From: Cytobacillus firmus
GTDB lineage: Bacteria > Bacillota > Bacilli > Bacillales > Cytobacillaceae
NCBI RefSeq assembly: GCF_023657595.1
Contig: NZ_CP098323.1
Coordinates: forward strand, 3,372,001-3,436,000
DNA length: 64,000 bases
Direction of reading: 5' to 3'
Below the pieces are notes generated by a model. The model made no database searches, was not told the DNA's origin, and worked only from the letters and a program-made list of their open reading frames with translations. The translations under genes were made by a program, and so were the position numbers. The first letter of the stretch is position 1. Each line of letters begins with the position of its first letter. Positions 1-64,000 of this stretch are shown here, piece after piece.

Positions 1-132
1 TTGTTCCCTTTTCGCTATGTAAAGGGCATTTTTTCGCACGCGCTCAATATGATGCCAGTCATGCCCGGTTGAGTCATCCCCGAGTGTATCCCGGACAAAT
101 TTTTCTGTTATATGTATTATATTTTCTTTCAT
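1..132 (-). CDS. HD-domain phosphohydrolase, 5'-terminal part (YpgQ-like), cut by window edge
   Basis: Only the first 44 codons are present; the gene runs off the left edge on the minus strand. The visible N-terminus contains TGHDWHHIERV, the signature of the HD-superfamily hydrolases related to B. subtilis YpgQ, in which the His and the following His-Asp residues help bind the catalytic metal. Members hydrolyse phosphate esters, including (deoxy)nucleoside triphosphates. The ATG start is preceded by a weak GGGTG element. Family assignment rests on this one motif and the syntenic position; the specific substrate cannot be judged. Confidence 0.7.
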   Translation of the reverse strand, partial: MKENIIHITEKFVRDTLGDDSTGHDWHHIERVRKNALYIAKREQ

Positions 133-278
133 TATTTCACCCGCTTTCAAACTCCACTGTCCATTTTAACATTAGTCCTAAAAAGAAACGATGGCAAGGT
201 CAAGCTATATTGATATTTGAAGACAAAAAAAGTGCAAAAAACCAGTAATTGATTTCCTGCACCTGAGCTTATAATAAT

Positions 279-1127
279 TTATTCCAGGCCATTCAGCCAG
301 CTGATGCCGAGTGTATGCTCTCCTGCGTGGACGCCAATGGTGGCTCCTAAGGAATAGCACCCAAATTCAATGCCCGTAAATTCTTCCTGAAGTTCCTTCT
401 TCCATAGCTCGGCTTCTTCCGGATGCAAACCGTACAGGATGAATACTTCCTTCAGCGGGTTTCTCTCGTGAGCGCTCCTCAGAAGCTTCACAATCTTATC
501 TTTTGCCTTTCTCTCGCTCCTGGCCTTCTCCCTGACACTTAATTCTCCATCATGTACTGAGATAATCGGCTTTACATTAAGCATGCTTCCCAGGAAAAAT
601 TGAACTCCGGACATCCTGCCGCTTCGATGAAGCTGTTCAAGACTGCCGATGAGGACATATGTTTCGCCCGTATCGCGAAGCGTCTTAAGCTCGCTGATAA
701 TGTCTTTACTATCCAATCCGGCCTCTGCCAATTCCATCCCTTTAAGGATTAATCTTGTTAAAGGATATGATAATATCTTGGAGTCCAGGCTGTATACCGG
801 AATATCAACCAGCTGGGCAGCCTGTTCACTCGAAGAAACAGTCCCGCTGAGCTTTGCCGATACAAGTACAGCGATGATACAGTCATAATCCTTATGCAGA
901 TTTTCGTATAAATCCCTGAAAGCGCCAATGGATGGCTGGGAAGTTTTAGCCGGGGTATCCAGGGTTTTTAATCTCGCATAAAGTTCTTCAGGTGATAAAT
1001 CAACACCATCTGTATACTCACTGCCATCCATAATGATAGTCATTGGAATCTGGTACAAGTCAGGGTGGTTCCTTAACTCATTATTTAAAAAAGCCGTGCT
1101 GTCTGTTACCCATGCAATTTTAACCAC
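279..1127 (-). CDS. DegV family fatty-acid-binding protein
   Basis: A 282-residue protein of full DegV length. Visible family features are the N-terminal VTDSTAFL strand, the TSQPSIGAF segment, SGTVSSSEQAA (ligand carboxylate-binding region in DegV/FakB structures) and HRSGRMSG. DegV proteins bind one fatty acid; the FakB members present it to the kinase FakA for phosphorylation and entry into phospholipid synthesis. No fakA-like gene lies nearby, so a FakB role is inference. The start is GTG, with a GGGGGC element about 8 bases upstream. It appears to be monocistronic. Confidence 0.88.
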   Translation of the reverse strand: MVKIAWVTDSTAFLNNELRNHPDLYQIPMTIIMDGSEYTDGVDLSPEELYARLKTLDTPAKTSQPSIGAFRDLYENLHKDYDCIIAVLVSAKLSGTVSSSEQAAQLVDIPVYSLDSKILSYPLTRLILKGMELAEAGLDSKDIISELKTLRDTGETYVLIGSLEQLHRSGRMSGVQFFLGSMLNVKPIISVHDGELSVREKARSERKAKDKIVKLLRSAHERNPLKEVFILYGLHPEEAELWKKELQEEFTGIEFGCYSLGATIGVHAGEHTLGISWLNGLE

Positions 1128-1183
1128 TAAAGACGCCCCCTTTTAAGATATTTATACGTATATGTATGTAAATAATACTATTT

Positions 1184-1219
1184 GAAAGGCTGGAATTGAA
1201 AGATTTCTCTCCCAGCCCC
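1184..1219 (-). terminator. Probable rho-independent terminator of the amidohydrolase gene
   Basis: Read on the minus strand, a GGCTGG arm and a CCAGCC arm flank an 18-base loop just past the stop codon and are followed by TTTC. The stem is short and the T-run weak, so this is tentative. Confidence 0.4.
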
Positions 1220-1224
1220 TGGTT

Positions 1225-2079
1225 CTATGGCAGAAAAGGCTTGATTTTAGGAAAAACCTTTATAGCGGTATTATAGAAAACATCCTCATGATGCTCTCCA
1301 GGTATGAGCTCTTTTATAAATTCGATATAAGGGCCCACAGGCGCAAGCGGCCAATCGGTTCCAAAAAGCAATTTATCGTAAGAATCTGCAAACACTAAAG
1401 CATGCCTAAGATGATCCAAAAATCTTCCTTCACTGTGTTTCTTCAATTCTTTTTCTGTTCCAACAATAAGGCCTGAAAGATCGGCATAGACATTCGGATT
1501 TTTATATATGATTTCAGCTCCGGTCAGCGTCCACGGATCTCCAAAATGAGCTATCATGAAATTGATATTCCGGTGTTTAACTGCAACCTCGTCAATAGCC
1601 AGGGGATGAGAATACTTAAGCAATCCCCTTTCGGAGTAAGTATCCCCTGTATGAAATACAACAGGAACTCCATATTTTTCAGCGAGTGCATACACAGGTT
1701 CGTATACTTCATCATAGGCGTAGAAAGGATAATACCCCAGGTAAATCTTAATGCCCACAACAGCAGGCTTTTGCAGATCTTCTTCGAGCCTTTCTAAAGC
1801 CTCTTCATTGAGATCATATGGATTGATGCCGGCACAGTAAACAATATTAGCCGGGACCTTGTCTTCCAGGTCAATCCCCATGGGTGTTCTTGTTTCATAA
1901 TCAGGAAAGCCCATATTATCTGTTTCTGTAAGTCCCATTGCGATGCTCAGAACTACATTGGCATTTTGGAACTCCTTCTGGTGCCCATCATATGAATAAT
2001 CTACAAATGAGAGTTCCTCGGCAGTATGATGAAATGATTTTATATCAGAAAAATGAATATGTGCATCTATGACTTTCAT
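1225..2079 (-). CDS. Metal-dependent amidohydrolase (amidohydrolase-2 family)
   Basis: A 284-residue TIM-barrel hydrolase. The metal-binding pattern is visible in order: DAHIHFSD (HxH) at the N-terminus, VVFHTGD, FMIAHFGDPW and near the C-terminus LLFGTDWPLAP, whose Asp is the usual general base. This is the PF04909 type, whose members hydrolyse or decarboxylate cyclic and amide substrates; the substrate here is unknown. The start is the ATG behind AAAGGAG at 2079, not the longer in-frame Met at 2151, which lies inside the upstream gene. Only 10 bases separate it from the GNAT-fusion gene, so the two are co-transcribed and may act on related compounds. Confidence 0.82.
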   Translation of the reverse strand: MKVIDAHIHFSDIKSFHHTAEELSFVDYSYDGHQKEFQNANVVLSIAMGLTETDNMGFPDYETRTPMGIDLEDKVPANIVYCAGINPYDLNEEALERLEEDLQKPAVVGIKIYLGYYPFYAYDEVYEPVYALAEKYGVPVVFHTGDTYSERGLLKYSHPLAIDEVAVKHRNINFMIAHFGDPWTLTGAEIIYKNPNVYADLSGLIVGTEKELKKHSEGRFLDHLRHALVFADSYDKLLFGTDWPLAPVGPYIEFIKELIPGEHHEDVFYNTAIKVFPKIKPFLP

Positions 2080-2089
2080 AATTTCTCCT

Positions 2090-5000
2090 TTAACGGAATT
2101 CCAGATAATGCAGTTTATTAAGTAATCGGCCATCGAAGCTTCTTTCATCAAATGCGATAAATCCCGGTTTGGCCAATGGGCACGCCTTCCTTTCGGAAAT
2201 AACTTCGAAGGCTTCTTTATTCATATATGCCCCCAGGAATTCAGTATCTTTGCTTTTCATTACGTACATTTTTTCAGAAGAGAGGGAGCTGCTGATACGG
2301 GATCCATCAATATTAACAAATGATTGTTCCTCGACTCCTGCCTGGTAGGCTGATTCAGCACCTTTGTCACTTAGTGTAAGCGTAAGATCCTTTAATGAGC
2401 CTCCGGATAAAAATATATCTGTAATCCATTTTTCGTTTAACAGATACTTCCCGCCTGCATTGATCACTTTTACCCAATGAGCAAGGATTGGCACTCCCGG
2501 CAATAACGCGAAATACTGTGTATAATCAAGACCTTTCCAGGTGGAGTGCTGGACTGCTTTCGTATGAATGGCCAATACAGACCATTCATTTTCATACGAA
2601 TCTTTAACATTGAGAAATTCAGCAGAAGATTTCTCCTTCAATAGCGAAAACACACTCATTTGCGATGGAGCAGTTTTCATGCCGCCAGCCCACGGATTCC
2701 ACCATCCCTTGGCAACCGGTTCAGGAAATGAAGAATCCAGCCATTCCCTATCTTTATATGATAAAGAGAATAATCCAGGATAAAAATTCGGTGCAGCTTT
2801 GAAGCTAATAATGCCGTTATCCATTGTATATACAGTCTTGCCGTTCTGCTCTTCAGTTAATATACGAATTTTCCCACGGGGCATCAGCAGAAGATCTTTT
2901 ACATTCGTCTTACCACTGTCAAGTGTAATCTCGGCTTTTACAAGAGAAATGGGTTTCATTCCTTCAATAGGGAAATTCGATTTAAATTCCTTAAGTTCCT
3001 GTTCCTGGCTGAAATTTGCGGATAGTTTTTTATCTTCATTTAAATAAATATCTATAGTGCCGTTTAGATAACTCGAACGATAGGTTTTAAGAGTAAACTC
3101 CGCTGTTCCCTGCTCCTTTGCAACTGGATTTCCGCTATTTATTACTAGCGCTTTTTCATTTTTCACTATTTTTCCAGCTTCAGCCGTCACCCATGCAAAT
3201 TGCTGCATTTCTTCCCATGTCCTGAAAGCTCCAATGGATAAATAGCCAGGGGCCAGTACCTTCTGATCTCCGGGTGCAAGACAGCCAGTCTCCTGCTGAT
3301 AATAAAATTGCCACCCATCCGGATTGGATTTAGCACTTTTAGGCCAGCAGAATCCAATCGGCTCTCCGTTATGATTGGCGAAAAACCAATTTTCAGTTAT
3401 GCTTTCACCTGGTATTTCCATGAACCCTAATTCTCTTACATCAGAAAACTCTATCACCTCATTCTCCAGCGGAAAATATGGATGCTGCATTTCATGATAT
3501 AACGGCTGGCTTAAAAACAGGTTTTCATATTTTTTATCCCCATCATTTGTCAGTTCAGACCAAATTTTCACAAAGCCCTCACTATAAAGAGAGGTATACA
3601 AGGCTACAAGAATTCCCGGAAAAGCTTCAGACCTGAAAACCAATTTGAAGGTGATGGCCGTATCATCTGTGAACCACTCTGCTGCCAAAGGCTTTGCCTT
3701 TGAAAATTCAGTAGAATAAGGCTTGCCAAGCTTAGGAACAAAAAACGAAAAAGGCTGGTTAACACTTTCATTCCTGCCTGCTGTTATTTTATAATCTAAT
3801 TTCCGGATATTCACCTGGCAGATCCCATTGCAGATATGCCAGTAATCCTTGGACTCTCCTCCGAATTTCTGACCGAAGCTTTTAAGGGGAATGCCCACCG
3901 ATCTGCACATAAAAGAGAGTTCTTCTCCGTTCTTCTTTAATGCCGTTATCGATATTTCGGGCTGATAAAAGCCATGTTTTTTCACTATAAAAGGCACCTT
4001 TAGCAGCTTACGTTCTTTTTTGTGGAGCTGTATTCGATACTCCCGCTTTTCTAATTCAACCAGATCACTTTCAGGGAAAGAAAGGTGAAATACTGCCTCA
4101 TCCTCCAGGTTATTTTCTACTTCCATTTCCAATTCTGCTTCCTGATTTAAAAAACTGAGATTTCCTTTAGAAGCGCCTGTTATTTTGGCTGGCTGCTTTG
4201 GAAGAAGCCCAAGGCGCAGTTCACATTCCTCTCCATTTACCCAAACCTTTACATCCAATGAAGGATGAGTTTTCCAGACACTGGGCTCTTCCCCTTCATG
4301 CACAATATATGTTCCGGTCATTACAGCGTCGCTCTCAGCTGTCAAATCATGCTCGAACATTGATTCGACCCTTCCCTGATTATTCCCTTCGGCTTTAAAC
4401 GAAACGGGATTTCCTGTTTTATTTACAAGGTTGAGCTGAAAAGTTTGAACTTGATTTTCAATAACTTCATGATTATCCATGCATAGTTCTAGAAGATAAT
4501 CATTTGTTTCAATTAAACTGATGCCTCTGCCAGTTCTTTCAAATCTGACTCTTGCAGACACTTCCCCGCTTTGCCATTTATACTCGTAAAATGTAAAGCC
4601 ATTTTTTTTGATTCCATCTGGCTTCACATCGATATTTCTCAGGCTGCTGCCATACCAATCAAGCTTCTCCAGGACAGGTTTTAAAAGCTCTGTCTGGTGA
4701 ACAGCGGGAATGAAATTCATTAAATGGGTTGTATCATCCCGGTCTTCCCAGAAGAAGCCGCATTTTTTGTAAAGCGGGACAGCTTTCACGTTTCCTGGCC
4801 ATGTATATAAATCAAGGCGCGGCCAGCCCAATTCTATAGTCTTTTGCAGCGCTTTTAGCACCAGCATCTTTCCGATTTTCCGCCCATGGTAATCCGGCCT
4901 TACATTTAAAAGAGGGATATACAGGGATCCCGTATCCTCTTTATATTCCGATAGCCCGCAATAGCCTACAACTTCTTCCCCATCAAGGGCTAAGTATAAA

Positions 5001-5164
5001 ATAATATTGCCGTTATTCGCTTCCTTCGTTTTCACTTGCTCTTCCGTCATTACACTGGTATCTCCGCCCCAGCTGTCTCTGCTTAAGTTCCACATTTTTG
5101 CGATTCCTGCAGCAAAGTCCTCATGATACTCTGCAATGATTAATTTGTCTGTACCTTGAATCAT
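2090..5164 (-). CDS. GNAT acetyltransferase fused to a very large beta-rich domain of unknown function
   Basis: A 1024-residue protein. Residues 1-155 are a GNAT N-acetyltransferase: the acetyl-CoA pyrophosphate loop appears as HGRKIGKML, followed by VPLYKKCGFFWE, the usual beta5/alpha4 end of the fold. GNAT proteins are normally 150-200 residues; here some 870 residues follow. That part lacks a signal peptide or membrane segment, is rich in aromatics and in alternating strand-like segments, and resembles beta-sandwich or carbohydrate-active architecture, but I recognise no catalytic motif in it. ATG start with AGGAGG 8 bases upstream, preceded by a short leader ORF. Probably an operon with the amidohydrolase. 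The acetyltransferase domain is confident, the overall function unknown. Confidence 0.75.
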   Translation of the reverse strand: MIQGTDKLIIAEYHEDFAAGIAKMWNLSRDSWGGDTSVMTEEQVKTKEANNGNIILYLALDGEEVVGYCGLSEYKEDTGSLYIPLLNVRPDYHGRKIGKMLVLKALQKTIELGWPRLDLYTWPGNVKAVPLYKKCGFFWEDRDDTTHLMNFIPAVHQTELLKPVLEKLDWYGSSLRNIDVKPDGIKKNGFTFYEYKWQSGEVSARVRFERTGRGISLIETNDYLLELCMDNHEVIENQVQTFQLNLVNKTGNPVSFKAEGNNQGRVESMFEHDLTAESDAVMTGTYIVHEGEEPSVWKTHPSLDVKVWVNGEECELRLGLLPKQPAKITGASKGNLSFLNQEAELEMEVENNLEDEAVFHLSFPESDLVELEKREYRIQLHKKERKLLKVPFIVKKHGFYQPEISITALKKNGEELSFMCRSVGIPLKSFGQKFGGESKDYWHICNGICQVNIRKLDYKITAGRNESVNQPFSFFVPKLGKPYSTEFSKAKPLAAEWFTDDTAITFKLVFRSEAFPGILVALYTSLYSEGFVKIWSELTNDGDKKYENLFLSQPLYHEMQHPYFPLENEVIEFSDVRELGFMEIPGESITENWFFANHNGEPIGFCWPKSAKSNPDGWQFYYQQETGCLAPGDQKVLAPGYLSIGAFRTWEEMQQFAWVTAEAGKIVKNEKALVINSGNPVAKEQGTAEFTLKTYRSSYLNGTIDIYLNEDKKLSANFSQEQELKEFKSNFPIEGMKPISLVKAEITLDSGKTNVKDLLLMPRGKIRILTEEQNGKTVYTMDNGIISFKAAPNFYPGLFSLSYKDREWLDSSFPEPVAKGWWNPWAGGMKTAPSQMSVFSLLKEKSSAEFLNVKDSYENEWSVLAIHTKAVQHSTWKGLDYTQYFALLPGVPILAHWVKVINAGGKYLLNEKWITDIFLSGGSLKDLTLTLSDKGAESAYQAGVEEQSFVNIDGSRISSSLSSEKMYVMKSKDTEFLGAYMNKEAFEVISERKACPLAKPGFIAFDERSFDGRLLNKLHYLEFR

Positions 5165-5180
5165 TCCTTTGTCCTCCTGA

Positions 5181-5240
5181 CTAGGTTACGTCTTGTCTAC
5201 CCTTCTCCAAATCTTTTTTCGCAATGATTTCCTTAATCAT
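5181..5240 (-). CDS. Possible 19-residue leader peptide upstream of the GNAT-fusion gene
   Basis: A short ORF, MIKEIIAKKDLEKGRQDVT, has a near-ideal AAGGAGGAG ribosome binding site 6-8 bases before its ATG and stops 16 bases before the start codon of the GNAT-fusion gene, close to that gene's own AGGAGG. The strength and placement of the site suggest it is translated, perhaps coupling or regulating the large gene. The peptide is basic and has no run of one amino acid, so classical amino-acid attenuation is not indicated. It is too short for homology and could be fortuitous. Confidence 0.4.
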   Translation of the reverse strand: MIKEIIAKKDLEKGRQDVT

Positions 5241-5395
5241 TTGCCTCTCCTCCTTTTGATCGTATTCGGAATGTTTTTCCATTCCTTCTTAATCGTATTA
5301 TCAGAGGAATGGATTGTAAATATAATTTTGAATTTTTCGTAAAATCCTTTGCAAAAGGCTCTTTTTGATGTTGTTTCCGCCTATCAATGTTGTCC

Positions 5396-5585
5396 GTTGA
5401 TTTCCGCTCCAGGATGCTCAGCGAACAGCGGGGCGGGCGGTGAGCCTCCTCAACGCTGCGCGTCTGCGGGTTCTCACCTGTCCCGCTACTCCCGCAGGAC
5501 TTTGAATAAGCTTCCTTGAGTGAACACCGCACGAAGAAAATGCGCATGCATTTTCGAGGATCTCGCACCTTCCGCTACAATCAAC
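5396..5585. repeat. Dispersed repeat A, copy 1 (about 190 bp)
   Basis: A GC-rich non-coding element bounded by GTTGATT and the inverse AATCAAC, with internal conserved blocks GGGGCGGGCG, TGAGCCTCCTCAACGCT, TCTCACCTGTCCCGCT, AATAAGCTTCC, ACCGCACGAAGAAAATGCG and CATTTTCGAGGATCTCG. A second copy lies at 30851-31038 in the same orientation. There is no transposase. Short ORFs seen across it in several frames are artefacts of its high GC content. The rest of the gene-free stretch 5241-5633 holds only the upstream region of the leader ORF, including a small GGAATG/CATTCC hairpin. Confidence 0.85.
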
Positions 5586-5633
5586 ACAGTAAATAAGATA
5601 CAAAAAGCAACAAACCTTGTGAAAACAGCCACA

Positions 5634-5672
5634 CAAAAAAACGCCTTGCTTCCTCCAGCAAGGCGTTTTTGT
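5634..5672 (-). terminator. Rho-independent terminator after the fhs operon
   Basis: On the minus strand, ACGCCTTGCT and AGCAAGGCGT form a near-perfect stem around a GGAGGA loop, followed by seven T residues. It lies directly behind the stop codon of the 176-residue gene that follows fhs. Confidence 0.9.
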
Positions 5673-5673
5673 G

Positions 5674-6204
5674 TCAAAATTGAATTTTTCTCAAAGCATC
5701 CATAGAAGCAGTCATATAATTGATCATTTCATGCAGGTCATCTATCTGTTCTTCCTGGACAAGGCGGTTAAAGGAAATGATGGTTTCGGTTTCGGCAAGA
5801 CCCTGCCTATTTTCAGGGCTGTATTTCACTGTCTGTTCGATATTCCGTCCGCTGCCCCAAATTTGCTCCAGGACTTCTCGAATTTCCTGAAATTTGTTGT
5901 GTTCCATTTGATGTTTAATTTTAAAATTCACAGAAATCCGGCATCCGGCCAGCATTTCTGATTTCACTTGAGGCAAGAGCTCAGCTGCAAGGTTATCAAG
6001 TCCCGCTTCCATAGTAAAGGTACCGAGAATCTCCGCCAAGCCTTCAGCAAGATCTGTGAAAGTAAGATCATACCTGCGGCTCATTTTCGCTGAGTTTATA
6101 TTATCATTCCGGTCAACTATTCTTATTTCTCCGCTCAGATCCCGGTCATAGAATCCGCCTTCCATTACAACCTTCATATTTTCAAAGGCCGTTGGATCAA
6201 ACAT
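5674..6204 (-). CDS. Uncharacterised protein downstream of fhs
   Basis: A 176-residue, soluble, acidic protein with no signal peptide or membrane segment. I do not recognise the family. It contains mixed helical and strand-like segments (FYDRDLSGEIRIVDRND near residue 18 and a C-terminal helical stretch EEQIDDLHEMINYM) and a single Cys near residue 87. It starts with ATG 11 bases after the stop of fhs and is followed immediately by a strong terminator, so it is the last gene of an fhs transcript. That position hints at a role linked to one-carbon metabolism, which is inference only. Confidence 0.75.
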   Translation of the reverse strand: MFDPTAFENMKVVMEGGFYDRDLSGEIRIVDRNDNINSAKMSRRYDLTFTDLAEGLAEILGTFTMEAGLDNLAAELLPQVKSEMLAGCRISVNFKIKHQMEHNKFQEIREVLEQIWGSGRNIEQTVKYSPENRQGLAETETIISFNRLVQEEQIDDLHEMINYMTASMDALRKIQF

Positions 6205-6215
6205 GGTTATCCCCC

Positions 6216-7904
6216 TTAAAATAGGCCGACTGCATTTCCATCTTCATCTACATCCATGTTCATGGCTGAAGGGGCTTTAGGCAAGCCCGGCATAGTCATC
6301 ACATCACCGGTGAGTGCTACAATGAATCCTGCACCAATCGATGGCTTCAGTTCACGGATTGTAACGGTAAAATCAGATGGCCTTCCCAGTTTTGAAGGAT
6401 CATCAGATAAAGAATATTGTGTTTTAGCCATACAAACCGGCAGGACACCCCAGCCAAAGCTTTCAAAGTCTTTAATCTGCTTTTTGGCTTTGGTTGAGTA
6501 TTCAACATTATCTGCGCCATAAACCTTCTGAGCCACTGTTAGAATTTTTTCTTCAAGAGGCAGTGATAAATCATACAGATGATTGAACTTCGCTGCGTTT
6601 TGGTCCAAAATTTCCAGCAGCTTCTCTGCCAGCTCAATCCCGCCCTGGCCGCCTTTTTCCCAAACCTCTGTCAGGGCAACTGGCATGCCTGCCTCACTGC
6701 AAAGATCTGTAAGGGTTGCAATTTCATTCTCGCTATCGGAAATAAACCGGTTAATAGCCACTACATACGGTAGCCCGAAGCTTTCAACTGTTTCAACATG
6801 CTTTTTTAAGTTTGCAAAGCCTCTAGTGAGTGCTTCAGTATCTTCCATGCCCAATTCAGCCTTTGACAAGCCTCCATGCATTTTTAAAGCACGGATTGTA
6901 GCAACAATAACCACTGCTTCAGGGTCAATGCCTTCGTTTCGGGCTTTAATATTCAGAAACTTTTCAGCGCCAAGATCTGCGCCAAAACCCGCTTCTGTCA
7001 CTACATAATCAGCGAGTTTGGATGCAGCGGAAGTTGCAATCACACTGTTGCAGCCATGAGCGATATTGGCAAACGGGCCGCCATGAACCAATGCCGGTGT
7101 ATGTTCTATAGTCTGGACCAGATTAGGTTTGACTGCTTCTTTAAGCAGGAGAGTAAGAGCGCCTTCCACTCCAAGATCGCTCACTGTTACGGGCTGTTTA
7201 TCATAATTGTAGGCTATAACCATTTTCCCCAGTCTTTCCTTCAGATTCTGCAGATCGGATGCAAGGCATAAAACGGCCATAATTTCTGAAGCAACAGTAA
7301 TATCAAAGCCATCCTCCCTTGGGACACCTTGTAACGGCCCTCCCAGGCCAATCACGATTTTTCTCAATGCACGGTCGTTCAAATCCAGAGCACGCTTCCA
7401 GACAATTCTTCTCTGGTCGATATTCAACAGATTTCCCTGCTGGAGGTGATTATCAATCAGGGCGGCCAGGGCATTATTTGCTGTTGTAATTGCGTGAAGA
7501 TCGCCGGTAAAATGCAGATTGATGTCTTCCATCGGCAGAACTTGTGAATATCCCCCGCCTGTTGCACCGCCTTTAATTCCCATTGTCGGCCCCAGGGAAG
7601 GTTCCCGCATTGCGACCATAGCCTTTTTGCCAAGTCTGTTAAAAGCATCGGCAAGTCCGACTGTTACTGTGGACTTCCCTTCGCCCGCTGGTGTTGGATT
7701 AATGGAAGTGACTAGAATTATTTTACCGCTGTCATTCGTACTTAATTTCTTTAAGGCTGCTGCGGATATTTTTGCTTTATACTTGCCAAATAGCTCCAGA
7801 TCATCCTCAATGAGCCCTAGTTTTTCAGCTATTTCCGTAATGGGCTTCATTTCTGATGCCTGAGCAATTTCAATATCTGATTTCACGATCGGTTTCACAT
7901 TCAT
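6216..7904 (-). CDS. fhs: Formate--tetrahydrofolate ligase
   Basis: A 562-residue enzyme of full family length that makes 10-formyl-THF from formate, THF and ATP for purine and formyl-Met-tRNA synthesis. Clear motifs are the P-loop [18 protein letters not shown] near residue 65, [22 protein letters not shown] and [12 protein letters not shown]. The start is the ATG at 7904 with GGGGGT 6 bases upstream; an in-frame ATG seven codons earlier has no ribosome binding site. It is followed by an unknown 176-residue gene. B. subtilis lacks this gene, so its presence is one of the differences from that species. Confidence 0.97.
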
Positions 7905-8019
7905 TTTTATACCCCCGGAATCCAATATGTATAAGTTACTTACAGCTATATTGTACCATCACTGAAACGAAATATTATCAATTACTTTTGATATTTTCGC
8001 ATTTTCACACAGTAAAGCA

Positions 8020-8048
8020 TTGATACAATTTTGAATCGTCTTTATAAT
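8020..8048 (+). promoter_or_regulatory. Sigma-A promoter of metA
   Basis: TTGATA-N17-TATAAT, an almost perfect vegetative promoter, lies 36 bases before the metA start codon. The space between fhs and metA is too short for an S-box leader, so regulation at this promoter is not evident from sequence. Confidence 0.85.
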
Positions 8049-8083
8049 AAGTTTAATTGAATTTTGTACAGGGAGATGATCAC

Positions 8084-8992
8084 TTGCCAATAAAAATTCC
8101 TAAGCTGCTTCCTGCCAGGGAGATCTTAGAGGAAGAAAATATATTTATCATGGATGAGGACCGTGCCAAACAGCAGGATATCCGTCCATTAAATATCCTC
8201 ATCCTGAATTTGATGCCTGAGAAAGAAAAAACAGAAGCCCACCTTTTAAGACTTCTTGGAAATACGCCTTTACAGGTAAATATCTCATTTTTAAAAACAG
8301 CCACTCATCAATCAAAAAATACCAGTCCCTTGCATCTTGAACAATTCTATACTACGTTTGAGCAAGTTCAAAAAAGAAAATTTGACGGGATGATTATAAC
8401 TGGAGCTCCTGTAGAACTTCTTGACTTTCAAGAAGTTGACTATTGGGAGGAGCTAACTGTAATAATGGAGTGGACAAAAACAAATGTTACCTCCACTCTG
8501 CATATATGCTGGGGAGCACAGGCAGCGTTGTTCTATCACTTTGGGATCGGAAAATATGAGCTGCCTGAGAAATGCTCCGGTGTTTATCTTCATGAAGTTC
8601 ATGACAGAAGCGAAAAATTGCTGAGGGGCTTTGACGATATCTATTATGCTCCGCATTCACGAAATACCGATGTTTATAAAGAGCAGCTGCTGAATCACCC
8701 GGAAGTGAAGCTTCTTTCCTCTTCTGAGGAGGCGGGTCCTTTCATCATGAGCGCAAACGGCGGCAGACAAATCATGGTAACTGGCCATCTGGAATATGAA
8801 GCAGGCACACTCGCAGAAGAATATACTAGAGACAAAAGCAGAGGTCTTCAGGTTCCAGTGCCAAAACACTATTTTCCGAATGATGATACCGGCAGAAGAC
8901 CCCTTAATATATGGCGGTCACATGCCCATTTAATGTTTTCCAACTGGCTGAACTACTATGTATACCAGGAGACTCCTTACGAGTGGGATTAA
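8084..8992 (+). CDS. metA: Homoserine O-acyltransferase MetA (acetyl- or succinyltransferase)
   Basis: A 302-residue enzyme of the first committed step of methionine synthesis, acylating homoserine with acetyl-CoA or succinyl-CoA. The N-terminus [14 protein letters not shown] and [14 protein letters not shown] match the family. The acyl-carrying Cys lies in [19 protein letters not shown] and the partner His/Glu in VTGHLEYE. The start chosen is TTG at 8084, 8 bases after GGGAGATG; the in-frame ATG at 8057 lacks a binding site. In Bacillus the MetA fold usually uses acetyl-CoA despite its older name; which acyl donor is used here I cannot settle by eye. Confidence 0.95.
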
Positions 8993-9038
8993 TCATGCAG
9001 TGAGCGGAATAACTTAATATGCAGCTAAAAGCAGGAAC

Positions 9039-9082
9039 AGCCGGTTTTTTGCAGGGTTTTCCCTCTCAAAACCGGCTTTTTC
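9039..9082 (+). terminator. metA terminator
   Basis: AGCCGGTTTT and AAAACCGGCT form a 10-bp stem around a 19-base loop, followed by five T residues. Confidence 0.85.
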
Positions 9083-9141
9083 ATTTTATAAAATTTAAAT
9101 ATTTTCAAGCGGCTGGTAAGCGGAAGCGCTTCCGATATTCA

Positions 9142-9834
9142 TTATGATTGCTGAGCATAATACACTTCTTCGAATGGCTGAACCACTACAAATCCGCTGC
9201 CTGAGAACTTCATTTGGATCGACTCCCCGCTCCCTCTTCCAAGAAACGTTTTAAAGGAGATATCTGTTACGAATTCCGGCTGCAGTGACCCTGACCATGC
9301 AACTGTCGCATTTGGATCGGTATATACGGGATTATCAGGAGTAACTAAAAGTGTCAGGGGCTCATAGTGAGAAGTAATAGCCACCATTCCCGTCCCTTCT
9401 AAACGGACATTGAACAAGCCCCCTGCAAGCATGCCTGCCATCCTTTTCATTAATTTAATATCCCAGCTGATGGAAGGCTCGAAAGCAAGGAGATCATTCC
9501 CATTTACAAAGATGGAATCCCCCTCAAGATTCAGGATTGAAATCTTTTTCCCCTGGTCTGCAAGGTACAGCTTTCCGTTGCCTGTTGCTTTCATTAATGC
9601 TGTGCCTTCTCCAGTAAGTGCCTTTTTGAACATCTTTCCTAAGCCATGCTCGAGAATGCCTTCGCGCTCAAACTTTATCTGGCCGCGGTAGGAAACCATC
9701 CCGCCTGCTTTAGCCCAAACCTGGCTGGTTAAATTAATTTCGAGCATCCTTGATGTTTCCAGTTCAAACAGCCCTTCACCTTTATCCTGCTGTTTCGTCT
9801 GGTTTACAAACTCTTCAATTGAATATCTGCTCAT
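9142..9834 (-). CDS. AIM24 family protein
   Basis: A 230-residue soluble protein of the AIM24 family, a double-psi/TRAP-like beta fold. The glycine-rich repeating strands are visible (VWAKAGGMVSYRG, GEGTALMKATGNGKLYLAD, MAGMLAGGLFNVRLEGTG, FLGRGSGESIQMKFSGSG). Bacterial members are uncharacterised; the fungal namesake is mitochondrial. It starts 7 bases after the stop of the methyltransferase gene, with GGATG in the intervening sequence, so the two form an operon. No function can be assigned from sequence. Confidence 0.85.
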   Translation of the reverse strand: MSRYSIEEFVNQTKQQDKGEGLFELETSRMLEINLTSQVWAKAGGMVSYRGQIKFEREGILEHGLGKMFKKALTGEGTALMKATGNGKLYLADQGKKISILNLEGDSIFVNGNDLLAFEPSISWDIKLMKRMAGMLAGGLFNVRLEGTGMVAITSHYEPLTLLVTPDNPVYTDPNATVAWSGSLQPEFVTDISFKTFLGRGSGESIQMKFSGSGFVVVQPFEEVYYAQQS

Positions 9835-9841
9835 TCTCTTT

Positions 9842-10534
9842 TCATCCTTTCATTTCCCTGTTTTCAAGCATAAAGACCCACATAAAAGATAATGATTGCT
9901 TTAGCTCATCAGTCAGCGATCCTTTTGAAAGCTGCTCTGATGCTTTTTTATAAACACCCAGTTCATCAATCTTCAACCATCCGTTTTCATTTGCAAGCTG
10001 TTCAAATTCCCATGGCATCATGGTATTGCAGATAACTTTTTCCTTATAAAGTCTGCGGTAGCTGTTAGCCCGGGGGGCGGCTGTGGGGCCAAGAATCCCT
10101 ATACACGCTCTTCCTCCCGGCTTAACTATTCGCTGAATTTCCTGTAAAACATCCAGCGGGCTTTCAGTCCATTCCAAGGAATTAATGGCAAGAATCGAAT
10201 CAAACGCATTTTCCTCAAGTGAAAGATTAGAAATGTCTTCTTTCTTAAACACCGCATCAGTTTCAGCGTTTAATTTTTCAGCTTTATGTATCATCTCTTC
10301 TGAGACATCAATCCCAGTAACTCTATAGCCAGCCAAAGCAAGCTTGTATGAACCGTAACCATCTCCGCAACCAAGATCACAAACAGCAGATCCTTTTTTG
10401 ACATGCTTTTCGAAGAAGGAGATGATATCCTTTCGGCTTCCTTCCTCCCACATTGCCCTGCTCTTTGCATTCCATGATTCCGAATTATTATCCCAAAGCT
10501 TCTCTGCTTCTGCAGACCAATTAAAAGTACTCAT
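9842..10534 (-). CDS. Class I SAM-dependent methyltransferase
   Basis: A 230-residue protein with the Rossmann-fold SAM-binding motif VCDLGCGDGYGSYKLA near residue 55, the acidic GIDVSEEMIHKA that contacts the ribose, and motif IV as SILAINSLEWTESPLDVL. Closest in appearance to small-molecule methyltransferases of the UbiE/type-11 group; the substrate is unknown. The start is ATG at 10534 with GGAGGG 5 bases upstream, not the longer form at 10582. Co-transcribed with the AIM24 gene. Confidence 0.85.
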   Translation of the reverse strand: MSTFNWSAEAEKLWDNNSESWNAKSRAMWEEGSRKDIISFFEKHVKKGSAVCDLGCGDGYGSYKLALAGYRVTGIDVSEEMIHKAEKLNAETDAVFKKEDISNLSLEENAFDSILAINSLEWTESPLDVLQEIQRIVKPGGRACIGILGPTAAPRANSYRRLYKEKVICNTMMPWEFEQLANENGWLKIDELGVYKKASEQLSKGSLTDELKQSLSFMWVFMLENREMKG

Positions 10535-10678
10535 TTTATCCCTCCGTCTTTGAATACGATTGTTCAATAAAAAAGTTCCCAATATTTTAAATTCGCTAAG
10601 ATTCTCAAAAATACCTCTGATTATAAAATGGTAAAAACGTCAACAATATTAATAGAAAATGAATAAGGAGAGTTTTGT

Positions 10679-10897
10679 ATGAACGGCGAGCAGCTGACAG
10701 CAGTCTACCGCAACAATAATGGTGAAATAATTTCCTTCCAGACTTCCGGAGGACGGATTATTTCTTATCGCAAAGCACTAATGGAGGCTGAGAACGGTGT
10801 AATTGAGGGGATCCATATTGATGAAAACGAAGACGGCTCTATGCAGCTGAATCCTTCCGATTCGTCATCTTTTGATGATTTTCCAAGCCTCTATTAA
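10679..10897 (+). CDS. DUF3892 domain protein
   Basis: A 72-residue protein whose first two-thirds (LTAVYRNNNGEIISFQTSGG, ISYRKALMEAENGVIEGIHI) match the DUF3892 pattern of a small beta sheet plus helix; the tail is acidic and serine-rich. The family is widespread in Firmicutes with no established role. AAGGAGAG sits 8 bases before the ATG. Transcribed alone and divergently from the methyltransferase gene. Confidence 0.8.
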   Translation: MNGEQLTAVYRNNNGEIISFQTSGGRIISYRKALMEAENGVIEGIHIDENEDGSMQLNPSDSSSFDDFPSLY

Positions 10898-10911
10898 TAT
10901 TGCGAAACATG

Positions 10912-10942
10912 AAAAAACCTGACTTATAGCAGTCAGGTTTTT
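10912..10942. terminator. Bidirectional terminator between the DUF3892 gene and mntR
   Basis: AAAACCTGACT and AGTCAGGTTTT form a symmetrical stem with a short TATAGC loop, flanked by A-run and T-run, so it can serve both convergent genes. Its last bases overlap the mntR stop codon. Confidence 0.85.
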
Positions 10943-11366
10943 ACTGTTCTTCTTCATTTTTACGCTGAATTTCCCTCAGCACTCCGATGCGGCTGTCATC
11001 CTCTTCAAAAAATTGAACCAGGTCGCCAACCCGGTCGATGGCATCCCAGCTCAGGTGATGTTCGATGCCTTCCACATCTTCATAAATGTTTTCTTCTTTG
11101 ACTCCAATAATACGCAGTAGCTGTTCTAAAAGTTCATGCCGATATACAAGCCTCTTGCCGATTTTTTTCCCTTTTGGCGTTAATATAAGCCCGCGGTATT
11201 TTTCATAAACAAGATACTCATCTTTATCTAACTTCTGAACCATTTTTGTCACAGAAGATGGATGCACAGAAAGAGCCTCAGCAATATCAGAAACCCTCGC
11301 ATATCCTTTATCTTCAATTAACATATATATTTGTTCAATGTAATCTTCCATACTTGGTGTTGGCAT
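10941..11366 (-). CDS. mntR: Manganese-responsive transcriptional repressor MntR
   Basis: A 141-residue DtxR-family regulator. Every manganese ligand known from B. subtilis MntR is at the same position: Asp8, Glu11, His77, Glu99, Glu102 and His103. An N-terminal winged helix-turn-helix ([20 protein letters not shown]) precedes the dimerisation domain, and as in MntR there is no SH3 domain. It represses manganese uptake genes; none lie in this window. ATG start with AGGAGG 8 bases upstream. Dispersed repeat B begins only about 20 bases upstream of the start codon, so the native promoter has been displaced or is inside the repeat. Confidence 0.96.
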
Positions 11367-11386
11367 TACGCAACCTCCTGCCAATT

Positions 11387-11635
11387 AGAAAAGCGCAAGC
11401 GCCTTGCCCACCCCCGACAAGCACAAGACAAGCCTCTCAGAAAGGCGTTCTTTGCCTTTTTGGGAGGAGTGCCCGAAATGTGGAGGCGACTGCCCTGGGA
11501 CGACAGGCATAAGACGGTTCCTGGAAGAAGGCGTTCTTCCTTCTGTAAGGAAACGGCTTATGACCCCGAGTCCCTAGGAGCCGAAACAAGACAAGCTTGT
11601 GACCTCGAGGGGGTAGGCGCTGGAGCTAGACAGTT
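11387..11635. repeat. Dispersed repeat B, copy 1 (about 250 bp)
   Basis: A non-coding element beginning AGAAAAGCGCAAGCGCC and ending GGCGCTGGAGCTAGACAGTT. Shared blocks with copy 2 at 17159-17556 are GGCGTTCTTTGCCTTTTTGG, GAAATGTGGAGGCGACTGC, CCTAGGAGCCGAAACAAGAC and TTGTGACCTCGAGGGGG. It has short inverted ends (AGCGCC/GGCGCT) but no ORF that looks genuine. A stub, AGAAAAGCGCAGAGCGC, occurs again at about 11669. The remaining gene-free bases to 11783 show nothing else. Confidence 0.85.
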
Positions 11636-11783
11636 CTCAAAATTCAAAGATACAAATTCAGATATTATTAGAAAAGCGCAGAGCGCATGTTCACTTTATA
11701 TCTTTCTTAAATAAATATTAGACTTTAACGATTTTACTACAGTTGGAAAATGGAGACAAGGAAATATACTGCATCTGGCTTAT

Positions 11784-13946
11784 TCAGGCCTTTTGCGGGA
11801 AGAGAAATTTAACTCTGTTTTCCTGTCGGTCCCAGGATAATTTAGCAGAGAATGTTTTATCTTTTCCTTTGCTTGTAAATCCTTCGACTAATTCTGTTTC
11901 TCCATCCTTTAATAGCTGTTTGAGCATTTTTTGAGTTATTGTCTTGCCCATAATGCTTTTGGAAATAGTGAAAGTGCATTTGGTTTTATTATAATTGGAG
12001 CAGCCATAAAAGCTTCCTTTATCCACAACTTTACCATCACACAGCATGCATTTGCCCAGATTGGCTGACCTTTTTTGTTTGAATTTCCCAGGGATGAATC
12101 CCTCTTTGTCTTCTTCTGAGAATGCCCACTTTCCAGAATGTTCAATGGAGGCAGAGATTAAATGTCCTACCATTTTATTGGTCTGCTCCATGAATTGTTT
12201 CGGGGATGCCTGCCCATCTGAAATGTCCTTCAGCCGCTGTTCCCACTTGGCAGTCATTTCAGGGGAAGCAAGTATCTCTGTTCCTATCGCTTCTATAAGG
12301 ATTTTTGCTTTTGAGTTTGCATATACAAGATTCTTCTTTATATCAATGTATTTGCGCTCCTTCAGCATGGTAATGATTCCCGCTCTTGTGGCTTCCGTTC
12401 CCAGGCCTTCTGTTTTCATTAGAACCTTTTCGAGTTCCTTATCCTCGATCTGCTTCCCGGCCGATTTCATGAGTGTAATCAGCTGGCCTTCGGTATACCT
12501 TTTGGGCGGCTGGGTTTTGCTTTCTTTTACATCGGCCTTTAACACTGTTCCCTGGTCGCCAGCCTGCAATAAAGGCAGAATCGGTTCCTTTTCCTTCTCC
12601 TGCTGCGGAATCACTTTTCTCCAGCCCTCTTCAAGCTGTACTTTTCCCTTGGATAGGAACAATGCCCTTCCGTCAACCAGGGTTTTTATAGTTGTATATT
12701 CTGATACAGCTTTTCCATAATGGGCAGCTATTAAGCTCCTTACGATCAGATCATAGAGAATTTTTTCATCCAAAGATAATCTTCCCAGGTCCGGCACCTG
12801 TTCCGTCGGTATGATGGCATAGTGATCCGTTACCTTTTTGTCATTCACAAACCGTTTATTATGCAATATGGAGCTTATAGGCAGAGGGAAGAATTCCTTA
12901 TACTCCTCTTTTGCTTCCATTTTTCTGAGGATTTCCGGAAACATTTCCGCTTCTCCTTCTGTTACATGCCTGGAGTCTGAACGGGGATATGATACGATTC
13001 CTTTTTGATAGAGCTTCTGCAGTACATCAAGTGTTTTTTTAGGCGGGAACTTGAACCTGCGGTTGGCTTCCGCCTGCAATGCCGAAAGATTATAAAGCAT
13101 CGGCGGCAGGAATTCTTTTTTTTCAGCTTGCACATCTTCTATCTGTGCCTCTTTATCTCTGCAAAATGCCGCAATTTTTTCGGCAAGCTCTTTGGTTTTA
13201 ATTCTGGTCTCACCATCTTTTTCCCACTTGCCGGTATATTTTTTCCCGTCCACTTTAAACTGTGCATTTACCTCCCAGAAAGGTTCGGAAACAAAATTCT
13301 GAATTTCCTGTTCTCTCTTTACAATTAAAGCAAGAGTTGGGGTCTGAACCCTTCCTACTGAAAAAACATCCGAGAAACCTTTCTGCTGCAGAAGAAGACT
13401 GTATAAACGCGAAGCATTCATCCCAACGACCCAGTCGGCACATGCTCTCGTATAGGCTTCATAATATAAATTCCTTGTGTCACTTTCATCCAGCAGGGCA
13501 AGGAACCCTTCCTTTATGGCCTTTGGAGTCAAAGAAGAGATCCAGAGCCTTTTCATAGGCACTCTTGATCCGGTAAGCCTTAGAATGTTCCGGATGATAA
13601 GCTCTCCTTCTCTCCCTGCATCGCCCGCATGGATAATTTCTGTTAAATCAGGATTAGAAGCAAGCTGTTTGATTATATTAAATTGCTTTGCTTTATCCTT
13701 TGTCACTTCATATTGAAATTGCTCCGGAATGATCGGCAATGTGTCCAATGACCATTTTTTCCAGTCCTTTTTGTATTTTTCAGGGGCAGACAGCTGGCAT
13801 AGGTGGCCTATAGCCCAGGTAACATGAGCCCCCTGGGGGAATATATCATTTGGAAAGATTTCAATATATCCCTGGTGTTTCTTCATTTTAAAAATAGAAG
13901 CCAGCGTCATACCCTGATCGGGCTTTTCCGCGATTATCAGTTTCAT
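11784..13946 (-). CDS. topB: DNA topoisomerase III
   Basis: A 720-residue type IA topoisomerase that relaxes and decatenates DNA by single-strand passage. The TOPRIM domain is at the N-terminus (KLIIAEKPDQG; HAGDAGREGELI for the acidic metal site). The catalytic Tyr lies in GIVSYPRSDSRHV near residue 320. The C-terminus carries a Cys pattern (CMLCDGKVVDKG, GCSNYNKTKC) like a zinc ribbon. Length fits B. subtilis TopB (727). It ends close to repeat B and I see no convincing terminator. Confidence 0.96.
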   Translation of the reverse strand: MKLIIAEKPDQGMTLASIFKMKKHQGYIEIFPNDIFPQGAHVTWAIGHLCQLSAPEKYKKDWKKWSLDTLPIIPEQFQYEVTKDKAKQFNIIKQLASNPDLTEIIHAGDAGREGELIIRNILRLTGSRVPMKRLWISSLTPKAIKEGFLALLDESDTRNLYYEAYTRACADWVVGMNASRLYSLLLQQKGFSDVFSVGRVQTPTLALIVKREQEIQNFVSEPFWEVNAQFKVDGKKYTGKWEKDGETRIKTKELAEKIAAFCRDKEAQIEDVQAEKKEFLPPMLYNLSALQAEANRRFKFPPKKTLDVLQKLYQKGIVSYPRSDSRHVTEGEAEMFPEILRKMEAKEEYKEFFPLPISSILHNKRFVNDKKVTDHYAIIPTEQVPDLGRLSLDEKILYDLIVRSLIAAHYGKAVSEYTTIKTLVDGRALFLSKGKVQLEEGWRKVIPQQEKEKEPILPLLQAGDQGTVLKADVKESKTQPPKRYTEGQLITLMKSAGKQIEDKELEKVLMKTEGLGTEATRAGIITMLKERKYIDIKKNLVYANSKAKILIEAIGTEILASPEMTAKWEQRLKDISDGQASPKQFMEQTNKMVGHLISASIEHSGKWAFSEEDKEGFIPGKFKQKRSANLGKCMLCDGKVVDKGSFYGCSNYNKTKCTFTISKSIMGKTITQKMLKQLLKDGETELVEGFTSKGKDKTFSAKLSWDRQENRVKFLFPQKA

Positions 13947-14077
13947 ACTTTAGCTCCCTTTGTTGTAAAACAAAATATAGACATCTATTTTAATATTAAC
14001 CTAAAAATTTAGCAAAAGGAGTTAAAATACCTTTATAGTTATGAAATTTTTAAAACAATCGTGTTCCGCTAAGCAAA

Positions 14078-14108
14078 TAAAAGAAGAACCCCTGACAGGA
14101 TTCTCCTC
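14078..14108 (-). terminator. Terminator of the pullulanase gene
   Basis: On the minus strand AGAATCC and GGGTTCT, with G-U pairs, form a stem around TGTCAG, followed by TCTTTTATTT, directly behind the stop codon. Confidence 0.6.
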
Positions 14109-14114
14109 CGTTAC

Positions 14115-17036
14115 TTATCTTTTTAGTATAAAGCTGGTTTGTGCGGGTACTTCAATTGTTTTTGACTTATATACCTTTAGGGTTCTAACCCCAGCTTGTT
14201 TTCCGTCTGCAAGCAAATGCCAAGGGCCCTTGCCCGGAAGTGATATTTTAACTGGTTTTGTATTCGCATTATGGATTACAACGATCTCTTTCGCCCTATC
14301 CTTCAGGCCTTTTGCATCCAGTCTGTAGGCCACCGTATTATCCGGGGCTTCAATGAAATGAAGCTTTGATTGAATATCCTCAGCTGTTGTCATTCTAAAG
14401 GATTTATAATGCTTTCTGAGCTTAATCAGACCTTTAAAATAGTCTACTTCCCCGCTGAATTCAGTTCGGCGGTCCCAGTCCAACTGATTTACACTGTCAG
14501 GGGATTTATAGCTGTTGTGATCCCCATACTTTGTCCGCATGAATTCCTGGCCAGCATGAACAAAGCTGACTCCTTGGGATGTCAGTATGATGGAAGAAGC
14601 CAATTTATGCATTTTCTTTTTGGATTCTTCCGCTGCATCCGGATTGGTCAGGTCAAGCTTATCCCAAAGAGTGTGGTTATCATGTGCCTCAGCATACGTA
14701 ACCGCCTGTTCAGGATCTTTGTATGTGGCCATTGCATCCGGATAATCCAATCCGGCTGCAATTCCTTGCTGTACAAAGCTTTCCATGCCTTGTTTGCCAT
14801 TTACAAAGCCCTTATCCAGTTCATTAAACACACTGCCTTTTAATCCATCCCGGATGCCATCATTGAAATGGCCAATGCCAGGCATATCTTCGGCATTTTT
14901 CTGATTGGCCTTCTTTTCAGCTGCCAGTGGAGTGTTTAAATCCCAGCCCTCACCAATGATAATGATAGTAGGATCAATATTATCCAATGCCTTTCTTACT
15001 TTATTCATTGTTTCAGTGTCATGAATGCCCATCAGATCGAAGCGGAATCCATCAAGATTATATTCCTCAGCCCAATAGGCAACAGAGTCGATAATAAATT
15101 TCTGCACCATTTTTCTTTCTGAAGCTGTATCATTGCCGACGCCTGTGCCATTGGCAAGTGTTCCATCTTCGTTATAGCGGAAATAGTAGCCTGGAACAAG
15201 CTTGTGGAAACTGGATTCATTTACTGCAAACACATGATTATACACAACATCCATTACAACTCGCAGCTGCTCATCATGGTATTCCTGAATCATAGTCTTC
15301 AATTCTGTAATTCTTGCCGCTGGATCATAAGGATCAGTAGAATAGGATCCTTCCGGCACATTATAGTTTTTAGGATCATAGCCCCAGTTATATTGAGGTT
15401 CGTCCAGTTTTGTTTCATCAACTGTCCGGTAGTCATAAATCGGAAGGAACTGAACATGTGTGACTCCAAGGTCTTTTATATGATTTAAACCTGTTTTTTC
15501 TCCTTTAGAATTTATGGTGCTTTTCTCAGCAGCCCCTAGGAACTTCCCCTTATGCTTAATGCCGCTGTCCTCATGAATTGAAAGGTCCCGTACATGAACT
15601 TCATAAATGATGGAGTCCTCTGGATTCTTTAACTCCGGCTTCTGTTTATTCCACTGTTTAGGATTGGTTGAGTCCAGGTCCATTACAACGCCCCTGTCGC
15701 CATTTACTGTTACTGCCCGGACATAGGGATCAGCGGCTTCTGTCCATTCTCCTCCAATTTTGACTTTATAATTGTAAATCAGCCCATTTTGATCACCTTT
15801 TAGAACAGTTGTCCAGGTTCCTTTTTCACCTCTTTTAAGAGGAAGTTCCTCAGCGGTCTGATCATCCCAGCTGTCATAAAGCACAATCAATGCTTCACTT
15901 GCTGTAGGGGCCCAAAGCCTGAAAGAGGTTTTATTTTTCGTATACTGATTTCCAAGCTTGCCATCATAATAGAAAGCCTCATCAAATTCATTTGATCTGA
16001 CAATCTCCCCTATCTTCACCTCTGCCTCTCCAAATGAAACTGCAGAGATTTTATAAGATTGCCTGAAATCCAGTTTATCTTCTGTTATCACTTTTACTTT
16101 ATTTGTAAAATTATTTTCCTCGTTCCCGTCATAAGGGACAACTTCTTTAATATCGGCATTGTCAATATTAATTATGGATTTCCAATCCCTCCACTGGAAA
16201 GGAAAATTGGTTTCAAGCGTAATCTGATTAAAAGTATCCATAGAAGCATTCACTATTTTTGGATCTTTTTCAATATACGCTGGATTGTAATAAATTCTTT
16301 CTGTTCCCTGAACAATCCATATTTCTGCATTCCCATTTTCATCGAACTTTGTAATAAAGCGATCACCAAATTCCTTGCCGGCCCAATCATTTCCTTCCAT
16401 GCTCTTCCTCACTATAAATCCGGCCTTTTTCATACCTTCCGGATTTTCAAGCTCAAACTCTGCAACTTTCCCAAAATCATCTTCTGCTGTAAAATCAACT
16501 CTTTTCCCATCCTTGCCTTCTGGCCATGTCCATAAATTCCAGCCTTCATAATTTCCGTCATATCGAAAGTAGTGGAGTTTTACCTTCACACGTTCAAATG
16601 CTGGAAAGTCTCTGTACTCACCATCAGGCGGTGATGTATATGTATGTTCATCGCCTGCTTTCACCCATACCTCATCATTGCCGCTCTTTACATTGATGAA
16701 TCGGTCCCCTCCATCTTTCTCCCAGCTGTCAGTGCGGACAATAAAACCAACTTCATCATGAATACCTTGCAGCACAACCTCTGCAATAAGTCCAAATTCA
16801 TCTTCACCAGTGAATTCAAAAACCTGGCCCTCGCCATCTTTAGGCCATACCCACAAATTCCAATCCTTTATTTCGCCCTCTTCAGGCTGATAATGGATGG
16901 TAACTGCTGTAGTCTGACCGGCCCCTTGTGTTGTTTTTTCGGCCGATGCAATCGTTTGCATAAATGGGAATAAAAAATTTGATGCAGCCAATATGATAGC
17001 TGCGGCCAGAAAAATAAACTGTTTAAACCCTTTCAA
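14115..17036 (-). CDS. pulA: Secreted type I pullulanase with two CBM41 modules
   Basis: A 973-residue alpha-1,6-glucan debranching enzyme. A signal peptide (residues 1-32, hydrophobic IFLAAAIILAASNFLFPF, cleavage near IASAEK) indicates export. Two tandem CBM41/PUD modules follow, each with a WNLWxWP motif (about residues 45-145 and 150-260), then an N-terminal beta domain and the GH13_14 barrel. The pullulanase signature YNWGYDPKNY, the nucleophile Asp in DGFRFDLMGIHD, the acid Glu in IIIGEGWD and the stabilising Asp in EAHDNHTLWD are intact. The start is TTG with AAAGGAGG upstream. A cre-like site overlaps the promoter, suggesting catabolite repression. Confidence 0.95.
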   Translation of the reverse strand: MKGFKQFIFLAAAIILAASNFLFPFMQTIASAEKTTQGAGQTTAVTIHYQPEEGEIKDWNLWVWPKDGEGQVFEFTGEDEFGLIAEVVLQGIHDEVGFIVRTDSWEKDGGDRFINVKSGNDEVWVKAGDEHTYTSPPDGEYRDFPAFERVKVKLHYFRYDGNYEGWNLWTWPEGKDGKRVDFTAEDDFGKVAEFELENPEGMKKAGFIVRKSMEGNDWAGKEFGDRFITKFDENGNAEIWIVQGTERIYYNPAYIEKDPKIVNASMDTFNQITLETNFPFQWRDWKSIINIDNADIKEVVPYDGNEENNFTNKVKVITEDKLDFRQSYKISAVSFGEAEVKIGEIVRSNEFDEAFYYDGKLGNQYTKNKTSFRLWAPTASEALIVLYDSWDDQTAEELPLKRGEKGTWTTVLKGDQNGLIYNYKVKIGGEWTEAADPYVRAVTVNGDRGVVMDLDSTNPKQWNKQKPELKNPEDSIIYEVHVRDLSIHEDSGIKHKGKFLGAAEKSTINSKGEKTGLNHIKDLGVTHVQFLPIYDYRTVDETKLDEPQYNWGYDPKNYNVPEGSYSTDPYDPAARITELKTMIQEYHDEQLRVVMDVVYNHVFAVNESSFHKLVPGYYFRYNEDGTLANGTGVGNDTASERKMVQKFIIDSVAYWAEEYNLDGFRFDLMGIHDTETMNKVRKALDNIDPTIIIIGEGWDLNTPLAAEKKANQKNAEDMPGIGHFNDGIRDGLKGSVFNELDKGFVNGKQGMESFVQQGIAAGLDYPDAMATYKDPEQAVTYAEAHDNHTLWDKLDLTNPDAAEESKKKMHKLASSIILTSQGVSFVHAGQEFMRTKYGDHNSYKSPDSVNQLDWDRRTEFSGEVDYFKGLIKLRKHYKSFRMTTAEDIQSKLHFIEAPDNTVAYRLDAKGLKDRAKEIVVIHNANTKPVKISLPGKGPWHLLADGKQAGVRTLKVYKSKTIEVPAQTSFILKR

Positions 17037-17075
17037 CCTAAGCCCTCCTTTATAAATTGTTTAAAGATTCCTGCA

Positions 17076-17109
17076 ATTATATATTAATCCAAAAGAGAAA
17101 GCGTTTGCA
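17076..17109 (-). promoter_or_regulatory. Pullulanase promoter region with cre-like CcpA site
   Basis: AGAAAGCGTTTGCA at 17096-17109 matches 12 of 14 positions of the cre consensus including the central CG. On the minus strand a TATAAT -10 hexamer lies at 17076-17081; the place of the -35 hexamer (about 17099-17104) is inside the cre-like site and is itself poor. CcpA bound here would block polymerase, which fits a starch-degrading gene. Confidence 0.55.
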
Positions 17110-17158
17110 TAAGGCGGAAGACTCTGTGATTTTTTACCTATTAAACCTGTTCACAATA

Positions 17159-17556
17159 AGAAAAGCCCAAGCGCCATGCCCACGAAGGAACGCAGACTAA
17201 GAACGCCACGTCCTCCCAAAAGCTGCCGCTTTTGGTCGTGCAATGTTTATGCTGACGAAGCCTTCCTTGTCCTGCGGGCCTAAAGCACAAGACGAGCCTC
17301 ATGGGAAGGCGTTCTTTGCCTTTTTGGGAGGGTTGTCCGAAATGTGGAGGCGACTGCTCAGGGAAGACTAGCATAAGAAGAGCCCTGCAAGAAGGTGTTC
17401 TTTCCTTCTGGAAGGGATTGGCTAGTCTTTCGGCCCTAGGAGCCGAAACAAGACAGACTTGTGACCTCGAGGGGGCAGGCGCTCCTCCTAAAAGCTAACG
17501 CTTTTAGTCCTGTGATGGGTATGCTGCCGAAGCGTTCCTTGTGGAGCTGAACAGTT
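17159..17556. repeat. Dispersed repeat B, copy 2 (about 400 bp, with internal extra segments)
   Basis: Same ends and internal blocks as the copy at 11387-11635, but longer: near the left end it contains an extra segment (AAGAACGCCACGTCCTCCC, AAAGCTGCCGCTTTTGGTCG, CTTCCTTGTCC) that also occurs at about 18870-18990 inside the tandem repeat C array, and near the right end a related AAAAGCTAACGCTTTTAGTC hairpin. Non-coding. Confidence 0.8.
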
Positions 17557-17588
17557 ATCTACGTACAAGTTTTATACTTTTTTATCTC

Positions 17589-17612
17589 TCAAAAAAAAAT
17601 CGGCATTTGCCG
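17589..17612 (-). terminator. Terminator of the following 96-residue gene
   Basis: On the minus strand ATCGGCA and TGCCGAT form a compact stem followed by nine T residues, immediately after the stop codon. Confidence 0.85.
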
Positions 17613-17613
17613 A

Positions 17614-17904
17614 TCATTCTTTATGATACCGCTTTATTGTAAGGTTCTTTTGAATGTACCATTTATCTTCTGTAACAATGTTTGAGACGGTCAATATCAT
17701 AGATGGTATTTTCTCGACACTAAAAACGATAATGCCTAATTGGTCATTCATAATGATAAAAGACTCTCCATGCGAATATTGCGGGAGATCCTTGCCAACC
17801 TGCAGAATGGAGCTTATAATGGCCTGCTTCTCCTCCGCTTCAATTTGGATGTTGGGTGAAAACCTCAAAATCCAATCCTGATCCTCAATCGAAAACCTGT
17901 ACAT
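17614..17904 (-). CDS. Uncharacterised 96-residue protein
   Basis: Soluble protein with no recognised domain. It begins MYRFSIEDQDWILRFSPNIQIEAEEKQ, with alternating strand-like segments (SFIIMNDQLGIIVFSVE, MILTVSNIV) and a basic tail. The ATG at 17904 is preceded by GGTGAGG at good distance; a GTG three codons upstream would sit directly on the ribosome binding site. It has its own strong terminator and is transcribed away from cspD. Confidence 0.7.
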   Translation of the reverse strand: MYRFSIEDQDWILRFSPNIQIEAEEKQAIISSILQVGKDLPQYSHGESFIIMNDQLGIIVFSVEKIPSMILTVSNIVTEDKWYIQKNLTIKRYHKE

Positions 17905-18067
17905 TTTCCTCACCCTTTAACAACAAGATAATTAATAATTCATATGAGAAAAACGATAATTTATGTTATCAGATCACAGCAGAAACTTTGTATTTTCCTC
18001 CCCAGCATAAAAAAGTAAAAATATTTAAAATATTTTAATGTTTTTTGTAAAAAAGGTGTTCATTTCC

Positions 18068-18096
18068 TTGACTGAAAGTGCCCATTCGTGTATATT
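18068..18096 (+). promoter_or_regulatory. cspD promoter and long 5' leader
   Basis: TTGACT-N17-TATATT, with a further TATAAT-like stretch overlapping the -10. It leaves an untranslated leader of about 120 bases before the cspD start, the length typical of cold-shock mRNAs whose leaders control stability and translation. Confidence 0.75.
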
Positions 18097-18222
18097 ATAA
18101 TCATCATTTAACAGAATATATTTCCGTTATTAGCTAAAAATATCTGCTTTATGTTTTGTTAGGTGGTAATATTCATCTAAGGCACCTGTTGTGTCTTGAA
18201 AGGCTTAGGAGGAAAAGTAAAC

Positions 18223-18423
18223 ATGCAAAACGGTAAAGTAAAATGGTTCAACAATGAAAAAGGTTTCGGTTTTATCGAAGTTGAAGGCGGAGACGATGTA
18301 TTCGTACACTTCACAGCTATCCAAGGTGATGGTTTCAAATCTTTAGAAGAAGGCCAGGAAGTTTCTTTTGAAATCGTTGAAGGAAACCGTGGACCTCAAG
18401 CTGCAAACGTTGTAAAACTATAA
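18223..18423 (+). CDS. cspD: Cold-shock protein CspD
   Basis: A 66-residue single cold-shock domain that binds single-stranded RNA and DNA and acts as an RNA chaperone. RNP1 (KGFGFIEV) and RNP2 (VFVHFTAI) are intact. The sequence begins [17 protein letters not shown], as in B. subtilis CspD rather than CspB or CspC. The start is the ATG at 18223, 7 bases after AGGAGGAAAAG; the earlier in-frame ATG is inside the leader. Flanked by its own promoter and terminator. Confidence 0.95.
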
Positions 18424-18440
18424 TTCAAATATAACGATAA

Positions 18441-18471
18441 AAAGGCTGGCATCTGCCAGCCTTTTATTTTT
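18441..18471 (+). terminator. cspD terminator
   Basis: AAAGGCTGGC and GCCAGCCTTT form a 10-bp stem with a short ATCT loop followed by TATTTTT. Confidence 0.9.
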
Positions 18472-18479
18472 GTCCAGGA

Positions 18480-19049
18480 TTTATCGCAGTCTAACGGGCA
18501 GTAAGACCCCCACTCTAAAACTCAGATGAATCAAAAGAGGATAAGCGGGGGTCAAACTGCCCGTAAAGGCCCGATTGGTTCAACTAACAATCAGTGGGGA
18601 TAAAGCCCCCACTGATTGAAGTTTCACTTTATCGCAGTCTAACGGGCAGTAAGACCCCCACTTTATAACTCAGATGAATCAATAGAGGATAAGCGGGGGT
18701 CAAACTGCCCGTAAAGGCCCGATTGGTTCAACTAACAATCAGTGGGGATAAAGCCACCACTGATTGAAGTTTCACTTTATCGCAGTCTAACGGGCAGTAA
18801 GACCCCCACTTTATAACTCAGATGAATCAATAGAGGATAAGCGGGGGTCTTACTGCCTGTAAAGGCCCGAAAAGAAGAACAAAGACTAAGAACGCCACAT
18901 CCTCCCAAAAGCTGCCGCTTTCGGTCGTGCGATGTATCGCTGTCGTAGCTTTCCTTGTCCTGTGGCAACGTCTTTGTGACCCACTTTCCGTGGGCCTCAA
19001 CTAACAATCAGTGGGGATAAAGCCCCCCACTGATTGAAGTTTCACTTTA
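18480..19049 (+). repeat. Tandem array of repeat C, three units, 148-bp period, third unit interrupted
   Basis: Units begin at TTTATCGCAGTCTAACGGGC; the same base recurs at 18483, 18631 and 18779, an exact 148-bp period. Each holds two hairpins: ACGGGCAGT/ACTGCCCGT enclosing GACCCCC/GGGGGTC, and CAATCAGTGGGG/CCCCACTGATTG, ending GAAGTTTCACTTTAT. The third unit is split at about 18870-18990 by sequence related to repeat B copy 2. A single unit in the opposite orientation is at 46656-46794. There are no genuine ORFs. The stop codon of ypeQ lies in the last bases of the array. Confidence 0.9.
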
Positions 19050-19223
19050 TGAAAGCTTGCTTCCTATCGATTTTATTTTCACACCGACAGTGCACTCTGT
19101 AATGCAAAATCGATGGGCATATCTGCGCCCTTTTTCATCTTTATGATGTTTATGAAGGAAGCAGTCTTTGCAGTAACTGGTCATCAGCTCCTCCACTTCA
19201 TTGATAATTTCCTTTCTGCTCAA
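19047..19223 (-). CDS. ypeQ: YpeQ-like small zinc-finger protein
   Basis: A 58-residue protein with CKDCFLHKHHKDEKGRR and a later C-x3-C (FCITEC), a Cys/His arrangement suited to one zinc ion. The position behind ypeP matches B. subtilis ypeQ. The likely start is TTG at 19223, 11 bases after AAGGAAGG; no ATG is available before the internal Met14. It begins 27 bases after the ypeP stop and is probably its operon partner. Its TAA stop is formed by the last bases of the adjacent repeat C array. Function unknown. Confidence 0.75.
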   Translation of the reverse strand: MSRKEIINEVEELMTSYCKDCFLHKHHKDEKGRRYAHRFCITECTVGVKIKSIGSKLS

Positions 19224-19250
19224 AACGGTTCACGCCTTCCTTATTTGCGA

Positions 19251-19907
19251 TTATATGATCTGCATTTTGCTGTTAATAAATTTCCCTTGCAGTGCCTGGC
19301 TTGCCAGCTTATCCGCTTCTTTATTTTCATTGCGCGGAATGGATTTATATCTTGGCAGTATGCCCAGCTTTTTAATCTTTTCCTCTATCCGGTCAAGCCA
19401 GCGATTTAGATTTTCTTCATAACAAGGCCATTCACCTTCAAGCTGTTTTAATACTACCTGGGAATCCCCCTTAAATTCACATGTCATATGATGAACGCCC
19501 ATTTCTTCAAGCAGATTCAGGGTGTAATAAATGGCTGCATATTCTGCCTCATTATTATTATCCATCTCATCAAAAAGCTCATTTGCCCGCAAACGATACT
19601 TTTTTTTGCCCTGTTTAAAATAAATGACCGCACCGAGTCCGGCCTGGCCGGTATCTTTATTAAAGCCGCCATCAAAAAATACGGTAATATCATGAGGGTC
19701 CTCTTCAACTTCCATAAGAAGCTTTTTCATTTCCTTTGTGCTCCAGGAAGTGCCGGCTTCATCATAATAAATTACCTCTTTGCCCTTGCCCGACTTTTCA
19801 ATATCTTCACCAGCCTGCAAAGCAGTTTCACCATCGATCAGGTCTGAAGTAAACAAAATATCCTCAGTTCCTTTAAGTTTATATTTCCATTCTAATTTAT
19901 ATTTCAT
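19251..19907 (-). CDS. ypeP: RNase H-like protein YpeP
   Basis: A 218-residue protein with an N-terminal region of about 75 residues of unknown role, then an RNase H fold. The acidic DEDD active-site set is visible: Asp in VFFDGGFN, Glu in NNNEAEYAAIYYT, Asp in FKGDSQVVLKQL and Asp in NENKEADKLASQAL. B. subtilis YpeP is a homologue in the same position; clear RNA/DNA hybrid cleavage has not been assigned to it. AGAAAGG lies 10 bases before the ATG. Transcribed with ypeQ and divergently from ypdP. Confidence 0.85.
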   Translation of the reverse strand: MKYKLEWKYKLKGTEDILFTSDLIDGETALQAGEDIEKSGKGKEVIYYDEAGTSWSTKEMKKLLMEVEEDPHDITVFFDGGFNKDTGQAGLGAVIYFKQGKKKYRLRANELFDEMDNNNEAEYAAIYYTLNLLEEMGVHHMTCEFKGDSQVVLKQLEGEWPCYEENLNRWLDRIEEKIKKLGILPRYKSIPRNENKEADKLASQALQGKFINSKMQII

Positions 19908-20046
19908 TGAGGTCAGCCTTTCTGTACTTTATTAGCTGGTTATCATTATTAGAACTGTTTGCAATAGTTGAACTTATTATACTTTCCTTTGTTTATTACT
20001 AAATGAGTATATTTCAAGGTATAATGGTCAATGACATTTTTATATT

Positions 20047-20085
20047 CTGCGGTTCGAAAACTCCCGCATTAACAAAACTAGGAGG
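20047..20085 (+). promoter_or_regulatory. preQ1-I riboswitch
   Basis: TGCGG/CCGCA forms the P1 stem around a loop starting TTCG, followed by the A-rich tail TTAACAAAACTAGG that leads straight into the Shine-Dalgarno sequence. The tail is almost the same as in the known Thermoanaerobacter preQ1-I element, and the loop/stem geometry fits the class. The overlap with AGGAGG points to translational control: preQ1 bound would hide the ribosome binding site of the transporter gene just downstream. Confidence 0.82.
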
Positions 20086-20091
20086 AATTTG

Positions 20092-20769
20092 ATGTTTAAT
20101 GAATGGTTTGGATTGCTTTTTGCATTAATTAATTTCATTTTAGTATTGGCGATGTACCGCCTGTTCGGAAAGACTGGTCTTTTCGTGTGGATCGGCTTCT
20201 CCACTGTCATGGCCAACCTTCAAGTCGTAAAAACAATTGAAATGTTCGGACTGACTGCCACTTTAGGCAACGCTATGTATGGTACAGCTTTTCTTGTTAC
20301 AGATATCTTAAATGAGAAGTACGGAAAAGAAGAAGCGAAAAAAGCTGTATGGCTCGGTTTCTTTACTCTTCTGTCCATGACTCTGATTATGCAGATGGTA
20401 TTAATGTTCAAACCGCATGAAACGGATTTTGCACAGGAATCTCTCAGCACTCTTTTCTCGGTTCTGCCGCGAATTGCTGCCGGAAGCCTCGCTGCCTATT
20501 TAGTCAGCCAATTTACAGATGTTTATATCTTTACCTATTTAAAAAAGAAATTTCCAAAAGACGGCCAGTTTTGGATCAGGAATAATGGCAGCACCATGAT
20601 CAGCCAGCTATTGGATACCCTTGTGTTTACAAGCATTGCCTTCCTTGGTGTATTTCCCCTGGAAGAATGGATCCAAATTTTCATCACAACTTACTTGCTG
20701 AAATTTATAGTAGCTGTACTTGATACCCCGTTTGGCTATATCGCTAAACGTTTCCCAGTAAAAGATTAG
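20092..20769 (+). CDS. ypdP: Queuosine precursor transporter (YhhQ/VUT family)
   Basis: A 225-residue inner-membrane protein with about six hydrophobic segments, of the VUT_1/YhhQ family that imports preQ0/preQ1 for queuosine tRNA modification. Family landmarks are NVMANLQVVKT-like VMANLQVVKTIEMFG, YGTAFLVTDILNEKYGKEEA and RNNGSTMISQLLDTLVFTSIAF. The ATG at 20092 lies 7 bases after AGGAGG. The preQ1-I riboswitch directly upstream independently supports the substrate. Same gene order as B. subtilis ypdP. Confidence 0.94.
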   Translation: MFNEWFGLLFALINFILVLAMYRLFGKTGLFVWIGFSTVMANLQVVKTIEMFGLTATLGNAMYGTAFLVTDILNEKYGKEEAKKAVWLGFFTLLSMTLIMQMVLMFKPHETDFAQESLSTLFSVLPRIAAGSLAAYLVSQFTDVYIFTYLKKKFPKDGQFWIRNNGSTMISQLLDTLVFTSIAFLGVFPLEEWIQIFITTYLLKFIVAVLDTPFGYIAKRFPVKD

Positions 20770-20869
20770 GATGCCGTTTAGGTATCCTTTTTCTGCAGTA
20801 TCAACTATTTTTGTGATAAACTACATTTAGTTTACCCTATAATAGTGTTAAAATCAGGAGGCAATTCAA

Positions 20870-21283
20870 TTGATTGAAGTATATATCGATGGAGCAAGTG
20901 CGGGAAACCCGGGTCCCAGCGGTGCAGGCATATTTATAAAAAATAATGGCCAGGTTGAACGCTTTTCCATCGCATTGGGCTGCATGGAAAATCACGAAGC
21001 AGAATACCGTGCATTTATTCATGCACTGAAATTATGCATTGATAAGGGGTATAAAACTGTTTCGTTTCGAACGGATTCACAGCTTGTTAACCGTGCTGTT
21101 GAAAAAGAATTTGTAAAAAATAAAAAGTTTGCCCCACTGCTTGAAGAAGCTTTGGAGCTTACAGGAAAATTTGATTTATTTTTTATGAAGTGGGTTCCCA
21201 GCTCTGAAAACAAGGCAGCGGATGAATTAGCAAGAGCTGCCATTCACAAAAACAAAGTGAAAGGTCAGGAAGATCATGAATAG
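20870..21283 (+). CDS. ypdQ: RNase HI family protein YpdQ
   Basis: A 137-residue RNase H fold. Acidic residues of the active site are in VYIDGASAGNPGPSGAG (Asp), ENHEAEYRAFIHAL (Glu), RTDSQLVNRAV (Asp) and SENKAADELARAAI (Asp). It would act on RNA in RNA/DNA hybrids, although the B. subtilis homologue is poorly characterised and lacks the basic protrusion of E. coli RNase HI. The start is TTG with AGGAGG 7 bases upstream. It overlaps the following transporter gene by 8 bases. Confidence 0.88.
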   Translation: MIEVYIDGASAGNPGPSGAGIFIKNNGQVERFSIALGCMENHEAEYRAFIHALKLCIDKGYKTVSFRTDSQLVNRAVEKEFVKNKKFAPLLEEALELTGKFDLFFMKWVPSSENKAADELARAAIHKNKVKGQEDHE

Positions 21284-22196
21284 ATCAGTAATATTTGCAG
21301 ATGTAAGCCTTTTGCTGGTTGCCTTTGTGTGGGGAACCACCTTTGTGCTAGTACAAAACGCCATTGCTTTTCTTGAGCCATTCTCTTTTAATGGTGTCCG
21401 TTTTTTCCTGGCCGCTTTAATTCTGGGCGGATGGCTTGTTATTTTTGAAAGAAAACAGATAAAGAAAATGGATAGAAAGCTTTTAATATCCGGAGTTATT
21501 ATGGGCTTGTTTTTATTTATTGGCTATGCCTTTCAAACGATCGGCCTCCTGCACACAACTTCTTCAAAAGCCGGCTTTATTACGGGGTTAAGTGTAGTAA
21601 TGGTTCCAGTCTTTTCTTTAATGCTGCTAAAAATCAAGCCGGGATTCAATGCCATTATCGGAGTTTCAATCGCGACGGCCGGACTATATTTTCTAACCAT
21701 GACCGATAATGCCCCGCTGAATATTGGTGATGCCTATGTATTAATCTGTGCTGTCGGTTTTGCCCTCCATATTATCTTTACAGGTAAATACAGCAGCAAA
21801 TACCCTGCCCTGCTATTAACGGTTATCCAAGTAAGTACGGTGGCAGTATTATCAGTTATTTTCGCATTGATCACTGAAGACTGGCAGCAGGCATTGGAGA
21901 CAGAAGTTTTATTTAAAGCCAATGTGGTTACTGCGCTTATTGTGACTTCACTTTTTGCTACCGCTATCGCATTCTTTGCACAGACGGCATTTCAAAAGTA
22001 CACAACACCAACAAGAGTTGCCCTGATTTTCGCTATGGAGCCCGTGTTTGCAGCAGCTGCAGGATTTATGTGGGCGAATGAAAGACTTTCGTTTAGTGCC
22101 CTGGCCGGCTGTCTGCTTATTTTTGCGGGAATGATTTTTGCAGAACTGCCTGCTAAGAAAACGTTTTTAACTTTCAGAAAAAAAACGGCTTCATAA
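21276..22196 (+). CDS. EamA family drug/metabolite transporter
   Basis: A 306-residue membrane protein with ten hydrophobic segments in two EamA repeats (first half GTTFVLVQNAIAFLEPFSFNGVRF, second half ending TRVALIFAMEPVFAAAAGFMWANERLS). Family members export amino acids, metabolites or drugs; the substrate is unknown. The ATG overlaps the end of ypdQ by 8 bases, with AGGAAG upstream, so it is translationally coupled to ypdQ. Confidence 0.88.
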   Translation: MNRSVIFADVSLLLVAFVWGTTFVLVQNAIAFLEPFSFNGVRFFLAALILGGWLVIFERKQIKKMDRKLLISGVIMGLFLFIGYAFQTIGLLHTTSSKAGFITGLSVVMVPVFSLMLLKIKPGFNAIIGVSIATAGLYFLTMTDNAPLNIGDAYVLICAVGFALHIIFTGKYSSKYPALLLTVIQVSTVAVLSVIFALITEDWQQALETEVLFKANVVTALIVTSLFATAIAFFAQTAFQKYTTPTRVALIFAMEPVFAAAAGFMWANERLSFSALAGCLLIFAGMIFAELPAKKTFLTFRKKTAS

Positions 22197-22200
22197 TTCA

Positions 22201-22236
22201 AAAAAGGCGTGTTCTCGAAACAGACACGCCTTTTTA
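22201..22236. terminator. Bidirectional terminator
   Basis: AAAAAGGCGTGT and ACACGCCTTTTT pair around a CTCGAAACAG-type loop, with A-run and T-run on both sides. It sits between the transporter gene and the convergent 87-residue gene, whose stop codon overlaps it. Confidence 0.88.
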
Positions 22237-22497
22237 GATGATTGCTTTTTCCTTTACAAACTTTATTGCTTCCCGCCTGCTGGTAATATTCTTTGAAACC
22301 AAAGTTTCCAGCAAAGAAACGTAGAAACTTCCGTCAAATGATTTCTGTGCCTTTAATGTCAGTTCTATCGCTGCATTGGCCAGCTCGTCAGAAGCATTGG
22401 TATAATGTTTGCCAAAGTAAATGAAGCCAACTGCGTCCTCCCTGAATTGAAAACCTTTACTTTGCAAAAAATGCAAATATTCTTCAACTGTCTTCAT
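22234..22497 (-). CDS. Uncharacterised 87-residue protein, resembles DUF6123
   Basis: A small, mostly helical soluble protein (TVEEYLHFLQSKGFQFRED, GFIYFGKHYTNASDELANAAIEL, SFYVSLLETLVSKNITSRREA). The pattern resembles the uncharacterised Bacillaceae DUF6123 family, recalled from memory rather than searched. The ATG has a weak GAGGGTA-like element upstream. It shares the bidirectional terminator with the EamA gene. Confidence 0.7.
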   Translation of the reverse strand: MKTVEEYLHFLQSKGFQFREDAVGFIYFGKHYTNASDELANAAIELTLKAQKSFDGSFYVSLLETLVSKNITSRREAIKFVKEKAII

Positions 22498-22611
22498 TGT
22501 ACTTACCCTCTTCCCCTGCTCCTCCTGTATTCTTAAATCTTAACTGATTTTTCGACAATTATCTACCTTTTTTCGGCATGAAGCAGGGGCGCTGTAAGCT
22601 CAAGTGAGCAG

Positions 22612-23076
22612 CTATTTTTTCTTTTTAGTAAGAAGGTAGCCAAGTGTTCCGGTTAATACACCCAGGAGTGCTCCGCCTAATACTTCAGCAGGCTGGTGGC
22701 CAAGCATTTCCTTCAGCTTTTTTGGACCTTCTTCCTCAAATTTTACGGTTTCATCTTTGTGAATTTTATCAACCAGCTCACCCAGACTGTTTACTTTTAG
22801 GGTAAGCTCACCTGTCTGGCGCCTGATTCCCTGTGCATCATACATTACGATCAGGCCATAAACCAGTGATAGAGCAAAATCCACCGTTGGTACACCCCGC
22901 TTTAAAGCAATAAACGTGGTTAAAGACGATACGCCTGCCGAATGGGAACTTGGCATGCCTCCTGTCTGGAAAAATAAATCCGGACGCAGTTCTCCCTTTT
23001 TCACATAGTGGATCGGAATTTTCAAACCCTGTGCCATCCCTATACTTAAAAGAGCTATATAAACTCCCTTATTCAT
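22612..23076 (-). CDS. Divergent PAP2 family membrane protein (YuiD-like)
   Basis: A 154-residue membrane protein with four hydrophobic segments. MPSSHSAGVSSLTTFIALKRG and YDAQGIRRQTGE are the hallmarks of the DUF212/divergent PAP2 family (B. subtilis YuiD), related to phosphatidic acid phosphatases; the SHS motif keeps the putative catalytic His. Substrate and physiological role are unknown. GAGGTGAG lies 5 bases before the ATG. Confidence 0.88.
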   Translation of the reverse strand: MNKGVYIALLSIGMAQGLKIPIHYVKKGELRPDLFFQTGGMPSSHSAGVSSLTTFIALKRGVPTVDFALSLVYGLIVMYDAQGIRRQTGELTLKVNSLGELVDKIHKDETVKFEEEGPKKLKEMLGHQPAEVLGGALLGVLTGTLGYLLTKKKK

Positions 23077-23299
23077 AAAAACTCACCTCATCATTAGTGT
23101 TAAGTATGCAGACTTTTATTATTCCTCCTTCAAACGCTAAATAGATTGGATTTTATGGAGTAATTTAAACCGGATCTGAAGAAAAAATTCACCGCATCAG
23201 TTGCTAAATTGTACCCTGCCTGTACATGATTAAAACCCGAAGACTTTAACAATAATAAGCTTATCAAATGAAGAATTGCTGGCTTAGGAGGTGAATCAG

Positions 23300-23437
23300 A
23301 TGAGTAAAAACGGACATACAAACAGAGGAAAAAAAGCACCTGGCGTAAACCCGCAAGGATACGGACAGGATGCTGAATTTGCAGAAGAGCCTAAAAGCAA
23401 GCTGGAGAATGCAGCGAAGAAGAAAAATACTAAATAA
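23300..23437 (+). CDS. sspL: Small acid-soluble spore protein SspL-like
   Basis: A 45-residue hydrophilic, lysine-rich protein, MSKNGHTNRGKKAPGVNPQG at the start and EEPKSKLENAAKKKNTK at the end. The GVNPQG block and the Lys-rich C-terminus match B. subtilis SspL, and the place beside ypcP is conserved. SspL is a minor spore-core protein made in the forespore. TTAGGAGGTGA lies 6 bases before the ATG. I could not define a sigma-G promoter with confidence. Confidence 0.82.
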   Translation: MSKNGHTNRGKKAPGVNPQGYGQDAEFAEEPKSKLENAAKKKNTK

Positions 23438-23445
23438 TATTAGGA

Positions 23446-23468
23446 TGGCCGCCACGTGCGGCTTTTTT
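23446..23468 (+). terminator. sspL terminator
   Basis: GCCGC/GCGGC stem with a CACGT loop and six T residues, just behind the sspL stop codon. Confidence 0.85.
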
Positions 23469-23482
23469 CGATGTATGCATAA

Positions 23483-23512
23483 AAAAACTCCAGGCTAAGC
23501 CTGGAGCTTTAT
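23483..23512 (-). terminator. ypcP terminator
   Basis: On the minus strand GCTCCAGGC/GCCTGGAG with a TTA loop and seven T residues, directly behind the ypcP stop codon. Confidence 0.88.
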
Positions 23513-24403
23513 TTATGCATATTCCTTTTTAATATCAAGGAATCTGTGAAGGCCGCGGAATTCAATTTCAGTGAATTTCTCGAGGACCTTTTCACGGTTC
23601 ATTGTGAATTGGGCGAGGTCAAGAGGGCATTCAACAGGAACGTCGCATTTTATTTCGGCCAGCTGCCTGCTCAAGTGGAGCATTTCAAGATCCTGTTCGA
23701 TCTTGGCACGCTGTCCCTTTGTCAGCTGTTCCAGATTTTCTAATACGCCTTCAATATGCTCAAATTGCTGAAGCAGCTTAAGCGCTGTTTTTTCGCCAAT
23801 TCCTTTTACACCCGGGTAATTATCACTCGTATCTCCCATGAAGGCTTTCAGGTCAATCATCTGCTTAGGTGTGATTCCTTTTTCTTCATAAAACGTCTCC
23901 GTTGTATGCACAAGGTAATTGCCGTAGCCTTTTTGCAGTAAAATGACAGAAATATTGTCATCCAGAAGCTGCAGCATATCCTGATCACCAGTAAGGATCA
24001 GAACTTCCGCTTCCTGGCTTGCTTTTTTTGCAATGGTTCCAATGCAATCGTCAGCTTCAAATCCTTCAAGGCCAATATTAGGTACATCGAAGGCTTCCAC
24101 CACTTCTTTTACCAGATCGAATTGAGGCACAAGTTCAATCGGAGCTTCTGGACGGTTTGCTTTATAGGCATCGAACATTTCCGTTCGGAAGGTTTTGCTG
24201 CCCATATCCCAGCATACTGCCACATGTGACGGATTAAAGGAAGAAACAGCTGTTAAAAAATGTTTAACAAAACCATAAACTCCGTTTGTAGGAATTCCTT
24301 TAGAATTTATCATAAATTGACCGGACATTGCTGTTGCAAAATAAGCTCTGAACAGCAGCGCCATTCCATCAACAAGCAGCAGTGAAGGTTTATTCTCGTT
24401 CAT
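23513..24403 (-). CDS. ypcP: 5'-3' exonuclease YpcP (FEN/PIN family)
   Basis: A 296-residue protein equivalent to the 5'-nuclease domain of DNA polymerase I as a free-standing enzyme. Metal-binding acidic clusters are visible: LLVDGMALLFRAYFA, VCWDMGSKTFRTEMFDAYKANR, GFEADDCIGTIAKKA, LTGDQDMLQLL and FMGDTSDNYPGVKGIGEKTA (helix-hairpin-helix). It is expected to remove RNA primers and flaps during Okazaki fragment and repair processing. The ATG at 24403 is 4-8 bases after GGGAGGCGGAG; the upstream in-frame Met is inside that site. Confidence 0.95.
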   Translation of the reverse strand: MNENKPSLLLVDGMALLFRAYFATAMSGQFMINSKGIPTNGVYGFVKHFLTAVSSFNPSHVAVCWDMGSKTFRTEMFDAYKANRPEAPIELVPQFDLVKEVVEAFDVPNIGLEGFEADDCIGTIAKKASQEAEVLILTGDQDMLQLLDDNISVILLQKGYGNYLVHTTETFYEEKGITPKQMIDLKAFMGDTSDNYPGVKGIGEKTALKLLQQFEHIEGVLENLEQLTKGQRAKIEQDLEMLHLSRQLAEIKCDVPVECPLDLAQFTMNREKVLEKFTEIEFRGLHRFLDIKKEYA

Positions 24404-24482
24404 GTCTCCGCCTCCCAATTATAATCATAACAACTATTATAACATGGGAAACTCTCCATTTCTCTTGAAAAGTTTTACAGAA

Positions 24483-25085
24483 TCAGTCCGTTTCCCTGAT
24501 CAATTCCACTCCTTGTTCTTCCAATTCATAGTAAGTCGCGATTCTCGCTTTGCGGATATTATCATTTAGCTGAAATGAATAAGCAGTTCCATCGGAAAAA
24601 GTAAAAATTAATTCATCATCTGACATAACACCCATTTTATTTATAACCGTTTGCCTTGCCTGCTGAATATCCGACCATTCATAATGCTTCTCCTGCAAAC
24701 TGAGTAAGGTGTTGAAATGCACACCATTTTTATCGATATAGTGATAATAATCAAAACTTAAAATTGCCATCAAAAGCGAAATTAAAAATCCTGCTCCGAC
24801 AAAAACTTTTCCAAACCACCCGAATTTTTCGGCGCTCTTCATCCAAACTCCCAATATGATAAAAACACCCACAGCTGCCAGACCAATGCTAAATGTCAAA
24901 TAAGCTGATTTTGGCGCTTCGAATACCCAGGTTCCTTCAGGCCTGTAAAATTGAGCCTGAAATGGCGAAAGTAAAAATATTGGAATAAATATTGCAGATA
25001 ATATAAGAATGATTCCCGTCGTGACCAATATTTGAGTTATATCGGTTTTTTGTTTTTTGGTTATGGTGTAACCCGAAGTATTCAT
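24483..25085 (-). CDS. Uncharacterised membrane protein
   Basis: A 200-residue protein with three transmembrane segments (about residues 18-40, 62-84 and 93-113) followed by a soluble C-terminal domain of about 85 residues (GVHFNTLLSLQEKHYEWSD, ELIFTFSDGTAYSFQLND) that resembles the PH-like bacterial domains often placed behind such segments. No family was recognised with certainty. GGAGGGG lies 5 bases before the ATG. Monocistronic. Confidence 0.75.
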   Translation of the reverse strand: MNTSGYTITKKQKTDITQILVTTGIILILSAIFIPIFLLSPFQAQFYRPEGTWVFEAPKSAYLTFSIGLAAVGVFIILGVWMKSAEKFGWFGKVFVGAGFLISLLMAILSFDYYHYIDKNGVHFNTLLSLQEKHYEWSDIQQARQTVINKMGVMSDDELIFTFSDGTAYSFQLNDNIRKARIATYYELEEQGVELIRETD

Positions 25086-25147
25086 ATTTCCCCTCCAAAA
25101 TTTCTAATCTATCAAACATTTTAAATTATATAATAATTTAAACAGTA

Positions 25148-25175
25148 AAAAAATCCCTTTTTAAAAAGGGATTTC
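25148..25175 (-). terminator. Terminator of the rhodanese operon
   Basis: On the minus strand AAATCCCTTTTT and AAAAAGGGATTT form a perfect 12-bp stem with almost no loop, followed by a T-run. Confidence 0.8.
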
Positions 25176-25176
25176 A

Positions 25177-26013
25177 CTATTTTTCGACAGTTTCTATTTT
25201 ATTGCTGTCATAAGAGATCCAATCGCTGAAGCTTCCTGCATATAATTTAACATGTTTATAGCCGGCTTCCTTTAAAGCAAGAAAATTAGGTGCCGCCGTT
25301 ACACCAGAGCCGCAATAAACAATGATGGGTTTGTTTTTATCCATACCTGCAAATCGATTTTCCTGTTCTTTGGTATCTTTAAATCTGCCATTTTTATATG
25401 CTTCAAGCCAAACTTTATTGATTGCTCCTGGAATATGGCCTGCTTTTTTATCAATTGGCTCCTCCAGCCCCAGGTATCTCTTTTCCTCTCTGGAGTCAAT
25501 TAATACAGCGCTATCCTGATTACCTGCGACGCTTTTAACTTCTTCGCATGAGGCAATTATGTCAGGCTGCAGATCAATTTTAAAATCCGCGCGCTCCATG
25601 CTGGGAACTTCTTTAGTCAAAGGATAATCGCTTTCAGCCCATTCCTTATATCCGCCGTTCAATACAAACACTTTCTCATGCCCTAAATACCTGAGCAGCC
25701 ACCAGAATCTTGCAGCAAAAGCCCCTTCTCCGCCGTCATAGGCAATAACTGTGGTATCTCTGCTGATCCCGGCTTTCTCAAGGACTTTTTTAAGTTGAGC
25801 TGGATCCGGAAGGGGATGCCGGCCTCCGTGTTCTCTTACCGGACCTGACAGATCTTTCTCCAGATCAAAATACACTGCATGGGGAATATGGCTATGATCA
25901 TATAAGCTGCGCCCTTCATCTGGCGATCCAAGTTTAAAACGGCAGTCGGCAATTCGGATATTGGAGTCATCCAGTTTGGATAATACCCATTCCTTTTCTG
26001 CTAGATACTTCAT
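25177..26013 (-). CDS. Sulfurtransferase with tandem rhodanese domains
   Basis: A 278-residue two-domain rhodanese. The N-terminal domain is inactive-type (IRIADCRFKLG, DLSGPVREHGGRHPLPD), and the C-terminal domain carries the active-site Cys in IVYCGSGVTAA. CGSGVTA is the loop typical of 3-mercaptopyruvate sulfurtransferases, so transfer of sulfur from mercaptopyruvate or thiosulfate to thiol acceptors is expected. It starts with ATG overlapping the stop of the upstream Cys-rich gene by 4 bases, so the two are translationally coupled. Confidence 0.9.
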   Translation of the reverse strand: MKYLAEKEWVLSKLDDSNIRIADCRFKLGSPDEGRSLYDHSHIPHAVYFDLEKDLSGPVREHGGRHPLPDPAQLKKVLEKAGISRDTTVIAYDGGEGAFAARFWWLLRYLGHEKVFVLNGGYKEWAESDYPLTKEVPSMERADFKIDLQPDIIASCEEVKSVAGNQDSAVLIDSREEKRYLGLEEPIDKKAGHIPGAINKVWLEAYKNGRFKDTKEQENRFAGMDKNKPIIVYCGSGVTAAPNFLALKEAGYKHVKLYAGSFSDWISYDSNKIETVEK

Positions 26014-26201
26014 TTAAGGTTCTCCCCTTTTCTCTTTTCCATCAGGTGTATTATATGTTCCTTTGGTGTCCAGCAATTAAATTGATAGTCAGGCTTTGTC
26101 TCATAGCCCAGCCTGCTGCAAAAATAAAACATTCCGTCTTTACGTTTTTCAGGCTGGAAGTTTATGCAGGTTGCACATGCATGAAAAGAATTCTTCTCCA
26201 T
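26010..26201 (-). CDS. Small Cys-rich putative metal-binding protein
   Basis: A 63-residue protein with CATC near the N-terminus (residues 9-12), FCSRLGYE and FNCWTP, giving four cysteines in a spacing that could hold zinc or an Fe-S cluster. Function unknown. The ATG at 26201 has AAAGGGAG 6 bases upstream; the longer in-frame form beginning at 26258 would run into the preceding gene. It overlaps the rhodanese start by ATGA and follows the nucleotidyltransferase gene by 29 bases, which suggests a three-gene operon. Confidence 0.75.
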   Translation of the reverse strand: MEKNSFHACATCINFQPEKRKDGMFYFCSRLGYETKPDYQFNCWTPKEHIIHLMEKRKGENLK

Positions 26202-26230
26202 TTGTCTCCCTTTTCTTCTCAGAAATGATA

Positions 26231-26980
26231 TTAAATCTTCAGCAGTTCCCAAAGCCATTCATTCAATCCGGATACCTTGCCTTTTTCTTTAGGCATTGAG
26301 TCAGCTGCTGCATAGAGCAGTTCCCTTTCTGACTCCAGTTTCTCCGCCATTTGCATTGCTAAATGATTCTCGATAATCCTCCCGCTTTGTTTTGCATGAA
26401 CCAGGGTCTGATAAAAGCGGGTGATCTCATCCTCGGCCTTTATGCAAAAGAGACCTGTATACAAAAAATCCCCTTTTACATTACTTTGCTTAAGCAGCTG
26501 CCTTGATATGAGGCACGCCCTTACTGCCTGAATCAGCAGCTTTTGTTTCTTAAACGTAAGATTCTCATTTTTTACCGCTTCACCGAGATTCCGTGAAAAA
26601 GCCTGAGTGTAATGATGGAATAACTTAAATCTTGAAAACTCTTCTTCCGCAATACTCCTCAGTCTTTCTGAAAAGCCGTTCATTTCCTTGTAGACAATAG
26701 GTGAGTATGCCCATTCAAATATACTGGGATTGGATTTCTGCATAAGGTCAAATGCTTTAAAGATATCCCAGCCATGCGCATCATAAGGGGTATCTGTATT
26801 GATAACATCTTTTGCGCGTTCAAGGGAAAGATATGTTTTAAGATTCTTATGTTTGAAGATGAAGCGAATATCATAATCCGAATCCGCATCATCTGTCCCC
26901 CACGCCCTGCTCCCCGCGTCACATGCAAAAAGGATATCGATATTATATTTCTCTTCTGCTGTGCACAGCCATTTGTCCAT
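26231..26980 (-). CDS. Nucleotidyltransferase domain protein (YcgL-like)
   Basis: A 249-residue protein with the minimal nucleotidyltransferase signature AGSRAWGTDDADSDYDIRFIF at residues 22-42, the two spaced Asp residues being the metal ligands, followed by a helical region. B. subtilis YcgL is the same type. The target is unknown; small nucleotidyltransferases modify proteins, tRNA or antibiotics. The ribosome binding site is unusually far (GGAAAGG, 14 bases) from the annotated ATG, so the exact start is uncertain. It begins 24 bases after dynA. Confidence 0.82.
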   Translation of the reverse strand: MDKWLCTAEEKYNIDILFACDAGSRAWGTDDADSDYDIRFIFKHKNLKTYLSLERAKDVINTDTPYDAHGWDIFKAFDLMQKSNPSIFEWAYSPIVYKEMNGFSERLRSIAEEEFSRFKLFHHYTQAFSRNLGEAVKNENLTFKKQKLLIQAVRACLISRQLLKQSNVKGDFLYTGLFCIKAEDEITRFYQTLVHAKQSGRIIENHLAMQMAEKLESERELLYAAADSMPKEKGKVSGLNEWLWELLKI

Positions 26981-27004
26981 GTGAAAAGCAGCAACCTTTC
27001 CAAG

Positions 27005-30000
27005 TTAGTTTTCGTACTGTGCAATATTCCTCTCAATTTCTTTCAGCTCTTCAATTGGGAAATCATCTTTTAAAGCAGCCGTAATTCCTTCATAATATTC
27101 GTTGTTCTGTTCAATCAGCGAATTGAGCAGCCGCTCGAATTCAGTCATCAGCTGGCTGCTGTAATGGAATTTCAGCCTGCTGCTTTCAGCCTGCAGATAA
27201 CGTTCTGCAGGTTCCTGCAGGTTCTTCTCCAGTTCATCAGCTAATTGCTTGCGCTCATTTTTTTCAAAAAATGCTTTTGGATTTTTAAAGTAGGACAAAG
27301 CTTTTTTAAATTGGTTCGTGTCTTCATTGGAAAATGCTGATTCAAATTCAATACTTTCCATTTTTAAGGGCTCATATGTGCTAAAAGTCAAATCACTGTT
27401 TACATTGGAGGCTTTTTTCGAAATAGTCTCCTGCTGCTGAGCGATCAGTTTGGATATATAGGATTCAAGCCTTAATGTTGTAGCACGAAGCTCCTGGGCA
27501 AAATCAAATCCAAAGCTTGCAAGGAATTCGTCCAGTGCCAACTTAAGCATTTTCTTTAAATTCCTGCCGTCATCTTTCAGAACTGATGGATTGAAGGCCT
27601 CCTTCACAAAGTCATAGAAACGAAGAAATACCCTCTGTTTGATGTAATAGACGAGCTCATCTGTTTCCTGTTCAAGCCTTTGGGAAAGCAGTTCAGGTTT
27701 TTGTCCGCTGATAATCGCAGTAATATCCTTATGTTCTTTCTCAAGCTGTTTGAGCTTTTCAATCCGGACTTCTTTATTTTCCTGTGAGGAAGAAATATAA
27801 GACCTCAGCTGGGCTAGTAGGCGCCTCCACTCTGTTTCAGCTGATGAAATGGAAATATTCAGCAGATCCTGATTAATAAAGGAGTAAAAGCTTTTTTCAA
27901 ATGAACTGATATTGGATACTTCCTCTTTGCTGCTATCCAGCTTCTCTGCCAGAGCTTGAAGGCTTGAAATGCCAGACAAATTAGGACGGCGGATTCCGTA
28001 TTGCACCAGTTGTTCTTCAACGTACTGTAGAACCGAATCTTTTTCCTCCTCATTATTGGCAAGGTCAATGGCATTGACAATAAAGAACATCTTATCAAGG
28101 GAGAAGGTATCCTTAACCCTCCCCAGCTGGATAAGAAACTCTCTATCCGCTTTTGAGAAGGCATGATTATAATAAGTGACAAAAAGGATAGCATCCGAGT
28201 TTTTAATATATTCAAATGCAACGCCGGTATGCCTCGCATTAATCGAATCAGCGCCGGGTGTGTCAACCAGGGTAATTCCCTGCCTTGTCAGTTCACAGTC
28301 AAAGTAAACTTCAATCGTTTCAACAAAGCATGATTTTTCTTCATTGGCAACATAATCCCCAAACTCATCCAAGTCAGCTTTAATGATTTTCCCCAGCTTA
28401 TCAGTGAAGAAATTGTACCCTTTCATAAATGCATTAAGAAATGCAAAGTGTGTCTTTTCACTCGCATCAAAATCCTGGTTTTCCCCAGTAATCTTCTTAA
28501 TTGCGGCGGCAGCATCATCGAAGTTTCCTGCTGAATAATCAAACACCTTCAAGGAATGATTGATATCATTTAAAAGTGTATGTGAATCTTTAACTTTAAC
28601 AAGAACGGTTCCATGTTTATATTCATCTGTAACAGGCTTAATCTTATTGATAGCAGCTGTCGTCGGATTCGGTGAAACAGGAAGAAGCTTATTCCCGATC
28701 AAAGCGTTGGCAAAGGAAGACTTCCCTGCACTAAATGCACCAAAAAGGGCAACTGTGAATTCTTTGCTCTCAAGCCTTGATGCTTTATCTGCCAAATCAG
28801 CTGCAAGCTTTCTGAAGCCAGGGAGCTCCTTTACTGCATTAGCAGTATATCGAAGCTTTTCAATAACAGGCTGTACCGCAACAGCAACCGCTTCCTTTTC
28901 AGGCTCTTCATCAAGTGACTGTTCAGATTTCCGGGTTGCCTGTTCTTTCTTAGCTTTATCTTCATTCAGGAAAACAACTTCAGCTTCATCAACTTCTTCT
29001 ACTGCAAGCATCTGGGCTTTTTCCTGAAACTCATGAGTATTAAATTCACCAGTCAAATAGACTTTCATTCCCGCTGATGCCTTATTAATTTTTTCATGGA
29101 TGGCCTTTAGCGCATTTAATGCTTCAGCGTAAGCATTAAGGGTGTGAATTTCATTGACCAGCGCTGTTTGTTCCTGGCTGTTATTTTCTTCGAGTGCTTC
29201 TAGAAGTGCATTCTTTAAAGAAGCTGCGTTCTTTTTGGCAATTCTCTTTACAGCCTCAGCTGTGTCGTTTGTATATTGCAGAACATAGTCACCTGAAACC
29301 ATTGCCCCGGATTTTACCGTTTCAGCTAAAACAGCTGGTTCAAAGTTAAGCTTGAAGCTCTGAACTTGTGCAAGTTTTTCAGAATCATGGATATTATGCT
29401 TCTTGAACTGCTGTAAAAACAGCTCCTTTATATGCCACTCCAGCTGAGATTTAACGTTTTCTGATAAATCCTCATAGAAGCGGTCAAGCCTCAATGACCT
29501 TTCCTGCTCCGTTTTCTGTTTGCTGAAAAACAGGCCAATCTTAAAGGAAGGCTGGCACGATTCAAGATATGATTCAGCCAGTTCCCTCGTTTGGAAAGGC
29601 ATTAAATAAGCATTTTTCAAAATCTCATCTAATTTACCGGTTACCTCTATATCAGCTTCATGTAAGGAAGAATTCAGCTTATTTAACTGGTTCTCCAGGT
29701 CTTCCAGTCTGCCGGGAAGCTGCTCCCTGTCATCCTGATCAAGTTCTGCCAGTTTTTCTTCCCAGTCAGCTTTTTCAGCTGCATGAGAGTCTCTTAAAAA
29801 CTCAAGATGATCCTCTGTTAATTTCTTCAAAGAATTAAATACAGACTGAGGCAAAAGTTCTTCACGATCAGCGATGCTGCTGTTAATAAAGCTCTGAAGT
29901 TCCTTAAAATCGTTTGCCTGATGGTTCTCGTCTTTTAACGTGGTGTAAAAAATCCGGGCAGGCTTTACTCCCCAGGATGCAAATGAATCCTTTACACTTT

Positions 30001-30673
30001 TTTTGAATTGCTCAAAGCTGAGTTCTTCATCGCGATGTTTATCAATTTGATTGATAACAAGATAAACATCTTTTCCTGCTGCCGTCAGTTCTTTCGTAAA
30101 AAGAAAATTTAATTCCGACTGGACATGGTTGTAATCCATTACATAAAAAATGAGGTCAGCTAAATGAAGAGCAGATTCAGTAGCAATTCTATGCGCATCA
30201 TCAGTGGAATCGATTCCGGGTGTATCCATAATCACTGCCTTCTTTGGCAAGCTGGTGGCAGAATGGCTTATTTCAATGGAATGGATAGAATCGCCATCTT
30301 TGCAATAGGATTTTACCTGTCCGTAATCATATGGAGCAGGATAAAGTCTTGGCTTTCCTTCCTTAAAAATTACTTTTGCATAATCTTCCTCACCTGATTT
30401 GACTTTGACCAGGTTGGCACTGGTTGGAATCGGCGATGAAGGAAGAAGATCTTCTCCTGCCAGCCTGTTGATCATGCTTGATTTTCCGGCAGAAAAATGA
30501 CCGCAAAAAGCAATGGCAAATTCCTGATTCGTTAGCTTAAGCACGAGATCCTTAGCTCTTTGGGCTGTCTCGGCATCTCCATTTCTCTGGGCAAATGTAT
30601 ATATAGCAGTTATTCTGTTAATTAATTCAGTTTGCTGCAATCCTGGTTGCAAAATCGTGTCGGCCATTTCCAT
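27005..30673 (-). CDS. dynA: Bacterial dynamin DynA with two GTPase domains
   Basis: A 1222-residue fused dynamin, close to the 1193 of B. subtilis DynA (YpbR). The first GTPase has P-loop GHFSAGKSSMINRL near residue 58, DTPGID and NQIDKH; the second, after residue 600, has GAFSAGKSSFANAL, DTPGAD and NAIDLA. Long coiled-coil stretches follow each GTPase. DynA tethers and fuses membranes in trans and helps repair membrane damage by phage or pore formers. The start could be either of two ATGs (30673 or two codons later) behind AAGGGG. Same neighbours as in B. subtilis. Confidence 0.96.
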   Translation of the reverse strand: MEMADTILQPGLQQTELINRITAIYTFAQRNGDAETAQRAKDLVLKLTNQEFAIAFCGHFSAGKSSMINRLAGEDLLPSSPIPTSANLVKVKSGEEDYAKVIFKEGKPRLYPAPYDYGQVKSYCKDGDSIHSIEISHSATSLPKKAVIMDTPGIDSTDDAHRIATESALHLADLIFYVMDYNHVQSELNFLFTKELTAAGKDVYLVINQIDKHRDEELSFEQFKKSVKDSFASWGVKPARIFYTTLKDENHQANDFKELQSFINSSIADREELLPQSVFNSLKKLTEDHLEFLRDSHAAEKADWEEKLAELDQDDREQLPGRLEDLENQLNKLNSSLHEADIEVTGKLDEILKNAYLMPFQTRELAESYLESCQPSFKIGLFFSKQKTEQERSLRLDRFYEDLSENVKSQLEWHIKELFLQQFKKHNIHDSEKLAQVQSFKLNFEPAVLAETVKSGAMVSGDYVLQYTNDTAEAVKRIAKKNAASLKNALLEALEENNSQEQTALVNEIHTLNAYAEALNALKAIHEKINKASAGMKVYLTGEFNTHEFQEKAQMLAVEEVDEAEVVFLNEDKAKKEQATRKSEQSLDEEPEKEAVAVAVQPVIEKLRYTANAVKELPGFRKLAADLADKASRLESKEFTVALFGAFSAGKSSFANALIGNKLLPVSPNPTTAAINKIKPVTDEYKHGTVLVKVKDSHTLLNDINHSLKVFDYSAGNFDDAAAAIKKITGENQDFDASEKTHFAFLNAFMKGYNFFTDKLGKIIKADLDEFGDYVANEEKSCFVETIEVYFDCELTRQGITLVDTPGADSINARHTGVAFEYIKNSDAILFVTYYNHAFSKADREFLIQLGRVKDTFSLDKMFFIVNAIDLANNEEEKDSVLQYVEEQLVQYGIRRPNLSGISSLQALAEKLDSSKEEVSNISSFEKSFYSFINQDLLNISISSAETEWRRLLAQLRSYISSSQENKEVRIEKLKQLEKEHKDITAIISGQKPELLSQRLEQETDELVYYIKQRVFLRFYDFVKEAFNPSVLKDDGRNLKKMLKLALDEFLASFGFDFAQELRATTLRLESYISKLIAQQQETISKKASNVNSDLTFSTYEPLKMESIEFESAFSNEDTNQFKKALSYFKNPKAFFEKNERKQLADELEKNLQEPAERYLQAESSRLKFHYSSQLMTEFERLLNSLIEQNNEYYEGITAALKDDFPIEELKEIERNIAQYEN

Positions 30674-30850
30674 TAATCCCCTTGTAACTTTAATTTACTT
30701 CCTATTTTAAATGATTTTTGTTTATTTTCCTATACAGGATGGATTAATCTTTGATTTTTCTAATTTTTATCAGCAAATCAGTTTCTGCTGTTATTCTATG
30801 TTCTATTTTCAAATTACTGCTTATAAATTGTTTGTCTTTCAATTTGGCCC

Positions 30851-31038
30851 GTTGATTTCCGCTGCAGACACTCGCTTTCCGTGGGGCGGGCGCTGAGCCT
30901 CCTCAACGCTACGCGTCTCCGGGGTCTCACCTGTCCCGCTGCTCTCACTGGACGTTGAATAAGCTTCCCTGAAAAAACACCGCACGAAGAAAATGCGATA
31001 GCATTTTCGAGGATCTCGCGCCTTCCGCTCCAATCAAC
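30851..31038. repeat. Dispersed repeat A, copy 2 (188 bp)
   Basis: Bounded by GTTGATT and AATCAAC, with the same internal blocks and the same orientation as copy 1 at 5396-5585 (CCGTGGGGCGGGCG, TGAGCCTCCTCAACGCT, TCTCACCTGTCCCGCTGCT, ACCGCACGAAGAAAATGCG, CATTTTCGAGGATCTCG). The rest of the 30674-31095 gene-free stretch contains the dynA upstream region and no other recognisable element. Confidence 0.85.
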
Positions 31039-31095
31039 TCAGTGCATTAATGTATTTAACTTCTAAAAACCTAATTAAATAGACGATATGAAAAC

Positions 31096-31125
31096 AAAAA
31101 CCAGGCATTGATAGCCTGGTTTCAA
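31096..31125 (-). terminator. Terminator of the 30-residue Fur-box gene
   Basis: On the minus strand AACCAGGC/GCCTGGTT with a TATCAAT loop, followed by TTTGTTTT, 10 bases behind the stop codon of the small ORF. Its presence supports that ORF as a real transcription unit. Confidence 0.85.
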
Positions 31126-31135
31126 TAAGTAGTAA

Positions 31136-31228
31136 TTATCTTGTATGTGGTCTAGCTACGTTATTTAAAACATGTTTCATAACAAGTGAGTAGGCAGCAA
31201 TTGTGCCGGCAACGAAAAGAATTGTCAT
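31136..31228 (-). CDS. 30-residue basic membrane peptide under a Fur-box promoter
   Basis: Peptide with one membrane-spanning stretch (TILFVAGTIAAYSLVM) and a basic tail ending NNVARPHTR. AGGAAGGTG lies 9 bases before the ATG. The upstream 100 bases contain a promoter (TTGAAA-N17-TAAACT) overlapped by two Fur-type boxes, and a strong terminator follows. In size, charge and control it resembles the Fur-regulated small basic proteins of B. subtilis (FbpA, FbpB, FbpC, which help the sRNA FsrA in iron sparing); orthology to any one of them is not shown here. A longer in-frame ORF starting at 31336 is not supported by a ribosome binding site. Confidence 0.65.
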   Translation of the reverse strand: MTILFVAGTIAAYSLVMKHVLNNVARPHTR

Positions 31229-31259
31229 ATGTAGCAGCACCTTCCTGTTGGAATGATAT

Positions 31260-31315
31260 TGAGAATAATTTTCAAATTCAATTAGAAGTTTATCACGAAC
31301 GATAATCATTTTCAA
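31260..31315 (-). promoter_or_regulatory. Promoter with two Fur-like boxes
   Basis: Two 15-base sites, TGAGAATAATTTTCA (31260-31274) and CGATAATCATTTTCA (31300-31314), each match 13 of 15 positions of the 7-1-7 Fur consensus TGATAATnATTATCA. On the minus strand the -35 TTGAAA is at 31310-31315 and the -10 TAAACT at 31287-31292. The upstream box covers the -35 and part of the spacer; the other lies at about +10 to +25. Iron-loaded Fur would therefore block this promoter. PerR or Zur use similar boxes, so the metal is inferred. Confidence 0.7.
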
Positions 31316-31332
31316 TAGGGAATTTAAAATTG

Positions 31333-31896
31333 TCAAACTTTTTTAATATCTTCATTAAGGTCAGGCCGTAATCGTAAAAAGGCTTCTTCGTATTCTGTCA
31401 ATTCCTTCAGTGCTTTTTCCTCCGCCGGTATTCTGACAGATAACACTATTATGTTTAGCAGAGTAAATACAGCAGCCGTTAAATAAGCCTGAAACATTAA
31501 AGGAATCACGAGAAATTCAGCAGCTACAATGGCATAGTTGGGATGCTTTATAAACCGGTATGGCCCTCTTCTGACTACCTCAGCTCCCGGCAGGACAATG
31601 ATTTTCGTATTCCAGTATTTGCCCAAGGAAAACAGCGCCCATACCCTTCCCGCCTGGGTAAGGAAGAACAGAATCAGCAATATGGGCCAAAAAGGCGACA
31701 GATTCTTTTCAAAGATGAATACTTCCAGCAAATAGCAGACAAAAAATGAAGCGTGAACAGCAACGATCCACGGATAGTGCCTCTGGCCAAATTCCAATGC
31801 TCCACGCTCTTTCATCCACTTTTCATTACTCCGGGCTACAGCAAGCTCTGCAGCCCTTTGCAAAATGATGAAGGTAATAAAAATTAAGAACAGCAT
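31333..31896 (-). CDS. ypbQ: Isoprenylcysteine carboxyl methyltransferase family protein (BpsB/YpbQ)
   Basis: A 187-residue membrane methyltransferase of the ICMT family with about five hydrophobic segments and the SAM-binding C-terminal signature RRGPYRFIKHPNYAIV followed by a conserved Glu-rich region (EEKALKELTEYEEAF). In B. subtilis the homologue BpsB methylates the alkylpyrone made by the neighbouring type III polyketide synthase. It starts 4 bases after the bcsA stop, so the two are one operon, and the same function is expected. Confidence 0.9.
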   Translation of the reverse strand: MLFLIFITFIILQRAAELAVARSNEKWMKERGALEFGQRHYPWIVAVHASFFVCYLLEVFIFEKNLSPFWPILLILFFLTQAGRVWALFSLGKYWNTKIIVLPGAEVVRRGPYRFIKHPNYAIVAAEFLVIPLMFQAYLTAAVFTLLNIIVLSVRIPAEEKALKELTEYEEAFLRLRPDLNEDIKKV

Positions 31897-31900
31897 GTAT

Positions 31901-32983
31901 TCACTCCCATTCCAGCAGCAATAATTCCGAGCTGAATCCCGGTCCGAGTGCAGTTGCCAGCCCGGTATCTCCCTGTCTGCCTATCTCCATAAACCTTTTG
32001 AGTACGTAAAGAATAGTTGCAGATGACATATTACCGAATTCCCTTAATACATCAAGTGAAATCTCTGTCATACCAGGGTCAAATTGCAGCGCTTTCTGAT
32101 AAGCATCAATGACTTTTTTTCCGCCGGGATGGGCAACAAAGTGGTTTATCTCTTCCATTTCTATGCCTTTTCCCCTTAGAAATTCCGTTACATTAGGCTT
32201 TAGCCATCCCTCTATTATGGATGGGATGTCCTTTGAGAACACCACATATAGACCCTCATTCTTAACTTCCCAGCCCATTACATCCAGAGAATTTCGCTTG
32301 GTTGTCGATTGGGTTCCCCGAATTCCTGGAATGGATGACAGCTTTTGAAAATCCCTTTGTACCTTATCACCTGTTATAAGAGCACATGCTGCACCGTCAG
32401 CAAAAAGAGAGGTCCCGATAAGATTGCTTTTTGACCGGTCATTGCGCTGAAAGGTCAAACTGCATAATTCTATACTTAAAACCAGTACCTTCGCTTCAGG
32501 GAATGCCAGACAATATTCATAGGCTCTTGAAAGCCCTGAAGCACCGCCTGCACATCCGAGCCCCCATATCGGAATTCGTTTCGTATACTCAGAAAATGGA
32601 AGCTTATTCATGATTCTTGCTTCAATACTCGGAGTGGCAATCCCTGAACTTGAGATAGTAAAGATGGCATCTATCTCATCGCACGGAAGACTTCTGGTCA
32701 GGAAAAGATCATTTTCCAGGCAGCGCTTTATGGCCCTTGTTCCCAGTTCAATAGACTGCTCAATATATGCATTGTTTCGTTCTTCAAATGATTTATCTGT
32801 TTTGAACCATTCCAGTCCCTTTGCAAAGTGCCGCTTCTCAATTTGGCCGTTGTGGAAAGCTTTTAATAGCCGTTCAATATCCTTAAAGGAATCGGAAAAT
32901 AAATCTCTGGCAAAATCCATTACCTGATCCTGTGTCAGAACATATTCAGGTATTGCCTCCGCTACTGATACAATTGCTGGCAT
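31901..32983 (-). CDS. bcsA: Type III polyketide synthase (BcsA/BpsA)
   Basis: A 360-residue chalcone-synthase-like enzyme. The catalytic triad is visible: Cys in WGLGCAGGASGLSRA, His in HFVAHPGGKKVIDA and Asn in EFGNMSSATILYVL. It extends long-chain fatty acyl-CoA starters with malonyl-CoA to alkylpyrones or alkylresorcinols; B. subtilis BpsA does this. AAGGAGAG lies 6 bases before the ATG. Operon with ypbQ. Confidence 0.93.
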   Translation of the reverse strand: MPAIVSVAEAIPEYVLTQDQVMDFARDLFSDSFKDIERLLKAFHNGQIEKRHFAKGLEWFKTDKSFEERNNAYIEQSIELGTRAIKRCLENDLFLTRSLPCDEIDAIFTISSSGIATPSIEARIMNKLPFSEYTKRIPIWGLGCAGGASGLSRAYEYCLAFPEAKVLVLSIELCSLTFQRNDRSKSNLIGTSLFADGAACALITGDKVQRDFQKLSSIPGIRGTQSTTKRNSLDVMGWEVKNEGLYVVFSKDIPSIIEGWLKPNVTEFLRGKGIEMEEINHFVAHPGGKKVIDAYQKALQFDPGMTEISLDVLREFGNMSSATILYVLKRFMEIGRQGDTGLATALGPGFSSELLLLEWE

Positions 32984-33060
32984 AAGCGACTCTCCTTCTA
33001 TTGCTTTCTGTTAATTTTTCCAAATAAAAGCAATTTATGTTTCAAAATTGGATAAAGAGC

Positions 33061-33091
33061 AAAAAAAAAGCTCCCCCCATTAGGAGGAAGC
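33061..33091 (-). terminator. Terminator of the small zinc-ribbon gene
   Basis: On the minus strand GCTTCCTCC and GGGGGGAGC pair over nine positions, with two G-U pairs, around TAAT, followed by nine T residues. It lies upstream of bcsA and separates the two units. Confidence 0.75.
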
Positions 33092-33222
33092 AATGTGTTT
33101 TGAAGGAGTTGTTGTGCATCTTTATTATAAATGAATCATTAAATGAATAGCATTACTAAATCTTTTCCAATTACTTTTTAATGCCGCACCTAACCATGAA
33201 ATGCGGCCGGCGATTGACGCAG

Positions 33223-33369
33223 TTATTTTGATGCATCCAATCCATTATGGTTTTTATGATGCTTTTGAACTTCTATATATATTTTTTTCGTCACCAGGAT
33301 ACCGCAAGCAGCACAAACCTCTTCTTCATTATATAAAAGCCGGCAGTTATCACAATAATATTTCTCCAT
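33223..33369 (-). CDS. Small zinc-ribbon-like protein
   Basis: A 48-residue protein, MEKYYCDNCRLLYNEEEVC followed by AACGILVTKK. The two C-x2-C pairs (residues 6/9 and 19/22) are the pattern of a rubredoxin-type zinc ribbon. An AAGAGAG element lies about 8 bases before the ATG and a terminator follows at 33061-33091. Function unknown; its orientation is the same as bcsA. Confidence 0.65.
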   Translation of the reverse strand: MEKYYCDNCRLLYNEEEVCAACGILVTKKIYIEVQKHHKNHNGLDASK

Positions 33370-33475
33370 CACATTACACTCTCTTTCTTGCGAGAAACAT
33401 CGCTTCGGAAATGTAAAAATACCGATAGATTATTATATTAATTTCCAATATTATTGTGATTGCCTCAAAAGAGAA

Positions 33476-35490
<2,015 letters not shown>

Positions 35491-35534
35491 CTGCAGGCAA
35501 ACGAGGATGACAAAAAAACGTCCTGGTCATTGCT

Positions 35535-35605
35535 CACTCATAGTCAGATTATTTACGGTAATCCGGTAGAAACTTGCGAGCCATATCCTCGCGATTATAT
35601 GAGTG
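35535..35605 (-). promoter_or_regulatory. Guanine-class purine riboswitch aptamer
   Basis: The minus strand reads CACTCATATAATCGCG, GATATGGC, GCAAGTTTCTACCGG, CCGTAAAT and CTGACTATGAGTG, nearly identical to the B. subtilis xpt aptamer. The specificity base in GACTAT is C, which selects guanine/hypoxanthine rather than adenine. With ligand bound, P1 is stabilised, the antiterminator cannot form and transcription stops before xpt. Confidence 0.96.
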
Positions 35606-35815
35606 AATGTTATTAATTTATTAACATTATAACACCATTTCCTAATACTTCAACAAAAACCTTCATAGAAAAGCGAACTAAAATAATGTTTTTTTCATAA
35701 TTGTTCGTAAATTGAACATTTTACTATCTTCAGTATGATTTTTTTCAATAATTAGTCCCACTTTTGAAGCCTAATATAAACCTTCACATTTATTTCACAA
35801 TTTACACATGGGTTT

Positions 35816-35858
35816 TGTGATTTAAATCACTTAAATATCAATTTTTCACCATTATCAT
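35816..35858 (+). promoter_or_regulatory. Crp/Fnr-dependent promoter of the cytochrome oxidase operon
   Basis: TGTGA-TTTAAA-TCACT (35816-35831) is a near-perfect Crp/Fnr palindrome. A -10 hexamer TATCAT starts exactly 21 bases later (35853-35858), which puts the box centre at about -41.5, the class II activator position; no -35 hexamer is needed. The same arrangement occurs at 42344-42386. The transcript would have a leader of about 120 bases. The rest of 35606-35982 shows nothing else definite. Confidence 0.75.
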
Positions 35859-35982
35859 AGTGTTTAAGTTACGAATGAACAATTTGTGAACTCACCAAAA
35901 GCATCTAGAATCTTCCTAAATGTTTTGTATTATGAAAGTGTAATCATTTACTTTTTCCAATTTTCGAAAGGAGTGAAGGAAA

Positions 35983-36132
35983 ATGGCGAAAACGGAACTC
36001 AGCCGCAAAACGAAAACTGAAATAGAGGATAGCTCTTCCTTAAAGGGAACGTTAGCTTCCGTTTTCTTATTAGGATTCTTCCTGATTATTACATGGGTAG
36101 GCGTTTATCTATTATTTATCAGCCGCTTTTAA
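35983..36132 (+). CDS. Cytochrome c oxidase subunit IIa
   Basis: A 49-residue protein with a charged N-terminus (MAKTELSRKTKTEIEDSSS) and one transmembrane helix (LASVFLLGFFLIITWVGVYL). This is the form of the small subunit IIa of ba3-type oxidases, which supplies the helix missing from the short subunit II. AAAGGAG lies 12 bases and GAAGGA 4 bases before the ATG. First gene of a three-gene oxidase operon, 21 bases before subunit II. Confidence 0.8.
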   Translation: MAKTELSRKTKTEIEDSSSLKGTLASVFLLGFFLIITWVGVYLLFISRF

Positions 36133-36153
36133 AGTTAGAAGGGGGAAAAAGCC

Positions 36154-36630
36154 ATGCATATGCATAAGTTTGAAAAAGCCTGGCTCATTTTTGGAATTGG
36201 ATCACTGCTTGTTTTCCTAACAGTACTGGGAGTCAGCGCATTTTACCTGGGCAATCAGCCTCCAAGCTGTTTGGCAACCATTGACCCTGAAAAGGTCGAT
36301 ACTACCGTTCCATTTAATGAGCCTGGATTGAAAAAGGTAGAAGGAAAAGATTGGGATTACGAATTGGTATACGTAGCATCTGCGTTTTCCTACAGCCCAG
36401 CTGAAGTAGAGGTTCCATATGGGGCTAAAGTGAAAATTATCGCTACAACCAAAGACGTCGTCCACGGTTTTGAAGTTGCGGGATCGAATATCAACATGAT
36501 GCTTGAACCCGGCTATATCAGTGAACATGTGACAACATTTGATAAAACAGGCGAATACTTAATTGTATGTAATGAATATTGCGGTGTTGGTCACCACATG
36601 ATGTCGTCTAAAATTAAGGTGGTGGAATAA
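36154..36630 (+). CDS. Cytochrome c oxidase subunit II, b(o/a)3 type
   Basis: A 158-residue subunit with a single N-terminal transmembrane anchor and a cupredoxin domain carrying the binuclear CuA centre: His in DVVHGFEV and the loop VCNEYCGVGHHMM (Cys-x3-Cys, His, Met). It receives electrons from cytochrome c on the outside of the membrane. The short form with a single helix is the ba3 (SoxB/cba) type. Its stop overlaps the start of subunit I by one base. Confidence 0.94.
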   Translation: MHMHKFEKAWLIFGIGSLLVFLTVLGVSAFYLGNQPPSCLATIDPEKVDTTVPFNEPGLKKVEGKDWDYELVYVASAFSYSPAEVEVPYGAKVKIIATTKDVVHGFEVAGSNINMMLEPGYISEHVTTFDKTGEYLIVCNEYCGVGHHMMSSKIKVVE

Positions 36631-38285
36631 TGTTTAATCCTTCAGCAAAATTAAAAGTTGACCCTCGCGACGCAAAATTGGCAATGGCTCACTTTTTCGT
36701 TGCCTTTACAGCTTTAGCAATAGGCGGCCTAGCCGGATTATTGCAGACTTTGGTCCGCTCCGGTAAATTCGAGCTCCCGGCAGGCATCGGGTATTACCAG
36801 ATCCTCACGGTTCACGGTGTTGTATTGGGACTGGTACTTACTACTTTTTTTATAATGGGCTTCCAGTTAGCTGCAACAAGCAAAACATCAGGGACCCTTA
36901 CAAATAAACAGCGAATTACCGGCTGGATCGGTTTTTGGCTGATGACAGCGGGAACTGTTCTTGCAGCTGTTATGATCCTGCTGAATGAAGCTACAGTTCT
37001 TTATACTTTCTATGCTCCTCTTCAGGCACATGCATTGTACTATATCGGTTTAACACTTGTTATAGTGGGAAGCTGGATTGACGGGGCAGCAATCATTATG
37101 AAGTATGCAGAATGGCGCAGGAAAAACCCTGGCCAGCCGAGTCCGTTATTAACTTTCATGTCATTGGTCAATACAATGATGTGGATTGTGGCAACAATCG
37201 GTGTAGCATCTACCGTTCTTTTCCAGCTTCTTCCATGGTCATTGGGATTTGTAGAAACCGTAAATATCGGCGTCAGCCGAACTCTATTCTGGTATTTCGG
37301 ACATCCGCTTGTATACTTCTGGCTATTGCCTGCTTATATGGCGTGGTATGTTGTCATTCCAAAAGTCATCGGCGGAAAAATTTTCTCTGATTCATTGGCA
37401 CGTTTGTCTTTTATATTATTCCTGCTGTTCTCAATCCCTGTCGGATTTCACCATCAATTAATGGAGCCGGGAATTGATCCGGCATGGAAATTCCTGCAGG
37501 TTATCTTAACATTCCTTGTTGTCATTCCATCTTTAATGACTGCATTTTCTTTATTTGCTACTTTCGAAAGCTTTGGCCGTTCTAAAGGGGCTACAGGGTT
37601 ATTCGGCTGGGTGAAGAAGCTTCCATGGGGAGATGCGCGATTTGTCGTTCCTTTTATTGGGATGGTAGCCTTTATCCCTGCGGGTGCAGGCGGGATCGTC
37701 AACGCCTCCCACCAGATGAACCAGGTAGTTCATAACACGATTTGGGTAACCGGTCATTTTCACTTAACAGTGGCAACTTCTGTAGTACTTACATTCTTTG
37801 GGGTTTCTTACTGGCTTATTCCTCATCTGACTGGAAGAACATTAACCAAAGCAATGAATAAATTAGGGATCATCCAGGCAGTTATCTGGTCAATCGGAAT
37901 GACATTCATGTCCGGTGCCATGCATGCTGTCGGTCTGCTTGGAGCACCGCGCCGTTCATCATATTCTGAATATGGCGGAGCAGCACAAGCAGCAGAATGG
38001 ATTCCATACCAGGTTGCACAGGCAATCGGCGGTTCTATTCTCTTTATTGGCATTATATTAATGATCTATATCTTTATCAACCTTGCATTCTTCGCACCAA
38101 AGGGCGAGCAGGAGTTCCCTGTCGGAGAAGCGGCTGAAGAAGCCGAAAAAGCACCGATGGTATTCGAAAACTGGAAGCTATGGCTCGGAATTACTGTTGT
38201 TCTTATTCTATTTGCCTACACCATTCCATTTATCGATTTAATTCAAAACGCACCCCCAGGGGCCAAGGGATATAAGTTATGGTAA
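36630..38285 (+). CDS. Cytochrome c oxidase subunit I, b(o/a)3 type
   Basis: A 551-residue heme-copper oxidase core with at least 13 transmembrane segments. Ligands are visible: TVHGVVLG (low-spin heme), GHPLVYFWLLP (CuB His and the cross-linked-Tyr position), FHHQLMEPG (two CuB His) and TGHFHLTVAT (high-spin and low-spin heme His). It reduces O2 to water and pumps protons. Sequence style is that of the SoxB-type cbaAB oxidases of Bacillus/Geobacillus, generally of high oxygen affinity. Its promoter carries a Crp/Fnr-type box, which fits induction at low oxygen. Confidence 0.95.
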   Translation: MFNPSAKLKVDPRDAKLAMAHFFVAFTALAIGGLAGLLQTLVRSGKFELPAGIGYYQILTVHGVVLGLVLTTFFIMGFQLAATSKTSGTLTNKQRITGWIGFWLMTAGTVLAAVMILLNEATVLYTFYAPLQAHALYYIGLTLVIVGSWIDGAAIIMKYAEWRRKNPGQPSPLLTFMSLVNTMMWIVATIGVASTVLFQLLPWSLGFVETVNIGVSRTLFWYFGHPLVYFWLLPAYMAWYVVIPKVIGGKIFSDSLARLSFILFLLFSIPVGFHHQLMEPGIDPAWKFLQVILTFLVVIPSLMTAFSLFATFESFGRSKGATGLFGWVKKLPWGDARFVVPFIGMVAFIPAGAGGIVNASHQMNQVVHNTIWVTGHFHLTVATSVVLTFFGVSYWLIPHLTGRTLTKAMNKLGIIQAVIWSIGMTFMSGAMHAVGLLGAPRRSSYSEYGGAAQAAEWIPYQVAQAIGGSILFIGIILMIYIFINLAFFAPKGEQEFPVGEAAEEAEKAPMVFENWKLWLGITVVLILFAYTIPFIDLIQNAPPGAKGYKLW

Positions 38286-38286
38286 A

Positions 38287-38321
38287 AAAACACTCCGGTC
38301 TAAATTGGACCGGAGTGTTTT
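38287..38321. terminator. Bidirectional terminator after the oxidase operon
   Basis: ACACTCCGGTC and GACCGGAGTGT form an 11-bp stem around TAAATTG, flanked by seven A and by TTTTAAT. It also serves the convergent EamA gene, whose stop codon lies at its edge. Confidence 0.88.
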
Positions 38322-39237
38322 AATGTTCTAACTTGCTCTCAGCTGTCAGTCCCGTATTTTTCCTTCTTGCAGGCAGATTCACAATAATAACCGAACTAAG
38401 TATCAGTAAAGCACCGGCAATCTGGATTGCACCAAGATTTTCCCCGTAAAGTGTCACTCCTAAAAGCATGGCAACGACTGGTTCGACTGTAGCGATTACA
38501 GCTGCTTTGCTTCCATCTGTTTTTTCCAGTCCCCATGTGTAAACAAAATAGGCGAGAACCGTAGGCACAAAACTTAAACCCATACTAAGAAACAGAACTT
38601 CAGCGTTCAAAAAAACTGAAGCTTTTGTCCATAGCTTTGTTACCGGGATCAGAAATACCGAAGCAACCAGGAATGTATAAAGCGTAACTGTAAAAGGATG
38701 ATACTTTCTTAACGCAAATTTCCCGAAGATGGTATAAAGCGCATACCCGAACCCGGCACCTAACCCCGTCAAAATTCCAAGCAGAGTAATATCACTGCTG
38801 CCTGCTGATAATCCGGCAACTAATATGCAGCCCACAATGGTGCCTGCTACAGCTGCAATCTTTCTTAGATTTATCCCTTCCTTTAAAAACAGGCAGGATA
38901 ATACAGTCACAAATGCAGGAGCGGTGTAAAGCAGAACGACTGCCAATGAAATGCTGATCTGGTTCATTGCTGTGAAATAACAATAATTAAAAAAGACGAT
39001 GCTCAGTATCCCGGTTCCAGCAAATAACCGGATGTCAGTGGCAGATTCCAGTTTAAAGCAGTTCCGGAAACGCATTATCCCTATTAGAACGAGAAATATG
39101 GCCGCAAAAAACACTCTTACAGCCACGATTTCCATAGCTGAGAATCCATATTCCCCGAGCCCTTTAACAAATACAGCAATAATGCCCCATAGACTTGCTC
39201 CTAATGCAATCATTAGAAATGGAAGTAATTTCTTCAT
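38320..39237 (-). CDS. EamA family transporter
   Basis: A 305-residue membrane protein with ten hydrophobic segments in two EamA repeats (GASLWGIIAVFVKGLGEYGFS at the start; KAAVIATVEPVVAMLLGVTLYGENL near the end). It is a drug/metabolite exporter family member of unknown substrate, only distantly like the EamA protein at 21276. Sits alone between two terminator-like structures. Confidence 0.87.
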   Translation of the reverse strand: MKKLLPFLMIALGASLWGIIAVFVKGLGEYGFSAMEIVAVRVFFAAIFLVLIGIMRFRNCFKLESATDIRLFAGTGILSIVFFNYCYFTAMNQISISLAVVLLYTAPAFVTVLSCLFLKEGINLRKIAAVAGTIVGCILVAGLSAGSSDITLLGILTGLGAGFGYALYTIFGKFALRKYHPFTVTLYTFLVASVFLIPVTKLWTKASVFLNAEVLFLSMGLSFVPTVLAYFVYTWGLEKTDGSKAAVIATVEPVVAMLLGVTLYGENLGAIQIAGALLILSSVIIVNLPARRKNTGLTAESKLEH

Positions 39238-39302
39238 TATGTCTCTCCATGAAGTAAGAGGATGACTGAGACCACCCTCTTACAAAAATTATGATTAAAC
39301 AC

Positions 39303-40814
39303 TTATTTCAGCTGATACACCTTACCGTACTTATCATACAGATAATCAATTAAATGCTGGGCATTCAGGCCTTCCCCGGTGACTTCAGTTAAGATTTCAA
39401 GCGGCTTTTTCATTTTGCCGAATTGGTGCACATTCTTAGTAAACCACTCTTTGACTGGCATTAAATTGCCTTCTTCAAGTAATTCATCATAGTTTGGCAA
39501 GTCCTTTAACATGCTGTTTTTTAGCTGTGCTGCATACATGTAACCCAAAGCGTATGAAGGGAAATAACCAAAGCTCCCCCCTGCCCAGTGAACATCCTGC
39601 AGAACGCCTTCTCCGTTATTTTCTGGCTTTACTCCGAGGTATTGTTCATATTTTTCATTCCAGATCGCTGGCAGGTCTTTAACTTCAATTTCATCGTTAA
39701 ACAAGCCTTTTTCAATTTCATAACGGATAATGATATGAAGCGGATATGTTAATTCGTCTGCTTCAATACGGATTAATGAAGGCTTTGATTCATTAATTGC
39801 ACGATAAAAAGCATCTATTGACACATCATCAAATTGACCGTTTGCATATTCTTTAAGAAGGTCATAATTCTTTTTCCAGAAAGAACGATGTCTTCCGACA
39901 AAGTTTTCATAAAATAATGACTGTGATTCATGAATTCCCATTGATGTTCCAGAGCACAGCGGAGTTCCAACCAGGTCAGAAGAAATATTTTGTTCATAAA
40001 GAGCATGCCCGCCTTCATGAATCGTGCCAAACACAGCTGTCCGGAAATCAGCTTCATCATATTTGGTGGTCACTCGGACATCACCAGGATTCAAACCTGT
40101 TGCAAAAGGATGAACAGTTTCATCGAGACGTCCCGCTTTAAAGTTATAGCCCATTTGATCAAGAACTTTAAGGCTGAAATCCCGCTGCTTATCCTTGGTA
40201 AAGTGTTCAAATAAAAAGCTGGTGTCCGGTTTATTCTGTGATTCAGAGATTTGCTGAACAAGCGGAACAATTTTTTCCCTCAGCTGCCCGAACACCTGAT
40301 CAAGCGTATCAACGGTTACGCCAGGTTCATACATATCCAGCAGTGTATTATATTTGTTTCCTTCATATCCCCAATAAGAAATGAATCTTTTATTCATTTC
40401 AACAAGCTTTTCCAAATAAGGCTGGAACATTTCAAAATCTGAGCTTGCCTTTGCATCTTCCCAAATACTTTCAGCCTTGGATTGCAGGATGACATATTCG
40501 GTATATTCCTCTGCAGGAATTTTTTTATTCCTGTCATAATCCTTTTTGCATTCTTCCAATGTTTTCAATGTTACTTCAGAAATATTTTCCCGGCTTGAAA
40601 GTTTCGCTATGTATGCTGCCATTTCCTCAGAAGTGGACATTCTGAAAACTTCTGAAGAGATCATTCCAATCACTTCGGAGCGCTGTTCCATTCCCTTCTT
40701 GGGTGCGCCTGTCCGCATATCCCAATACATCAGCCCGATCGCTTCATTATAGGCCATCATTTTTTTGACATAATCAAGGAATTGCTGTTCTGTCTGTTTT
40801 AGTGATTCTGCCAC
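39303..40814 (-). CDS. ypwA: Metallocarboxypeptidase, M32 family
   Basis: A 503-residue zinc carboxypeptidase (B. subtilis YpwA is 501). The zinc site is TIHEGGHALYE (HExxH) near residue 265 with the downstream Glu in HESQSLFYENFVGRH. The enzyme removes C-terminal residues from peptides in the cytoplasm; no signal peptide is present. Other typical features are YWDMRTGAPKKG near the N-terminus and DVHWAGGSFGYFPSYALG. A weak GGGGG-type element precedes the ATG. Position is conserved relative to xpt and ypvA. Confidence 0.95.
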   Translation of the reverse strand: MAESLKQTEQQFLDYVKKMMAYNEAIGLMYWDMRTGAPKKGMEQRSEVIGMISSEVFRMSTSEEMAAYIAKLSSRENISEVTLKTLEECKKDYDRNKKIPAEEYTEYVILQSKAESIWEDAKASSDFEMFQPYLEKLVEMNKRFISYWGYEGNKYNTLLDMYEPGVTVDTLDQVFGQLREKIVPLVQQISESQNKPDTSFLFEHFTKDKQRDFSLKVLDQMGYNFKAGRLDETVHPFATGLNPGDVRVTTKYDEADFRTAVFGTIHEGGHALYEQNISSDLVGTPLCSGTSMGIHESQSLFYENFVGRHRSFWKKNYDLLKEYANGQFDDVSIDAFYRAINESKPSLIRIEADELTYPLHIIIRYEIEKGLFNDEIEVKDLPAIWNEKYEQYLGVKPENNGEGVLQDVHWAGGSFGYFPSYALGYMYAAQLKNSMLKDLPNYDELLEEGNLMPVKEWFTKNVHQFGKMKKPLEILTEVTGEGLNAQHLIDYLYDKYGKVYQLK

Positions 40815-40982
40815 AATTTTTCCCCCTTTGTATCTACTACAGTATCATTTTATCATATTTTTCTGAAAAGGCAGTCTCTATAATCTTTTTCTTAAACTAT
40901 GCCCTTTGGCTGCTTTTCTTTTTCACCTGGCTGCCAAAGAGTTATAATAGTGGAAAGTGAACTAACCGGAAAGAGAGATAGC

Positions 40983-42143
40983 ATGAAATATTTGATTTAC
41001 TTTATCGTTATTGCAGCATTTATTGATACATTTTCTCAGCTTCCTATAATAAGCCCCTTTGCCATGACATTTAATCCATCACCCGCATTTGCAGGAATGA
41101 TTGTTGGGATGTATTCCTTCTCGAATATGATTGGCAATATTTTAGCCGGCTATTGGATCGATAAAAGCGGAGCAAAAAGAGTTTTGGTGTCCGGCCTAAC
41201 CTTAACTGGAATTATATTAGTACTGTATACATTTGCTGAATCACCCCTGCATTTAATTTCAGTAAGATTTTTTCACGGGTTATTTGGAGGCTTCCTGGTC
41301 CCTGCGGCTTTCACAATCATTTCAAACATCGGAAATTCAGAAAAACAAGGAAGAAAAATGGCTGTATCAGGCGCTGCTGTCGGCTGTTCAGCCATTATAG
41401 GACCGGCTTTTGGGGCGGTGATTGCGTCCAATTACACTATAAACTGGGTCTTTTTAATTATAGCGGCAACCATGATCAGCAGCGCAGTCCTCGCCTTTCT
41501 GTTTCTGCCGGCAGGAACTCTGAAAAATGTAAAAAAAGAGAACTCCCATGAAAAAATGCTTCCATTACTTAAGAATCCTATGCTCGCAGCAAGCTATTTA
41601 GGAGCCTTTTCTCTCATGTTTGCTCAAGGGACACTTGCCTACCTTCTTCCTCTTCAGGTAGAAGCTCTGCAAATTGATGCGATGTACAGCGGGATCTTAT
41701 TAAGCACTTTTGGAATAACTGCAATTCTTATTTTTCTGCTGCCCATTAATAAAATCTTTGATAAGTATAAACATCACAATAGCATGCTTACCGGAATGCT
41801 GATCATAGGAATCGCATTAATCCTGCTAAGTTCAGCATCTTCTCTTGGTTTCATGTTTTTATGCATGGTTCTTTACGGCACCGGGTTTGCTCTTCTATTC
41901 CCATCCATTAATGCCCTTATTGCCAATCATACAACTGAAAAAACAAGAGGTAAGGCATTTGGCCTCTTCTATGCCTTTTTTTCATTAGGCGTGGTAGCCG
42001 GTTCCACCATATTAGGTTTCTTAGGAGTAACATTCGATACAGGTTTTTTAATCGCCGCAGCTATTTTATTGTTAACTGTATGCGGCATGTCGATATACTT
42101 TAAAAAGAGAAGCCCTCAAATATTAAAAAGCGGGAGTGACTGA
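40983..42143 (+). CDS. Major facilitator superfamily transporter
   Basis: A 386-residue, 12-helix MFS permease. The loop 2-3 motif appears as AGYWIDKSGAKRVLVSG. It looks like a drug-efflux type (DHA1); the substrate is unknown. The start is the ATG at 40983 after AAAGAGAG; the longer ORF from 40899 has no ribosome binding site. It is followed after only 2 bases by a small zinc-binding gene. Confidence 0.87.
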   Translation: MKYLIYFIVIAAFIDTFSQLPIISPFAMTFNPSPAFAGMIVGMYSFSNMIGNILAGYWIDKSGAKRVLVSGLTLTGIILVLYTFAESPLHLISVRFFHGLFGGFLVPAAFTIISNIGNSEKQGRKMAVSGAAVGCSAIIGPAFGAVIASNYTINWVFLIIAATMISSAVLAFLFLPAGTLKNVKKENSHEKMLPLLKNPMLAASYLGAFSLMFAQGTLAYLLPLQVEALQIDAMYSGILLSTFGITAILIFLLPINKIFDKYKHHNSMLTGMLIIGIALILLSSASSLGFMFLCMVLYGTGFALLFPSINALIANHTTEKTRGKAFGLFYAFFSLGVVAGSTILGFLGVTFDTGFLIAAAILLLTVCGMSIYFKKRSPQILKSGSD

Positions 42144-42145
42144 AA

Positions 42146-42286
42146 ATGAAAGAATTAGTAGGCTGCTGCGCTGTTTGCGGGAAAGACCTATACTGTCTTG
42201 ATGGATTCTTCAACGGAGTCCATAATGAAAAAAATGAAACCATCTGTTTTGAATGTATAGAAGAACAGAAAGAATCCGCAGAGTAA
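42146..42286 (+). CDS. Small Cys-rich, zinc-ribbon-like protein
   Basis: A 46-residue protein: CCAVCGKDLYC near the N-terminus and CFECIEE near the C-terminus, two C-x2-C pairs (8/11 and 34/37) plus extra Cys, as in a zinc ribbon. GGGAGTGA precedes the ATG by about 5 bases, and the gene starts 2 bases after the MFS stop, so it is translationally linked. The terminator begins within its last codons. Function unknown. Confidence 0.72.
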   Translation: MKELVGCCAVCGKDLYCLDGFFNGVHNEKNETICFECIEEQKESAE

Positions 42287-42306
42287 GCATCTGCGGGTTT
42301 TTTTGT
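42277..42306 (+). terminator. Terminator of the MFS operon
   Basis: CCGCAGA and TCTGCGG pair around GTAAGCA and are followed by seven T residues. The first arm is inside the last codons of the small Cys-rich gene. Confidence 0.85.
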
Positions 42307-42343
42307 TCCATTGGATTTGTACATTGAAAAATGTTCTCTGAAA

Positions 42344-42386
42344 TATGATATATGTCACTTATTTGAAAAGCTCACGCTGTTAAACT
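42344..42386 (+). promoter_or_regulatory. Crp/Fnr-dependent promoter of the DUF2249/NnrS-like operon
   Basis: TATGA-TATATG-TCACT (42344-42359) matches the Crp/Fnr palindrome TGTGA-N6-TCACA at 8 of 10 half-site positions. A -10 hexamer TAAACT starts 21 bases after the box (42381-42386), the same spacing as at the oxidase promoter, placing the box at about -41.5. The common TCACT half-site at both promoters suggests one regulator for both. Confidence 0.65.
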
Positions 42387-42476
42387 TAAAGTAATTAATA
42401 ACGATTCTCACTGGCAGGTGATTTTCAGTTATTGGCAATTAATTTAATCCATCAGCCGATTGAAGGAGAGATCAGA

Positions 42477-42716
42477 ATGGAAAACAAAGTTATTGAGCTT
42501 GATGTAAGAGAGGATTTAAAAAATAAATTGGAGCCGTTTCAGAAAATCATGTCGGCGATTGCTGAACTTGATATCGATGATGTTTTTATCCTTCATGCCC
42601 CGTTTAAGCCCATCCCTCTTTTTGGAGTATTAAAGGCTAAAGGGTTTGAATATAAAGCTGAAGAAATTGAAAAGAAGCATTGGAAAGTGATCTTTACTAA
42701 GAGAGGTACGTCATAA
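42477..42716 (+). CDS. DUF2249 domain protein
   Basis: A 79-residue protein with the DUF2249 pattern: ELDVREDLKNKLEPFQKIM, then the characteristic FILHAPFKPIPLFGVLKAKGF and a C-terminal strand HWKVIFTKR. The fold is SirA/TusA-like. DUF2249 proteins cluster with nitric-oxide and denitrification genes but have no settled biochemical role. The ATG at 42477 has AAGGAGAG 7 bases upstream. Its stop codon overlaps the next start by one base (TAATG). Confidence 0.85.
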   Translation: MENKVIELDVREDLKNKLEPFQKIMSAIAELDIDDVFILHAPFKPIPLFGVLKAKGFEYKAEEIEKKHWKVIFTKRGTS

Positions 42717-42922
42717 TGAAACTGGATAACCGGGGGCTGGAACCGCCTCAGCCGATGATGAGAACTCTCGCGGCTCTTGAAGATCTGCCAGAGGGAGAAA
42801 CCTTATCAATTATAAATGACAGGCGGCCCATGTTTCTTTATGAACAGCTGGACGAAATGGGCTGCAGGCATGTAACTTCCGAACTGGAAAACGGAAGCTT
42901 TTTAATAGAAATCAAAAAATAA
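42716..42922 (+). CDS. Second DUF2249-like protein
   Basis: A 68-residue protein: LDNRGLEPPQPMMRTLAALED, then GETLSIINDRRPMFLYEQLDEMG and a terminal strand SFLIEIKK. PPQPM and the LxxRRPxxLYxxL pattern fit the shorter DUF2249 subtype. It is translationally coupled to the preceding DUF2249 gene and leads directly into the membrane-protein gene. Two different DUF2249 proteins in one operon suggest a heteromeric or sequential role; that is inference. Confidence 0.8.
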   Translation: MKLDNRGLEPPQPMMRTLAALEDLPEGETLSIINDRRPMFLYEQLDEMGCRHVTSELENGSFLIEIKK

Positions 42923-42935
42923 GCAGGTGATCGCG

Positions 42936-44177
42936 TTGCTGGCCAATACAAAAAATGAGACCAATATAAAACTTCCTTTTTCCTTTATACTTTTCAGCTT
43001 GCTCTGCTTAATAGGATCTATGGCGCTCATTCTTTTTCAAGGGGAATCCATAATTAACAGTCAATTCCGTATACCCGCCATTTGGTCAGCGGCTCATTTG
43101 TTTATATTGGGCTGGGCGTTGATGACAGCAATGGGAGCCATGTATCAGCTCGTTCCGGTGGCCTTTCTTACCCCTATATGGAATGAAAGATTTGGATTTT
43201 CACAATTTACTGTAACTGCCTTTGGAATATTATATTTTGCGCATAGTCTATTTTATAATCCGGCGGGTGCAATGCTGCCCGGGCTCATTACATTAACAGG
43301 CATCTTAATGTTTCTGCTGCAGATGTTCATGACTTTAAGGCAGCAGGCAAAGCCTAATGTACTGACTCTTTTCGTAGGAACTGCACTAATTAGCCTGCTG
43401 TCTGCAATTCTATTGGGAATCCTTATGGTCTTCAGCATGAAAACCGGATTTATTTCCGCCGATTACCAGGCAGTTTTTAAAAGCCACATACTGCTTGGGA
43501 CAGCAGGCTGGTTTACACTTCTGATTTTTGGATTTTCCTATAAAATGGTTCCCATGTTTTCCTTGTCCCACGGCTACAGCATGAAGCCTGCCAAATATGT
43601 GTATATGGTTTATGCAGCAGGACTGGCTGCGGCAATTATCTCTTTTTTCACCGGGAATAATTCTCTTTTTACTATTGCCTTATTGGTCCTGGCTGGCGGA
43701 TTTGCCTTCTTCACCTGGCACATGCTGCAAATCCTGCAGAAAAGAGTAAAGAAAAAGCTTGATTATTCATTCCGATATGCTCTTATCGCCATACCTGCAG
43801 GGCTGGCAATCCACCTTGGAGCATTCATAAGCTCACTAATCGGAAGCTTTCAAAATACAGTTGGGTATCTTGTGTTTGCATACCTCATGCTCTGGGTAGC
43901 TTTGAGCATTCTCGGTTATCTGTTTAAAATCGTGCCATTCTTGTGGTGGACCTGGAAATACAGCAAAGAGATCGGCAAACGGAGTGTACCTTCTCTCAAA
44001 GATATGATGAATGACAAGGCATCCATTCCGGTTCTTTCCGCCTTTATTCTCGGTATACTCAGTGTGACAGTCTCCATCGTATGTGAACAGCCCGCCCTGT
44101 TCCTATCCGGCCAGATTGTAACGGCTGGAGCCAGCATTGTTTTCTGTTATTTGATTATTTCTGTTTTAAAACAATAG
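42936..44177 (+). CDS. NnrS-like / heme-copper-oxidase-like membrane protein
   Basis: A 413-residue integral membrane protein with about 12 hydrophobic segments. Conserved His residues lie within helices (IWSAAHLFILGWALMTAMGAM and FKSHILLGTAGWFTLLIFGF), as in heme-binding NnrS and oxidase-like proteins that act in nitric-oxide metabolism or tolerance. It has no CuB-type HH pair. The start chosen is TTG at 42936, 5 bases after CAGGTGA; GTG at 42927 would overlap that site. It follows two DUF2249 genes and precedes a MIP18-family gene. Confidence 0.7.
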   Translation: MLANTKNETNIKLPFSFILFSLLCLIGSMALILFQGESIINSQFRIPAIWSAAHLFILGWALMTAMGAMYQLVPVAFLTPIWNERFGFSQFTVTAFGILYFAHSLFYNPAGAMLPGLITLTGILMFLLQMFMTLRQQAKPNVLTLFVGTALISLLSAILLGILMVFSMKTGFISADYQAVFKSHILLGTAGWFTLLIFGFSYKMVPMFSLSHGYSMKPAKYVYMVYAAGLAAAIISFFTGNNSLFTIALLVLAGGFAFFTWHMLQILQKRVKKKLDYSFRYALIAIPAGLAIHLGAFISSLIGSFQNTVGYLVFAYLMLWVALSILGYLFKIVPFLWWTWKYSKEIGKRSVPSLKDMMNDKASIPVLSAFILGILSVTVSIVCEQPALFLSGQIVTAGASIVFCYLIISVLKQ

Positions 44178-44188
44178 GGGGAATTAAC

Positions 44189-44488
44189 ATGAATCGAAAA
44201 GAAGTAGTTCTCAGCAATCTAAAAAGAGTTATGGATCCTGAATTGAATATAAACGTGGTTGATTTGGGCCTTATTTATGATATTAATTTTCCCGATGGTG
44301 ACAAGGCAGTTATTACCATGACTCTTACAACACCGGGTTGCCCGCTGCATGACAGCATAGTCAGTGGAGTTAAGTATTGCATTGAAGATCTTGAGCTGTT
44401 TTCAGATGTAGAGGTTAACCTTGTCTGGGAGCCTGCCTGGACTCCTGCTCGTATGACACCCGAAGCAAATCAGCTGTTGAGAGGTTAA
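44189..44488 (+). CDS. Metal-sulfur cluster assembly factor, MIP18/DUF59 family
   Basis: A 99-residue protein. DPELNINVVDLGLIYDI at the N-terminus, the conserved Cys in TLTTPGCPLHDSI and VWEPAWTPARMTPEA are the family hallmarks (SufT, PaaD, YitW). These proteins help mature Fe-S proteins. GGGGGAATT precedes the ATG. As last gene of the operon it could mature an Fe-S or metal cofactor connected with the DUF2249 proteins; no such target is proven. Confidence 0.9.
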   Translation: MNRKEVVLSNLKRVMDPELNINVVDLGLIYDINFPDGDKAVITMTLTTPGCPLHDSIVSGVKYCIEDLELFSDVEVNLVWEPAWTPARMTPEANQLLRG

Positions 44489-44489
44489 A

Positions 44490-44522
44490 AGGAAGGCAGC
44501 GCCCGCTTGGGCACTGCCTTCG
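44490..44522. terminator. Hairpin between convergent genes
   Basis: GAAGGCAGCGCCC and GGGCACTGCCTTC form a 13-bp stem with one mismatch and a GCTT loop, exactly between the two converging genes. It lacks a good T-run on either side, so its terminator strength is uncertain. Confidence 0.6.
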
Positions 44523-44523
44523 T

Positions 44524-46449
44524 TCAGCTTGTTACGGGCTCTGCAGGCAGAACCTTTTTTATCATTTCGCGGACTTCAGGATTTTCATTTTTATTCATCA
44601 GAATATGAACGGTCCCTTTGTCTTCATGTGTTCTAATTAATCTTCCAATCCCCTGCCTTAAACGCAGGATCATATATGGAAGATCAACCTCTTTGAAAGG
44701 ATCGGCCGAACCTTCCCTTTTGGCTGTAAAGACCGGATCGTGAGGAGGGAATGGAAGGCCATAAATAAGCACATTCTCCAGGGATCTGCCCGGTATATCA
44801 AGACCTTCCCATAAATGAACAGAGCAGAGAACTGAATGCTCATCATTTTGGAAACTTGATACGAGGCTGCTTATCTCTGCATCCCCTTCAAAAAAGACCG
44901 GCACACTTATTTTCCCTGAAACAAATGCTTTGAATTCTGCCAGCTCAGAAGAACTGTTGAATAATACTAAAGCCCTTCCTTCTGTTGCTTTAACTTGTTC
45001 GAGAATGTAGTCCATTTTCGCAGTTCCTGATCCCTCCGCAAATTCCGGCATGCGAATGACCATATTTTCTTCATAGTCGAACGGGGAATCTACGGTAAAG
45101 GATAGATAATCGTCTACTCCCAGGCTTTTTGCCATATAATCAAAGGACTTATTCTCAGACAGTGTTGCAGAGGAGAAAACAAACGGCTTCTTCTGGGAAA
45201 ATACTTCTTCCCGCATAATGTCTTCTACCATTCTTGGCATAATAACCAGGGTTCTTTCCCCATTATTCTCTTCAAACCAGGTGATTCCTTTTAAATCCTT
45301 AAGGAACAATGAAAGTGAGTATGAGATTTGCTCAAGATATTCTTCAACAATTTTTAAGTCATATTCATTAATGACATACATTTCGCTTTCAAATACTAAT
45401 TCTTCCTCAAGTGTATTGATCAAGTCCTGCAGTTTACGTCCTTCACTCATAACATCTGCAGTTTTTTCAATCGTTTTCTTGTCAGAACCAGTATCACCCG
45501 AAGCTGACATGGACAGTGTCAAAAAGAAATGCTCATTCTGGTAAATAGCATCTTCAATGAAATTTAACGTTTTTTCACGTACATCATTCGCCATGAGCCT
45601 TGTTAAGATGGATTCCAGAATCTGCTCGGAAAAACGATATGTCAGAGCCTTTTGCGATGCATATTCCAGCAGATGGCCTTCATCAAAAACCACACATGAG
45701 CTCTCAGGGAGCAAAGGCAGCTGCCCTTCCCGTTTTCTCGATTCCTTGGTCCAGATATGTTCCATGTAAAAGTCGTGTGAACAAATGATCAAGTCTTTTG
45801 CGCTGCGGTAATATTCCCTATGGAGAGTTTGACCACAGCGGTGACGCTTCTCACAAGTGAAACAGTCCTGTATTGAATCCCAAGAGACATTGGTCCAATG
45901 CTCATCCGGCAATTCAGGGTAATCTTTCCGGTCACCATATCTTTCAAACTTTTGCATGGATGAGCCTGTTTGAACAAAATCCGGAAGATCATCAAAAATG
46001 CGATTATAGTGATCATGAACATCATTTGCAACGAGCTTGTCCAGCTTGTTTAGGCATAGATACTGATCGCGTGATTTTGCCAGTCTGACATCAATATTTA
46101 ACCCTAATGCTTTTTCCAGCTTGGCAATATCACCTTCTTTTTTCACAAGCTGCTCGATTAAAGTCTCATCCGCACAGGCGATAATAGCAGGTTTATTTAT
46201 GTACCTTGCATAACTGATTGCATATAAAAGGTAAACAATCGTTTTCCCAGTCCCTACACCTGCCTCAGCGAAAATAACACTTTTATCTTTAAATGCTTTC
46301 TCCAGCTGAAAAGCCATAAATATTTGCTCATCCCGAATTTCAAATCCTGCTTCAGGCAATATATCGTAAAAAACATCTCCGATCCACTCACTTAGCTTTT
46401 CATAAAAAGATTCGCTCTTGGATACGGCAAAAGGCATCCGGTTCGACAT
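44524..46449 (-). CDS. ypvA: DinG-family ATP-dependent DNA helicase YpvA
   Basis: A 641-residue superfamily 2 helicase of the XPD/DinG type. Walker A is AEAGVGTGKTIVYLLYA near residue 63 and the DEAH box reads VVFDEGHLL. Four cysteines (QYLCLNKL; DCFTCEKRHRC) fit the Fe-S cluster of this family. C-terminal motifs include GLPFPPHDP and RLRQGIGRLIR. It would unwind DNA 5'-3' and process R-loops or damage. GGAGGGGTA lies before the ATG. Confidence 0.93.
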   Translation of the reverse strand: MSNRMPFAVSKSESFYEKLSEWIGDVFYDILPEAGFEIRDEQIFMAFQLEKAFKDKSVIFAEAGVGTGKTIVYLLYAISYARYINKPAIIACADETLIEQLVKKEGDIAKLEKALGLNIDVRLAKSRDQYLCLNKLDKLVANDVHDHYNRIFDDLPDFVQTGSSMQKFERYGDRKDYPELPDEHWTNVSWDSIQDCFTCEKRHRCGQTLHREYYRSAKDLIICSHDFYMEHIWTKESRKREGQLPLLPESSCVVFDEGHLLEYASQKALTYRFSEQILESILTRLMANDVREKTLNFIEDAIYQNEHFFLTLSMSASGDTGSDKKTIEKTADVMSEGRKLQDLINTLEEELVFESEMYVINEYDLKIVEEYLEQISYSLSLFLKDLKGITWFEENNGERTLVIMPRMVEDIMREEVFSQKKPFVFSSATLSENKSFDYMAKSLGVDDYLSFTVDSPFDYEENMVIRMPEFAEGSGTAKMDYILEQVKATEGRALVLFNSSSELAEFKAFVSGKISVPVFFEGDAEISSLVSSFQNDEHSVLCSVHLWEGLDIPGRSLENVLIYGLPFPPHDPVFTAKREGSADPFKEVDLPYMILRLRQGIGRLIRTHEDKGTVHILMNKNENPEVREMIKKVLPAEPVTS

Positions 46450-46616
46450 GCTACCCCTCCGTAATTAAAAAGTTAAAGCGCCTATAAACCAGACGCTCCT
46501 GAATTCAGTTCTATCATTATTTCATATATCAGTAATTAATAATCAAATGAACATCATATAATTTTATCTCAAATACAGTAACTGTCAAGATATAACGCCA
46601 ACCCTGCAAATTTATC

Positions 46617-46650
46617 AAAAAAACAGGGGTGCTTTAAGGCAGCCCCCTGC
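46617..46650 (-). terminator. Terminator beyond repeat C, serving the 55-residue gene
   Basis: On the minus strand CAGGGG-GC-TGC and GCA-C-CCCTG pair around CTTTAAA, followed by seven T residues. The repeat C unit lies between it and the gene it serves, so the repeat is transcribed as part of that mRNA's 3' end. Confidence 0.75.
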
Positions 46651-46655
46651 TCATT

Positions 46656-46794
46656 ATAAAGTGAAACTTCAATCAGTGGGGTTTTTCCTTATCCCCCACT
46701 GATTGTTAGTTGAACCAATCGGGCCTTTACGGGCAGTTTGACCCCCACTTATCTCTTGAAGTGGGGGTCTTACTGCCCGTTAGACTGCGATAAA
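46656..46794 (-). repeat. Repeat C, single unit (139 bp)
   Basis: Minus-strand orientation. It has the same ends (TTTATCGCAGTCTAACGGGC, GAAGTTTCACTTTAT) and the same two hairpins as the array at 18480-19049. Hairpin 1 is more regular here: ACGGGCAGT, a two-base mismatch and GACCCCCACTT face AAGTGGGGGTC and ACTGCCCGT across an 8-base loop. It begins 3 bases behind the stop codon of the 55-residue gene. Confidence 0.9.
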
Positions 46795-46797
46795 CGA

Positions 46798-46965
46798 CTA
46801 GTTGAAACGTGACATAGAAAATGACAATGCCTGCTGAAGTTCATCCTGTGCGTTTTTAAGACTCTCCAGTGCCTCTGCTGATGGATCACCGTCTCCGTGT
46901 ATTGCTTCAAGTGTTCCATTCAGCGCCTGGGAAATTTTATGGAAATCGATGCTGGAATGTTTCAT
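46798..46965 (-). CDS. Uncharacterised 55-residue protein
   Basis: A small, acidic, helical protein (MKHSSIDFHKISQALNGTLE, later SAEALESLKNAQDELQQAL). AGGAGGGG lies 5 bases before the ATG, an excellent site. Its transcript runs through a repeat C unit to a terminator at 46617. No family recognised; it has the size and composition of many small Bacillus proteins of unknown role. Confidence 0.7.
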   Translation of the reverse strand: MKHSSIDFHKISQALNGTLEAIHGDGDPSAEALESLKNAQDELQQALSFSMSRFN

Positions 46966-47037
46966 TGCCACCCCTCCTGAAAAAAGAATCAGATAGATAT
47001 ATTCTATACAGTTTCAGGAGGTTTTATGCTTTTGCTG

Positions 47038-48177
47038 CTAATTATTTCTCGGCGGTCTTTTGCCCCAGTACTGATAATAGTCTGTACGAATAAAACCATT
47101 GAAGAGCTTTCGTTTTTTAGTTGCTTTTCTTCCATAGTGAGTCTCAAATTCCTCGTCTGAAGTCAGGATATAAATGGACCACGTGTCAAGAGGAGCAAAG
47201 GCACTTCCCATCTCTGCATACATTCGCTGTACCGCAGCCTTCTCACCAAGGCGTTCCCCATATGGAGGATTCCCGACAATGACACCATATTCCTTAGCAG
47301 TCGTAAAATCACGCACTTGCATTTGTTTGAAGTTGATCAAATCACCCAACCCAGCTTCGAAAGCATTTTCTTCGGCTATCTTAACCATCCTGTGATCAAT
47401 GTCAGCACCTGTTATATCGAGTGGCTGATCATAGTTTGCCAGGTCTTCAGCTTCATTTCTTGCATCTTCCCAGACTTTTTCAGGAATCCAGGACCACCCT
47501 TCCGAAATGAATTCACGATTGAAACCGGGTGCAATATTCTGTCCGATTAATGCTGCTTCTATCGGGATAGTGCCGGATCCGCAGAAGGGATCAGCAAATG
47601 GCTTTTCAGGGTTCCAATTTGTCAGCATAACCAATGCAGCTGCAAGTGTTTCCTTCAGTGGAGCTTCCCCCTGCCCTGCACGATATCCCCGTTTATGGAG
47701 GCCGCTTCCGCTGGCATCGATGGTCAGAAGGGCTACATCTTTATGGAGAGCGACTTCTATTTTAAATAGGGGCCCATTTTCTTCAAGCCAGCCTGTCTTA
47801 TTATACTTTGTTCTCATGCGTTCAACGATTGCTTTCTTGACAATCGCCTGACAATCGGAAACAGAAAAAAGCTTGGACTTCACAGATTTCCCTGATACTG
47901 GGAATTCGGCGTTTTCTGGCATATACCTTTCCCAGGGCAGCGCTTTAGTTTTTTCAAAAAGCTCGTCAAAACTCGTTGCTTTAAATTCTCCCACTTTTAT
48001 GCGAACCCGATCTGCTGTTCTCAGCCATAAATTAGACCGGACAATTGCAGCTTCATCGCCTTTAAATGTTATTCTGCCATTTTCAACTTCACATTCATAT
48101 CCAAGATCGCGCACTTCTTTGGCAGCAAGTGCCTCAAGGCCCATGGCCGTAGTGGCGATTAAATCGTATTTAGACAT
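47038..48177 (-). CDS. ypsC: Putative 23S rRNA N2-guanine methyltransferase YpsC (RlmL/RlmK-L type)
   Basis: A 379-residue protein: N-terminal THUMP RNA-binding domain (ATTAMGLEALAAKEVRDLGYE, FKGDEAAIVRSNLWLRTADRV), then a SAM methyltransferase domain with FADPFCGSGTIPIEAAL and the catalytic VGNPPYGERLGE motif (NPPY, methylation of an exocyclic amino group). Corresponds to the N-terminal half of E. coli RlmL. The ATG at 48177 has AGGGTGA 9 bases upstream. Position next to rnpB is conserved. Confidence 0.92.
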   Translation of the reverse strand: MSKYDLIATTAMGLEALAAKEVRDLGYECEVENGRITFKGDEAAIVRSNLWLRTADRVRIKVGEFKATSFDELFEKTKALPWERYMPENAEFPVSGKSVKSKLFSVSDCQAIVKKAIVERMRTKYNKTGWLEENGPLFKIEVALHKDVALLTIDASGSGLHKRGYRAGQGEAPLKETLAAALVMLTNWNPEKPFADPFCGSGTIPIEAALIGQNIAPGFNREFISEGWSWIPEKVWEDARNEAEDLANYDQPLDITGADIDHRMVKIAEENAFEAGLGDLINFKQMQVRDFTTAKEYGVIVGNPPYGERLGEKAAVQRMYAEMGSAFAPLDTWSIYILTSDEEFETHYGRKATKKRKLFNGFIRTDYYQYWGKRPPRNN

Positions 48178-48215
48178 ATTTATTTTCACCCTAACCTAAA
48201 TTCTTATTTCTATTA

Positions 48216-48244
48216 TGTATACCCTAACTGGACATAGCAATCAA
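48216..48244 (-). promoter_or_regulatory. ypsC promoter
   Basis: On the minus strand TTGATT-N17-TATACA, 38 bases before the ypsC start codon. The rest of the 48178-48349 stretch shows nothing else definite. Confidence 0.7.
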
Positions 48245-48349
48245 CACATAAAGTATATCTGTTTATTTCTTTAGCCGCAATGAGACTCTCAGGTCCTCTG
48301 AGTAGTCATCTTGAAATCAGCATATACTTCTTACCAGCCTGCAGCAAAG

Positions 48350-48379
48350 TAAAAAAGCTCTCCCAAAAAGGAGAGCTTG
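48350..48379 (-). terminator. rnpB terminator
   Basis: On the minus strand AAGCTCTCC and GGAGAGCTT pair around TTTTTG/T with six T residues after the stem, about 25 bases behind the RNase P RNA 3' end. Confidence 0.9.
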
Positions 48380-48399
48380 AATTTATAACACTCATACTG

Positions 48400-48810
48400 T
48401 CTCACTAATAACGTTCTGTAAGCCATGTTTTGTACCGTAGTACTGCAAGCGACAAATGTCTCGTACTCAGGTGGTAATCATCTATCTACAGGCTTCTGCC
48501 TGTCCTTCCCGTTGTTCATTTCCTCAGGGAAAGTGCCCCTACCATCATTTGGGTTTCTCGCTCGCGGGGTTTACCTCGTTCCACCCTTTTCATTTCTGAA
48601 AAGGCTACGTCACTGTGGCACTTTCAAGGTATTCATGCCATATCCCGAAGGACTTAGGCATTTTCCCTGCCGTCAGCCGGAGCCAGCTCCGACTGCCCTA
48701 GCTTATGAATTCGCTAGGCACGAACACTACAGGCATCTCAGCCTGTGCGAGCATGGACTTTCCTCTACAATATAAGATATATTGCAGCGATTACCCGAAC
48801 GCTATTAATG
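48400..48810 (-). ncRNA. rnpB: RNase P RNA, type B
   Basis: The catalytic RNA of RNase P, which cuts the 5' leader from pre-tRNAs. Read on the minus strand the conserved regions appear in order: GTTCGGGTAATCGCTGCA, GAGGAAAGTCCATGCTCGCAC, GCTAGGGCAGTC, TGACGGCAGGGAAA, GAAAGTGCCACAGTGACG, GGAACGAGGTAAACCCCG, GCGAGAAACCCAAAT, GTAGATAGATGATTACC and ACAAAACATGGCTTACAGAACG. The order and helices (P5.1, P15.1-type elements) match the B. subtilis type B molecule. Ends are estimated to within about 10 bases. A 116-codon ORF on the opposite strand is an artefact. Confidence 0.96.
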
Positions 48811-48822
48811 ATCACAAAGAAT

Positions 48823-48851
48823 ATTATATGTAATCTGTGATGGAATAGCAA
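48823..48851 (-). promoter_or_regulatory. rnpB promoter
   Basis: On the minus strand TTGCTA-N17-TATAAT, about 12 bases before the estimated RNase P RNA 5' end, as expected for a direct transcription start. Confidence 0.82.
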
Positions 48852-48883
48852 TGGTTTTAAACTGGAAAGTCCGATAAATACTG

Positions 48884-49183
48884 TCAATCATACAATTTAC
48901 TGCCAAAAACGTGTTTTTCCAGATTTGATAATCTTTTTAGGATGTCAAAATTGGTTGTTCCTGCAGTTTGTGCTGCCGGTCTGCGTGAAGCTTCCTCAAC
49001 CTGTTTTTTCAGCTTCATATTTTCCAGCTGCAAATCTTCAATTTCCTGATGGAATGCTTCGTAGTCTTTAATGACCAAATCTAAAAACTTATCGACATCT
49101 TCAGGCTTGTAGCCTCTCATGGCTGTCTTAAACTCTTTTTCCAAAATATCTTTTGCAGTTAATTTAATTTTATCGGATAGCAT
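48884..49183 (-). CDS. gpsB: Cell division regulator GpsB
   Basis: A 99-residue DivIVA-like coiled-coil protein. The N-terminal membrane-binding domain ([31 protein letters not shown]) is followed by a coiled coil and the trimerising end [22 protein letters not shown]. GpsB moves penicillin-binding protein 1 and other wall enzymes between septum and lateral wall. The ATG at 49183 has GAGGTGA 6 bases upstream and matches the start of known GpsB proteins. Confidence 0.96.
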
Positions 49184-49263
49184 GACACTCACCTCAGTAT
49201 ATCGGCAATCATAATTAATACTATTTTTCCAGAGATATGTACATTTGTCAATTTATCTGAGCA

Positions 49264-49833
49264 TTATTCAAATGAGTCTCTCTGAGAGAGTTGTTCTTCT
49301 TCTACAACCAATTGTAAATCATAAAAGGTGATTAGTCTAATATCATATTCATTTTCTTCCTGATATTTTTTTGCGGTTTCATACAGATACTTAGGGCTTC
49401 CCTCTTTTTCCATATCATAAAACAGCAGCAGAACATCGCTCTTACTGACCAAAAAATGATTTTTCAATCTGAATTGCAGCGGGCTTTCATAAGGTTTTTT
49501 TGTTACCGAATCAACAAAATCTGCCTGAACCAATATAGATTCATACCATTCTTTGTTGGCAGCCTTCCAGGAAGCTTCCTGATCTAAAAAGGGAGTAATG
49601 ACTGCAAGCTTCAGGTCTTCGTAACCTTCGATCTGAAGATCATAAACAACTTCAGCTGCCCAAAGTTCTGCACCAAGCTGTCCGCTGATGATTACCCACT
49701 CCAGACCGTCATCCAGCAATGAAAGCAGGCTTTTTCTGATTGCGGTTTTAATATAGCTGACAGCAGGGGCATCGTTTTTAAATATCCCTACTTCAAAAGG
49801 CTTGTACCCTGAAATAACTGCTACTTTTGTCAA
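49264..49833 (-). CDS. ypsA: YpsA, DUF1273 (SLOG superfamily) protein
   Basis: A 189-residue protein: [14 protein letters not shown] at the N-terminus, [21 protein letters not shown] and [19 protein letters not shown] are the DUF1273 signatures. The SLOG fold binds nucleotide-like ligands; B. subtilis YpsA affects cell division and FtsZ behaviour. The start chosen is the second TTG (49833), 8 bases after AAGGAG; the first TTG is too close to it. Next to gpsB as in B. subtilis, where both influence division. Confidence 0.92.
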
Positions 49834-49912
49834 TTGCAAAACTCCTTAAAGAAATCTGGCTGAGTAACCTGCCGTTTATATAAATAAAACAAGGGCATAA
49901 AGCCCTTGTCTA

Positions 49913-50308
49913 TTATCTGCCGGAAAAACTTGGCCCTTGTTTTGGACCCATTCCCGTTGATGCTCCAGCTACGCCAGTTCCAGGTCCGCCATATCCTGGA
50001 CCCATTCCCATACCTGGACCCATTCCCATACCAGGGCCCATTCCCATACCTGGACCCATTCCTGGGCTATATGCACCTGCCACGCCAGGTCTTGGTCCCA
50101 TATTCACATTCGATTGTGTAACCTGGTTAACATTTGACTGCGTGTGCGGGTAAGAGTGCTGATTCTCATAGTTAATGTGGTTTACATGAGTATGATGCGT
50201 AGGATGAATGTGCGGAACCACAATGTTCTGGAACGAATGAGTTACACAGCATTTTGTCGGATGAACAACAGCAGGCATCACCTGCGAAGGTCTTGGTCTG
50301 CAATACAT
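49913..50308 (-). CDS. CotD-like inner spore coat protein with a long Gly-Pro-Met tail
   Basis: A 131-residue protein. The first 70 residues are rich in His, Cys and Asn with VVHPTKCCVTHSF and PHIHPTHHTHVNH, as in B. subtilis CotD (75 residues). The C-terminal half is different: tandem GPGMGM units (18 bp each) make up about 30 residues, within a Gly/Pro/Ala/Met-rich tail. CotD is assembled into the inner coat under sigma-K/GerE control in B. subtilis. AAAGGGG lies 9 bases before the ATG. The position between ypsA and mrfB is conserved. Confidence 0.85.
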   Translation of the reverse strand: MYCRPRPSQVMPAVVHPTKCCVTHSFQNIVVPHIHPTHHTHVNHINYENQHSYPHTQSNVNQVTQSNVNMGPRPGVAGAYSPGMGPGMGMGPGMGMGPGMGMGPGYGGPGTGVAGASTGMGPKQGPSFSGR

Positions 50309-50405
50309 GTAAAGATCCCCTTTCGAAATTGTTTTTACATTAACAACCTATGTTAGAAAGAGTAATCTTGTACTAATGAAAACACCTATTTTATAGGTAC
50401 TAGCC

Positions 50406-50501
50406 TTAGAGCATACTGTAGAAACTGTCTTTTAAATTGGAGAAAACGATTGCAGTAGTGAAAATTACAAGGAAGAATAAAAATAAGATTGCTTTATACA
50501 T
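50406..50501 (-). CDS. Possible 31-residue membrane peptide
   Basis: ORF with one hydrophobic helix (AILFLFFLVIFTTAIVF) and a short polar tail ending DSFYSML. A GTGAGG element lies 10 bases before the ATG, somewhat far. A promoter-like TTGTAT-N17-TAAAAT lies farther upstream on the same strand. It is the only coding candidate in the 318-base gap between cotD and mrfB. Could be a small membrane protein of sporulation or stress, but there is no homology to support that. Confidence 0.4.
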   Translation of the reverse strand: MYKAILFLFFLVIFTTAIVFSNLKDSFYSML

Positions 50502-50626
50502 CTTTTACCAGCCTCACTATAAAAAATTCCTAAAAAAGTACCACACAAGTTATAATTTTAACTGTTAGAAGAAGTACATACAACTAGGAAATAGTGGATT
50601 TTTTTGTCTGGTATATTAAAATTATG

Positions 50627-51892
50627 TTACAAGGAGATATTAGCTCGATTAAATTTTCGTTTAAGCCGTACAATCCGCCGGTGTACATCTTCCTGTTTTA
50701 TTTTCAGTTTTTCTGTTCCGTTATCTGCCTCCAGCAGGTTTAACGCTTTATTTGAATAGAGTATAGCCTGGCTTATATCCTTTATTCGATGCTCGTAAAT
50801 CTTGGCCAGTTCAATGCATGATACTGACTTCATATTGATCAAGCCTTTTTCAGCAATATCCTTCCATAATTTTGCTGCCTCATCCCAATTTTTATGTTTC
50901 TTATGCTCAAAAGCTAATGCAAACCTGGCATCCAAAGCTTCAGATGACTCTCCTTCAGATATTTTATTGAAGGCACTTGCTGCCTGTGAAGATTCACCCA
51001 GTGTGGAAAGCCACCTTCCCACTTCATAAACCTCACGTGATGTCTGTCTTTCATCCAGCTGCAGAATCTGGAAAGAAAGATGTGTATACAGGCTGATCAG
51101 GGATAGGATATCAATTTCATTATGCTTTATGATTCCCAGCATGCCTTCAGGATCTTTTCTTTCAATAAAATCAAAATAAATCATTGGTGCCAGAAACCCT
51201 GGAATATCATCTTTTCTTTCAATCCCCAGAACATCTTTCTCCACTGCAGCAAGCTTTATTCTTTCAAGCTTGTGCTTCCACATTCTCCTTGCAGCATGAT
51301 ATAAATCAAAATGTCCAAACGGCGGGAGTTTTGGAACATGCTCCCTTAACAGGGTATGTCTCGTTTTAACCTGCGGCCAGTCGAAAGCTTTCCCGTTGTA
51401 TGTGACCATTGTTGAATAATCTATGCTTTCCAGAAAACTTTTATATAAAGCTATCTCAGCACCCGGCTGAGGGAGAATGTGCTGTTTCAGCTTTATTTTG
51501 CTTCCCTGCAGGCTGGCTTGGCCAAGAAGGAAGATAGTATTGCCAGTACCACCGCCCAAACCGGTTGTCTCTGTATCAAAAAAGAAAAGACTTTCCGGCC
51601 CGTGACCGGATGCAGACAGCGGATGTCTGAGGCCGGAAGAATTCCAGGCATCCACCGCTGCTGTAAACTGTCCAAAAGTATAGATTCCATGCCTGTAATC
51701 AAGGCTGTATTCTTTTTCCCTTACAAGACAGTAAGAGTCTTCAAAGTAATACGGATAAACACCTTCTTTAGTCCATACTTCTTTAAAAGGGACATCGGCC
51801 TTATTCTCATGTTTTGGGACGGATGAAGGCTGTTTATCTTTATCTGTGCCAAGATGGCCCTTAAGCCTGTTCAGCTTGTTTTTAATGGACAA
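50627..51892 (-). CDS. mrfB: 3'-5' exonuclease MrfB (YprB), mitomycin repair factor
   Basis: A 421-residue protein: a DnaQ-like RNase H-fold exonuclease domain (FFFDTETTGLGGGTGNTIFLLG with the first DxE; the later acidic residues in VTYNGKAFDWP and KHNEIDILSL) followed by a TPR-like C-terminal region from about residue 300. In B. subtilis MrfB works with the helicase MrfA in repair of mitomycin C damage. The start is TTG at 51892 with AGGTGA 5 bases upstream, 11 bases inside the end of mrfA; the longer ORF from 51919 has no ribosome binding site. Confidence 0.9.
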   Translation of the reverse strand: MSIKNKLNRLKGHLGTDKDKQPSSVPKHENKADVPFKEVWTKEGVYPYYFEDSYCLVREKEYSLDYRHGIYTFGQFTAAVDAWNSSGLRHPLSASGHGPESLFFFDTETTGLGGGTGNTIFLLGQASLQGSKIKLKQHILPQPGAEIALYKSFLESIDYSTMVTYNGKAFDWPQVKTRHTLLREHVPKLPPFGHFDLYHAARRMWKHKLERIKLAAVEKDVLGIERKDDIPGFLAPMIYFDFIERKDPEGMLGIIKHNEIDILSLISLYTHLSFQILQLDERQTSREVYEVGRWLSTLGESSQAASAFNKISEGESSEALDARFALAFEHKKHKNWDEAAKLWKDIAEKGLINMKSVSCIELAKIYEHRIKDISQAILYSNKALNLLEADNGTEKLKIKQEDVHRRIVRLKRKFNRANISL

Positions 51893-54182
51893 TTCTATCA
51901 CCTGCGCTATTAACGCCATTTTTAAAAGAGCCGAGAATCCTGAGTACGTCTTTTTTGGCCTTTTCTGATGAGGTATCTGTTCCTATGCAGGAAGGACAGC
52001 CATGGTCACATGCACATCTGCTGACCATTTCCATCGTTTCGTGCATGATATGTTCGATTCCCCCGAAAATTTTCTCACTTAACCCTACACCGCCAGGATA
52101 CCTGTCGTAGAAAAAGATCGTCGGCTTTTCATTATGGGCAGCTTTCACTTTCGGGATAACATGAACGTCCTGAGGATCGCACATAACAAATAACGGCACA
52201 ATATGCTTGAGCGCATGTGCTGTTCCAATGAGTCCCTGTTCAAGCCGGTCCTGTTTATAATTCAAGGATTCCCGGTTAAACGAAAGCCAGGTTGAGCTTG
52301 TATGGAGCTCTTCTTCAGGAAGTGTTATTGGACCGGATCCAATATTTTCATGTGTTTCAAACTTAATTTTTTTAAATATTGTTGCCATTGCTACAACACT
52401 GACATCCCCAAAGCCAATCTCTCCAATGGATGACGACCTGATTTTATCTTGCTCAAGCACTTTGAGCTCTACTGCCAGATTAGCATCCGTAAAATAGTCT
52501 ACATCCACTTCCCGGACAAATGCCTTCTTCTCTTCCCAATCAAGCATTTCCACCTGAAACTGGGTTCCCTGATGAAGATAGATTGCCTCATCGTGGAGAA
52601 GGGTCATAGCGGAAAAGCGGTCCATTTCACCAATTACTTTTACATTCGCAATATCTGACTGATCAATTATGATAACATTCTCCTGTGATGCTGAACGAAG
52701 ACTGATGTTGTGGGCAGGAAATGAGTCTTTCATCCAATAAAATTTGTCACCGTTCTGATGAAGCACCCTTTCCTCCGCCAGGTATTCCAATACCTCTTCA
52801 GTTTCAAAAGTGCCAAAACGTTCCCCGGCATTAAAAGGGAGCTCATAGGCTGCACATTTGATATGATCAACGAGAATAATAAGGTTATCCGGGTTAATTC
52901 TGGCTGTTTCAGGACTTTTATTAAAAAAGTAATCAGGATTCTGAATAACATATTGATCCAGCGGACTGTAGCTTGCCACCATAATGACAAGCGATTCACC
53001 ATGCCTTCTGCCTGCACGTCCAGCCTGCTGCCATGAGCTGGCAATGGTACCGGGGTATCCGGTCATGACACAAACCTGCAGCTGTCCGATATCCACTCCC
53101 AGTTCAAGGGCATTTGTGCTGATAACTCCATAGATCTCCCCTGAACGCAGTCCTTTTTCAATTTCCCGTCTCTGGGTTGGCAAATAACCGCCTCTATAAC
53201 CCCGAATTGCTTTAGGCCCCAGTTTATGTTTGACAAGCTCCTGGAGGTACGTCAGCAGGATTTCGACTCTGACCCTGCTTCTTGCAAATACAATGGTCTG
53301 GATTTTATTTTTCAGAAGTTCTCCTGCGAGCTTTCTCGCTTCGAGAGTTGCACTTCTTCTGATATTCAGCGGTTTATTGACGATTGGAGGATTATAAAAT
53401 ACAAAATGTTTCTTCCCGCTTGGAGCTCCATTATTATTCACGAGTTTCATCGGCTTTTCAGTAAGCTTTTCTGCCAGCTCCAGAGGATTGGCTATTGTTG
53501 CAGATGTACAGATAAAAATGGGGTCGCTGCCATAAAAACGGCAAATTCGTCTAAGGCGGCGAATAACATTTGCTACATGACTGCCAAATACCCCTCTGTA
53601 AATATGAAGTTCATCTATGACCACATACTTTAAATTTTCAAACAAGGATACCCACTTTGTATGGTGAGGCAATATTGCCGAGTGAAGCATGTCGGGATTT
53701 GTTATAACTACATGCCCGGCCCTGCGAACTTTTTGCCGGATGTTTGCCGGTGTATCCCCGTCATATGTATAGGAATTTATATCCAATCCGGACTCCTGGA
53801 TGATTTCATTGATTTCGCTTTTTTGGTCCTGAGCCAATGCTTTTGTCGGAAACATATAAAGCGCCCTTGCATCTGGATCATTTACGATCGTCTGCAGGAC
53901 TGGAAGGTTGTAGCAAAGCGTTTTTCCAGATGCCGTTGGAGTAACAGCTACCAGACTGTCCCCATTCATGGCTGTCTGATAAGATGTTTTCTGATGTGTA
54001 TAAAGCCTTGAAATGCCCCTTTTTTGGAGTGCACCCTTTAAGGATGGATGAATGTTTTCCGGAAGGCTGGCAGTCTTAGCCTCTTTTTCTTCTATTGTGT
54101 GCCAATGGACAATATTCTCTTTATATTGCTGTTCAGATATAAGCTGTTTCATGATTTCAGGCAAATTTTTTCGCACTTTCAT
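51882..54182 (-). CDS. mrfA: DEAD/DEAH-box helicase MrfA (YprA), mitomycin repair factor
   Basis: A 766-residue superfamily 2 helicase. Walker A is VTPTASGKTLCYNLP near residue 80, motif II reads VIDELHIYRG, motif VI is QQAGRAGR. The C-terminal DUF1998 domain holds four cysteines (CACDHGCPSCIG) that bind zinc. B. subtilis MrfA unwinds DNA in a UvrA-independent mitomycin C repair pathway with MrfB. GAGGTGA lies 5 bases before the ATG. Operon with mrfB through an 11-base overlap. Confidence 0.94.
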   Translation of the reverse strand: MKVRKNLPEIMKQLISEQQYKENIVHWHTIEEKEAKTASLPENIHPSLKGALQKRGISRLYTHQKTSYQTAMNGDSLVAVTPTASGKTLCYNLPVLQTIVNDPDARALYMFPTKALAQDQKSEINEIIQESGLDINSYTYDGDTPANIRQKVRRAGHVVITNPDMLHSAILPHHTKWVSLFENLKYVVIDELHIYRGVFGSHVANVIRRLRRICRFYGSDPIFICTSATIANPLELAEKLTEKPMKLVNNNGAPSGKKHFVFYNPPIVNKPLNIRRSATLEARKLAGELLKNKIQTIVFARSRVRVEILLTYLQELVKHKLGPKAIRGYRGGYLPTQRREIEKGLRSGEIYGVISTNALELGVDIGQLQVCVMTGYPGTIASSWQQAGRAGRRHGESLVIMVASYSPLDQYVIQNPDYFFNKSPETARINPDNLIILVDHIKCAAYELPFNAGERFGTFETEEVLEYLAEERVLHQNGDKFYWMKDSFPAHNISLRSASQENVIIIDQSDIANVKVIGEMDRFSAMTLLHDEAIYLHQGTQFQVEMLDWEEKKAFVREVDVDYFTDANLAVELKVLEQDKIRSSSIGEIGFGDVSVVAMATIFKKIKFETHENIGSGPITLPEEELHTSSTWLSFNRESLNYKQDRLEQGLIGTAHALKHIVPLFVMCDPQDVHVIPKVKAAHNEKPTIFFYDRYPGGVGLSEKIFGGIEHIMHETMEMVSRCACDHGCPSCIGTDTSSEKAKKDVLRILGSFKNGVNSAGDRIVH

Positions 54183-54387
54183 CTATTTCACCTCATCTTC
54201 CTATTCTATCGAATAAACGTTCGTTCTAACAGAGCAAACTCTTAATTTCTATTAACTTTTTATGGAATAATTTCTACTAAGCCTTAAAGTCTTTAATCTT
54301 TATTTTCAGATTCACAGAAAAATTGACTGAAAGTTCTAAATATAAGAAAATATAGCATATCCATTTTTTCTCAAATGAGGTGAAGTC

Positions 54388-55281
54388 GTGCTGCAAAGTA
54401 TTTTAAAATCAACAGGTGTATTTATGTTAATTGTCATTGGATTTATCCTGATTCTTTTTCTTCCAAGAGAAAAGGAAGTAACCTTTTTATCGGCCTTTCA
54501 AATTGAAGCAGATTACCCCTTCAGTTTTGAACTATATCTGGAAAGAATAGAAGATTTCACAGACCATATTTTAACTGAAAAAGGATTAGGGGAAGCCCGC
54601 ACCGGACGCCCCGTTAGTGAAGAAGCTGGAATATTCGTGGCGCGCAGCTTAAAAATTGTTCTGCCTGCTTTCATTTTCAGCATGCTTCTTGGCACATTAA
54701 TGGGTGCTGTCCAATTTCACCGGAGAACAAAGTTCACCGGGAAACTGCAGAATTTTCTTTCCTGGATGTTTTCTTCCATACCCGATTTTTTTCTGTTTAT
54801 TGCCATACAGTATCTTTTCATTCTGATGATGCAGCATGGACTTCCGCACTTTAAGCTATATGGACATGAAAATTGGTATAGCTTTTTATTGCCGCTCATT
54901 TCATTATCCTTGTTTCCATTTTTGCACATGTCCCGTTTTACATCGGCTGCTCTTGAAAATGAAATGGGCGAAGAGTATGTGCGCACAGCATATGCAAAAG
55001 GGCTTGGCGACTTCAAAGCACTTCTTCACATGCTATGGAATTGCTGGTCCCCCATGATGAACCAGGCGCAGATGGTGATGCTCTATATCCTATCCAGTCT
55101 CCCAATCATTGAAAAGCTGGCAGGCTACAATGGGGCAGGCAAGGAACTTCTATTCAGCATATCATCTAATGATGAAATTAAGGCACTGTCCCTGATGCTT
55201 CCCTTTCTCTTCATCATGTTTTTAACTATTATCCTTTCACAGACAGCAAAATTATGGCTCGTCCAAAAGGAAAGGGTGTGA
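54388..55281 (+). CDS. ABC transporter permease, dipeptide/oligopeptide (DppB) type, orphan
   Basis: A 297-residue permease with six transmembrane segments. The first is near the N-terminus, followed by a long external loop, and the cytoplasmic EAA-like loop is YVRTAYAKGLGDFKALLHML. It resembles DppB/OppB subunits, but neither an ATPase nor a substrate-binding protein is encoded nearby. The start is GTG 3-5 bases after GAGGTGAAG. Its stop overlaps the start of the next permease by one base. Confidence 0.85.
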   Translation: MLQSILKSTGVFMLIVIGFILILFLPREKEVTFLSAFQIEADYPFSFELYLERIEDFTDHILTEKGLGEARTGRPVSEEAGIFVARSLKIVLPAFIFSMLLGTLMGAVQFHRRTKFTGKLQNFLSWMFSSIPDFFLFIAIQYLFILMMQHGLPHFKLYGHENWYSFLLPLISLSLFPFLHMSRFTSAALENEMGEEYVRTAYAKGLGDFKALLHMLWNCWSPMMNQAQMVMLYILSSLPIIEKLAGYNGAGKELLFSISSNDEIKALSLMLPFLFIMFLTIILSQTAKLWLVQKERV

Positions 55282-56204
55282 TGGAGATGCGACTTTTATC
55301 ATGGATCAACAAACATGCTTTATTTTGCTTAGGAACCTTTTTGCTGCTGCTATTGCTGGCAATCACGTTTGCCGGACCATATCTTCCTTTTGTTGACCGC
55401 GAGCTTACAACGATTACATACATCCTAAATGAGGATAAGAAGCCAGTTATACCGCCTTATCCGCCATCAGAGGATTACATATTTGGCACTGACAAAAGCG
55501 GAAGGGATTTACTCAGTCTTATCATCCTGGGGGCAAAAGAAACCATTTTGCTAGTTGCCTGTATAACTGTCCTTCGCTATGTACTGGCCATTCCGCTCTC
55601 CTTTCTTGCACACAAAAAATGGCTGGGTACACACCTCTTGCTTAAATGGCTGAATGGACTGCTGTCATATATTCCAACCATCATCATTGTCATGCTTCTT
55701 GCCATGCTGCCGCCATTTTTGCTGAGTGAATGCCGCCCTTTATTCCTGCTCCTTATTATTGCTCTGGCAGAAATGCCCCGTGCTGCTGAAATGATAAAGC
55801 TGGAATTTGATCAGATTTCATCTAAAGAGTATATAAATGGAGGGATTGCTGCCGGATCTTCACCTTACAGGCTTTTCAGAATATACTATCTTCCTCTTCT
55901 GTATAGTAAGCTTCTTGTATATATGGTTACTGATCTTGGAAAAGTCATGTTTCTGCTTGGTCAATTAGGGTTTATCGGCATTTTTATTTCACAGGATTTT
56001 GTTCAATCCATGACAGGAGATTGGCAATTGGTCAATAATTCGATTTCTTGGCCAATGATGATGATTAAAGCCTTTGAGGATATAAGAGGCCCAATTTGGA
56101 TTCCTTTTTTCTCGGCATTTTCCATGACCTATGCCATCTTAACTTTTAATATTTTCGCCGAGGGATTAAAATCATTTTTCACCAGGAAGGTCCGATATAT
56201 TTAG
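55281..56204 (+). CDS. ABC transporter permease, DppC type, orphan
   Basis: A 307-residue permease partner of the preceding gene. The N-terminal helix is followed by the external segment EDYIFGTDKSGRDLLSLIILGAK, typical of DppC/OppC. The EAA loop is divergent (KEYINGGIAAGSSPYRLFRI). ATG overlaps the preceding stop (TGATG). Together the two would form a membrane channel needing an ATPase in trans. About 100 bases later comes a Crp-family regulator in the same orientation. Confidence 0.85.
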   Translation: MEMRLLSWINKHALFCLGTFLLLLLLAITFAGPYLPFVDRELTTITYILNEDKKPVIPPYPPSEDYIFGTDKSGRDLLSLIILGAKETILLVACITVLRYVLAIPLSFLAHKKWLGTHLLLKWLNGLLSYIPTIIIVMLLAMLPPFLLSECRPLFLLLIIALAEMPRAAEMIKLEFDQISSKEYINGGIAAGSSPYRLFRIYYLPLLYSKLLVYMVTDLGKVMFLLGQLGFIGIFISQDFVQSMTGDWQLVNNSISWPMMMIKAFEDIRGPIWIPFFSAFSMTYAILTFNIFAEGLKSFFTRKVRYI

Positions 56205-56305
56205 ATGTCACAGCCGGGATTAGTAAAATAAGCTTTTCTTAAGATAAACGTTATTAATGTTTTTTGTTACAATAAGCTTAATAGGACAGAAGCAAGAGGT
56301 GGATT

Positions 56306-56998
56306 ATGAAAGCAGAAGAAATTAAGGGAGTTCTTTCCCAGTTCTCTCTTTTTAAAGAGCTGAACAGCGAAGAACTGGATAAAGTAGTTGAGATATCCAT
56401 ATCACGGGAATGGAAAAAAGGAAGTCATGTTTTTCTGCAGGACGACCCGCTGGATAATGTTTATTTTATTAACAACGGCAGAGTTAAGATTTATAGAAGT
56501 GATATTAATGGCAAAGAACAGATTGTGGCCATCCTGGCAAAAGGCGAGATGTTCCCTCATGTGGGATTCTTCAGAAAAGGCGGGTACCCGGCTTTTTCCG
56601 AGGTGCTGGAAAACGCTCAGCTCGTAGTTGTGCCTATTTCGCAATTTGAAAAGGTGCTTATTGAAAATCCAGAGTTATGTATTAAGGTGTTTAAAGTCCT
56701 TGGCGAGAAGATTGTCGATCTGCAGGAGCGCCTGGAATCGCAAATTTTAAACAATACTTATGAGCAAATCATTAAATTGCTTATCCGGCTTGCCAAAATG
56801 CATGGAAAAAAACTTGAAAACGGCAGCTTTGTTTTAAAAGGGGACTTTACAAATAAAGACCTTGCCAATATGATTGGCACCACAAGGGAAACGGTCAGCA
56901 GGACTTTAACCAAAATGAAAAAAGAAATGTTAATTGAAACAGACCAGGATGGACATTTAATCATAAACCCTGATCAGCTATTAGAAACAATATTTTAA
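56306..56998 (+). CDS. Crp/Fnr family transcriptional regulator without Fe-S cysteines
   Basis: A 230-residue protein: cyclic-nucleotide-binding-type beta barrel (FLQDDPLDNVYFINNGRVKIY), a dimerisation helix and a C-terminal winged helix with recognition helix TTRETVSRTLTKM. The E-x2-S-R pattern of that helix is what Crp and Fnr use to read TGTGA half-sites. It has a single Cys (near residue 125), so it cannot hold the [4Fe-4S] cluster of B. subtilis Fnr; the cAMP-contact Arg/Ser pair is also not obvious. The signal is unknown. It is a candidate for the boxes at 35816 and 42344. AGAGGTGG lies 5 bases before the ATG. Confidence 0.9.
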   Translation: MKAEEIKGVLSQFSLFKELNSEELDKVVEISISREWKKGSHVFLQDDPLDNVYFINNGRVKIYRSDINGKEQIVAILAKGEMFPHVGFFRKGGYPAFSEVLENAQLVVVPISQFEKVLIENPELCIKVFKVLGEKIVDLQERLESQILNNTYEQIIKLLIRLAKMHGKKLENGSFVLKGDFTNKDLANMIGTTRETVSRTLTKMKKEMLIETDQDGHLIINPDQLLETIF

Positions 56999-56999
56999 G

Positions 57000-57025
57000 A
57001 CCGCACTATGCGGTTTTTTCTTTTT
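57000..57025 (+). terminator. Terminator of the Crp-family gene
   Basis: ACCGCA and TGCGGT pair around CTA, followed by TTTTTCTTTTT, directly behind the stop codon. Confidence 0.88.
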
Positions 57026-57101
57026 CCTGATTATTCCACAGGAACATCCACCCAATAGGCAGCATACGATATGTTGAAAAATCCTGTTTGAGAGGGGATG
57101 G

Positions 57102-57572
57102 ATGGATATGGAGGATCCAAAGAAAAAGGATCGAAACGAACCATTTGGGGATTTGATGAGATCAATGAATCAGCTTTTCCATGAAAAACCTGGCAGAGGA
57201 TTTCTGCAGACAATGGATGATTTCTTTAAAAATCCCTTCCCGGCTTCTTCTTCCTTCCATGTTGATGTTGCTGAAACTGAAAAGGAACACATCATTAGTG
57301 CGGAACTTCCAGGAATAAATAAAGAGCAAATACAGATTGATATCCTGGATAATTATATAACCATTTCAGTTAAATCCTCTGAGATGATAACGGAAGAAGA
57401 TGAAAAAAACAAAATTTTCCGCAGGCAGCAAAGCATGCAGCGTTCCAGCCGGACAATTCCGCTTCCACAGCCAGTTAATGAAAAGAAAGTAAAAGCGGTT
57501 TACCAAAATGGCCTTTTGCAAATCACAGTACCTAAGCAGCAGGGAAAAAGAATCCTGATCGATGAGAACTGA
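57102..57572 (+). CDS. Small heat-shock protein, Hsp20 family
   Basis: A 156-residue protein with a central alpha-crystallin domain: FHVDVAETEKEHIISAELPGINKEQIQIDI, DNYITISVKSSE, and the closing VKAVYQNGLLQITVPK, where GLL is the conserved A-x-x-x-n-G-v-L motif. The N-terminal arm contains FHEKPGRGFLQTMDDFF. It binds unfolding proteins without ATP. The ATG at 57102 or the next Met two codons on, behind AGAGGGG, could be the start. No CIRCE element is seen. Confidence 0.92.
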   Translation: MDMEDPKKKDRNEPFGDLMRSMNQLFHEKPGRGFLQTMDDFFKNPFPASSSFHVDVAETEKEHIISAELPGINKEQIQIDILDNYITISVKSSEMITEEDEKNKIFRRQQSMQRSSRTIPLPQPVNEKKVKAVYQNGLLQITVPKQQGKRILIDEN

Positions 57573-57605
57573 TTCTGGCTGCACTTTTATAGAGTCTGGA
57601 TAAAC

Positions 57606-57640
57606 AAAAACAAGCAGTATCAAGCCTGCTTGTTTTTGTT
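57606..57640. terminator. Bidirectional terminator
   Basis: AAAAACAAGCAG and CTGCTTGTTTTT pair around TATCAAGC between the convergent Hsp20 and permease-peptidase genes. Confidence 0.9.
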
Positions 57641-57657
57641 GTTCATCTAAGCTGGGC

Positions 57658-60066
57658 TTAACTGTTCAGTTTAGATGTATCAATCCAATTATTGAAATAG
57701 CCGGTCGGAACACTGAAATAATCCTTTGTGAAGGATATAAACTCCTTCGTATCGACCTCTTTATAGCGGAATTTCTGATAATAATCTGACAGGAACTGCA
57801 TCCCCACTTCCTTAGGGGATTCTCCTTTCAAGGTATACTTTTCCTGAATCATTTGTAAAATCTCCAAAGCAGGCTGGCCATAAATATATCCTGTATGCTT
57901 TACCTCATTAACCGGCACATTTGAATATTGCCTGCCCAGACCAGCTTCCTCGATAGCCTCCATCCGATAATGGGAGATGCCAAATGCCTGTCGTTCAGCT
58001 TGGTTTTGTCCTGCATAGAAGTACATAGAGGTGGCAAATTCAGTAATCCCTTCATCAATCCACGCATTGTTGTATGGGTCATTAGCTACTGCTCCATAAA
58101 AATACTGATGAGCAATTTCATGAACAATAGAAATATCATAAAACCTTTTATCATCAATATAAGGATTTATAGTGACTATACCGGGATATTCCATAAATTG
58201 CCCTTCATCCAAAACAATATCAAGCTGCTCATGCGGGTAATCACCAATATTATTCTGATAGAAAGATAGTGCTTTTTTGGCCAGTGTTAACGATGCTTCC
58301 GGGTTTTTGTCATGATTCCCCTTTGAAAATAGTCTGACCTTCACACCGTCTTGCGCTTCCGTTTCATACACTTTCATATCCTTCATGACTGCAATGAAGA
58401 AATCCCTGACCTTTTTGGCTTTAACTGTCCCTTCACTCTTTCCTTTTTCCGGATCCATTTCTGCTGTGGAAGCCAGGGAATACCCTTCAGGCAGCTTATA
58501 GGAAACTTTGAAATCAGAGAAGCCTGTATGAAATGTTTCCAGCCCCTCCATATAAGGCTCTTTGTTCCATTTGCCTTTTTGATAGACTGCAGCCATTGGG
58601 TACCATTGAGCAAGATAATAATTTGTACCTGCTTTTGAAAAACGGATGCCTCTTTCTGGGACTGTAAATCCATATTGGATCTCCACCTTATGTCTGCTTT
58701 TATCCTTCATTTCAGGTTTTAAGTTTATTGTTAGCGTATCACCATCCAGCTTAAAAGAAGCTTTTTGCCCATTCACTGTCACTTTTTCGATCTCTGCTTC
58801 AGACGATCCTTCAACAGAATCAAATGAATGTCCCTCTTTAAAAACGTTCGGAATGAAATAAAAGACAAGCTCATTCCAGTCTTTATCTGATTGGTTTTTC
58901 ATCTGGATATTTGCTTTAGCAGTGAAATAGCCTTCACCGTTCAATTCCAGATCAATGTTATAATCCGCCTTGCTGCCGCTTTGAACACCTGTATTTGAAT
59001 CCTTTGCAGCCACAACATAGACACCTGCACCTGCAAAAGCAACGACTAATGCAGCGAAGCCTGCTTTAGGGCCGGAGAATGACCAGAATTTCTTTTTTCG
59101 GCCATATTGTTTTCTGGAAGGCTGTATTAATGGCTCATGCCCAGTCTTAATCCAGGGAGTACGCTGATAGTTTGATTGAAAGCGGTTCTTCAGTCCATTT
59201 GCCAGCAGACTGAAAGACACAGTTGCAAGCAAAAGGACCGCTAATGGTGCAATTAATATATGGGTATTGCCATAAATATTTAATCTTGCCTGGCCAACCA
59301 ATCCCGCCAGCTCCTTTGTTGCTGACAGGTAGATGATGGGGTCATATCTCATAATGGTTCCGCCAACAAAGATATTTAAAAGTGCCAGCTGGCCCATAAG
59401 GGCGATTACGTAGACAATTTCAAGTATAAACATTACTAGGAACGTTTCCTTTAACTGAGGAAAAATATGCTTCCAGATCAGACGGTGTTTTCCGGCCCCC
59501 AGGGCTTTTGCAGCTTCAATATAAACAGACTTATATAACTGAGCGGTTTTAAGCCTTACAGAAGACACAATGCTTGGAATGCTGATGACTGACGCAATGA
59601 CTATAAAATAGACAATTAACACATTTTGCTTAAGATTACTGTTGAAGCTTATTGGCGCAAGAAAAAAATACAGGATCAGAAAAAGCGGTACATAGCTCCA
59701 TGCATTTTCGAAAGCAATCAGCCAGCCTGGCGTCCTTTTTAAGGTGCCCGCATACAAACCGATGATTGTTCCAAATGCCATTTTTATAACAGTCACAGCA
59801 GCTGCAATAAAAACAGTGTACCTTAATCCATATAAAATCATGGATAAAATATCATAGCCCCATTTATCGGTGCCCAGCGGATAGGAAGAGGATTCAAAAG
59901 GTTCCAATGGCGGTGCCAGAACCTTCCCGTTAGTATATTGTGTTTCTAAAACCGATGTTAATGAATGCGGTGCAAGAATAGGCCCGAAAATGCTGAAAAA
60001 AAGCAAGCCGGAAACCATAACAGTTCCGATAATTAAGGAGTAATTTATTTTTAACAGCTTATTCAT
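57658..60066 (-). CDS. ABC permease (DppC type) fused to a membrane M1-family metallopeptidase
   Basis: An 802-residue fusion. Residues 1-300 are a DppC-like permease: six helices, the external YPLGTDKWGYDILSMILYGLR and an intact EAA loop (EAAKALGAGKHRLIWKHIFP). After a basic linker and one further transmembrane helix (about residues 330-350), an extracellular M1 (gluzincin) peptidase follows with the GxMEN-like GQFMEYPGIV, the zinc site HEIAHQYFYG and the third ligand in WIDEGITEF, plus a conserved Tyr region. ATG at 60066, 8 bases after GGGG, overlaps the preceding permease stop. A combined peptide-cleaving and transport role is inferred. Confidence 0.85.
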   Translation of the reverse strand: MNKLLKINYSLIIGTVMVSGLLFFSIFGPILAPHSLTSVLETQYTNGKVLAPPLEPFESSSYPLGTDKWGYDILSMILYGLRYTVFIAAAVTVIKMAFGTIIGLYAGTLKRTPGWLIAFENAWSYVPLFLILYFFLAPISFNSNLKQNVLIVYFIVIASVISIPSIVSSVRLKTAQLYKSVYIEAAKALGAGKHRLIWKHIFPQLKETFLVMFILEIVYVIALMGQLALLNIFVGGTIMRYDPIIYLSATKELAGLVGQARLNIYGNTHILIAPLAVLLLATVSFSLLANGLKNRFQSNYQRTPWIKTGHEPLIQPSRKQYGRKKKFWSFSGPKAGFAALVVAFAGAGVYVVAAKDSNTGVQSGSKADYNIDLELNGEGYFTAKANIQMKNQSDKDWNELVFYFIPNVFKEGHSFDSVEGSSEAEIEKVTVNGQKASFKLDGDTLTINLKPEMKDKSRHKVEIQYGFTVPERGIRFSKAGTNYYLAQWYPMAAVYQKGKWNKEPYMEGLETFHTGFSDFKVSYKLPEGYSLASTAEMDPEKGKSEGTVKAKKVRDFFIAVMKDMKVYETEAQDGVKVRLFSKGNHDKNPEASLTLAKKALSFYQNNIGDYPHEQLDIVLDEGQFMEYPGIVTINPYIDDKRFYDISIVHEIAHQYFYGAVANDPYNNAWIDEGITEFATSMYFYAGQNQAERQAFGISHYRMEAIEEAGLGRQYSNVPVNEVKHTGYIYGQPALEILQMIQEKYTLKGESPKEVGMQFLSDYYQKFRYKEVDTKEFISFTKDYFSVPTGYFNNWIDTSKLNS

Positions 60067-60922
60067 AGATAAAACCCCGTTTAAACAGATAGAATATGAG
60101 TCTATTAGAAATATAGACAATTAAAGAAATCAAAAGCATGGCAAACAAGCCGATTGCAATCGGCTGAACCCCGCTGCTCTGAAAAATAAATTTTGTTATG
60201 CCGGAAACATTCATAATATATTCAATAATAAAGAGATTGCCAATAGCCAGGGAAATCACTTTGACAAGTTCAGATTTGATAAATGGCTCTAAATTTTTGA
60301 AGACATGCTGAAAATTTATGTAATTTAAGCCCATTCCTTTAGCAACTGCAGTCTTAATATAATCCTCCCCGCTTGTCTGATAATATTTGACCGACACGAG
60401 CTTAAATAAATATAGCGTCGGGGCAATCGCTGCAAGCGCTGTGGGAAACCATGTGTTGAGAGCTCCTCCATCCGGTCTGAGTGAAATCACCCTGATACCG
60501 GTCATTTTATATATTTTAACGGCAAGAATCATAGACATCACAATGATGATAAAGTCAGGTATGGCCGCAAGAATATTCATGAAAGCCCCAAAAAGCTTAG
60601 TAAGCCTGAAGCGGCTGATAAACACTCCGAAAATTAGACTTATAATTAAGGATGCATTTACAGCAACCAATACGATCAGCAGGCTGGTAAAAAAGTTATC
60701 AGCAATGTCCCCGGCTATAGGACGTGTCTGCATCCCAAGCTCATAGGTACCAAGGCTTCCCTTGCTTATTTCAGAAATAAAATCTCCATAAATATGCGGC
60801 AGACTTTCGAAGCTCCATTGTAGACTCCCGCTCAATGGATCAACAGATATAATCTTTGGCAGAGCTGCAAGAAATAAAATTAATACAAATATAATAAAAA
60901 TTTGCTGCACAGCACGAACCAT
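60059..60922 (-). CDS. ABC transporter permease, DppB type, partner of the fusion protein
   Basis: A 287-residue permease with an N-terminal helix, an external loop with SLGTYELGMQTRPI and five further helices; the EAA-like loop is EDYIKTAVAKGMGLNYINFQHVFKN. The start is the ATG at 60922, 5 bases after AAAGGGGGG; a longer ORF to 60952 lacks a site. Its last codons overlap the fusion gene by 8 bases. No ATPase or binding protein lies nearby. The gap 60923-61101 holds AT-rich sequence and no recognisable element. Confidence 0.85.
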   Translation of the reverse strand: MVRAVQQIFIIFVLILFLAALPKIISVDPLSGSLQWSFESLPHIYGDFISEISKGSLGTYELGMQTRPIAGDIADNFFTSLLIVLVAVNASLIISLIFGVFISRFRLTKLFGAFMNILAAIPDFIIIVMSMILAVKIYKMTGIRVISLRPDGGALNTWFPTALAAIAPTLYLFKLVSVKYYQTSGEDYIKTAVAKGMGLNYINFQHVFKNLEPFIKSELVKVISLAIGNLFIIEYIMNVSGITKFIFQSSGVQPIAIGLFAMLLISLIVYISNRLIFYLFKRGFIYE

Positions 60923-61101
60923 AGTAACCCCCCTTTTATGACTAAGAGTCATTTTTCTATTTTTTCACTTTTGTCTAAATTTCGCCAATCATAACAATTA
61001 AATTCTCATAGATAATATTTCCTATATATATTTAAAAATAGACCGGCTATTCTATTTTTAAATATATTTAATCTTTTTTCAAGTCTGATTTTTTAAAACA
61101 T

Positions 61102-61122
61102 AAAAAAAAGGCCGGTGCGGCC
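61102..61122 (-). terminator. yppG terminator
   Basis: On the minus strand GGCCG/CGGCC with a CAC loop and eight T residues after it. Confidence 0.8.
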
Positions 61123-61130
61123 ATGATCCT

Positions 61131-61700
61131 TTAAGCTTTAAATATTCCGCCAATCCCTTTAACCATGGATGATACCTGTGTGACTGCAGACATCATCTGG
61201 CCTGCTGTGTCTACCATTTTATTAAGATCCAGTGATCCGTCCTGAGCTTTAAACGAATTCATAATGCTTTGCACGCCAGATGGCTGTTTTGGAATGAAGG
61301 ATTGCTTTGGATATGGATTCATGTATGGCATTTGCGGAGCAGCTGGCTTACTTGGCTGATTTCCATAATAATCTTCAGATTCTAGAGGATTCTGAAAAAT
61401 CCCTGCATTTTTTGATCCTGTATGTGAGTAATATCCGGAATCAAAATTTTGCTGCGGATAGGGCTGGTGCGGAAAACTCTGCGGCATTCCTGTCATTTGC
61501 TGCGGCTGCTGGTATTCCATGTTAAAAGGCGAATAATAAGGATTATACTGTTCGGCAGCTTGGTTATAATTCTGCAATGGCTGCTGCCTCATATAATATT
61601 GGCCATTGAGCCCCATATAAAATGGATCAAAGTATACATTTTGATTTAAATGGCCGTATGGCTGTATATGGTTCGTTCTATTCATTACTCGGCCAAACAT
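61131..61700 (-). CDS. yppG: YppG family protein
   Basis: A 189-residue protein rich in Gln, Pro, Tyr, Asn and Met (about residues 20-130), ending in a conserved region of about 45 residues, SGVQSIMNSFKAQDGSLDLNKMVDTAGQMMSA and VKGIGGIFK. The C-terminal part is the YppG family signature. The low-complexity front is what coat and surface proteins often have. Role unknown. The ATG at 61700 lies 10 bases after GGGGAGG; a TTG two codons earlier is also possible. Confidence 0.85.
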   Translation of the reverse strand: MFGRVMNRTNHIQPYGHLNQNVYFDPFYMGLNGQYYMRQQPLQNYNQAAEQYNPYYSPFNMEYQQPQQMTGMPQSFPHQPYPQQNFDSGYYSHTGSKNAGIFQNPLESEDYYGNQPSKPAAPQMPYMNPYPKQSFIPKQPSGVQSIMNSFKAQDGSLDLNKMVDTAGQMMSAVTQVSSMVKGIGGIFKA

Positions 61701-61821
61701 GGGCAAACATCCTCCCCATTCAATAAGATAAGTATATTAGCGATAATATCAGGCAGTAGCTTTCTTATTATCACCACTACAATATATGAATGATTTGCCC
61801 AGAATGTGAAAGGAGTAAAAT

Positions 61822-61923
61822 ATGAGTAAAAAAGGAAGCGCTTTCCGATTTTGTCTAACTATGATGAAAGATGTCGGAAGTTTGATTTTTTTAAAAACGA
61901 TGAAAAATAAATTTTCATGTTAG
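61822..61923 (+). CDS. Possible 33-residue basic peptide
   Basis: ORF beginning MSKKGSAFRFCLTMMKDVGS and ending MKNKFSC. AAAGGAG lies 6 bases before its ATG, a very good site, in a region otherwise lacking a gene between yppG and yppF. Basic, with two Cys and many Lys, and no hydrophobic span. It may be a translated leader upstream of yppF or a small protein of its own. No homology can be claimed. Confidence 0.45.
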   Translation: MSKKGSAFRFCLTMMKDVGSLIFLKTMKNKFSC

Positions 61924-62018
61924 GATATAAAAAACAAATTGTTTCTTGTCCGCTTTTTCATTTACCGGAATGCGGGGAAGAAATTTCTCCGCGAATCTAT
62001 TCTAGAGGAGGCAATATC

Positions 62019-62234
62019 ATGAATGTTCACGAACTACAAATGAAGTTTCATCAGCTGCGGGAGTATACTCCTGAAAATGTTAATGAATTATTGGATTTTG
62101 CTAAAAAGGCCTATATCCATAATGAAATTTCCAGTACAGATTATCGAAATCTCGTTCGTGAGCTCGAAGCTCAAGGAGCGGCCGTTCCAGAAAGCTACAG
62201 AGATAATACCCTCCAGGATTCAGTAAATGCATAA
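62019..62234 (+). CDS. yppF: YppF family protein
   Basis: A 71-residue helical protein: MNVHELQMKFHQLREYTPEN, then VNELLDFAKKAYIHNEIS and YRNLVRELEAQGAAVPESY, which is the YppF family pattern. Function unknown. The ATG at 62019 has AGAGGAGG 7 bases upstream; the longer frame from 61917 lacks a site. Transcribed divergently from yppG. Confidence 0.88.
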   Translation: MNVHELQMKFHQLREYTPENVNELLDFAKKAYIHNEISSTDYRNLVRELEAQGAAVPESYRDNTLQDSVNA

Positions 62235-62243
62235 GAATTTAAT

Positions 62244-62275
62244 GAAGGGAGCCTGATTCAGGTTCCCTTTTTTTC
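62244..62275. terminator. Terminator between yppF and yppE
   Basis: GGGAGCCTG and CAGGTTCCC pair with one G-U around ATT, followed by TTTTTTT on the plus strand. The yppE stop codon lies within it. Confidence 0.82.
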
Positions 62276-62635
62276 ATCAATTAATAATATTATCAACTGC
62301 TTTAACACATACACAGCCGAATTAACATAATTAATAAATCTGGTTCTGCTTGTTTCAGGAAAAAATGCCTGAATGGAAACCATTTCAATATGTTCAGAAG
62401 CAGATTCAATCTGCTGTGAATAAAGATTTCGTGGTTTATGAATGCTAACCCACTCCCGGGCTTCTTCTTTCCATCTGTCATTTATGGATTTAACCTCATC
62501 AGCAAAAGGTTTGACTTCATTATAAAAATCACCCTTTTCACCTGATTCCTTAACCTGTTTATACCTGCTGTCCGAGATCTCCACATATTCAAGCAGCATT
62601 TCTGTCATTTGCAGCAGGGAATTTTCATTTACCAT
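62258..62635 (-). CDS. yppE: YppE family protein (DUF1798)
   Basis: A 125-residue helical-bundle protein; SLLQMTEMLLEYVEISDSRYK, FYNEVKPFADEVKSINDRWKEEA and FINYVNSAVYVLKQLI match the YppE/DUF1798 family. The B. subtilis protein has a known four-helix bundle structure but no known function. The start is ATG at 62635, 9 bases after GGAG; earlier in-frame TTG/ATG codons overlap that element. Confidence 0.85.
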   Translation of the reverse strand: MVNENSLLQMTEMLLEYVEISDSRYKQVKESGEKGDFYNEVKPFADEVKSINDRWKEEAREWVSIHKPRNLYSQQIESASEHIEMVSIQAFFPETSRTRFINYVNSAVYVLKQLIILLIDEKKGT

Positions 62636-62706
62636 GGGCTTCATCTCCAAAAATAAAAGTAGCTAGTCAATTTTAGCTACTGAAGGATACTGCTATTCTA
62701 TTCCAC

Positions 62707-62970
62707 TTAGAAGCCGAGTTCAAGCTTCATTCGTGCCGATCTTTTTGCGCTCTCTACACTGTCTGCCTCAGACCTGATTGCCGTCATATCTTCTTCAATC
62801 ACTTCGAGCCTGCTTTCACAAGCCTCTATTTTTTCTGACTGTTCATAATACCAATCCTGCCGAAGTCCTGACAAATTAGACTCCAGTACATTTTCAAGCT
62901 CTTCAAGCTGATCATATATTTCTGAAAGCATGGCCAGCAATTCATCTTTTTCTACCATTTTTCCCTGCAT
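62707..62970 (-). CDS. yppD: YppD-like coiled-coil protein
   Basis: An 87-residue, Glu-rich, mostly helical protein (ELLAMLSEIYDQLEELENVL; ACESRLEVIEEDMTAIRSE) likely to form a coiled coil. It occupies the place of B. subtilis yppD between yppE and sspM. GGGAGG lies 8 bases before the ATG. Function unknown; the symbol rests on position more than on sequence. Confidence 0.7.
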   Translation of the reverse strand: MQGKMVEKDELLAMLSEIYDQLEELENVLESNLSGLRQDWYYEQSEKIEACESRLEVIEEDMTAIRSEADSVESAKRSARMKLELGF

Positions 62971-63215
62971 TCAAAAAACCTCCCGATTTCTTTTTCCCCT
63001 TGCCATCTGCCATAAATACAATGAAGGATACAGTGAAAATTTGCTTTGTGCCTACATAAATTCTATCTTCCCTGAAGGTTTCCTCCATGCATGACAAAAC
63101 TAGAAGTGATTCGCCAAAGAAACTACTTATTTGCATAGAAGCGGCAAGGTTTCGACAGCCTCCGAAGAATGAAAATAACATCATTGAACAAACTAATGAA
63201 CGGAGGTGTTATGTT

Positions 63216-63323
63216 ATGGCAAAAAAAGAAAAACAAAATAAAATTCAGCCAAAAAAGCTGGAAGAAACAAAAGCAGGCTATGGCAATAAAAAGCTTGAAG
63301 GTCCTGACCGCCCTTCAACTTAA
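63216..63323 (+). CDS. sspM: Small acid-soluble spore protein SspM
   Basis: A 35-residue, lysine-rich protein starting MAKKEKQNKIQPKKLEETKA and ending NKKLEGPDRPST; the KLxGPxRPST ending is the SspM signature. It is a minor spore-core protein made in the forespore. GGAGGTG lies 7 bases before the ATG. Same position as in B. subtilis. A truncated copy of repeat B begins right at the stop codon. Confidence 0.88.
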   Translation: MAKKEKQNKIQPKKLEETKAGYGNKKLEGPDRPST

Positions 63324-63386
63324 TAGAACAAAAGCGGAAGAGGATTGGCTTCTGACCTCTAGGGGGCAGGCGCTGGAGCTGGATGC
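63324..63386. repeat. Truncated copy of dispersed repeat B (about 60 bp)
   Basis: AGAACAAAAGCGGAAGAGG followed by ATTGGCTTCTGACCTC, TAGGGGGCAGG and CGCTGGAGCTGGATGC: it retains the two ends of repeat B with the centre deleted. It lies between the sspM stop codon and the sspM terminator and is therefore transcribed with sspM. Confidence 0.7.
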
Positions 63387-63393
63387 AGACACT

Positions 63394-63424
63394 AAAAAAG
63401 CAAGGAACTCCTTGCTTTTTTGTT
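63394..63424. terminator. sspM terminator
   Basis: AAAAAAGCAAGG and CCTTGCTTTTTT pair around AACT. It can also act for the convergent yppC gene. Confidence 0.88.
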
Positions 63425-63439
63425 TGCAGTTTTATTCTG

Positions 63440-64000
63440 TTAACAAATTGAGCGAAATATTTTTCCCAGCTTGGCAGCCTTGTGAAGCTGGTCCTGCTTA
63501 TGCAAATACCATTTTTTAATATGGACGGGATGTTTTAGGACAACCGATTCTGATGTCCATTTACTCTTTATGCGTTTTTTGACAGACCAATCAGTAAATT
63601 GATGTATGTGATGAGTGATTATTGGGTATGTACAGCGTAAGAAAGGGGTAGTTCTCCGTTTTCTTCCCTTAAAGTATTTCTCATAATCATGCCTTGAACC
63701 AGTATGAACCGTGTTAAAAGCAAATTCATACACGTCGTCATAATAACTTGTGTCAAATAATATTTCTGCCAGCCGTTTTCCAAGATCAATTCTTTTGGAC
63801 ACAGAGCGGAAACCATTAACACTCGCCCCGTATAATTCCCCTTTGCAAGTAGGGAAGATGACTGAACTAAAATGAAGATAATCCTGAAAGGAAAAAAGCA
63901 ATGTATGAAAAACTTTATTTTTATAAATAGAATGCTCCATTACAGGCTCTTGAATAACATTTTGTTCGTTAATAATCAGTGAAATCATTAATCTCTTTTT
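63440..64000 (-). CDS. yppC: YppC (DUF2515 family), C-terminal part, cut by window edge
   Basis: About 187 codons are open from the right edge of the window; the frame has no stop at the edge, so the internal Met at 63988 is not the start. The B. subtilis YppC has about 320 residues, so roughly the first 40% is missing here. The visible part contains ISKRIDLGKRL-like VSKRIDLGKRLAEILF, TVHTGSRHDYEKYF and CTYPIITHHIHQFTDWS, typical of DUF2515. Function unknown. Next to recU-ponA in B. subtilis. Confidence 0.8.
   Translation of the reverse strand, partial: KKRLMISLIINEQNVIQEPVMEHSIYKNKVFHTLLFSFQDYLHFSSVIFPTCKGELYGASVNGFRSVSKRIDLGKRLAEILFDTSYYDDVYEFAFNTVHTGSRHDYEKYFKGRKRRTTPFLRCTYPIITHHIHQFTDWSVKKRIKSKWTSESVVLKHPVHIKKWYLHKQDQLHKAAKLGKIFRSIC

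Follow-up and report, generated by a model that had tools for sequence, protein, structure and literature searches.

A DppC-type permease fused to an M1 zinc peptidase in Cytobacillus firmus: a possible built-in receptor of a dock-less peptide transporter

Introduction

What does an M1 zinc peptidase do at the end of a peptide-importer permease? Within the 64,000-nt stretch of Cytobacillus firmus DNA analysed here (the window), one gene joins the two in a single polypeptide. The original prediction proposed that peptide trimming outside the cell is coupled to passage through the permease, or that processed peptides are released during export. Exporters that carry a peptidase, and importers to which a binding protein is fused, are already known, according to the accessible text of PMC11466899. 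The SunT and PCAT exporters treated there likewise unite a peptidase and an ABC transporter in a single chain, but their C39 domain is N-terminal, sits on a type IV exporter and acts on exported peptides. ArtP of B. subtilis, from the same accessible text, carries its fused binding protein as an outside domain on a type I permease and offers an analogy for the role considered below, although the outside domain here has the M1 peptidase fold. Our searches of an open-access library found no report of a DppC-type permease-M1 fusion.

Results

Architecture of the fusion gene

The reading frame of the fusion gene is unbroken, with a likely ATG start at 60066 and a stop at 57658-57660; the mechanical ORF is 18 codons longer and extends to a TTG at 60120. 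The features of the gene are as follows.

57658-60066, minus strand: fusion gene, 802 aa, encoding a DppC-type permease, a basic linker, a further helix and an M1 peptidase
59167-60066, minus strand: permease domain, residues 1-300, with the BPD_transp_1 match
59446-59523, minus strand: EAA loop or coupling helix, residues 182-207, the ATPase contact site
58996-59073, minus strand: helix 332-357 of the AlphaFold2 model, a probable seventh membrane span
57673-58983, minus strand: two-domain M1 peptidase, residues 362-798
58108-58122, minus strand: HEIAH zinc-binding and catalytic motif, residues 649-653, read from the sequence
58051-58053, minus strand: distal zinc ligand Glu672

Pfam analysis matched BPD_transp_1 to residues 99-296 (E 1e-11, 45.3 bits, cut-off 26.4) and Peptidase_M1 to residues 596-780 (E 3e-7, 30.6 bits, cut-off 27.7), while the FtsX domain (PF02687) was absent from the Pfam matches at E up to 0.1. 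The closest solved structure to the permease domain is DppC of E. coli (E 1e-11), and its best NCBIfam equivalog match, Opp4C, scored 75.7 bits, far under the cut-off of 350. The outside part is M1 both by Pfam and by fold, and does not have a binding-protein fold. The AlphaFold2 model of the fusion protein has a mean pLDDT of 80.9, and within the M1 part most ten-residue blocks exceed 90. From this model and the basic linker preceding helix 332-357, we infer that the helix is a seventh membrane span and that the M1 part lies outside the cell; a counterpart of the helix also ends several permease-only relatives. Pfam, motif reading and the model thus bear out the predicted DppC-type permease, EAA loop and complete zinc site in one polypeptide, and the fusion of a DppC-type permease to an M1 zinc peptidase is real.

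Occurrence in relatives

Near-full-length matches to the fusion protein were found in 43 of 151 family genomes and in 26 of 28 genomes of the genus, both being hand counts from the match table, in which five matching rows show one stop in the aligned stretch. The possibility that homologues of close relatives are consistently split by a stop, or that an assembly error joined two genes, therefore failed as a refutation of the fusion. The recurrence of one architecture in 43 independently assembled genomes makes a sequencing or assembly error extremely improbable, and we found no support for one. A permease alignment yielded 48 named loci, of which 39 are fused, eight carry the permease alone and one is a fragment. 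The window itself is 97-98% identical to Cytobacillus firmus. The chromosomal place between yprA/hsp20 and yppG is common to 38 of them; of the remainder, five belong to the Neobacillus mesonae group and lie behind opp, four lie at other places and one is on a contig of 7.5 kb. Three of the records (L059, L065 and L068) are titled Paenibacillus, Sporosarcina globispora and Pseudomonas and hold genes 83-97% identical to the Cytobacillus gene; their titles are probably wrong or outdated.

According to the tree of the window's clade, from which the fragment L105 was left out, the change to permease alone represents at least three independent events. A tblastn search behind the permease-only genes of the eight loci found no M1 remnants, although L077 and L044 retain a short tail, L077 as a truncated remnant of 398 residues. 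Such losses are what would be seen if an old peptidase head were being shed by a permease that has no need of it, with inactive heads as remnants. We consider decay of this kind quite unlikely as a general account: the window's copy is intact, and the selection on inactive heads described below disfavours it for Mesobacillus.

The M1 head and its zinc site

The zinc site is complete, comprising H649, E650 and H653, followed after 18 residues by E672 (HExxH-x18-E). The exopeptidase-type motif of M1 peptidases is GxMEN. At this position the fusion protein reads FMEYPG, retaining Met-Glu and not the Gly and Asn, and stand-alone M1 relatives read GMEYPG. The head resembles M1dr of Deinococcus radiodurans and other M1 aminopeptidases in fold, HExxH-x18-E site and MEY motif, but differs in being tethered to an importer-type permease and in that several of its relatives have no zinc site. 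HE..H and the distal Glu are both present in 33 of the 39 fused loci, and among 413 windows scored in the active clade the zinc stretch ranks fourth lowest in entropy, so catalysis matters there.

The intact sites of the fused loci would also suit a surface aminopeptidase that uses the orphan permease merely as an anchor and releases amino acids or short peptides for import by other transporters. Consistent with this, the fusion gene is the sole Pfam M1 match in the entire window genome (a B. subtilis control genome gave none); stand-alone M1 relatives are common, keep HE..H (15/18 and 21/21 in two sets) and in several cases have a predicted N-terminal anchor; and the permease and M1 frames are split in two of 13 Mesobacillus copies, so covalent linkage is not needed. 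An anchor, however, leaves unexplained why the permease domain is better conserved than the M1 part across relatives, as well as the repeated fusions and the selection on inactive heads reported below, and we regard this reading as unlikely. The idea that stand-alone M1 genes are generally linked to orphan DppB/DppC pairs was dropped, as such a pair stood beside two of 13 stand-alone loci (L050 and L161) and then beside none of 20.

A pair with an EAA loop and no dock

The fusion gene overlaps the gene of a partner permease.

60059-60952, minus strand: DppB-type partner permease, overlapping the fusion gene by 8 bases, without the binding-protein docking loop motif

The EAA loop of the fusion protein, YIEAAKALGAGKHRLIWKHIFPQ (residues 182-204), belongs to a segment in which L189, G190, A191, R195, W198, P203, Q204, K206 and E207 are invariant in 48/48 rows of the alignment and E184 is kept in 40/48. 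The EAA loop or coupling helix contacts the ATPase, and a loop of E. coli DppB binds DppA and closes off the cavity (PMC12136057, accessible text). In the DppB-type partner, the region of this docking (scoop) loop is a gap in the alignment. As a marker we chose the motif PG[DN][PAV] from the DppB-type alignment. It occurs in 10 of 11 canonical DppB/OppB proteins, made up of all five OppB proteins encoded at the same loci as relatives of the fused pair and five of six canonical proteins of the window's genome, the sixth reading PGSP; it occurs in none of 47 DppB-type partners and none of seven Mesobacillus-type partners. Ten of ten orphan-pair proteins read, a count that takes in the window's partner and the fused L166, also do not have the motif. 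Since unfused orphan pairs are among them, loss of the docking loop is a trait of the whole orphan class and is not tied to the M1 head.

One such unfused pair lies in the window itself.

54388-56204, plus strand: second, unfused orphan DppB/DppC-type pair (B2 54388-55281, C2 55254-56204)

This pair has no ATPase, binding protein or head, is divergent from yprA and occurs in 11/48 related loci. A further orphan DppB/DppC pair of the window genome is found at L038:1965-5276 (C1, about 682-685 kb); its upstream neighbour encodes a 408 aa protein whose N terminus is signal-like and which matches a DPPIV-type propeller domain weakly, below the cut-off. Orphan pairs with DppB and DppC types in one chain were seen at L161, L167, L169 and in further 660-712 aa frames from several families.

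Comparison with OppA, OppD and OppF revealed no ATPase or binding protein gene in the 64,000 nt of the window; the 12 oligopeptide-type ATPases and eight SBP_bac_5 proteins of the genome are all encoded outside it, and its six oligopeptide ATPase pairs each sit with their own permeases. The pair resembles the OppABCDF and DppABCDF importers in its DppB/DppC-type permeases and EAA loops, with OppC and DppC as the best named relatives, but it differs from them in the lack of an adjoining ATPase and binding protein, in the missing DppB dock, in the M1 head and in the low Opp4C score. The first two of these differences indicate that it is not an ordinary Dpp importer. Because the EAA loop is kept while no ATPase gene stands beside the pair, an ATPase partner is expected and would have to be borrowed. 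Sharing of this kind has been measured for FhuC of Staphylococcus aureus (PMC10147376, accessible text).

In the five loci of the Neobacillus mesonae group (5/48), the pair lies directly downstream of oppABCDF, with gaps of 124, 133, 134, 264 and 1429 bases. Only L095 has the fusion, and its zinc site is complete; in the other four the permease stands alone. All five fall in one clade of the tree and thus count as one event. No oligopeptide ATPase lies beside the pair in the four other loci outside the common place, and the fifth is on the short contig. We accordingly rejected the idea that the fused pair is generally linked to oligopeptide ATPases, as only the Neobacillus mesonae group shows such a link.

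Independent fusions and related architectures

A third form of the fusion (L166, protein P0109), from Lottiidibacillus patelloidae, has 1195 aa and a complete zinc site, and its gene lies between yprA and yprB. Constraining all DppC-M1 permeases to one clade was rejected (p 3e-7), as was the same constraint on the M1 parts (p 0.001), whose borders were set by hand; a single ancient fusion for all DppC-M1 proteins is thereby rejected on the two trees, both of which carry long-branch warnings. The L166 permease is separate from the window's, but its M1 part may not be, as the M1 tree does not reject a grouping of L166 with the window's clade (p 0.29). The trees support at least two, perhaps three, origins of the DppC-M1 fusion, with the long branches calling for caution.

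Other combinations were observed alongside these. The metagenome protein P0110 (1162 aa) carries DppB-type and DppC-type permeases and an M1 part in a single chain, and its M1 site, KEIAE, looks dead. P0123, another metagenome protein (1199 aa), joins DppB-type and DppC-type permeases to an M28 peptidase domain, which gave short matches only against solved structures; a scan of viral contigs with P0123 yielded no match. In P0070 a DppC-type permease is fused to a PQQ-type beta-propeller.

A related M1 part is also fused to FtsX-like permeases, in P0111-P0118, P0120, P0121, L165 and L172 (FtsX E 5e-24 plus M1 in L165), and in L165 and L172 an ATPase gene lies directly upstream. As in our protein, the ABC permease chain ends in an M1 part drawn from the same wider family, but the permease is of the FtsX type and, in L165 and L172, has its own ATPase gene, in contrast to a DppB/DppC-type pair without one. 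They raise the alternative that the pair does not transport at all, and that the M1 head changes state when a borrowed ATPase hydrolyses ATP, much as cell-wall hydrolases are controlled by FtsEX. FtsX-type proteins have been described as mechanotransmitters in the accessible text of PMC6355983, and a missing dock would suit a pair that has ceased to import. However, DppC-type permeases belong to a different fold class than FtsX, with no FtsX Pfam match here, the inactive Mesobacillus heads under purifying selection leave no enzyme to control, and the pair's position behind oppABCDF at five loci suggests peptides. We judge such mechanical control unlikely.

Loss of the zinc site and selection on the inactive heads

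According to the tree, the window's clade has seen at least three losses of the zinc site, and the site is gone in all 13 Mesobacillus copies examined. By pairwise Nei-Gojobori estimates, with dS saturated in several pairs, the dead M1 fold of the Mesobacillus clade, its domain borders set by hand, is under purifying selection (dN/dS 0.067-0.153), as strong as that on live Cytobacillus heads (0.09-0.113, six pairs); seven of the 17 pairs of the window-clade comparison gave no M1 or permease ratio and were excluded from the ranges. Dead heads in the window's own clade evolve faster than live ones (0.27 and 0.20) and look relaxed, consistent with decay. The low Mesobacillus ratios argue against decay there, and the dead-site region remains one of the best conserved. 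In Mesobacillus, MEY has become MAY with loss of the N-terminus-binding Glu, so this head may bind something other than a peptide N terminus. AlphaFold2 modelled the Mesobacillus fusion poorly overall (mean pLDDT 55.8), and only the M1 part of that model was used. In five Mesobacillus loci (L053, L054, L055, L170 and L171) a divergent M32 carboxypeptidase gene adjoins the DppB-type gene; L053 also has a flotillin-type gene nearby.

Discussion

The original prediction of a link between peptidase and permease stands in part. It is supported by the conservation of the fusion, its at least two independent origins and the single-chain arrangement of P0110. Trimming coupled to import cannot be the whole story, because purifying selection on the M1 fold persisted through repeated losses of the zinc site, and because the pair is not an ordinary Dpp importer. 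The alternative of releasing processed peptides during export found no support in the present data. Since some relatives keep a zinc-less part under selection, the M1 part likely catches peptides rather than cutting alone.

We therefore favour, at a little under even chances, a predicted outside M1 head that captures peptides for a transporter needing no separate binding protein and driven by borrowed ATPases, with trimming as an addition in this species. The borrowed ATPases would probably come from an oligopeptide transporter, with OppD/OppF the likeliest source, and the M1 head would take OppA's position over the mouth of the permease, binding peptides by their N termini and passing them on for import. 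In the Cytobacillus firmus lineage, where zinc ligands and general base are kept, the head may also clip N-terminal residues before uptake. Against capture, the head is dispensable, given the eight loci with the permease alone, the dead heads of the window's clade look relaxed, and unfused orphan pairs manage without head and without dock.

In broader terms, and more tentatively, the M1 fold may have been recruited at least twice independently as the built-in receptor of importers that shed their binding protein, the role of OppA falling to a live peptidase in Cytobacillus and to a pseudopeptidase in Mesobacillus; this would be a new subtype of peptide ABC transporter. The same may hold for other outside enzymes, as in the M28 and PQQ-propeller fusions, each seen in a single metagenome protein. 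Type I ABC importers are taught as needing a separate or fused binding protein. If the capture reading is true, a dock-less pair with a live or dead peptidase head would show how a binding protein gets replaced, and the relatives would offer a natural series for stepwise tests, with live head, dead head, no head, split head and one chain. The many unannotated orphan DppB/DppC pairs of Bacillales would thereby gain a testable function.
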